Part shown: positions 1 through 26,335 of the stretch, in pieces
Layout of the letters: every line of letters begins with the position of its first letter
How positions within the stretch are numbered: position 1 is the stretch's first letter
Source: a virus
IMG/VR virus record: IMGVR_UViG_3300023178_000228
Coordinates: 1-26,335 of that record
Reading direction: 5' to 3' (one strand)
DNA: 26,335 nt
Position numbers and translations under genes: made by a program
The notes under the pieces: generated by a model
Told to the model about the DNA's origin: nothing
The model's input: the letters and a program-made list of their open reading frames with translations, nothing else
The model's database searches: none

Positions 1-22
1 GGCTACAGTTTGAGGAAGAATT

Positions 23-229
23 ATGGTTAATCCAGCACTAGATAAACCTTACATTACATTGATTTGTAATCCGTATGAACACGAAACATCTGTCAATACA
101 CGAGTAACGATTGATGTAATGGAAAAAGATTTAAGTCGAGATGATATGATTAAAGTCCTAGAAGACTTTATGAAAGCAATAGGCTATCATTTCAATAAAG
201 ATGAACATTTAGGAATTGAATATGAGTGA
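23..229 (+). CDS. Small conserved-looking phage protein, function unknown
   Basis: This 68-residue acidic protein starts at an ATG preceded by a GAGGA ribosome-binding site at about 12-16. I do not recognise a family. The C-terminal half, a helix-like stretch with LEDFMKAIGYHF, resembles the short 'FL+A+GY' endings seen in many small phage proteins, but that is only an impression. Its stop overlaps the start of the clamp-loader gene by 8 bases, so it is translated in the same operon. In T4 the large clamp-loader gene 44 lies directly before gene 62, so this gene would be an insert between them if gene 44 lies just upstream. No membrane segment or cysteine cluster is visible. Confidence 0.7.
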   Translation: MVNPALDKPYITLICNPYEHETSVNTRVTIDVMEKDLSRDDMIKVLEDFMKAIGYHFNKDEHLGIEYE

Positions 230-683
230 TGCAATTTTAGAAGGCTTTGGCTCTGCAGTAGAAGAGATTAAAGAAGAAGAGTTTAATGAAAAGCTCTCTA
301 AAATTTCTCCTTTTGACTTTGTTAACAGCATTAACTTTACAAAACAGAATTTAATTATTGATGAGAGGACTGAGAACGAATACAATCCTTTTATCGTTAA
401 TCGTGGGTTAGGTTTTAATCCTGATACAGTAATTGCATCGAATGAAATGAACTCACGTCCACACCTAGATAAAAAAATGCAATATGATTTTTTACAGGCA
501 GTGGTAAGAAAAGGCAAACGCTATGGTAAATGGCTAAAGAGTGAAGAAGAAAATTTAGAACTAATACAGAAGCAGTTTGGGTATAGTTTTAATAAAGCTA
601 AAGAGGCTCTCCGTATTTTGACAGAAGAACAGTTGCAGGAGATCCGTGAGTATCAAGAAACATCTAAAGGTGGAAAGTTATAA
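222..683 (+). CDS. 62: Clamp loader small subunit, T4 gp62-like
   Basis: The 153-residue product resembles the small subunit of the T4 clamp loader, which with gp44 loads the gp45 sliding clamp for the replicative polymerase. The signature is the central block NPFIVNRGLGFNPDTVIASN followed by EMNSRPHLDKKMQYDFL and RKGKRYGKWLK, a pattern shared by gp62 of T4-like marine phages. It is somewhat shorter than T4 gp62 (187 residues). The ATG at 222 is chosen over an in-frame TTG at 216 because it is the first canonical start and overlaps the stop of the preceding gene. Its position just before regA is the T4 order. The first 30 residues are acidic and variable. Confidence 0.88.
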   Translation: MSDAILEGFGSAVEEIKEEEFNEKLSKISPFDFVNSINFTKQNLIIDERTENEYNPFIVNRGLGFNPDTVIASNEMNSRPHLDKKMQYDFLQAVVRKGKRYGKWLKSEEENLELIQKQFGYSFNKAKEALRILTEEQLQEIREYQETSKGGKL

Positions 684-686
684 ATA
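679..686 (+). promoter_or_regulatory. TATAAATA box (possible T4-type late promoter) before regA
   Basis: The octamer TATAAATA overlaps the stop codon of the gp62 gene and lies 43 bases before the regA start. It is identical to the T4 late promoter core read by gp55-RNA polymerase. RegA is not a classical late gene, and in AT-rich DNA one octamer can arise by chance, so this call is weak. Confidence 0.3.
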
Positions 687-728
687 TCCTTGTCCATTGT
701 TATGGAATATATTAATAAGGTAAATTGA

Positions 729-1148
729 ATGATTGACAAAGATAATTTCTTTGGTATTAGCTTTCCTGGTTACGAGCCTCTAGAGGTACAGCTTAATACA
801 CCCGACGACTTTTTAAAGGTAAAGGAAACTTTATCTCGCATCGGTGTAGCTTCTAGAAAAGACAATGTTTTATATCAATCTTGTCATATTTTGCACAAGA
901 AAGGTAGATACTTTATTACGCATTTTAAAGAACTTTTTGCACTTGATGGCAAACAGACTGACATGACTGATAACGACCTGCAACGAAGGAATACTATTGC
1001 AAGATTGCTTCAAGAATGGGGACTTATTAAAATACTTAAAGAAGAAGGATTAGAGTACGCTCCTTTAAGTCAAATTAAAATTATAGCGTTTAAAGATAAA
1101 CATGATTGGAACCTCGTTCCTAAATATAATATTGGAAAGAAATACTAA
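729..1148 (+). CDS. regA: Translational repressor RegA
   Basis: The 139-residue protein matches T4 RegA, an RNA-binding repressor that competes with ribosomes at start sites of early phage mRNAs. The T4 signatures are all visible in order: DDFLKVKETLSRIGVASRKD, VLYQSCHILHKKGRYFITHF, the RRNTIARLLQEWGLI helix and the C-terminal KHDWNLVPKYNIG. T4 RegA has 122 residues. The extra length here is mostly an N-terminal extension of about 15 residues (FFGISFPGYEPLEV). The ATG at 729 follows an AAGG-containing stretch. The gene sits between gp62 and downstream accessory genes, as in related phages. Family identity is clear; which mRNAs it represses cannot be read from the sequence. Confidence 0.95.
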   Translation: MIDKDNFFGISFPGYEPLEVQLNTPDDFLKVKETLSRIGVASRKDNVLYQSCHILHKKGRYFITHFKELFALDGKQTDMTDNDLQRRNTIARLLQEWGLIKILKEEGLEYAPLSQIKIIAFKDKHDWNLVPKYNIGKKY

Positions 1149-1154
1149 AAATAA

Positions 1155-1736
1155 ATGCTGATTAATATTCACCCCTTGATTTGTTTTCAAGACAGTGTCC
1201 TGTCTGCAAAAGAATGCGAACATATAATTGAATTAGCTGAGCCTCACATGACTCGTGCAACTGTCATGTCAGAAGAGAATGGTGGTTTACACGCATCGAG
1301 AACAGGTAACTATCATTTTATTAAGAAAGGTGAGGACACTATTGTAGACACTGTATACCGCAGAGTTTCAACACTTTGTGGCATGCCTATAGAATGGGGT
1401 GAGGCTATGCAGGTAATTAGTTACGACCAAACACAAGAGTATGCACCTCATTTTGATACTTTTGAACTTAAACACATGCCTGAACAAGAGGCGAGAGGCG
1501 GTCAACGAATATTAACAGCACTATGCTATTTGAACACACCAATGTCAGGAGGAGGAACAACCTTTCCTGAATTGAACAGAACTATTGATGCTAAACAAGG
1601 GCGCATGGTAGTATTCCAAAACACTTTTAATGGAGGAACTGTCAGACATCCTTGGTCCAAACACGGAGGAGATCCTGTTGGGATGGGCATTAAATGGGCG
1701 TGTAATATTTGGTTTAGAGAATCTACATTTAAATAG
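1155..1736 (+). CDS. 2OG-Fe(II) oxygenase, prolyl 4-hydroxylase type
   Basis: The 193-residue protein has the double-stranded beta-helix motifs of a prolyl-4-hydroxylase-like dioxygenase. These enzymes use 2-oxoglutarate, O2 and Fe(II) to hydroxylate a protein or peptide side chain. The iron triad is H99 and D101 (APHFDTF) plus distal H170 (WSKHGGDPV), and K180 in GIKWACNIWFRE would bind 2-oxoglutarate. GGGTTFPEL and GRMVVFQN are typical core strands. The start lies 6 bases after the regA stop. The length fits a single catalytic domain with no targeting signal. Its substrate is unknown. It is one of four oxygenases in this window, and they differ markedly from one another. Confidence 0.92.
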   Translation: MLINIHPLICFQDSVLSAKECEHIIELAEPHMTRATVMSEENGGLHASRTGNYHFIKKGEDTIVDTVYRRVSTLCGMPIEWGEAMQVISYDQTQEYAPHFDTFELKHMPEQEARGGQRILTALCYLNTPMSGGGTTFPELNRTIDAKQGRMVVFQNTFNGGTVRHPWSKHGGDPVGMGIKWACNIWFRESTFK

Positions 1737-1768
1737 AAAAAACTGAGCTAACTATTATACATATTAAT

Positions 1769-1787
1769 GAGGCGCCGAAAGGGCCTC
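1769..1787 (+). terminator. GNRA-type hairpin between oxygenase and hsp20
   Basis: GAGGC pairs with GCCTC, and two further C-G pairs close a GAAA tetraloop, leaving one bulged G. No T-run follows, so it may act as a weak terminator, an mRNA-stabilising hairpin or a processing site rather than a classical intrinsic terminator. Confidence 0.5.
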
Positions 1788-1825
1788 AAAATCTAACCTT
1801 GCTAAATTTATAGGAGGAAAGCAAA

Positions 1826-2269
1826 ATGGTAAGACGATATACTACAGCCACGATGGCTGATTTTCTAAACGATGTAGCACCTTTCACGGTAGGCTTTGAT
1901 AAGGTACTAGATAATATTGCTAATGTTTCTGACATTGCACACAATTATCCCCCTTACAACATCGTAAAAAATGATGACGAATCATTCGTTATCGAACTTG
2001 CAGCAGCAGGTTTCCGTAAGGACGAGTTTAATATTCAGCACGTTCCACATAACGGAAACAAGCTAGTTGTACAGGGTGTTCAGGATCGCGGAGAAGATAA
2101 GCGTGATTTTGTACATAAAGGAATCGGCGCAAGAAACTTTACTAGATCATTTGCACTAACAGATGATGTAGTAGTTGACGGTGCTAAATTTGAAGACGGT
2201 ATGCTTCTCATCTCACTCAAAAGAGTTATTCCAGAAGAGAAGAAAACAAAAGAAATTAAAGTTAAATAA
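1826..2269 (+). CDS. hsp20: Small heat shock protein, Hsp20/IbpA family
   Basis: The 147-residue product is an alpha-crystallin-domain chaperone that would hold unfolding proteins in the infected cell or during virion assembly. The N-terminal part (GFDKVLDNIAN, then YPPYNIVKNDDESFVIELAAAGF) is very similar to bacterial IbpA-type proteins. The crystallin domain runs from about residue 40 to 130 and ends with FEDGMLLISLKR, which is the conserved A-x-x-x-G-L-L/M segment, followed by a lysine-rich tail. A strong AGGAGG site lies 9 bases before the start. Hsp20 genes are a well-known shared feature of T4-like cyanophages, so it supports the placement of this genome. No oddity is visible. Confidence 0.95.
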   Translation: MVRRYTTATMADFLNDVAPFTVGFDKVLDNIANVSDIAHNYPPYNIVKNDDESFVIELAAAGFRKDEFNIQHVPHNGNKLVVQGVQDRGEDKRDFVHKGIGARNFTRSFALTDDVVVDGAKFEDGMLLISLKRVIPEEKKTKEIKVK

Positions 2270-2282
2270 TTAGGAGTAAAAC

Positions 2283-2615
2283 ATGGCCGACGTGCGTATT
2301 TTAAAATTGGTATCAGGTGAAGATATTATTGGAGACATCAAAGAGATTGATGTTGAAGGCAAAGAGTTTATCCTAGTTAATAAACCTATGTTGGTGGTTA
2401 TGATGCCAAAGCAGGAAAACCCTAACGAATATGCCGTCGGCCTTGTTCCGTATGCACCGTTTGCGGAAGGGAACCAAGTACCTATTATGCCGCAACACAT
2501 TGTTTCAATTTACAGCCCAGAAGCAGGTCTAAGAAACGAATACAGTACTAGATTTGGTTCTGGATTAGTTGTACCTGATAATAAAATAGACACTAAAAAA
2601 TTACTCAACGGATAA
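2283..2615 (+). CDS. Sm-like small phage protein
   Basis: The 110-residue protein starts with VRILKLVSGEDIIGDIKEID, which has the look of an Sm1 motif (a bent beta-strand pair with G-E-x-x-x-G). It continues with two further predicted strands (FILVNKPMLVVMM, YAVGLVPYAPF). Sm-like proteins are small ring-forming folds, often RNA-binding. Similar short proteins occur in T4-like marine phages next to hsp20 and the polymerase gene. The assignment rests on motif appearance only. A GGAG site precedes the ATG by 6 bases, and the gene sits 13 bases after hsp20. A role in RNA binding would fit its place near RegA but is inference. Confidence 0.75.
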   Translation: MADVRILKLVSGEDIIGDIKEIDVEGKEFILVNKPMLVVMMPKQENPNEYAVGLVPYAPFAEGNQVPIMPQHIVSIYSPEAGLRNEYSTRFGSGLVVPDNKIDTKKLLNG

Positions 2616-2617
2616 TA

Positions 2618-3031
2618 ATGTACGAGTATCGTTGTAACATTGTTAGAGTAGTAGATGGAGATACAGTAGATGTGGATATCGACTTGGGCTTCGGTATATG
2701 GATCCGCAATGAGCGCGTTCGTCTCTATGGTATCGACACACCGGAAAGTAGAACCCGTAATAAAGTCGAAAAGAAATACGGATTGTACGCAAAGGAATTC
2801 CTCAAATCTATTCTTGGAAAACAATCCGTGCTACGAACTAAAAAAGACGAAGCAGGGAAATACGGTAGAATACTCGGAGAGTTTATCGTTTACGACTCGA
2901 AAGAGGATAGATCTCTTAGTGTAAAAGACATTATGATCCGAGAACATATTGGTGTACCTTACTTTGGGCAATCCAAAGAAGAAATTGCAGAAGCACATTT
3001 AAGAAATTACGAACTATTAGGCGACATTTAA
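2618..3031 (+). CDS. Thermonuclease (staphylococcal nuclease-like)
   Basis: The 137-residue protein has the SNase fold motifs. VVDGDTVDVDIDLGFG carries the calcium-binding aspartates, RVRLYGIDTPESR contains the catalytic Arg plus D and E, and GKYGRILGEFIVY carries the second arginine motif. Members cleave DNA or RNA to 3'-phosphomononucleotides with Ca2+. There is no signal peptide, so it should act in the infected cell, for example in host DNA breakdown or nucleotide salvage. The start is 2 bases after the preceding stop. The length is normal for the catalytic domain alone. All key residues of the family appear to be present. Confidence 0.92.
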   Translation: MYEYRCNIVRVVDGDTVDVDIDLGFGIWIRNERVRLYGIDTPESRTRNKVEKKYGLYAKEFLKSILGKQSVLRTKKDEAGKYGRILGEFIVYDSKEDRSLSVKDIMIREHIGVPYFGQSKEEIAEAHLRNYELLGDI

Positions 3032-3042
3032 CAAAATAGTTC

Positions 3043-3071
3043 TTGACATTCACTCCACAAGAGTGTATAAT
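3043..3071 (+). promoter_or_regulatory. Sigma70-type promoter of the DNA polymerase gene
   Basis: A perfect TTGACA (3043-3048) and a perfect TATAAT (3066-3071) are separated by 17 bases. Transcription would start near 3078, giving a leader of about 20 bases with a GAGGTGGAG ribosome site before the ATG at 3099. It lies in the gap after the nuclease gene, so the polymerase can be expressed by host RNA polymerase. Confidence 0.9.
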
Positions 3072-3098
3072 ATGGTTCTAACTTGAGGTGGAGTCTAC

Positions 3099-5597
3099 AT
3101 GAACTTTTATACTTACGCTAAGCACTACGGCAACAAAATACATGTTCGTGGTGTTAAAAATGGTAAGCGTTTTATAGCAAGACACGACTTTAGTCCTACT
3201 TTGTATGTAAAGTCGGACAAACCCTCCCCCTTTAAAAGCATGTTTGGAGAAAAGATTTCTCCTATACTATTTGATACTAACAAAGAAGCATCCGAGTTTG
3301 TAGATCGCTATAAAGAAGTTTCTAACTTTCCTATTTTTGGACAAACCCAATGGGGGTATCAATATCTAACTGAAAGGTATCCAGGTACTGTTGAATGGAA
3401 TGCTGAAAACATTGCCATTTATTCTATAGATATCGAAACAAGTTCTGAGAATGGCTTTCCCCAAGTAGACAATCCTATTGAAGAAGTTCTACTGATTACC
3501 TTACAAAACAATTTTACAAAAGACATTACTACATTTGGTGTAGGTTCATTTACACCTACTGCACACACCAAACATTTAAACGTAGAATATATTCAGTGTG
3601 ATACTGAACGTGCTTTGTTGTTTAAGTTTATGGACTGGTGGAAACAAAACTGTCCTGATGTTATAACAGGTTGGAACTCCTCTCTGTTTGACATTCCTTA
3701 TCTTGTTGCTCGTACTGATAGACTTTTGGGAGACGATCATAAAAAGATGTACTCTCCTTTTGGTTTGGTTTCTCGTCGTGTAATTAACATGCAAGGCAGA
3801 GAACAAACCACATACGACATTCAAGGTGTTGCACAGTTAGACTATTTGGACTTGTATAAGAAGTTTACATACACTGCACAAGAGTCCTACAAACTAGATT
3901 ATATTGCTGAGGTAGAACTAGGGCACAAAAAACTAGACAATCCCTTTGACACTTTTAAAGAGTTTTACGACAACGACTGGAACTTGTTTGTTGAGTATAA
4001 CATTATTGACACCGTCCTTGTTGATGAACTAGAGGACAAGATGAAGTTGATTGAACTTTGTCTAACTATGGCATACGATGCTAAGTGTAATTATCAAGAT
4101 GTTTTTTCTTCTGTTAGGACTTGGGATTGTTTGTTGTACAATCATTTGATTGATCAAAATGTTGTAATACACCAGCGCCCGGAACGTCCAGCAAGAACTA
4201 TTGCTGGTGCTTTTGTACAAGAGCCTATTGCAGGACAATACGAGTGGGTTGCATCTTTTGACGCTACCTCACTTTATCCTTCTATTATTATGCAGTACAA
4301 TATGTCTCCTGAAACTCTTGTGCCAGGTAATACTTATGATGTAACTGTTGATAGTTTGTTAGATGGAAAAAACGATCTATCTGATTTGAAGAAAGATGAC
4401 TATGCAATGACTGCGAATGGTTATTGTTTTACCCGAACACGAATGGGTTACTTTCCTGAAATTGTTAGTAAGTTTTTTGATGACAGACAAAAGTATAAGC
4501 GTCTAATGATTGACGCTCAGAACAAATATGAGGAAACTGGAGACAAGAAGTATCAGAAGGATATATCTAAATTTAATAACTTCCAGATGGCTCGTAAGAT
4601 TCAACTAAACAGTTTATATGGTGCAATGGCTAACGAATACTTTCGTTATTATGACGATCGAATTGCAGAAGGCATTACCCTGACTGGACAATATATTATT
4701 AGGCAAACTGCTACTGCACTTGATAAGTTTATAAACAAGGTGTGTGATACTGAAAATAAAATGTACAGTTTTTATTCTGACACAGACTCATGTTACATTA
4801 CTCTAAAGCCTCTTGTAGATAAGTTTTTTGCAGACAAGCCTAAAGAAAAAATTATTGACATTTTAGATAAGATTGGTAGTGAGCAGATAGAGCCTTGTAT
4901 TGATAAGGCAATGCGTAATCTAGCTAACTACACAAATGCTTTTGAACATAAATTGTTCTTTAAGCGTGAGGCAATCGCCGATAATTGTATCTGGGTTGCT
5001 AAAAAACGATACGCTATGAATGTTTACGACAACGAAGGTGTTCGTTATAAGGAACCTAAACTAAAGGTTATGGGTTTAGAAATTGTTCGTTCCTCTACTC
5101 CTGGTTGTGTTCGAGACAGTCTAAAAGAAGCAGTTCGTATCTGTCTTACACAAGATGAAAATGCTTTGCACAAGTTTGTAGATGACACAAAGGCGGAGTT
5201 TAACAACAAGAGCCCTGAAGAGATTGCCTTCCCTCGTGGTTGTAATAACTTAGCAAAGTATAGAAGTGCTTCTCACATTTATGAAAAAGGAACACCTATT
5301 CATGTTCGAGGTAGTTTACTGTACAATTATTATTTGAAAGAGAACAAAGTTGGACATAAGTATGAGGACATTAAAGAGGGCGATAAGATTAAATTTTTGT
5401 ATCTCAAGGAGCCCAATGTAGTTAAGGAGAACTGTATGGCATTTATTGGAACTTTGCCGAAAGAGTTTGGCGTACACAAATACATAGATTATGACACAAT
5501 GTTTCAGAAAGCATTTTTAGAGCCTATGGATACTATCGTTAAATCGCTAGGTTGGAATACGGAGCCTCAAGCAACATTAGAAGATCTGTTCTCATGA
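3099..5597 (+). CDS. 43: DNA polymerase, family B, T4 gp43-like
   Basis: The 832-residue replicative polymerase carries both activities of T4 gp43. The 3'-5' exonuclease Exo I motif has D111 and E113 (SIDIETSS), closely matching T4 D112/E114, and ITGWNSSLFDIPYL is Exo II. In the polymerase domain, motif A is FDATSLYPSII with D388, motif B is KIQLNSLYGAMANEY, and motif C is YSDTDS with D561 and D563. It is shorter than T4 gp43 (898 residues) but looks complete. The C-terminus ends in a short acidic/hydrophobic peptide (QATLEDLFS), which resembles clamp-binding tails of phage polymerases. The ATG follows a strong ribosome site, and the stop overlaps the next start (ATGA). Confidence 0.98.
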   Translation: MNFYTYAKHYGNKIHVRGVKNGKRFIARHDFSPTLYVKSDKPSPFKSMFGEKISPILFDTNKEASEFVDRYKEVSNFPIFGQTQWGYQYLTERYPGTVEWNAENIAIYSIDIETSSENGFPQVDNPIEEVLLITLQNNFTKDITTFGVGSFTPTAHTKHLNVEYIQCDTERALLFKFMDWWKQNCPDVITGWNSSLFDIPYLVARTDRLLGDDHKKMYSPFGLVSRRVINMQGREQTTYDIQGVAQLDYLDLYKKFTYTAQESYKLDYIAEVELGHKKLDNPFDTFKEFYDNDWNLFVEYNIIDTVLVDELEDKMKLIELCLTMAYDAKCNYQDVFSSVRTWDCLLYNHLIDQNVVIHQRPERPARTIAGAFVQEPIAGQYEWVASFDATSLYPSIIMQYNMSPETLVPGNTYDVTVDSLLDGKNDLSDLKKDDYAMTANGYCFTRTRMGYFPEIVSKFFDDRQKYKRLMIDAQNKYEETGDKKYQKDISKFNNFQMARKIQLNSLYGAMANEYFRYYDDRIAEGITLTGQYIIRQTATALDKFINKVCDTENKMYSFYSDTDSCYITLKPLVDKFFADKPKEKIIDILDKIGSEQIEPCIDKAMRNLANYTNAFEHKLFFKREAIADNCIWVAKKRYAMNVYDNEGVRYKEPKLKVMGLEIVRSSTPGCVRDSLKEAVRICLTQDENALHKFVDDTKAEFNNKSPEEIAFPRGCNNLAKYRSASHIYEKGTPIHVRGSLLYNYYLKENKVGHKYEDIKEGDKIKFLYLKEPNVVKENCMAFIGTLPKEFGVHKYIDYDTMFQKAFLEPMDTIVKSLGWNTEPQATLEDLFS

Positions 5598-5821
5598 GTT
5601 GGTGGGATAGATTAGTAGCACGCATTGTTGCGTGGTTTGAGCGTCCGGTGGAAGAAAATCCTCTCGATAAGGCGATAGTAGAAAAACTTCCACAAGAAGG
5701 TGAAGTAAATAAAGTTTATCAAGCACGTTGGGTTTGGTACCATACAATACTTGCAATAGAATTGTTTTTTACTAATCTTCTTTTGTTGTTTATATTGTTT
5801 GTAGTAGCATTAAAATTATGA
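5594..5821 (+). CDS. Small single-pass membrane protein, unknown
   Basis: The 75-residue protein starts at the ATG that overlaps the polymerase stop (ATGA). A longer in-frame reading from 5552 would overlap the polymerase gene needlessly. It has an amphipathic N-terminus (MSWWDRLVARIVAWFER), a polar middle and a C-terminal hydrophobic stretch of about 25 residues (ILAIELFFTNLLLLFILFVV), so it is probably anchored in the inner membrane by its tail. I do not recognise the family. Its stop overlaps the next gene by 4 bases, so all three genes are translationally coupled. Confidence 0.75.
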   Translation: MSWWDRLVARIVAWFERPVEENPLDKAIVEKLPQEGEVNKVYQARWVWYHTILAIELFFTNLLLLFILFVVALKL

Positions 5822-6336
5822 ATTTATTTCTTTTTCAAAACAAATACACTTACTTTGAAAGTCCTTGGCCGCACATTGTAATTGATAACTGTTTGCCTGA
5901 TGACATTGCCAAAGAACTCTCAGATACATTTCTTGAAAAAACAGAGCTCTGGGATGAACTAAAGAATCAGAATATGAACAGCCTGTACAAGATGAATGTT
6001 TTGTTGTCAGGTATATTTAATAAGGATTTGGTAAACGTTTATTCTGATGAATGGAATTTAAACGTACATGTTGCATCAACAGAAATAGAATTAATCAGAG
6101 ATTGGCACACAGATGGGCTTGACAAACGATACCAAATTATATTATACTTAGGAGATGTGAAATGCGGTCAATATGAGATGAAAAATAAAGATGGATGGAC
6201 TAAAACCATTCCATATAAACATAATCGTCTTTTGGCTTGGTATAACGATACCTCCGATAACCCAACTTATCATAGATTTTGGACAGGCGATAAAGACAGG
6301 CATACAGTTAACATGCCAATATACAGGAAAAAATAA
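5818..6336 (+). CDS. 2OG-Fe(II) oxygenase-like protein
   Basis: The 172-residue protein has the outline of a 2-oxoglutarate/Fe(II) dioxygenase. H97 and D99 in RDWHTDG form the HxD pair, QIILYLGD is the following core strand, and the distal histidine is probably H152 with R161 about nine residues later as the 2-oxoglutarate ligand. The N-terminal SPWPHIVIDNCLPDDIAKEL is the usual start of the Tpa1/P4H-like group. The substrate is unknown. It is clearly a different subfamily from the oxygenase at 1155. It overlaps the upstream gene by 4 bases, and the next gene begins immediately after its stop. Confidence 0.85.
   Translation: MNLFLFQNKYTYFESPWPHIVIDNCLPDDIAKELSDTFLEKTELWDELKNQNMNSLYKMNVLLSGIFNKDLVNVYSDEWNLNVHVASTEIELIRDWHTDGLDKRYQIILYLGDVKCGQYEMKNKDGWTKTIPYKHNRLLAWYNDTSDNPTYHRFWTGDKDRHTVNMPIYRKK
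6119..6148 (+). promoter_or_regulatory. Weak candidate promoter before the dehydrogenase gene
   Basis: TTGACA (6119-6124) is followed after 18 bases by TATACT (6143-6148). It lies inside the preceding oxygenase gene, about 190 bases before the dehydrogenase start. The -10 box is imperfect and the position is intragenic, so this is tentative. Confidence 0.35.
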
Positions 6337-7122
6337 ATGAGATTATTAATTGTAGGATATGGATTTGTAGGTAAGGCAACAGAGTATCTTTTTAAAGACT
6401 CTAATGTTGAACTAGATATCCATGATCCAGCACAGGGGTATAATAATAAACACCAAGTGTATGATTATATATTTTTGTGCGTACCAACTGATTTAGATAG
6501 TGGAACTAAAAAATTAAATATTGAAACTCTTAAAACAGTATATGAAGAATGGAAAGATAAAGGGCGTACTGTCGTTAGAAGTACTATTGGTCCTGATCAA
6601 GTAGAACAATTTCCAGAAGCAATTATTATGCCGGAGTTTTTAAGAGAGAAACATTGGAAGGAAGACGTAGACGATAAAGATATACCTATCATTCTTGGCG
6701 GAGAACATGTTTGGTGTGAGCCACTATACATGAAAACTTGTACGTTAGGAAAAGGTGCTACATTTTTTGTGAGTGCCAAACAGGCTTCCATGTTTAAAAT
6801 GGCTCGTAATACTGCTTTAGCTATGAGAGTAGCATTAGCAAACGAGTTTAAAGAAATTTGTGACAGATTAGATGTTGGTTATGATGTGTTGCAAGGAATG
6901 CTTAGTCGCGACAAAGTAATTGGAGGTACACATTGGCAGGTACCTGGTCCAGACGGCAAAGTAGGTTTCGGAGGAAAATGTTTGCCAAAAGACTTGACAC
7001 ACATGAGTACTCTATGTTATAATGATTACAATATAATGGAAGATGCTGTTAAGGCTAATATGATTCGTAAAATAAGAGAAATTGGAACCATGTTAGACGC
7101 GGCCCATGCACATTTCCAGTAA
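6337..7122 (+). CDS. Short UDP-glucose/GDP-mannose 6-dehydrogenase-like protein
   Basis: The 261-residue protein matches the nucleotide-sugar dehydrogenase family, which oxidises the C6 hydroxyl of UDP- or GDP-sugars to a carboxylate with two NAD+. It starts with a Rossmann motif (LLIVGYGFVGKATEYLF), has PEFLREKHWKEDV around residue 100, and the catalytic cysteine C215 in GFGGKCLPKDL. Full-length enzymes have about 390-450 residues. Here the C-terminal UDP-binding domain is missing, and the gene ends about 45 residues after the active site. Short versions occur in marine phages, so this may be a functional reduced form. The start directly follows the previous stop. It would feed acidic sugars to the glycan genes in this window, which is inference. 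Confidence 0.88.
   Translation: MRLLIVGYGFVGKATEYLFKDSNVELDIHDPAQGYNNKHQVYDYIFLCVPTDLDSGTKKLNIETLKTVYEEWKDKGRTVVRSTIGPDQVEQFPEAIIMPEFLREKHWKEDVDDKDIPIILGGEHVWCEPLYMKTCTLGKGATFFVSAKQASMFKMARNTALAMRVALANEFKEICDRLDVGYDVLQGMLSRDKVIGGTHWQVPGPDGKVGFGGKCLPKDLTHMSTLCYNDYNIMEDAVKANMIRKIREIGTMLDAAHAHFQ
6994..7023 (+). promoter_or_regulatory. Intragenic sigma70-type promoter upstream of uvsX
   Basis: TTGACA (6994-6999) and TATAAT (7018-7023) are separated by 18 bases, and a TG one base before the -10 makes an extended -10. It sits within the last 130 bases of the dehydrogenase gene, so an mRNA from it would carry uvsX with a leader of about 100 bases. Confidence 0.6.
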
Positions 7123-7133
7123 GGAGAAATATT

Positions 7134-8207
7134 ATGAGTTTGATTGATAAACTAAAAAAGAATTCTACAATTAAGGAATCGGAGATCCTGACACAGTCTA
7201 AGTTCTTTACATCTAAAGACTTGATTCAGACACCTGTTCCTGCACTTAACGTTGCGTTGAGTGGTAGACTTGATGGAGGACTTACACCTGGACTAACTGT
7301 TTTTGCAGGTCCTAGTAAGCACTTTAAAACTGCTTTTGCTATGATGTTGGCAAAGGCATATCTAGACAAATATGATGATGGTGTCATTTTGTTTTATGAC
7401 TCGGAGTTTGGTGCTCCTCAGAGCTATTTTAATAGTTTTGGTATTGATACAGATAGGGTTATACACACGCCCATTACAGATATTGAACAGTTAAAACATG
7501 ATTCCATGTCTCAGCTTAACGGCATTGAGAGAGGCGATCATGTTATGGTTATTGTAGACTCTGTAGGTAACTTGGCGAGTAAGAAAGAAGTAGAGGATGC
7601 TCTTGAAGGTAAGAGTGTAGCAGACATGACAAGGGCTAAAGGATTGAAGTCGTTGTTTAGAATGATTACGCCTCACTTAACTATTAAAGACATTCCTGCA
7701 GTTGTTGTTAACCATACATATAAAGAGATTGGTTTATTTCCGAAAGATGTTGTGTCTGGTGGTACAGGCATTTACTACAGCGCCGACAACATTTACATTA
7801 TTGGTAGGCAACAAGAAAAGACAGGTAAGGATCTAACAGGATATAACTTTATTATTAATGTTGAAAAGTCTCGTTATGTGAGAGAGAAGTCTAAGATCCC
7901 TGTAGAAGTTTCCTTTGAGGGAGGCATTAGTAAGTGGTCTGGTTTGTTAGACATTGCACTAGAGTCCGGACATGTAATTAAGCCTTCTAATGGTTGGTAT
8001 CAGAGAGTAGATATGTCTACAGGTGAAGCAGTTGATCCTAAAGTTAGAGCCAGTGACACTTACACCAAAGATTTTTGGTTGCCTATTTTGAAAGACGACT
8101 CATTTAGCAAATGGATTGAAAATAGGTATTTAATTTCTAGTGAGGCAGGTATTTTTAGAGATGAAGTTTCTGAAGAAGACATCGAAAAAGCATACGAAGA
8201 AGCCTGA
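7134..8207 (+). CDS. uvsX: RecA-like recombinase UvsX
   Basis: The 357-residue protein matches T4 UvsX (about 390 residues), the strand-exchange ATPase for recombination-dependent replication and repair. Walker A is GPSKHFKT at residues 59-66, the UvsX variant of the P-loop. YDSEFGAP supplies the catalytic glutamate, and VMVIVDSVGN is Walker B. The C-terminus is acidic (EEDIEKAYEEA), as in UvsX and RecA. A strong AAGGAG site lies 7 bases before the ATG. The following small gene starts inside its last 47 bases. Its location upstream of gp41 is the usual T4-like order. Confidence 0.97.
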   Translation: MSLIDKLKKNSTIKESEILTQSKFFTSKDLIQTPVPALNVALSGRLDGGLTPGLTVFAGPSKHFKTAFAMMLAKAYLDKYDDGVILFYDSEFGAPQSYFNSFGIDTDRVIHTPITDIEQLKHDSMSQLNGIERGDHVMVIVDSVGNLASKKEVEDALEGKSVADMTRAKGLKSLFRMITPHLTIKDIPAVVVNHTYKEIGLFPKDVVSGGTGIYYSADNIYIIGRQQEKTGKDLTGYNFIINVEKSRYVREKSKIPVEVSFEGGISKWSGLLDIALESGHVIKPSNGWYQRVDMSTGEAVDPKVRASDTYTKDFWLPILKDDSFSKWIENRYLISSEAGIFRDEVSEEDIEKAYEEA

Positions 8208-8346
8208 AGGCGCATGTGACCGATGCCAATTAACTATTTGGCAAGGCGATAAAGCAATTTGTTTCCACACAGATACAGAAGAACTGTATTTGTGTGAAAA
8301 TTGTATCAGTGAAATTTATGGAGAATATACTAAGGATTTATTATAA
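8161..8346 (+). CDS. Small zinc-finger-like protein between uvsX and gp41
   Basis: The 61-residue protein has C19-x2-C22 and C45-x2-C48, a likely treble-clef or zinc-ribbon site, plus an extra C34 and H36 between them. The N-terminus is strongly basic (KFLKKTSKKHTKK), which suggests nucleic-acid or protein binding. I start it at the ATG at 8161 because the in-frame upstream start at 8140 would lengthen the overlap with uvsX. It overlaps uvsX by 47 bases in another frame, and its stop overlaps the gp41 start by one base. T4 has small genes at this place between uvsX and 41, but I see no real similarity to T4 gp40. Confidence 0.75.
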   Translation: MKFLKKTSKKHTKKPEGACDRCQLTIWQGDKAICFHTDTEELYLCENCISEIYGEYTKDLL

Positions 8347-9722
8347 TGATTGAAAGAATTATTTTGGCAGAACTTTGTAAGGACGAGGAGTATACAAGAA
8401 AAGTTATTCCTTTTCTTAAGGCAGAATACTTCTTTAATCCTGGTGAAAAAATCCTTTTTGAAAAAATTGAACAACACGTTGTTAAATACAATTCTACTCC
8501 CGATACAAATGCTTTGGTTATTGCTGTACAGGAAGACAGGAAAGTAAGCGAGGCAGAACTAGCTGAGATAGAAGGTGTACTTAAAAATTTAAATACAGAA
8601 GACACAAACAGAGAATGGTTACTTAATGAGACAGAAAAGTTTTGTAAAGATAAAGCTCTTTATCTTGCTGTTATGGAAAGCATTAGTATTATTGATGGCA
8701 AGGACAAAGACAAACCTACATCTGCGCTTCCTTCTATCTTATCCGATGCTCTTGCGGTTGGGTTCGACACTAACATAGGACACGACTATATTGATGATGC
8801 TGAATCTCGATTTGAGTTTTACCATCGACTAGAAGAAAAACTTCCTTTTGATCTAGAAATGTTTAATGAGATTACAGAAGGCGGACTAGTAAACAAAACA
8901 CTTAATGTAGCTCTTGCAGGTACAGGTGTTGGTAAGTCTTTGTTTATGTGTCACATGGCAGGTAATTGTATCTCACAAGGTAAAAATGTCTTATACATAA
9001 CATTAGAGATGTCTGAAGAAAGAATTGCTGAACGTATTGATGCTAATCTTATGAACATTCCAATACAGCAGTTGAAGGAACTTCCTAAGACAATGTTTGA
9101 TGATAGGATTAAAAAACTAAACGAAAAAATTAACGGCAGACTTATCATCAAGGAATATCCGACAGCGTCTGCTAATGCTGGACACTTTAAGGCTCTGTTA
9201 AATGAACTTAGACTCAAGAGAAATTTTAGCCCGGATATTATTTTTGTGGACTATCTTAACATTTGCAGCTCTAGTAGGTATAGGGCAGGTACGTCAGCGA
9301 ATAGTTACACAATTATTAAGGCAATCGCAGAAGAACTTAGAGGCCTCGCTGTAGAGTTTGATGTACCTCTTGTTACAGCTACACAAACAACAAGAGGTGG
9401 TTACAACAGCAGCGATGTAGAACTTACAGATACTTCGGAGTCGTTTGGTTTGCCTGCTACAGCAGACTTGATGTTTGCTCTTATAAGTACTGAGGACATA
9501 GAAAAACTTGGACAGGTAATGGTAAAACAATTAAAGAACCGTTACAGTGATCCTACAAGAAACAAACGCTTTATGGTTGGAGTAGATAGAGCTAGAATGA
9601 AGCTCTATGATATAGAAGATCCACAGGCGGGATTACAGGATACAGGTGATGAAGAGGATCAAGGACCTGTATTTGATAAAGGCAGATTTGGAGCTGGAAA
9701 GTACGATGAAATTAACTTTTAA
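8346..9722 (+). CDS. 41: Replicative DNA helicase, T4 gp41-like (DnaB family)
   Basis: The 458-residue protein is the hexameric 5'-3' helicase of the T4-type replisome (T4 gp41 has 475 residues). The N-terminal helical domain covers about residues 1-150. The RecA-like motor has Walker A GTGVGKS at 192-198, the helicase motif YITLEMSEERIAERID, and Walker B IIFVDYLNICSS. ATQTTRGGYNSSDVEL and the SFGLPATADLMF segment complete the DnaB-like signature. The last part is acidic and disordered-looking. The start overlaps the previous stop by one base (TAATG). It is the partner of the primase, which is not in this window. Confidence 0.97.
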   Translation: MIERIILAELCKDEEYTRKVIPFLKAEYFFNPGEKILFEKIEQHVVKYNSTPDTNALVIAVQEDRKVSEAELAEIEGVLKNLNTEDTNREWLLNETEKFCKDKALYLAVMESISIIDGKDKDKPTSALPSILSDALAVGFDTNIGHDYIDDAESRFEFYHRLEEKLPFDLEMFNEITEGGLVNKTLNVALAGTGVGKSLFMCHMAGNCISQGKNVLYITLEMSEERIAERIDANLMNIPIQQLKELPKTMFDDRIKKLNEKINGRLIIKEYPTASANAGHFKALLNELRLKRNFSPDIIFVDYLNICSSSRYRAGTSANSYTIIKAIAEELRGLAVEFDVPLVTATQTTRGGYNSSDVELTDTSESFGLPATADLMFALISTEDIEKLGQVMVKQLKNRYSDPTRNKRFMVGVDRARMKLYDIEDPQAGLQDTGDEEDQGPVFDKGRFGAGKYDEINF

Positions 9723-10449
9723 TGAAGTAGATTTTGATATCTACGATGATGAATTTTCACTTAGGCATGGTGCCTTTGTAGAAAAAGATATTAAACCAGA
9801 AAATGAAATCTTTTGGTTTGATTTAGATCCAATCGCTCTAAAAGAAGAAATTGATTCGCTTCGTTTAGAATTAGACATACAGACTAACATGACATTAGAT
9901 GAAGGACTTATGAATCATCTACATGCAAACTTTGTTCAGTGGCATGATCAAGCGGAAGGTGAACGTAAGAAAAAATTGTCTAAAATGAATGATACAATTC
10001 ATAAACTAGAACTTGCAAGAACAGGACAACCTGCCAGATGGGGGTACATTAATGGACAAACAACATATCGTCTCCCAGAACATGCTTATGAAAGATTTAC
10101 AATCAAAAGAAAGTTTGGACATCTTTATATGGGTTATACTCATGTAGGAAAGCATTTTGCAGAAATTGTAGGGAGTCAGGATGTACATATCCCAGCGAAT
10201 CAAATTGTGCCACAGTATTGGGCTAGATCAGATTTCTTTATTTGGTTAGGTGATGATGTGACAGATGAGCAAGAAAAAGCCTGGTGGGAAAAAGCTCGGG
10301 TAACATATAAAAAGATGAAAGATAAAATGCCTTATGCCTTACACAATCCTAAATTAGCTGTTGGTCATATTCCTTTTGGAAAAATGACAAGAACAGACTG
10401 GACTAGGGAAGATTTTATCAAACACATGAGAGCTTATAGTTATAAATAA
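9706..10449 (+). CDS. Unknown phage protein with coiled-coil-like middle
   Basis: The 247-residue protein is not one I recognise. I start it at the ATG at 9706, 17 bases before the gp41 stop. An upstream in-frame start at 9646 would add 20 residues that only shadow gp41. The first 40 residues are acidic, residues 45-110 are charged and helical-looking (KEEIDSLRLELD through RKKKLSKMNDTIHKLELA), and the C-terminal half is rich in aromatic residues with a WWEKARVTYKKMKDKM helix. No cysteine cluster, membrane segment or nucleotide-binding motif is visible. Coupling to gp41 hints at a replication-associated or late role, but this cannot be decided. Confidence 0.75.
   Translation: MKLTFNEVDFDIYDDEFSLRHGAFVEKDIKPENEIFWFDLDPIALKEEIDSLRLELDIQTNMTLDEGLMNHLHANFVQWHDQAEGERKKKLSKMNDTIHKLELARTGQPARWGYINGQTTYRLPEHAYERFTIKRKFGHLYMGYTHVGKHFAEIVGSQDVHIPANQIVPQYWARSDFFIWLGDDVTDEQEKAWWEKARVTYKKMKDKMPYALHNPKLAVGHIPFGKMTRTDWTREDFIKHMRAYSYK
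10441..10448 (+). promoter_or_regulatory. T4-type late promoter box TATAAATA
   Basis: TATAAATA overlaps the end of the preceding gene and lies 26 bases before the next ATG, which has an AGGAGGG ribosome site at about 10462-10468. With T4 late spacing the transcript would begin about 12 bases downstream, leaving a normal short leader. This is the best-placed late box in the window. Confidence 0.65.
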
Positions 10450-10474
10450 TTAGACTTCAATAGGAGGGCTAATT

Positions 10475-10804
10475 ATGTCAGAAGAAGAAAAGAAATCTTC
10501 GTCTAATTTCCATCCTGCTGATAGCAATGGCGATGGCAAAGTCGACGCCGAAGAACATAAAATGTATATGGAGTTCAAGAGGAAGGAGCTTGAGGACCAA
10601 GATGCAATGCGAGACTCTCAGAGAAGCATGGCATGGTTCGCACTATTTGGCATGTTACTTTATCCTTTTGCTGTGGTAATTGCATCATTAGCAGGATTAG
10701 AACAGGCGCAAGAAACATTAGGCGACATGGCACCAACTTACTTTGTCGCAGTTGCTGGTATTGTAGCAGCATTTTTTGGTGCACAGGCATTTACTAAAAA
10801 GTAA
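10475..10804 (+). CDS. EF-hand membrane protein
   Basis: The 109-residue protein has one canonical EF-hand calcium loop near the N-terminus (DSNGDGKVDAEE, residues about 17-28, with D1, N3, D5, V8 and E12 positions filled). A charged helix follows, then two transmembrane segments at about 50-72 and 86-106 and a short lysine tail. The hairpin topology and late-type promoter suggest a small membrane protein made late, possibly a holin-like or virion-associated protein. This function is inference, since I know no holin with this loop. The ribosome site AGGAGGG is the strongest in this part of the window, so high expression is likely. Confidence 0.82.
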   Translation: MSEEEKKSSSNFHPADSNGDGKVDAEEHKMYMEFKRKELEDQDAMRDSQRSMAWFALFGMLLYPFAVVIASLAGLEQAQETLGDMAPTYFVAVAGIVAAFFGAQAFTKK

Positions 10805-10814
10805 ATAGGTAATT

Positions 10815-11552
10815 ATGGATATAATTAAAGATATAAGAAGAAGGCACGATGCCGGACGCTTACATGATGAGTACTCAACAGAGATGCCAGTGCCTCATGT
10901 ATATTTGAATGATTTTTTATCAAAAGACTTAGCGGCTGCTATGTACAAGGAAGCATGTACAGCCGATGATTCTTTGTGGACTACTTTTGATAGAAAAGGT
11001 AGCCATATGAAAGAGTGTAAAGTCCTAGAGCATCTACCAGTTGCTTCTCAATTTGTAAATGAGATGCACAGCAGTTTAGGGCTTGAATGGATCTCCACGT
11101 TAACAGGCATGGATGGTATTATGGGAGATCCATATCTTGTAGGGGCAGGCTACTCTAAAAGTTATAACGGAGATTTCCTACAAGTACATTCAGATTTTAA
11201 CTGGCAAGATAAACTAAAACTTCACAGAGCCGCTTCACTAATTGTTTACCTTACACCCGATTGGGAACCAGAGTGGAATGGAGCTTTAGAGTTTTGGGAC
11301 AACATGAAGGAAAAACCAGTCAAGGAATTTCCTTGTATACATAATAGTGTAATTATATGGGATTACAGTCCGAGAGGATTTCACGGATACCCCAAGCCAA
11401 TTAATTGTCCTGCTGATGTGCATAGGACGACGTTTAGGCTATTCTATTATTACAGCGACGCGCAGTATAAACAAAACGATCGTCCGCATAGAAGCTTGTA
11501 TTGGTACGATAAAGAAGCTCAAGAGCCATATGATATAGCGAGTAGGAGATAA
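10815..11552 (+). CDS. 2OG-Fe(II) oxygenase, Tpa1-like
   Basis: The 245-residue protein carries a complete 2-oxoglutarate/Fe(II) dioxygenase core. H125 and D127 (VHSDFNW) form the HxD pair, H190 (RGFHGYP) is the distal ligand, and R204 or R208 in RTTFRLFYYYS would bind 2-oxoglutarate. LIVYLTPDWEPEWNGALEFW is the typical strand-loop of the Tpa1/prolyl-hydroxylase-like group. It has a charged C-terminal tail of about 35 residues. The start lies 10 bases after the EF-hand gene. It precedes a glycosyltransferase-like gene by one base, so it may act on a sugar or on a glycosylated protein. The substrate cannot be told from the sequence. Confidence 0.9.
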   Translation: MDIIKDIRRRHDAGRLHDEYSTEMPVPHVYLNDFLSKDLAAAMYKEACTADDSLWTTFDRKGSHMKECKVLEHLPVASQFVNEMHSSLGLEWISTLTGMDGIMGDPYLVGAGYSKSYNGDFLQVHSDFNWQDKLKLHRAASLIVYLTPDWEPEWNGALEFWDNMKEKPVKEFPCIHNSVIIWDYSPRGFHGYPKPINCPADVHRTTFRLFYYYSDAQYKQNDRPHRSLYWYDKEAQEPYDIASRR

Positions 11553-11553
11553 A

Positions 11554-12831
11554 ATGGGCGCACTTGGTTATGTAAATAATGTTTATAGTGATACAAAACT
11601 ACCTTACGATAGTTACATTAAAGGATATATTCGTCCTATAAATGAAGGTATCTATAACGACAAAGCAATTTATCTTTATGATAGATTAGACCTTGCAGTA
11701 AGACAATACAAATTAGAAGATCTTCTTTCACCTAAAGTTGTCTCACATCTAAAAGGAAATAATGATACAAAACTATTAATCTTTTACCCAGACGATTATT
11801 TTAATCTTCATGATACAAAAACTTTTAATCGAGTTCTTCAAGAGAAAAGAATTCCTCTAAACAAAGTTCATATGATTATGAAAGACGATTTGTTTAGAAG
11901 GTTTGCAAGATCAAAAATGGGAGATGAAATTACATATCATGTGTACTCCCCGCTTCAAACAAGAGTAAGAAATATTGATTTTAAACACACTACAAGTAAA
12001 AAGTTTAGTGTGTTTAGCAGAAACTATAATGAACATAGACTTGCATTACTTTTAGAACTTGTTATGCGAGAATTGACTGACAAGTTTAATCTTACCTTTC
12101 ATAATTTCAATCCTTATGTTATGATTGAACACAATCATGAATTAAAACCTGAAGATAGAGTAAAGGTATTTACACAAGAAGAAATCATACAAGATGCTAA
12201 AGATTTTGGTTTGTATAATGATAAAACGAAAGAATGGATTGATAAAATTCCCCATACTATCGAGGATACTAGACGAGAATCTTTAGACAAGTGGACTAAT
12301 GTTATTATGGACTCTCTTATAGATGCAGACTTTCATATTATTGTAGAGTCACATTACGATCCTTTTAATAATTTTATGGGCTATAAAGGCAACGTTTCCG
12401 TAGAGGAATTTTCGCCAGCGTTCTTAACAGAAAAAACATATAAGTGTATTGCAGCCGGACGCCCATTTTTAGCATACACCACACCATACTTTATCAAAGA
12501 GATTCGAACACTTGGGTATAAAACATTTCATCCTTATATAAATGAAGATTACGACAGCATTGAGGATAATGATGAAAGAAGAAGAGCTATTGCTAAAGAA
12601 ATTAAAAGGCTCGATAATCTTTCCGCTGACGAGTACAAAAAGGTTCGAGATAAATGTTTTGAAATTGCACAACACAATAGAAAAGTTTTGTATTCTGAAA
12701 ACGTGGGTTTGTTAAATGAATACAAACAAGGTCCTTTTGGAGAGATGCTATTAGACTTTAACAAGTATTGGAAATCTGGAAAAGAAGAAGATTATATTAC
12801 CGATACTATGTTGAGCCATGTTCAGCAATGA
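11554..12831 (+). CDS. Glycosyltransferase-like protein (GT-B/fucosyltransferase-like C-terminus)
   Basis: The 425-residue protein has a C-terminal segment, FSPAFLTEKTYKCIAAGRPF at about 287-306 followed by LAYTTPYFIKEIRTLGYKTF. It resembles the nucleotide-sugar-binding end of GT10-like fucosyltransferases and related GT-B enzymes (pattern 'lTEK...al.aG..Pi'). The middle contains HIIVESHYDPF, a strand and loop that fits the same fold. The N-terminal half is less clear and includes a LLIFYPDDYF strand. No membrane segment is visible. It would transfer a sugar to a phage or host-surface acceptor. The family call is by resemblance, and the donor is not predictable. It overlaps the next start by 4 bases (ATGA). 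Confidence 0.6.
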   Translation: MGALGYVNNVYSDTKLPYDSYIKGYIRPINEGIYNDKAIYLYDRLDLAVRQYKLEDLLSPKVVSHLKGNNDTKLLIFYPDDYFNLHDTKTFNRVLQEKRIPLNKVHMIMKDDLFRRFARSKMGDEITYHVYSPLQTRVRNIDFKHTTSKKFSVFSRNYNEHRLALLLELVMRELTDKFNLTFHNFNPYVMIEHNHELKPEDRVKVFTQEEIIQDAKDFGLYNDKTKEWIDKIPHTIEDTRRESLDKWTNVIMDSLIDADFHIIVESHYDPFNNFMGYKGNVSVEEFSPAFLTEKTYKCIAAGRPFLAYTTPYFIKEIRTLGYKTFHPYINEDYDSIEDNDERRRAIAKEIKRLDNLSADEYKKVRDKCFEIAQHNRKVLYSENVGLLNEYKQGPFGEMLLDFNKYWKSGKEEDYITDTMLSHVQQ

Positions 12832-13442
12832 TTGTAATTACATTGCCCAGGAGTGGTGGTACTAAGTTCTGTATGGACTTAGCAAAGGAGCACAATTTAG
12901 AGTATTTTGGGGAGCTGTGCTTTGATCATACTACAGATTATGATCACAAATTTGTAAGTTTGGCTGAACATAAGAACAAACATCACGAAATACCAAATTG
13001 CCAACCTGTTAGAACACCTCATGCCTTTATGAAAGCTCTTTCTAATCATGAGCAGTATGTTATTCAATCAAACATTCATTCACCAATAACAATACTTCCT
13101 TTTGCAGATTATTTTCTGTTAAGAAGAGACTTTCCCAATATGGTTAAGTCCTGGTTCAACTTTATTGTTGATACGGTAGAGCAGAGAGATGACGCCGACA
13201 CAGTGTTCTCATGGATGCTACCTAACATGATTGATCGCTTTGGTAAGTATACGGGTATCATAATAGATTACTGTTACATTAACTGGAAGCCTATCACGTG
13301 GTATGAGGATTTATACAGTACTTCAACCAAATATGTTAAAGCAGAGCAGAATCACAGATACAGTAGAGTACTGGACTTGATACACGAAACGTCAGAGAAG
13401 TACGAGCTACACGAAAAATACCATAGATATACCCTAGGATAG
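12828..13442 (+). CDS. Sulfotransferase-like protein
   Basis: The 204-residue protein starts with MIVITLPRSGGTKFC, the PAPS 5'-phosphosulfate-binding loop pattern of sulfotransferases (usually PRSGTT). FADYFLLRRDFPNMVKSWFN in the middle matches the 3'-phosphate-binding R/S region. These enzymes move sulfate from PAPS to hydroxyls or amines of sugars or proteins. The start at 12828 overlaps the upstream stop. A reading from the TTG at 12768 would overlap needlessly. It is the last gene before the 235-base regulatory gap and ends a likely transcription unit with the upstream glycosyltransferase-like gene. Confidence 0.78.
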   Translation: MIVITLPRSGGTKFCMDLAKEHNLEYFGELCFDHTTDYDHKFVSLAEHKNKHHEIPNCQPVRTPHAFMKALSNHEQYVIQSNIHSPITILPFADYFLLRRDFPNMVKSWFNFIVDTVEQRDDADTVFSWMLPNMIDRFGKYTGIIIDYCYINWKPITWYEDLYSTSTKYVKAEQNHRYSRVLDLIHETSEKYELHEKYHRYTLG

Positions 13443-13464
13443 CCTAAAATAGCGTGTGAGACAG

Positions 13465-13491
13465 AGGCTCTGCTAGCGTCTGACAGAGCCT
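13465..13491 (+). terminator. Stem-loop after the sulfotransferase-like gene
   Basis: AGGCTCTG (13465-13472) is a perfect inverted repeat of CAGAGCCT (13484-13491), with an 11-base loop. It follows the last gene of the unit and precedes the tandem promoters, the right place for a terminator. No T-run follows, so termination may be factor-dependent or the hairpin may mark a processing site. Confidence 0.55.
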
Positions 13492-13524
13492 GTAAGTCAT
13501 TGATTTCTATAGATTAATTTAGGC

Positions 13525-13553
13525 TTGACAAATACAAATTTTGGTGCTATAAT
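13525..13553 (+). promoter_or_regulatory. Sigma70-type promoter, upstream copy
   Basis: TTGACA (13525-13530) and TATAAT (13548-13553) have a 17-base spacer and a TGC extended -10. It lies 125 bases before the gene at 13678, and its transcript would run through the second promoter copy. Confidence 0.85.
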
Positions 13554-13582
13554 GTGCCTTATAAGTTATTGATACCTATAGT

Positions 13583-13610
13583 AAAAAAAAGTTGAAAAAA
13601 GTTAAAAAAA
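13583..13610 (+). promoter_or_regulatory. Phased A-tracts, UP-element-like, before the second promoter
   Basis: Three A-tracts of 6-8 bases begin at 13583, 13595 and 13604 within three consecutive 10-base units (GTA, GTTG, GTTA followed by A-runs). They end 3 bases before the -35 box. A repeat near the helical pitch should bend DNA, and the position fits an UP element for the RNA polymerase alpha subunit. Confidence 0.6.
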
Positions 13611-13613
13611 GGC

Positions 13614-13642
13614 TTGACATTTACTGAAATAGGTGCTATAAT
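13614..13642 (+). promoter_or_regulatory. Sigma70-type promoter, downstream copy
   Basis: TTGACA (13614-13619) and TATAAT (13637-13642) are separated by 17 bases with a TGC extended -10. The start would be near 13649, leaving a leader of about 29 bases before the ATG at 13678, with GTGAGGT as ribosome site. It is probably the strongest promoter of the window. Confidence 0.9.
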
Positions 13643-13677
13643 GTACGCATAAACAATGAGAAGTGAGGTTAGTGTTT

Positions 13678-13950
13678 ATGGTAAGAATTTTTGAAAAAGG
13701 TCCTAAGTTTGTTTTTGGGAAGTGTTTAGAAGCAGCCGAATGGGTATGTGGTGACTGGCCAGAAGGTCAAGGCTTTGGCTCAAGTGATAGAGCCGCAGTA
13801 TACAGATCGGCTCTTAGAGATGTAATTGGCGCTGCAAACGCTGAGAAGTTTTTTAAGCAAGAAATTGAACTCAACCCAACAGAACTAGAGTTATTTAAGA
13901 CCGGCGTATCAAACGCTATTTCAGAAGTTTTTGCTAAAGAGGCACTTTAA
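13678..13950 (+). CDS. Small protein of unknown function, first gene behind the tandem promoters
   Basis: The 90-residue protein starts at the ATG that follows GTGAGGT by 8 bases. An in-frame GTG at 13663 is less likely because it falls within that ribosome site. It is a mixed charged protein with GDWPEGQGFGSSDRAAVYRS in the middle and a helical C-terminus (ELELFKTGVSNAISEVF). I do not recognise it. There is no membrane segment and no motif. Being first behind two strong host-type promoters, it is probably an immediate-early protein, a class that in T4-like phages often contains small host-takeover factors. That role is inferred from position only. Confidence 0.7.
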   Translation: MVRIFEKGPKFVFGKCLEAAEWVCGDWPEGQGFGSSDRAAVYRSALRDVIGAANAEKFFKQEIELNPTELELFKTGVSNAISEVFAKEAL

Positions 13951-13951
13951 T

Positions 13952-14428
13952 ATGAAACTCGTTATTTGGACCCAATACAAAGAAAACTATGGCGCCCATG
14001 ATTGGGACGGCGAGGGTTCTTGCCCTCAGTACTGGAAGTTCAAGGGTGGCAGCACCTATGTGGTTCGTGACATCACGAATGCTCAAATGAACAAGATTGC
14101 TAAGGAGGGTATTCCTACTCTCACCGATCTTATCGAGTATCGTAACGAGGCTTCTGAGGAGTACATTATCTCCTGGGAGATCCTTGAGGACTCTGCTAAG
14201 GAGTGCGAGGATTGGGACTCTGTAACCGAGTTTGTTTGGAAGATGGATCGTTGGGTTTGTCAGCGCCTCACCAACAATGACGAGCATGGTTACATGCGTC
14301 GTGAAATTCTCGCCAAGAGTGAATCATGGATTCCTCTCCCACAATCAGAACGCTCAGACTATAAGTGTGAGTTCAAAACAGCTCAAGGCTGGGTAAGTCC
14401 TGAGCAATTCTCAGCTATGGTGGCATAA
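13952..14428 (+). CDS. Conserved phage protein with W/E-rich sequence, unknown
   Basis: The 158-residue protein begins MKLVIWTQYKENYGAHDWDG and continues with CPQYWKFKGGSTYVV. This N-terminal pattern looks familiar from small proteins of marine T4-like phages and some plasmids, but I know no function for it. The ATG at 13952 follows AAAGAGG by about 10 bases. It is acidic and rich in tryptophan. Codon use differs from its neighbours: GAG greatly outnumbers GAA in residues 35-95, and C-ending codons are common (CTC, ATC, TAC), while adjacent genes prefer A- and T-ending codons. This suggests a separate origin or selection for high early expression. Confidence 0.78.
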   Translation: MKLVIWTQYKENYGAHDWDGEGSCPQYWKFKGGSTYVVRDITNAQMNKIAKEGIPTLTDLIEYRNEASEEYIISWEILEDSAKECEDWDSVTEFVWKMDRWVCQRLTNNDEHGYMRREILAKSESWIPLPQSERSDYKCEFKTAQGWVSPEQFSAMVA

Positions 14429-14640
14429 TGCAAGTACTAAAAGAAGTTACCCAATGGGTAGGCGATGTTCAACCTAATCATACCTACCTCGTAGATGGTG
14501 ATAAGATTATTGCCTACAAGCCTAAACACGGCATGGAAATTCGAACAAGCCCGAGTGGCAAATTGAAACTTGTTCGTACCCGTAGGCAGTTTGAAAAGTT
14601 TAAGTATATTCCACATGATTGGCCAGGAGTTAGTGTATGA
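14428..14640 (+). CDS. Small basic protein, unknown
   Basis: The 70-residue protein overlaps the previous stop by one base (TAATG) and the next start by 4 bases (ATGA), so it is firmly inside the early operon. Visible features are a strand-rich N-terminal half (VQPNHTYLVDGDKIIAYKP) and a basic second half (KLKLVRTRRQFEKFKYI) ending in WPGVSV. The layout, strand-turn-strand then a basic helix, would suit a nucleic-acid or protein binder, but no family is recognised. Confidence 0.65.
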   Translation: MQVLKEVTQWVGDVQPNHTYLVDGDKIIAYKPKHGMEIRTSPSGKLKLVRTRRQFEKFKYIPHDWPGVSV

Positions 14641-14819
14641 GTATTGAACGAATTAAGGAAAAGATGGATGCAATCCGTACTGCTGAAAATTGCATTCATT
14701 CGTGCTTGTCGGTCAATCCGCAGGCTGTTGACATGGGCGTATTTGTTCTGCTCAACGAGCTTAAAATGGATCTTCTAGATATTTTAGATAAAAAATCTGA
14801 AAAAATGCTTGACTTTTAA
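14637..14819 (+). CDS. Small helical protein, unknown
   Basis: The 60-residue protein starts in an ATGA overlap with a CAGGAG ribosome site 8 bases upstream. It seems to be all helix: KEKMDAIRTAENCIHSCL, then VLLNELKMDLLDILDKKSEKM. It has two cysteines four residues apart, not a metal-site pattern. Its 3' end contains the -35 box of the next promoter (at 14809). No family is recognised. Confidence 0.6.
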   Translation: MSIERIKEKMDAIRTAENCIHSCLSVNPQAVDMGVFVLLNELKMDLLDILDKKSEKMLDF

Positions 14820-14837
14820 ATAGAAAGGTATTATAAT
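14809..14837 (+). promoter_or_regulatory. Sigma70-type promoter placed for a leaderless mRNA
   Basis: TTGACT (14809-14814) and TATAAT (14832-14837) are 17 bases apart. The next gene's ATG is at 14845, only 7 bases after the -10 box, so transcription would begin at or within a base or two of the start codon. Confidence 0.75.
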
Positions 14838-14844
14838 AGCTGTT

Positions 14845-15117
14845 ATGGATAAAAGATTATATAAATTCGCAGGTTACTCTGTCATGCCTAACGGGACTAC
14901 AAAAGCTCGTTTTTCAAATGACGTAGTAACTAGTGTAAAGAGGTTAAGGGATAATTCAGGAATTGATTTTGTTGAGTTGCCCTTTTCAATGACAAAGAAA
15001 GACGCATCAAAGTTTGCTCTTGCTATCTACAAAGAGGCAAGTGCTGATACTAAAGATGCGTTTCTCCGAGTCATTAATCGTGGAGTGCCCAAGACTAGTA
15101 GACGTAAAACTAGTTGA
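14845..15117 (+). CDS. Small conserved-type phage protein, unknown
   Basis: The 90-residue protein has the sequence type KFAGYSVMPNGTTKARFSND followed by VELPFSMTKKDASKFAL. I associate this layout with small proteins of T4-like cyanophages of unknown function. There is no ribosome site before the ATG at 14845, since the -10 box of its own promoter ends 7 bases upstream. An internal ATG at 14884 (residue 14) is an alternative start but would remove the KFAGYS strand. The C-terminus is basic (RGVPKTSRRKTS). A small strand-helix fold is likely. Confidence 0.75.
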   Translation: MDKRLYKFAGYSVMPNGTTKARFSNDVVTSVKRLRDNSGIDFVELPFSMTKKDASKFALAIYKEASADTKDAFLRVINRGVPKTSRRKTS

Positions 15118-15161
15118 GGGATTTTGTAATTAATTTAATATTAACTTAATTGGAGTGAAAT

Positions 15162-15425
15162 ATGTCAACTAAGACTGTAAAAGTAAATCAGGCTGCAAAG
15201 GTACTTAACTTCCTTTCATCTGGTGCAACCCTAACTGAAAACCAGGCTCGTAAAATGTTTGGTATTCAATCCGTTGGTGCTCGAATCAACGAGCTTCGTT
15301 CAGCAGGTTACCCTGTTTATACGAATGTTACCAAGACAGGTAAGACTGTCTATCGCCTCGGTACCCCTAGCCGAGCAATGGTAGCTGCTGCTTTTGAAGC
15401 AGCTGGTGCAGGCGTTTTTAAGTAA
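15162..15425 (+). CDS. Small HTH-type DNA-binding protein
   Basis: The 87-residue protein has a winged-helix-like layout. Helix AAKVLNFLSSG is followed by TENQARKMFGI, then the recognition-helix-like SVGARINELRSAGYPVY and a beta hairpin (TNVTKTGKTVYRLG), ending in an alanine-rich helix. This is the pattern of the small 'helix-turn-helix' proteins of marine T4-like phages. It is probably an early or middle transcription regulator, and its operator is not known. The ribosome site is GGAG, 7 bases before the ATG. It sits 45 bases after the previous gene and just upstream of the tRNA region. The duplicated operator at 13494 is one possible target, which is speculation. Confidence 0.75.
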   Translation: MSTKTVKVNQAAKVLNFLSSGATLTENQARKMFGIQSVGARINELRSAGYPVYTNVTKTGKTVYRLGTPSRAMVAAAFEAAGAGVFK

Positions 15426-15438
15426 GCGCTCTACATGA

Positions 15439-15516
15439 TGGGGTATAGCCAACAAGACCCTGTTCGCGATGAACAAAACGTTGGGTGCACTTCCCGGGCA
15501 AGAAGTAAAACTGCCC
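15439..15516 (+). other. Structured, tRNA-Gln-like leader before tRNA-Thr
   Basis: The 14 bases TGGGGTATAGCCAA (15439-15452) match the 5' end of bacterial tRNA-Gln, but no matching 3' acceptor arm follows. Nested inverted repeats lie downstream: CCAAC/GTTGG (15449-15453 with 15480-15484) encloses TGTTC/GAACA (15461-15465 with 15471-15475), and GGGCA/TGCCC (15496-15500 with 15512-15516) competes with ACTTC/GAAGT (15489-15493 with 15502-15506). It may be a decayed tRNA or an RNA element. A 31-codon frame from 15435 also crosses it. Confidence 0.4.
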
Positions 15517-15520
15517 ATTC

Positions 15521-15596
15521 GCCGGATTAGCTCAGCAGGTAGAGCAGCTCACTTGTAATGAGAAGGTCGCGAGTTCGATTCTTGCATCCGGCACCA
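15521..15596 (+). tRNA. tRNA-Thr (anticodon UGU), CCA encoded
   Basis: A full cloverleaf can be folded. The acceptor stem is GCCGGAT/ATCCGGC, the D arm GCTC/GAGC, and the anticodon loop CTTGTAA with anticodon TGT at its centre. The T arm is GCGAG/CTTGC with loop TTCGATT, then discriminator A and an encoded CCA (15594-15596). The only blemish is a G-A mismatch at the top of the anticodon stem. It reads ACA codons, which suit the A-ending codon use of the phage genes. It is the only intact tRNA in the window. Confidence 0.95.
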
Positions 15597-15604
15597 ATTT
15601 TATC

Positions 15605-15623
15605 CTACACCCTAAATGTGTAG
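15605..15623 (+). repeat. Small inverted repeat after the tRNA
   Basis: CTACAC (15605-15610) pairs with GTGTAG (15618-15623) around a 7-base loop, followed by an A-run. It starts 9 bases after the CCA end and could define the 3' processing site of the tRNA precursor. It lacks the T-run of a terminator. Confidence 0.4.
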
Positions 15624-15691
15624 AAAAAAAAGGCTCCGAAAAATTCGTATAAGTATTTATATGCTAAGGAATTTTGACAAAGTTGAGGTAG

Positions 15692-16225
15692 ATGGATAGA
15701 CTTACAGACTACATTAAAGTTTATGATAATGTACTTACAAAGACTGAATGTAAGGATTACATAGAACTTTTTAATTCCAGTCAAAGCCAGACGTATGACA
15801 CGCCTGGCTATAAGTTTGATCAACTTAACTTAAACGAAGCAGGTGCCTATGGCGCTGCACAAGGTTTTATTAAAAAATGCTTACCTAGCATACAGTCATA
15901 TATAATAAGCGTAAACAAAAAAGAGTTCATACCGTTTAATGGATTTGAACAAGTTCGCATAAAAAAGTATACTGTAGGCACTAACCAAAGATTTGACACC
16001 CACGTGGATGTTTTAGATCATGCTAGTGCTAGACGTAGTTTGGTGTTCATGCTATATTTAAATGATAACGATGGGTGTACTTATTTCCCTGGACTAGACT
16101 ACACTGTTACACCTAAGGAAGGCAGGCTATTAGTGTTCCCACCACTGTGGTTGTACCCACATGGAGGACAAGAGCCCACTAACCATGACAAGTATATTAT
16201 CATGAGTTGTATACACTATGCCTGA
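15692..16225 (+). CDS. 2OG-Fe(II) oxygenase, prolyl 4-hydroxylase-like
   Basis: The 177-residue protein has a complete dioxygenase core. H104 and D106 (FDTHVDV) form the iron-binding pair, H157 (YPHGGQEP) is the distal ligand and K167 (HDKYIIM) the likely 2-oxoglutarate ligand. LVFMLYLNDNDGCTYFPGLD and GRLLVFPP are the expected strands. The N-terminus (IKVYDNVLTKTECKDYIELF) is the typical cap helix region. The ATG at 15692 follows a GAGGT ribosome site. It is the fourth oxygenase of the window and stands alone between the tRNA and a small gene. Its substrate is unknown. Confidence 0.9.
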   Translation: MDRLTDYIKVYDNVLTKTECKDYIELFNSSQSQTYDTPGYKFDQLNLNEAGAYGAAQGFIKKCLPSIQSYIISVNKKEFIPFNGFEQVRIKKYTVGTNQRFDTHVDVLDHASARRSLVFMLYLNDNDGCTYFPGLDYTVTPKEGRLLVFPPLWLYPHGGQEPTNHDKYIIMSCIHYA

Positions 16226-16251
16226 CCCTAGGAAATTAAGGCGCAAGAAAA

Positions 16252-16286
16252 CTTACGCGCGTAAGTAAGCGCTTACTATTATAATA
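16252..16286 (+). promoter_or_regulatory. Three adjoining palindromes over a possible -10 box
   Basis: CTTACGCGCGTAAG (16252-16265), GTAAGCGCTTAC (16265-16276) and TATTATAATA (16277-16286) are each perfect palindromes and lie end to end. The last contains TATAAT (16280-16285) and is 11 bases before the ATG at 16298. No matching -35 is visible, so a regulator bound to the palindromes might activate or repress a promoter here. Confidence 0.6.
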
Positions 16287-16297
16287 AGGAGAAACTT

Positions 16298-16489
16298 ATG
16301 AAACATATTAAAGAAGTGATGGAAAGCCATTTTGCCTCTCAGGTAGAGAAGCACCGAATGAATGTTAATATTCTTTTGGAAAATCCCCGTGCAATTCCTG
16401 AGCATACTGACTTTTCCGAGGCAGTGGAAAAGGAGTTAGAGCAGATGGCACACTACAAGGATCTTTTAGCAGCATTAAACGATGTCTAG
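16298..16489 (+). CDS. Small conserved-type phage protein, unknown
   Basis: The 63-residue protein is helical and acidic with NILLENPRAIPEHTDFSEAV in the middle and an ELEQMAHYKDLLAAL helix at the end. I associate the 'HTDF...A...EL..MA.Y.D.L' ending with small proteins of T4-like cyanophages, function unknown. A strong AAGGAG site lies 7 bases before the ATG. Its stop overlaps the next gene by 8 bases. Expression could be governed by the palindrome cluster directly upstream. Confidence 0.75.
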   Translation: MKHIKEVMESHFASQVEKHRMNVNILLENPRAIPEHTDFSEAVEKELEQMAHYKDLLAALNDV

Positions 16490-17858
16490 GTTTTTAGTTG
16501 GTATACTTACCTCAGACGATATTGAGAAACTAGAAAGAGCTATACTCAATGTTAATCAGCCTTATTACAATCCTGTTGGGTTGTGGGCTGATATCGTCGT
16601 TGTAGCAAACAGTTTAGATCCAACTTACGCAGACAAAGCAAAAGAAGTAGCAGAACGAAATAAGTGTAAGTTTATTGTAACAGAATCTAATGGTACTCCT
16701 GGACAAGGTAAGCAGACCGTTCTAGATTATTTCTTAACTACACCATATGACTATCTTGTCCCTGTTGATGGTGATGATTATCTTAAAGACTTCGCTCGTA
16801 TATGTGAAATTGTTAATGAGTGGGAATGTGATGTATTAGTACAAACAAATCAGGAAACTGGTGTTGGACTAAACATTGCAGAGGACATTATACCCAGACA
16901 AGTCTTTGAAGCTAAAGAATGGGACATGGCAACAATTAAGTCATGGAAACGATTTGGTAAGGCTCTGAGGCGACACAATCACCCTGTTAAGAATGGACTC
17001 AATCGTATCCTATGCCTGTCCCAAGAGGCTGCAGGCTCCTTTAGATATCTAACACACCTGAGAGGCTCAGAGGACGTAGTAGCATCTGCAGAGCTGTACA
17101 GCATTGACAAGTTAGTAAAGCACAATACTGACGAGTTTCTTTACGTCTGGGACTACGACACAAACGGAGCTTGGGGTACCTTTATCGGCAATAAAGAAGA
17201 AATAGACAACACTATTGCTGCACTTGACGCTGTATATGAGAAACATAACTATATTGACGTCAACAGCAAATCCGATCCAAAGATGATTGTTGAATGGGCT
17301 AAATCAGCACACGCAGCAGGAGGACCTGGATCTGATATTATGTGGGATGAGGATTGGGAATCTAAATCTGAACAGTTTCTAAACAAACTATTTTATCAAA
17401 AAATTTATGACGAAGAAAACGGTGGCTTTTATACACTGTTTAAGAAAGATGGTAAAATTGTATCAGGGTGTGGTTTGAATAGACTACATGATACAGAGTA
17501 TGCTAATATTGGTACAAGGTCGTTCACTCTCCCAGAGTACAGAGGAGATACATACGATTTTTATCAGTGGTGGGTAAAAAGAACTTACGAATATATTCTA
17601 AAAAATTATCAAGGGTACATTTGGTGCTTTAATAAATACAATAAGAAGTTGTTTGAAACGAATGCTAAAATTAATGATTATAAATTAGCAGACGTTGCAC
17701 CCAACATAACAAAAGGAAGATATTTTATTCCTGCTAAAGCATGGCCACGTCTTTGTACAATTAACTACACCCCGCAATATGTAGTATATAATGACTGTCC
17801 TGGCTGTACAGGTATTGAAGGTTATCTTCAAAGTATAGACGCAGAGCATAATCAGTGA
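16482..17858 (+). CDS. GT-A glycosyltransferase with acetyltransferase-like C-terminal domain
   Basis: The 458-residue protein seems to have two parts. Residues 1 to about 250 look like a GT-A fold: FLVGILTSDDIEKLERAI at the start, strands KFIVTES and DYLVPVDGDDYL with the metal-binding DGDD at 96-99. Residues from about 300 to 420 look like a GNAT-type acyltransferase or FemAB-like domain (GGFYTLFKKDGKIVSGCGL, then RSFTLPEYRG and an aromatic-rich helix, ending in CFNKYNKKLFE). The combination would suit sugar transfer followed by acylation of the same glycan. The second-domain call is by shape of the sequence and is uncertain. The next gene overlaps its stop by 4 bases. Confidence 0.65.
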   Translation: MSRFLVGILTSDDIEKLERAILNVNQPYYNPVGLWADIVVVANSLDPTYADKAKEVAERNKCKFIVTESNGTPGQGKQTVLDYFLTTPYDYLVPVDGDDYLKDFARICEIVNEWECDVLVQTNQETGVGLNIAEDIIPRQVFEAKEWDMATIKSWKRFGKALRRHNHPVKNGLNRILCLSQEAAGSFRYLTHLRGSEDVVASAELYSIDKLVKHNTDEFLYVWDYDTNGAWGTFIGNKEEIDNTIAALDAVYEKHNYIDVNSKSDPKMIVEWAKSAHAAGGPGSDIMWDEDWESKSEQFLNKLFYQKIYDEENGGFYTLFKKDGKIVSGCGLNRLHDTEYANIGTRSFTLPEYRGDTYDFYQWWVKRTYEYILKNYQGYIWCFNKYNKKLFETNAKINDYKLADVAPNITKGRYFIPAKAWPRLCTINYTPQYVVYNDCPGCTGIEGYLQSIDAEHNQ

Positions 17859-18601
17859 AAAACATTTTCAAATTTAGTGTAGCTTCAGATTTACACATTA
17901 CCATTGGACAGTACATTAATATTCTAGGAATATTTTTGATTCCAGTTCTTATTATGAACGGAACAGCCTTTCACTGGACTATGGCTGCAATAGGGTATGT
18001 ACTTTGGAATAATTTTGGAATTTTTACAGGCTATCATAGAATAGCAGCACACAGGCAAATCAAATGCCCAGAGTGGTTTAAGAGATTTACTGCTTTGTGT
18101 GCAAACATGATGTGCTTAGGGCCGGCTTTTCATTGGGTGGCACAACACATTGCACATCATGCTCATACCGACACAGAAAAAGACCCACACTCTCCAATCC
18201 ATAAAGGTTTTTGGAATGTTGTCTTTTTTCTTCCCTATCTAACAGACGATGTCAAATACATTCACGGACGACATCTTATCACAGATCCTTTCTATAAATG
18301 GCAAGTTCAATATTATTGGCTAGTTATTATAACCTTTGCTCTTGTATTACTATTAATTGATCCATTTGCATTAGTTTACTTTTGGTTAGTCCCGGTTGGA
18401 CTATCAAGAATGACACTTGCCTATCTAACATCAGTGGTACACATGGTACCAGGCGCAACAAACAATTATTTTCTAGGTTTCATCTCAGCAGGAGAAGGCT
18501 GGCACGGAAACCACCACGACAATCCTCGATCGGTTTTATATCATGAAAAATATGACTGGTGGGGTATGATGTTAAACAAATTTTTCAATAAAAAGTCTTG
18601 A
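17855..18601 (+). CDS. Membrane acyl-CoA/acyl-lipid desaturase
   Basis: The 248-residue protein is a membrane di-iron fatty acid desaturase of the delta-9 type. Its three histidine boxes are HRIAAH (61-66), HIAHH (98-102) and HGNHH (217-221, in GEGWHGNHHDNP). Four hydrophobic segments occur (about 20-40, 42-58, 155-172 and 174-195), as expected. These enzymes insert a cis double bond into an acyl chain using O2 and electrons from ferredoxin or cytochrome b5. It starts with GTG in a GTGA overlap with the upstream gene. It is slightly shorter than bacterial relatives but has all metal ligands. It would change membrane fluidity of the infected cell. Its 3' end contains the next promoter. Confidence 0.93.
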   Translation: MKNIFKFSVASDLHITIGQYINILGIFLIPVLIMNGTAFHWTMAAIGYVLWNNFGIFTGYHRIAAHRQIKCPEWFKRFTALCANMMCLGPAFHWVAQHIAHHAHTDTEKDPHSPIHKGFWNVVFFLPYLTDDVKYIHGRHLITDPFYKWQVQYYWLVIITFALVLLLIDPFALVYFWLVPVGLSRMTLAYLTSVVHMVPGATNNYFLGFISAGEGWHGNHHDNPRSVLYHEKYDWWGMMLNKFFNKKS

Positions 18602-18626
18602 CAATTAAGTTATAAGGCTATATAAT
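18598..18626 (+). promoter_or_regulatory. Sigma70-type promoter overlapping the desaturase stop, leaderless layout
   Basis: TTGACA (18598-18603) spans the desaturase stop codon, and TATAAT (18621-18626) follows after 17 bases. The ATG of the next gene is at 18635, only 8 bases after the -10 box, so the transcript would begin within about two bases of the start codon. Confidence 0.85.
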
Positions 18627-18634
18627 GGTGCACT

Positions 18635-19465
18635 ATGGAACTAAGTACTAAACATTTTGGCGAGCCTTACGCAGTCCGCGGAGAAGATAACTCTTGGTTG
18701 GGCGGGCAAGTACATAATTTCTTTGCTACTGATAGTGAAGATAATTGGATTCGTAATGAAGAAAAATTGCTCAGAATGGGTTATACAAAAGACTATCTAA
18801 CGTATGATCTAAATGAACAAGGCTTTAGAATGTTTAAGTCACTTGAGGACGAGTTTAATGAGCCTATCGTTTGTATTGGCGATAGTTCTACATTTGGAAA
18901 CGGAATTCGTTTTGAAGATATTTGGATTAACTTCCTAAAAGAGGAAGGAGACATTATTAACCTAGGTAGCCAAGGTGCCGGATTTATCACAATTTACAGA
19001 TTATTAAAGTCATGGCTACCTGTAATTAAACCTAAAGCTGTCTACATGGCAGAACCTATACAAAAGCGTCCAGAGTTTTATACTGGTTCTATTCCTCATA
19101 TTATAGGAGAAAATTCGAGGGATATGGATAAAGACTTCTGGAATGAATATTTAAACAATGAAAGAACAGAAGGCGTTTACAGAAGCTTATGCTTAGACGC
19201 CATAAAGAACTTGGTAAAAGATTTGGGTATTAGATTGTATTTCTTGGAAACACCTTGGGATACACCCATCTTTGGAGATCATGGTTGGAGACGTAATATG
19301 TTTCTCACAAAGAAATATGTTATGACTGCTGCAAAGTATAACTCCGATCACGACCAAGTAGGTCAAATAGCACGTGACCTATTACACCCTGGTAGTGATA
19401 TACATTCGCATATTGCCCAGGAATTTAATCATATGTTTGATAATAATCTTTTGTACGGGAGTTAA
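18635..19465 (+). CDS. SGNH/GDSL-type hydrolase
   Basis: The 276-residue protein shows SGNH esterase blocks. Block I is IGDSSTFGNGI with nucleophile S84, the NLGSQGAGF glycine block is at about 109-117, and DLLHPGSD provides the D248/H251 pair of the catalytic triad. The expected block III asparagine is not obvious. Family members remove acyl groups from sugars or lipids. There is no signal peptide, so action would be cytoplasmic or on the virion. No ribosome site is present before the ATG at 18635, in line with its leaderless promoter. The setting beside a desaturase and glycan enzymes suggests lipid or sugar acyl editing. Confidence 0.8.
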   Translation: MELSTKHFGEPYAVRGEDNSWLGGQVHNFFATDSEDNWIRNEEKLLRMGYTKDYLTYDLNEQGFRMFKSLEDEFNEPIVCIGDSSTFGNGIRFEDIWINFLKEEGDIINLGSQGAGFITIYRLLKSWLPVIKPKAVYMAEPIQKRPEFYTGSIPHIIGENSRDMDKDFWNEYLNNERTEGVYRSLCLDAIKNLVKDLGIRLYFLETPWDTPIFGDHGWRRNMFLTKKYVMTAAKYNSDHDQVGQIARDLLHPGSDIHSHIAQEFNHMFDNNLLYGS

Positions 19466-19467
19466 AA

Positions 19468-20013
19468 ATGGCTAATCATGTCTACTGTGATATTTCCTTT
19501 GTAGAGGGAAACAAAACATCTACGAAAAGATTCAACGAAGCATTTAAGTCTGTTAAAAGGCTTGACGAGTGTGGACTTGAATACTCTAACATTATGCCCG
19601 AGTGGGACGGAGATTTTGCGTCTTATGGCTGGATGAATGACAACGTTGGTCCTAAGTGGGCTAATTTAGAAGCATACGATGAAGATGAAATTGACGAGTA
19701 TGTACATGTCTGTTCGGCATGGTGTGCTCCATTTCAGTTTATGGAAACTTTAGGTGAGCATCTTAGTGAAGTTGATGCAGACGTAAAACTAAAAATGACA
19801 TACGTTGACGAGTTTTATAACTTTGTAGGTGTATGGACATGGGCAAATGGTGTCTCTGAAGTTGAAGAAGTTGATGGGGAATATTTAATTAAAATGCGAG
19901 CAGAGCAGCTTCGTATTCCTTCTAAAAAGTATCAAATTTTTGATGATGATGGTTGGCATGATTTCTTAGACGACATTTTGCATCAATGGGCGTCTGAATC
20001 CTTAGATGATTAA
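19468..20013 (+). CDS. Api92-like/DUF1281-type small phage protein
   Basis: The 181-residue acidic protein has the layout of the 'ferredoxin-like, Api92-like' phage proteins. It has an N-terminal strand (HVYCDISFVEG), then WDGDFASYGWMNDNVGPKWA, then SAWCAPFQFMETLGEHL and a second strand pair (VKLKMTYVDEF, FVGVWTWANG). The WG.KW...S.W..P...L pattern is what I recognise. Function is unknown; the family is widespread on phages and plasmids. The gene sits 2 bases after the hydrolase, and its stop overlaps the next start by one base. The last 30 residues are very acidic. Confidence 0.65.
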   Translation: MANHVYCDISFVEGNKTSTKRFNEAFKSVKRLDECGLEYSNIMPEWDGDFASYGWMNDNVGPKWANLEAYDEDEIDEYVHVCSAWCAPFQFMETLGEHLSEVDADVKLKMTYVDEFYNFVGVWTWANGVSEVEEVDGEYLIKMRAEQLRIPSKKYQIFDDDGWHDFLDDILHQWASESLDD

Positions 20014-20468
20014 TGGGTATGATTTTAAACTATAAAGACTTAGCTGACAAGACAATTGGTTTTACATGTAGTACATTTGATTTACTACATGCAGGACATA
20101 TCACAATGCTAGAAGAAGCCAAAAGGCATTGTGATTATCTAGTCGTCGGTTTGCAAATTGATCCTTCTATTGATAGAAAAGATAAGAATAAACCCGTACA
20201 AAGTGTCGTAGAAAGACAAATTCAATTAGCAGCAGTTAAGTATATTGACGAAATTGTTCTTTATAATACAGAGAAAGATTTATTAGATCTTCTCTTGACA
20301 TTACCTATAAATGTGCGTATAATAGGCGAAGAATATAGAGACAAACCCTTTACTGGAAAAGAACTTCCTATCAAAGTAATATATAACACTAGGAAACATT
20401 CTTTTAGTAGTACAGATTTACGTCAACGTGTAGTTGAAGCAACAATTGGTTATGAGGATAGAAGGTGA
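20013..20468 (+). CDS. Cytidylyltransferase, glycerol-3-phosphate cytidylyltransferase-like
   Basis: The 151-residue protein is a HxGH nucleotidyltransferase. CSTFDLLHAGHITMLEEAK carries HAGH at 26-29, VVGLQIDPSIDRKDKNKP is the second substrate block and FSSTDLRQRV is the ISSTxxR-like motif. TagD and related enzymes of this length make CDP-glycerol or other CDP-linked alcohols or sugars from CTP. It starts in a TAATG overlap with the previous gene. An ATG two codons later is an alternative start. In this setting it could supply an activated precursor for the surrounding glycosyltransferases. The exact substrate cannot be read. Confidence 0.9.
   Translation: MGMILNYKDLADKTIGFTCSTFDLLHAGHITMLEEAKRHCDYLVVGLQIDPSIDRKDKNKPVQSVVERQIQLAAVKYIDEIVLYNTEKDLLDLLLTLPINVRIIGEEYRDKPFTGKELPIKVIYNTRKHSFSSTDLRQRVVEATIGYEDRR
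20295..20323 (+). promoter_or_regulatory. Intragenic sigma70-type promoter before the second sulfotransferase
   Basis: TTGACA (20295-20300) and TATAAT (20318-20323) with a 17-base spacer lie inside the cytidylyltransferase gene. A transcript would start near 20330, about 135 bases before the GTG at 20465. The match is as good as the intergenic promoters, but the position inside a gene lowers confidence. Confidence 0.6.
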
Positions 20469-21088
20469 TCCAAACTAGTAAAATTTTTGGAGAAAGACAT
20501 ACAGGAACAAATGCTGTAAGAGTGTTTCTCACAGAAAATTTTAATTTACGCCCTCATGATTACAGATATTTGGGTTGGAAGCATCGTTTAGCTCCTTCAT
20601 TATCAGAGATGGAAAAATTTGATCTCACTAAAACATTATTTGTTTTTACTTTTAGATCTCCGTACACATGGATACAGGCAATGCATCGTGAACCCTATTA
20701 TTTCCATTGCCCTGAAGCACATGATCGCCCTTTAGAATCTTTTGTAAAATTTCAAATAGAAGATTATGAAAACAGCATTGCAATGTGGAATCAAAAAAAT
20801 AGAAGTTATCTTGAACTCTCTAAAAAATTATCAAATAGTATGATTGTAAAAGTGGAAGAGTTTAGAAATTTTCCTTCAGTGATTGCTGAAAAGGTAAATC
20901 TTTTATTAGGCACAGACGTACAAAATTTAAAGTATGTTAGCCAATATATAAGTGGACAAGGAATATCAAATTCTGATGTAGATAAAAATTTAAGTATGGA
21001 GTATCTTCCTCCGTCTACATTAGAATTGATTAATGAAAATCTTGATTTTCAAGTTATGAATGAACTTGGTTATAACATTGAGGAATAG
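20465..21088 (+). CDS. Sulfotransferase-like P-loop protein
   Basis: The 207-residue protein starts with GTG in a GTGA overlap and opens with IFGERHTGTNAVRVFLTENF. This matches the 'GERxTGTN' phosphosulfate-binding loop of a group of bacterial and phage sulfotransferase-like proteins. LFVFTFRSPYTWIQAMHREPY at about 58-78 fits the 3'-phosphate-binding R and S. VKVEEFRNFPSVIAEKVNLLL is the usual following helix. It should sulfate a sugar or protein acceptor. It differs greatly from the protein at 12828. No membrane part is visible. Confidence 0.78.
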   Translation: MIQTSKIFGERHTGTNAVRVFLTENFNLRPHDYRYLGWKHRLAPSLSEMEKFDLTKTLFVFTFRSPYTWIQAMHREPYYFHCPEAHDRPLESFVKFQIEDYENSIAMWNQKNRSYLELSKKLSNSMIVKVEEFRNFPSVIAEKVNLLLGTDVQNLKYVSQYISGQGISNSDVDKNLSMEYLPPSTLELINENLDFQVMNELGYNIEE

Positions 21089-21091
21089 AAA

Positions 21092-21268
21092 ATGAAAAAG
21101 CGTAATGTAACGAATCGTCGTAAAGTGGCTCTTGAGAATCTCAAGAAGCAAAAGTTCTTCCCAAAGAAGATGAAGGACGGTAAGGAGCGCTCAGAAGAGA
21201 AATGGACTGAGCGTAAAACAAAAATGATTGAAATTCTCGAAAAGAGAATTGGAAGTGGAGTATTATAA
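21092..21268 (+). CDS. Small, highly basic helical protein, unknown
   Basis: This 58-residue gene is real-looking despite its size. It starts 3 bases after the previous stop, ends in a TAATG overlap with the next gene and fills the gap exactly. About a third of its residues are Lys or Arg (for example KKRNVTNRRK, KKQKFFPKKMK), with a helical end (ERKTKMIEILEKRIG). It may bind nucleic acid. Its codons favour AAG, GAG and CTC over AAA, GAA and TTA, unlike the neighbouring genes. I do not recognise the family. Confidence 0.65.
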   Translation: MKKRNVTNRRKVALENLKKQKFFPKKMKDGKERSEEKWTERKTKMIEILEKRIGSGVL

Positions 21269-21456
21269 TGAGTAATGATCAAGCAAAAAGAAAAATTGCC
21301 AACTGTATTATGGCAAGCAAGAGGGCATTGGATCCTAGTTTTAGAGCCTATTGGAAAGATACGGCATCAAAACTAGCAAAGACATACAATGTTAATTTAA
21401 CTGAAATTGAAAAGACACCGGAGTTTTACAATGCTAAAGTTGGTAGCCTGCACTAA
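21268..21456 (+). CDS. Small helical protein, unknown
   Basis: The 62-residue basic protein starts in a TAATG overlap. It seems all-helical (QAKRKIANCIMASKRAL, then YWKDTASKLAKTYN) and ends with a loop and KVGSLH. The layout is similar in style to the preceding basic protein, so the two may form a pair. The next gene starts inside its last 26 bases. No family is recognised. Confidence 0.6.
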   Translation: MSNDQAKRKIANCIMASKRALDPSFRAYWKDTASKLAKTYNVNLTEIEKTPEFYNAKVGSLH

Positions 21457-21784
21457 GGTTTGGCAAAACCTTGGAGATGTCCACCTCCCTATGTGGAGGG
21501 CTTGTGATTGTAATGAGTACATTATTGCAAGATTTGAAAAGGAACCTACTTGGCCTGAAATTGGAGATGCTGTTAAAAAGTTTATGCACATCTTGGAAGG
21601 TAGGATCTCTGATAACACCATAGAATCCTATATCGGGTTTGAGTTATATAGCAATAATTCTCTTACACACGGAGAAAACTTTCAATTAGAACAAGGGGGA
21701 ACAATTGACTTCCCCGCTGAGGATGTTACACAAATCGATGTTAGATCTGAAATGGCTGGAATCGCAGGGGAAATTCCTCAATGA
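21431..21784 (+). CDS. Small protein, unknown
   Basis: The 117-residue protein is read from the ATG at 21431, inside the end of the previous gene. A longer in-frame reading from 21407 would only increase the overlap. Features are a strand start (MLKLVACTKVW), a helical middle (EIGDAVKKFMHILEGRI) and an acidic, strand-like end (QLEQGGTIDFPAEDVTQIDV). Three cysteines lie in the first 31 residues. I do not recognise it. It directly precedes a glycosyltransferase gene, 7 bases from its start. Confidence 0.6.
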   Translation: MLKLVACTKVWQNLGDVHLPMWRACDCNEYIIARFEKEPTWPEIGDAVKKFMHILEGRISDNTIESYIGFELYSNNSLTHGENFQLEQGGTIDFPAEDVTQIDVRSEMAGIAGEIPQ

Positions 21785-21791
21785 TGATAAA

Positions 21792-22514
21792 ATGGAGCCA
21801 AGGCTAACCATAGCCTACTCCTATTACGAGGAACCTGAACTTTTAGAAAAACAAGCCCAACTCTGGGAAGACTATCCTCCTGGAGTTGAGATTTTTGTGG
21901 TTGATGATGGATCACAGAAATATCCTGCGTTGGATATTTTAAAGAGAACATATTTTCCATATGGTCCTAATATACAGTTGTGGACAGTAGACGAGGACCT
22001 TGGTTTTAACTCCCATGGTTGTCGAAACTTAGCTGCAACTTATGCACCTACAGATCCCGTTCTATTTTTAGATATGGATATCACTCTCAATCCTTGTGAT
22101 GTGGGAAGTATAAGACGTATTGCATTTAAGGATGGACGTCACTATATGTTCAATGCTTATATCAGACACAAAAAGAATTTTGTCCCTTGTCCAGGACATA
22201 TCAATATGTTTATAACAACAAAGAAAACGTATTGGGACGCTGGTGGTTATGATGAATCTTTTACAGGCTGGCATTATGGCGATAGAGAATTCCATGAAAG
22301 ATTAGAAGCAGCTTCGACAAAAAATAATACAGGAATTACTCTAACAATTGAAAGGGGTGGCAGAGACATGTATGTTGATCCTGATCAAGAGTCTAGAATG
22401 GTATACGATAACAAAAATATGAAACTAATCTACAGAGACGAACTCCCTGATTTCAACATTCTTAAGGGTACGCAGCCCAATAAATTAGTGTTTCCGTATA
22501 CCAGAATCTTATAA
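21792..22514 (+). CDS. GT-A family glycosyltransferase (GT2-like)
   Basis: The 240-residue protein has the GT-A hallmarks: LTIAYSYYEEPELLEKQ at the start, VVDDGS (DDGS at 38-41) and the metal-binding LFLDMDITL (DMD at 94-96). An acceptor-side aromatic block follows (YDESFTGWHYGDREFHERL), with the GWHYGDRE pattern typical of the catalytic ED/D base region. I use the ATG at 21792, the first in-frame ATG after the upstream stop. The upstream in-frame reading from 21705 overlaps the previous gene. It has no membrane anchor. The donor and acceptor are unknown. It closes the surface-modification island. Confidence 0.85.
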   Translation: MEPRLTIAYSYYEEPELLEKQAQLWEDYPPGVEIFVVDDGSQKYPALDILKRTYFPYGPNIQLWTVDEDLGFNSHGCRNLAATYAPTDPVLFLDMDITLNPCDVGSIRRIAFKDGRHYMFNAYIRHKKNFVPCPGHINMFITTKKTYWDAGGYDESFTGWHYGDREFHERLEAASTKNNTGITLTIERGGRDMYVDPDQESRMVYDNKNMKLIYRDELPDFNILKGTQPNKLVFPYTRIL

Positions 22515-22517
22515 ATA
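22510..22517 (+). promoter_or_regulatory. TATAAATA late-type box overlapping the glycosyltransferase stop
   Basis: TATAAATA overlaps the TAA stop at 22512-22514 and lies directly before the sigma70-type promoter at 22522. The pair could let the downstream cassette be expressed both early and late. T4 late transcription would start about 12 bases downstream. Confidence 0.5.
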
Positions 22518-22521
22518 CTGC

Positions 22522-22550
22522 TTGACATTTAGCATGAAATGTGCTATAAT
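22522..22550 (+). promoter_or_regulatory. Sigma70-type promoter of the ligase-like cassette
   Basis: TTGACA (22522-22527) and TATAAT (22545-22550) are spaced by 17 bases with a TGC extended -10. The transcript would have a leader of about 27 bases with a GAGAGAG ribosome site before the ATG at 22584. Confidence 0.88.
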
Positions 22551-22583
22551 AACAATATAAATTGTTAAGAGAGAGTAGAAATA

Positions 22584-23762
22584 ATGTTGAAGTTTAGGGG
22601 TTTTCTAGTAGAACAAGCGGCTGAAGAAGACAAACTCAAGCATCTAGAACATGTAGAGGATCATGTCTTGCATGGAGGTGCAGAAGGATTTGCACATGCT
22701 TTTCACACCCTAAATGATGTACACGGACACCTAACTGGACAAAAAAACGACACTAAAATTACCACAAAATATGATGGTAGTCCTGCAGTTATTTACGGTA
22801 CAGATCCTAAAACTGGAAAGTTCTTTGTAGGCAGTAAGTCTGTTTTCAACAAAAATCCTAAGATTAATTATACGCCTGCTGATATTGAAAAGAACCATGG
22901 ACATGCTCCTGGACTTGTTCAAAAGCTCAAGGCTGCTTTAGAACACCTTCCCAAAATTCACGACGGCAAAGGCATTTACCAGGCAGATATTATGCACTCT
23001 GGTGATGTAAAGGATCGTGGACATCGTGCAGAGTATACACCAAACACTATTACATACCACCATCCAAAAGGTTCGGACGATTATAAGAAGGCTCTAAAGG
23101 CAAAATTTGGTGTTGCTATTCATACCAAATATACTGGTAACAGTCTCGATCAAATGGTTGCACAACACGGTGCAGATATTACTCATAATGAACACGAAGA
23201 CGTTCACGTGATGCCTGTTCATCATGACATTAGTAAGGCACACTACCCTCTAGAAGCACAACAAGAGTATCAGAAGCATGTAAAAGCTGCTATGGAACAT
23301 TACAAAAAGATGCCTAAAGAAGGGCACGAGGCTGTAATGGGACACTCAAAACATCTTAAAACATATATTAACAATACAGTAAGAACAGGTGAGGATCCTT
23401 CTCATAAAGGCTTCCATGCTCATCACAAACTAAAACACGACAAAGGTATTGCTAAAGTAAAACTAGAAAAGGCAGTACAGAGCAGAACACAGAAAAGGGA
23501 TGCTGCACTAAACAAAATAAAAGCAGATAAAGGACATATTGAAACTGCTTTAAAAATGCACCATCACTTACAAAAAGCAAAAGATATTTTAACAGACGCG
23601 TTATCAAGCCATTCTAGCGTTGGTCATGAGATTGGAGGAATGCCTACGAAGCCTGAAGGTTTTGTTGTACACAAAGGCGGCCGTCCTTCTAAATTTGTTG
23701 ATAGAAAAGAGTTTAGTGCTGCTAACTTTGCTAGAGGCGACGCACTTAAAGGGAACAAATAA
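22584..23762 (+). CDS. Predicted covalent nucleotidyltransferase (RNA/DNA ligase-like), DUF6267-like
   Basis: The 392-residue protein resembles the DUF6267 family of marine T4-like phages, as far as I recall it. Its motifs are those of ligases and capping enzymes. KYDGSP with K62 would be motif I, the lysine that takes AMP. GIYQADIMHSGD (130-141) sits at motif III, KPEGFVVHK (357-364) is a good motif IV, and SKFVDRK (369-375) fits motif V. The long middle is very rich in His and Lys. The first ten residues, MLKFRGFLVE, match the T4 capsid-targeting layout, with hydrophobic residues at 7-8 and E at 10. It may be packaged and trimmed by the prohead protease. Enzyme activity is inferred, not known. 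Confidence 0.75.
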   Translation: MLKFRGFLVEQAAEEDKLKHLEHVEDHVLHGGAEGFAHAFHTLNDVHGHLTGQKNDTKITTKYDGSPAVIYGTDPKTGKFFVGSKSVFNKNPKINYTPADIEKNHGHAPGLVQKLKAALEHLPKIHDGKGIYQADIMHSGDVKDRGHRAEYTPNTITYHHPKGSDDYKKALKAKFGVAIHTKYTGNSLDQMVAQHGADITHNEHEDVHVMPVHHDISKAHYPLEAQQEYQKHVKAAMEHYKKMPKEGHEAVMGHSKHLKTYINNTVRTGEDPSHKGFHAHHKLKHDKGIAKVKLEKAVQSRTQKRDAALNKIKADKGHIETALKMHHHLQKAKDILTDALSSHSSVGHEIGGMPTKPEGFVVHKGGRPSKFVDRKEFSAANFARGDALKGNK

Positions 23763-24400
23763 TGCCAGCTAGAAAAAACAAACATATGGTATTTGCGTTC
23801 GGAAGGATGAACCCACCTACTGCTGGGCATAGTAAGTTAGTTGACGCTGTACACGATGTTGCAAGAGGACACGGTGCAGATCATAAAGTTATTGTAAGCC
23901 ACAGTCAGGACTCTAAGAAGAATCCATTACATTCCGATCACAAAGTAGACTATCTAAAACATGTGCACCCAGGTGTAAACTTTGAGGCTTCTAGTAAAGA
24001 GAGTCCTCACTTCTTAGCACATCTAAAAAACATGCACTCACAAGGATACACCCATGTAACAATGGTTGCTGGATCTGACAGAGTACATGAATTCCAAAGA
24101 CTTGTAGACAAGTATAACGGACCTGGAAAAGAATATCATTTTAAAAAGATTAATGTTGTCTCAGCAGGACATAGAGATCCTGATGCAGACGGTGTTACTG
24201 GTATCAGTGGCACAAAAATGAGAGCTCACGCTGCTAATAATGACTTTGAATCATTTAAACGTGGCCTACATCACAGAGCATCTCAAACCCATGCTAAAAA
24301 ATTATTTAAAGCTGTGAGACATGGTATGCAACTTAAGGAGGGAGAAGTTTTCCATAGCTTCAAGTCCTTCTTGAAGGAGCATTCATGTACTGGTTCTTAG
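23762..24400 (+). CDS. Nucleotidyltransferase, NMN adenylyltransferase-like
   Basis: The 212-residue protein has the HxGH-fold signature in the NMNAT form. FAFGRMNPPTAGHSKLV has TAGH at 20-23, and GISGTKMR at 147-154 is the ISSTKxR motif. VTMVAGSDRVHEFQRL fits the nucleotide-binding strand and loop (GSD). It would join NMN or another phosphate ester to AMP from ATP (or CMP from CTP). It starts one base before the end of the upstream ligase-like gene (TAATG), so both should be made together. Its C-terminus, FHSFKSFLKEH, again resembles the capsid-targeting motif. The stop overlaps the next gene by 16 bases. NAD synthesis is a plausible role but is inferred. Confidence 0.85.
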   Translation: MPARKNKHMVFAFGRMNPPTAGHSKLVDAVHDVARGHGADHKVIVSHSQDSKKNPLHSDHKVDYLKHVHPGVNFEASSKESPHFLAHLKNMHSQGYTHVTMVAGSDRVHEFQRLVDKYNGPGKEYHFKKINVVSAGHRDPDADGVTGISGTKMRAHAANNDFESFKRGLHHRASQTHAKKLFKAVRHGMQLKEGEVFHSFKSFLKEHSCTGS

Positions 24401-24741
24401 TAAAGTCGATACTCTCAGGTATAATCAGCTCATCTTTTGGTGAGTGGTTCCTCAGAACCAAGGCAGGTACTTGGTTTCAACAAAAATTAGATCGTTTTCT
24501 CAATTACGTTTCTTATAAATACGATATACATATAACAAAGACTGATGCTAAATGGCGTCGTGATTATCCTTTGTTGGCAGAACGTATTGATAAATTGGAG
24601 GAGTGGACACACCCACCAGTCGCTCCTGGAGGGGCTACAGAACTCCAAGAACAAATAGAAGAATTAAGAAAAGAGATACAGGAATTAAAAAATGCAAAAC
24701 TTCAAACAGTGGCTAGAAGAGGCAGAAAAACAAAGACTTGA
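24385..24741 (+). CDS. Membrane-proximal coiled-coil protein, unknown
   Basis: The 118-residue protein begins with a mildly hydrophobic segment (MYWFLVKSILSGIISSSFGE), followed by a basic amphipathic region. It ends with a proline-rich hinge, a clear coiled coil (ELQEQIEELRKEIQELKN, about 86-103) and a basic tail. It starts 16 bases inside the previous gene with a GAAGGAG ribosome site, and its end overlaps the next gene by 50 bases, so all three frames are densely packed. No family is recognised. The layout suits a virion or lysis-associated structural protein. Confidence 0.7.
   Translation: MYWFLVKSILSGIISSSFGEWFLRTKAGTWFQQKLDRFLNYVSYKYDIHITKTDAKWRRDYPLLAERIDKLEEWTHPPVAPGGATELQEQIEELRKEIQELKNAKLQTVARRGRKTKT
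24514..24521 (+). promoter_or_regulatory. Intragenic TATAAATA box before the DUF6321-like gene
   Basis: TATAAATA lies inside the coiled-coil gene, 171 bases before the ATG at 24692. It could be a late promoter for the DUF6321-like and spanin genes, but its distance and AT-rich setting make chance occurrence quite possible. Confidence 0.3.
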
Positions 24742-25288
24742 TCCTAAGTGTTGGGACGGCTACAAAAAACAAGGCACCAAAGTTAAAGGTGGTGTCCGTG
24801 TCAACAATTGCGTCAAAGAAGATGAAGAACTTAAATACTGCCCCAAGTGTAAGAAACTAGAAACACGCTCAGATTGTGCGTATGGTGGTGAGTATTGGGA
24901 TAACAATGCCAAAGAAGTTTCAGTAGATGGTGATAACGTATCTGTATCTGAAGCTAAAAAACATAAGTCATCAAAAAAATCAGATCTAACTGCTAAAATG
25001 TTTAACAAAATGGCAGGTGGCTTCCATGAAGAAAAAGGAATGGAAGGCATGACACAAAAAGGTGGACATAAAAGGTCCACAGAATCAGGCGCAGGCCTGA
25101 CACAAAAAGGCGTCGATAAATATAGACGTCAGAACCCAGGAAGTAAACTACAAACCGCAGTAACTACACCTCCAAGCAAGCTAAAACCTGGTAGCAAAGC
25201 TGCTAAAAGACGCAAGTCATTCTGTGCAAGGTCCAAAGGCTGGACAGGAGAAAGAGGTAAGGCTGCAAGAAGAAGATGGAATTGTTAA
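24692..25288 (+). CDS. Basic DUF6321-like phage protein with capsid-targeting-type N-terminus
   Basis: The 198-residue protein has three recognisable parts. MQNFKQWLEE matches the ten-residue capsid-targeting layout. DPKCWDGYKKQGTKVKGGVR with VNNCV is a motif shared by several structural proteins of T4-like marine phages. The C-terminal AGLTQKGVDKYRRQNPGSKL through KAAKRRKSFCARSKGW is the DUF6321 type. A possible zinc knuckle, CPKC then C62, lies between. It has a partial internal repeat (MTQKGGHKRS and LTQKGVDKYRR). It is very basic, as expected for a DNA-binding internal head protein. The ATG overlaps the upstream coiled-coil gene by 50 bases. Confidence 0.82.
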   Translation: MQNFKQWLEEAEKQRLDPKCWDGYKKQGTKVKGGVRVNNCVKEDEELKYCPKCKKLETRSDCAYGGEYWDNNAKEVSVDGDNVSVSEAKKHKSSKKSDLTAKMFNKMAGGFHEEKGMEGMTQKGGHKRSTESGAGLTQKGVDKYRRQNPGSKLQTAVTTPPSKLKPGSKAAKRRKSFCARSKGWTGERGKAARRRWNC

Positions 25289-25289
25289 T

Positions 25290-25667
25290 ATGTTATTTAG
25301 ATTAATGCCTTTATTATTTATTCTTGGTGCATTGGGCGGTGCTTACATCTACTATAAAGATACCCAAGAAAGATTACAGTTAGCTGCTGCTAATTTAGCA
25401 AGAGCAGAGACAGCGGCTGAAGCTAACAAACAAGCATATGATCTCCTAGTAGAACAGAATGCGGAAACTCAACAACGAGTTGAGGAATTACAGACACAAT
25501 TAACAGAAGCTGAAGTATACCAAGACGAACTAATTGGAAAACTTCGCAGACATAACTTAACCATGTTGTCCATGCAAAAGCCTGGACTCATAGAAACGAG
25601 AGTAAATAATGCAACAGCAGCTATATTCGATGAACTTGAAGCTATTACTTCTACTAGTAACGAGTAG
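25290..25667 (+). CDS. Inner-membrane spanin-like protein (Rz-like)
   Basis: The 125-residue protein starts one base after the upstream stop. A longer in-frame reading from 25224 would overlap the previous gene. It has one N-terminal membrane segment (about 5-22) with few charges before it, then a long, highly charged coiled coil (residues 26-90, QQRVEELQTQLTEAEVYQDE at 61-80) that would lie in the periplasm. This is the layout of a phage inner spanin. The partner lipoprotein gene begins inside its last 59 bases. Spanins join and fuse the two membranes in the last step of lysis. The call rests on topology plus the overlapping gene pair. Confidence 0.7.
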   Translation: MLFRLMPLLFILGALGGAYIYYKDTQERLQLAAANLARAETAAEANKQAYDLLVEQNAETQQRVEELQTQLTEAEVYQDELIGKLRRHNLTMLSMQKPGLIETRVNNATAAIFDELEAITSTSNE

Positions 25668-26013
25668 TATTCTTGTCTCAGGTTGCTCTTTGATGGCACC
25701 TAAAGAGAGAATTGTAACTCAAATTCAGACAGTAGAACGACAAATACCAATACAGGCAAGACCTAAAGGATTATCTTTGTTTGATGTTGAATGGTATGTT
25801 GTTACTCCAGAAAACTTTGACGAGTTTAGAGAAAGATTTGAAAAAGAAAATGGGGACTTTGTATTTTATGCGGTGAGCGTTCCTGGCTATGAAAATATGT
25901 CATTAAACTTAGCAGAATTGCGTAGATATTTAGAACAACAAAAAGCTCTTATAGTATATTATGAAGAGCAATTAAAACCAAAACCAACTGAAGACACAGA
26001 GAATGCTAACTGA
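25609..26013 (+). CDS. Outer-membrane spanin-like lipoprotein (Rz1-like)
   Basis: The 134-residue protein carries a signal peptide with a lipobox: MNLKLLLLLVTSSILVSGC, where Cys is residue 26 from the ATG at 25609 (19 from the alternative ATG at 25630). It then has Ser and Leu, which favour outer-membrane sorting. The start lies within the gene for the inner spanin candidate in another frame, as in Rz/Rz1 pairs. It is longer than most Rz1 proteins, with a folded-looking middle (LFDVEWYVVTPENFDEFRER, then FVFYAVSVPGYENMSLNLAE) and a helical charged end. A lipoprotein implies a Gram-negative host. The next gene starts 11 bases before its stop. Confidence 0.78.
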   Translation: MQQQLYSMNLKLLLLLVTSSILVSGCSLMAPKERIVTQIQTVERQIPIQARPKGLSLFDVEWYVVTPENFDEFRERFEKENGDFVFYAVSVPGYENMSLNLAELRRYLEQQKALIVYYEEQLKPKPTEDTENAN

Positions 26014-26335
26014 AGGAATTAGAGATCCTGGTATTTTTAAAGCCGTATTCCTAGCCGGTGGGCCTGGAAGCGGTAAATCCTTTGTGGTTGGACAAACTGC
26101 TTTAACATCATTTGGGCTAAAAATAGTTAATCCTGATAGAATGTATGAGTATGCCTTAGCTAAACATGGCATGGCTCCTACACCAGACAACATAAAGTCA
26201 GAAAAAGGCCAGCTTATAAGAGCCAGAGCAAAATCTGCCACAGAAAGATTAATGGATAGTTACATTAACGGCAGGCTTGGTTTAGTTATTGACGGAACAG
26301 GTAAAGACTATAGCAAAATACAAACAATGAAGGCA
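26003..26335 (+). CDS. P-loop kinase / zeta-toxin-like protein (partial, 3' end cut by the window)
   Basis: The visible 111 residues start MLTEGIRDPGIFKAVFLAGG, followed by a Walker A loop GGPGSGKS at 19-26. NPDRMYEYALAKHG and LVIDGTGKDYSKI at about 92-104 follow the order seen in polynucleotide kinases, zeta toxins and shikimate-kinase-like P-loop proteins, in which D-G-T-G comes before the lid region. Phages of this group often carry such a gene, and the first ten residues look familiar. The C-terminal half is outside the window, so the acceptor (RNA or DNA 5' end, or a sugar nucleotide) cannot be told. It is coupled to the spanin genes by an 11-base overlap. Confidence 0.85.
   Translation, partial: MLTEGIRDPGIFKAVFLAGGPGSGKSFVVGQTALTSFGLKIVNPDRMYEYALAKHGMAPTPDNIKSEKGQLIRARAKSATERLMDSYINGRLGLVIDGTGKDYSKIQTMKA

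Follow-up and report, generated by a model that had tools for sequence, protein, structure and literature searches.

Candidate IHF sites in helical phase with consensus sigma70 promoters of a T4-like phage fragment and other environmental phages

The early promoters pL of phage lambda and Pe of phage Mu are activated by host IHF, and this action is thought to run through DNA bending and the alpha subunit of RNA polymerase. In the lambda H' site, an A-tract arm is located approximately 8 nt 5' of the WATCAR part of the core. IHF recognizes a consensus within a 35-bp site and bends the DNA by more than 160 degrees, and an A-tract on the WATCAR side raises its affinity (PMC8421141). The early promoters of T4 have near-perfect -35, TGn, and -10 parts together with UP-like upstream DNA, and a T4 review describes no IHF site at them (PMC2988021). 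In the published work on phages Melnitz and HTVC008M, early promoters were predicted by BPROM and IHF is unmentioned. No earlier description of IHF-type phage promoters of the kind considered here was found in the open-access literature searched.

The locus described here resembles lambda pL and Mu Pe in having a host IHF site, in this case a predicted one, 5' of a sigma70 phage promoter. It differs from them in that the carriers are lytic T4-like and jumbo-type phages, the arrangement is repeated within genomes, and the spacing is confined to discrete values spanning one to three helical turns, with matching numbers of A-tracts. The near-perfect promoter parts and the UP-like upstream DNA are shared with the T4 early promoters, from which the locus is distinguished by a fixed IHF-type core upstream.

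The window, i.e. the whole stretch of DNA analysed (26.3 kb, IMG/VR), is a fragment of a T4-like phage of the "marine-type" with genes for a family B DNA polymerase, UvsX, and a DnaB-type helicase. Two other genes in the window were recorded, one for a phage-encoded fatty acid desaturase, an unusual auxiliary metabolic gene (17855-18601; PF00487, E 5e-11), and a UDP-glucose/GDP-mannose dehydrogenase-like gene directly 5' of uvsX (6337-7122; PF00984). The features of the locus are collected in Table 1. The original prediction had described two 19-base elements with 16 of 19 positions identical, each lying 5' of a sigma70-type promoter, and both the positions and the identity were borne out when the sequence was read: AAGTnATTGATnnCTATAG occurs twice, as AAGTCATTGATTTCTATAG in copy 1 and AAGTTATTGATACCTATAG in copy 2, with starts 69 bp apart, and each copy precedes a promoter that matches the consensus at 12 of 12 positions. 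When the window was searched for the 19-mer with up to 3 mismatches, only these two matches were found, both exact, against 0.45 expected in shuffles. The two promoters, P1 and P2, were the only 12/12 consensus promoters between 12000 and 17000, and GGCTTGACA and GGTGCTATAATGT are present in each, as had been claimed. With a consensus -35, TGn, and -10 close 5' of a gene, they look like sigma70 early promoters of the T4 type, and judging by this promoter type they are probably used early. An 11/12 promoter at 14809-14837, which precedes a 90-aa gene at 14845, has an A-tract upstream and is without the bend element.

Table 1. Features of the tandem cassette and its surroundings (positions in the window)
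Feature	Coordinates	Strand	Remarks
Stem-loop AGGCTCTG-N11-CAGAGCCT, plausible	13465..13491	+	inverted repeat, z -2.15; directly 5' of the cassette
Element, copy 1	13494..13512	+	IHF-consensus core 13493-13505, minus strand (AATCAATGACTTA); conserved in relatives
Promoter P1, TTGACA-17-TATAAT, extended TG	13525..13553	+	20-bp gap from element; predicted start ~13560
Element, copy 2	13563..13581	+	IHF-consensus core 13562-13574, minus strand (TATCAATAACTTA); conserved in relatives
A-rich block, A-tracts in ~10-bp phase, UP-element-like	13582..13612	+	between element 2 and the -35 of P2; from sequence
Promoter P2, TTGACA-17-TATAAT, extended TG	13614..13642	+	40-bp gap from element; predicted start ~13649
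First gene of the unit, 90 aa, without known family	13678..13950	+	missing at the same place in G006, G011, and G008
Second gene, 158 aa, without known family	13952..14428	+	conserved behind the cassette in relatives
HTH_39 winged-helix protein (PF14090, E 1.3e-9)	15162..15425	+	binder proposed in the original prediction; judged unlikely

The distance between element and -35, measured from the last base of TTGAT, was indeed found to differ between the copies, and the A-rich block accounts for the longer gap of P2. The difference amounts to two helical turns. To see this spacing in a wider sample, IMG/VR was scanned with the pattern TAAGTNNTTGAT, then 15-45 bp, then TTGAC-N18-TATAAT. At least 120 stretches carried the element with the consensus promoter, compared with 8 for the reversed-element control. 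The gaps of the 110 unique matches among those listed were trimodal (42 at 18-22 bp, 37 at 28-32 bp, and 27 at 39-43 bp), with none at 23-27 or 36-38 bp. After removal of similar sequences, 85 non-redundant modules remained among the matches listed, and their gaps clustered at 19-20, 29-30, and 40-41 bp with a best period of 10.55 bp (Rayleigh p approximately 2e-21); none of 2000 uniform simulations was as strongly phased. The reversed-element matches showed no phasing (p 0.64), and the 50 matches in 257 Gb of bacterial genomes showed none either (p 0.99), which is the chance level. When one match per DNA-linked cluster was kept, 22 cases were left, with a Rayleigh p of 0.003 at a fixed period of 10.5 bp; with the period left free, 143 of 2000 simulations reached the phasing of this set, in which the signal persists but is weak because 94 loci chain into one cluster.

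The orientation of the element is fixed, with the A-tract arm towards the promoter, and each extra helical turn of spacer brings one more A-tract. In the 40-bp class (20 non-redundant modules), the spacer has three A-tracts with breaks approximately every 10 bp, as it does behind copy 2 of the window. A ribosome site and a start codon follow the promoter in 70 of the 85 modules, at a median of 32 nt past the -10. The 85 modules also have a common initial transcribed sequence, approximately TA at 6-7 bases past the -10 and then A-rich, which is perhaps a further early-promoter signal. The original prediction had suggested that the two copies may respond differently to one regulator as a result of their spacing. 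Since the insert equals two helical turns and the 20-, 30-, and 40-bp spacings are interchangeable across phages, such a differential response is unsupported. Its claim of a genuine regulatory element 5' of both promoters fared better, the element being conserved and strongly enriched 5' of sigma70-type promoters in viral DNA.

We considered that the motif might be a mere terminator or AT-rich remnant, the promoters acting alone through A-tract UP elements; A-tracts by themselves would raise promoter strength, and some copies lie in or beside hairpins (e.g. L170 and L178). Helical phasing, fixed orientation, and base-level conservation would be unexpected of a terminator, however, and the 45 nt upstream folded scarcely more strongly than shuffles (mean z -0.58), so that we regard this explanation as very improbable. 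We are much surer that a protein or bend of some kind acts in helical phase with the promoter than that this protein is IHF. At five loci (L170, L178, L401, L427, and L430), the element doubles as one arm of a hairpin resembling a terminator (e.g. AAACCCTTGATTTTCAAGGGTTTTTTT), which combines a terminator with a bend site.

As to the protein, the conserved part of the element, TAAGTNNTTGATW, reads on the minus strand as WATCAANNACTTA, which fits the IHF consensus WATCARNNNNTTR at every position. This 13-bp core is exact in both window copies and in all relatives with the tandem cassette. The window holds five matches to WATCARNNNNTTR against 4.67 expected by chance; therefore, the consensus match alone proves nothing. 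In copy 2, a T-tract on the strand of the core, with the A-tract on the other strand, lies approximately 8 nt 5' of WATCAR, and the first A-tract of the A-rich block begins at 8 nt from the core, where an IHF site has its A-tract arm. Over 84 modules, positions 22-28 were A/T-rich, matching the A-tract side of strong IHF sites, and position 12 (W), which the search had left free, was A/T in 96%. No dyad covariation was found in the element, which argues for an asymmetric site; a dyad or hairpin reading was ruled out on this ground. Furthermore, five consensus IHF cores of the 162-kb relative G008 have this orientation and lie near promoters, and all five had gaps of 30, 30, 40, 40, and 41 bp, compared with 0.4 cores near promoters at any distance expected in shuffles. 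These cores were picked without selection on the GT bases, and two of the five have other bases at the N positions (CATG and ATAC). A search of 13 carriers revealed no gene for an HU/IHF homologue; the binder would therefore come from the host, and a phage-encoded HU/IHF was discarded as a candidate.

Compared with the E. coli IHF consensus, the motif is more restricted, with a strong preference for T at the first position and for GT at the first two N. For the variant with C at the first base, which the consensus allows, 63 stretches were found with about ten clear modules and a phasing p of 0.095, an outcome that fell between the two predictions set beforehand. Non-GT variants were weakly phased (p 0.02), and variants at NNNN and at the R of TTR were in phase yet much rarer than TAAGT. 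This tightness beyond the consensus would also suit another helix-face-dependent activator, such as an asymmetric one of the AraC or class I type that recognizes TAAGTYRTTGATTT; the core centres, at approximately -60, -70, and -81, lie on the face used by class I activators, and the phased positions fit a regulator of that type. Such an activator would have to be common to many hosts, since the same site occurs in T4-like and jumbo-type phages; moreover, the constrained positions coincide with an IHF core plus A-tract arm, and the non-GT IHF cores of G008 and HTVC008M are likewise in phase. In view of the preference for GT and the first T, we hold IHF as probable and an unnamed phased factor of this kind as rather unlikely. 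Both elements are thus best read as putative sites at which a DNA-bending protein of the host, with IHF as the most likely one, is bound on a fixed helix face behind consensus sigma70 promoters.

The original prediction pointed to the HTH_39 protein as a possible binder. Its gene lies 1.5 kb downstream in the window and is found in G008 as well, and in the more distant relative L255 a 104-aa protein that is similar by sequence likeness adjoins the cassette. Nevertheless, the core matches the IHF consensus, HTH_39 was found in only 7 of the 15 records searched, fragments in which an absence is not decisive, and is missing from several module carriers, and the element is common to phages of several lineages. 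An operator for this or another phage-encoded HTH protein is therefore unlikely, indeed hardly to be expected. Directly 3' of the HTH_39 gene there is a tRNA-Thr (TGT) at 15521-15596.

Besides the window, the tandem cassette was found in G001, G002, G003, G006, and G011, and also in L255, which is syntenic but more distantly related. The order of the modules is constant, with the short gap (19-20 bp) first and the long gap (40 bp) second and the elements 68-69 bp apart. In G003, bases are changed in both copies (AATCAACAACTTA and TATCAGTAACTTA) and still fall inside the IHF consensus; G008 and its kin have a single module carrying AATCAATGACTTA. In the three relatives that lack the first gene of the unit, the cassette or module lies directly 5' of the next gene. 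L255 has 74% DNA identity to the window in the helicase gene and 73% over 227 columns in the cassette region, and the genes flanking its cassette differ from those of the window on both sides. Copy 2 of the window was 80-82% identical over 50 bp to modules dispersed at other places in a near-identical relative and 72% identical to copy 2 of L255, whereas its identity to copy 1 of the window was 62%. The pair had been described as a tandem duplication; with copy 2 nearer to the dispersed modules and to copy 2 of L255 than to copy 1, and the pair conserved as a unit, a recent duplication is not supported. The same cassette between different flanking genes in L255 argues instead for a conserved regulatory cassette, and on these comparisons the pair is an old one, maintained among shuffling genes.

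The cassette is in this respect like the PeSLs, the promoter-early stem-loop cassettes of T4-type phages, as far as these are characterized where they are cited in PMC4503421, in which an early promoter and a stem-loop are kept between changing genes. It differs from the PeSLs, as so characterized, in having two promoters and two phased bend sites and in that there is little support for the stem-loop as a part kept in relatives, the covariation of its stem being no higher than in controls. No U-run was found 3' of it.

Absence of the element in relatives that keep the promoters had been named as evidence against the original prediction. This was observed in one respect, as at L116-L120 the downstream gene (78-80% aa) has strong promoters without the element; these promoters differ in their sequence contexts, and orthology is improbable, so that the objection held in part. 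At these loci (G004 and G005), which hold relatives of the gene at 13678, the other promoter contexts are uniform, AACGTGTTGACA or AAAACTATTGACA, and without the bend element; each context is a phage-specific -35 flank.

The carriers include T4-like phages with gp23 (G008, G018, G022, and G023), and phages that are closest to jumbo phages such as Phosso, GAP32, and PA5oct in their DNA polymerase, helicase, or RIIA. For the group to which the window belongs, the gp23 of G008 gave Methylophilales phage Melnitz (71%) and Pelagibacter phage HTVC008M (69%) as the nearest isolates. Two modules were found in the cultured HTVC008M (87303-87382 and 140246-140315). One has TAAATCGTTGAT with a gap of 39 bp and the other TAAACCGTTGAT with a gap of 29 bp; each is intergenic, ahead of a gene, and has a weaker -10 hexamer. 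The strict search found no module in Melnitz, in Mosig, in the two cyanophages tested, or in isolated jumbo phages; by DNA polymerase, cyanophages were the nearest isolates. Only chance matches were obtained when the cassette was compared with named phages by blastn.

The motif, one to three turns back and always on the same DNA face, suggests that the phages recruit a host DNA bender, which we infer to be IHF. The bound protein would bend the DNA sharply between the core and the A-tract arm, with the centre of the bend approximately 54, 64, or 75 bp 5' of the start. The bend and the phased A-tracts, as UP elements for the alpha C-terminal domains, would wrap the upstream DNA against RNA polymerase, and this wrapping, or contact by the alpha C-terminal domains, would give the early promoter a higher activity. 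An extra whole turn with an extra A-tract would keep the geometry, making one, two, or three turns of spacer equivalent. Element 2 begins approximately 3 bp 3' of the predicted start of P1 and overlaps its first transcribed bases; a 35-bp IHF footprint would therefore cover that start, and an occupied site 2 may favour P2 over P1. Such a competition between P1 and P2 through site 2 is possible. We suggest, quite tentatively, that these are widespread early promoters of environmental phages in several unrelated lytic lineages, a novel class with a strict asymmetric 14-bp element one to three turns back that serves a host nucleoid protein, the tandem form being a switch in which site 2 competes with P1.

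If this reading is true, strong transcription, probably of the early kind, would depend in many uncultured lytic phages on a nucleoid protein of the host. The sequence signature would allow such promoters to be found in metagenomes and the host range to be narrowed to IHF-bearing bacteria. Furthermore, the modules would provide a natural series of helically phased promoters in which the action of a bend site on RNA polymerase at a distance could be studied.
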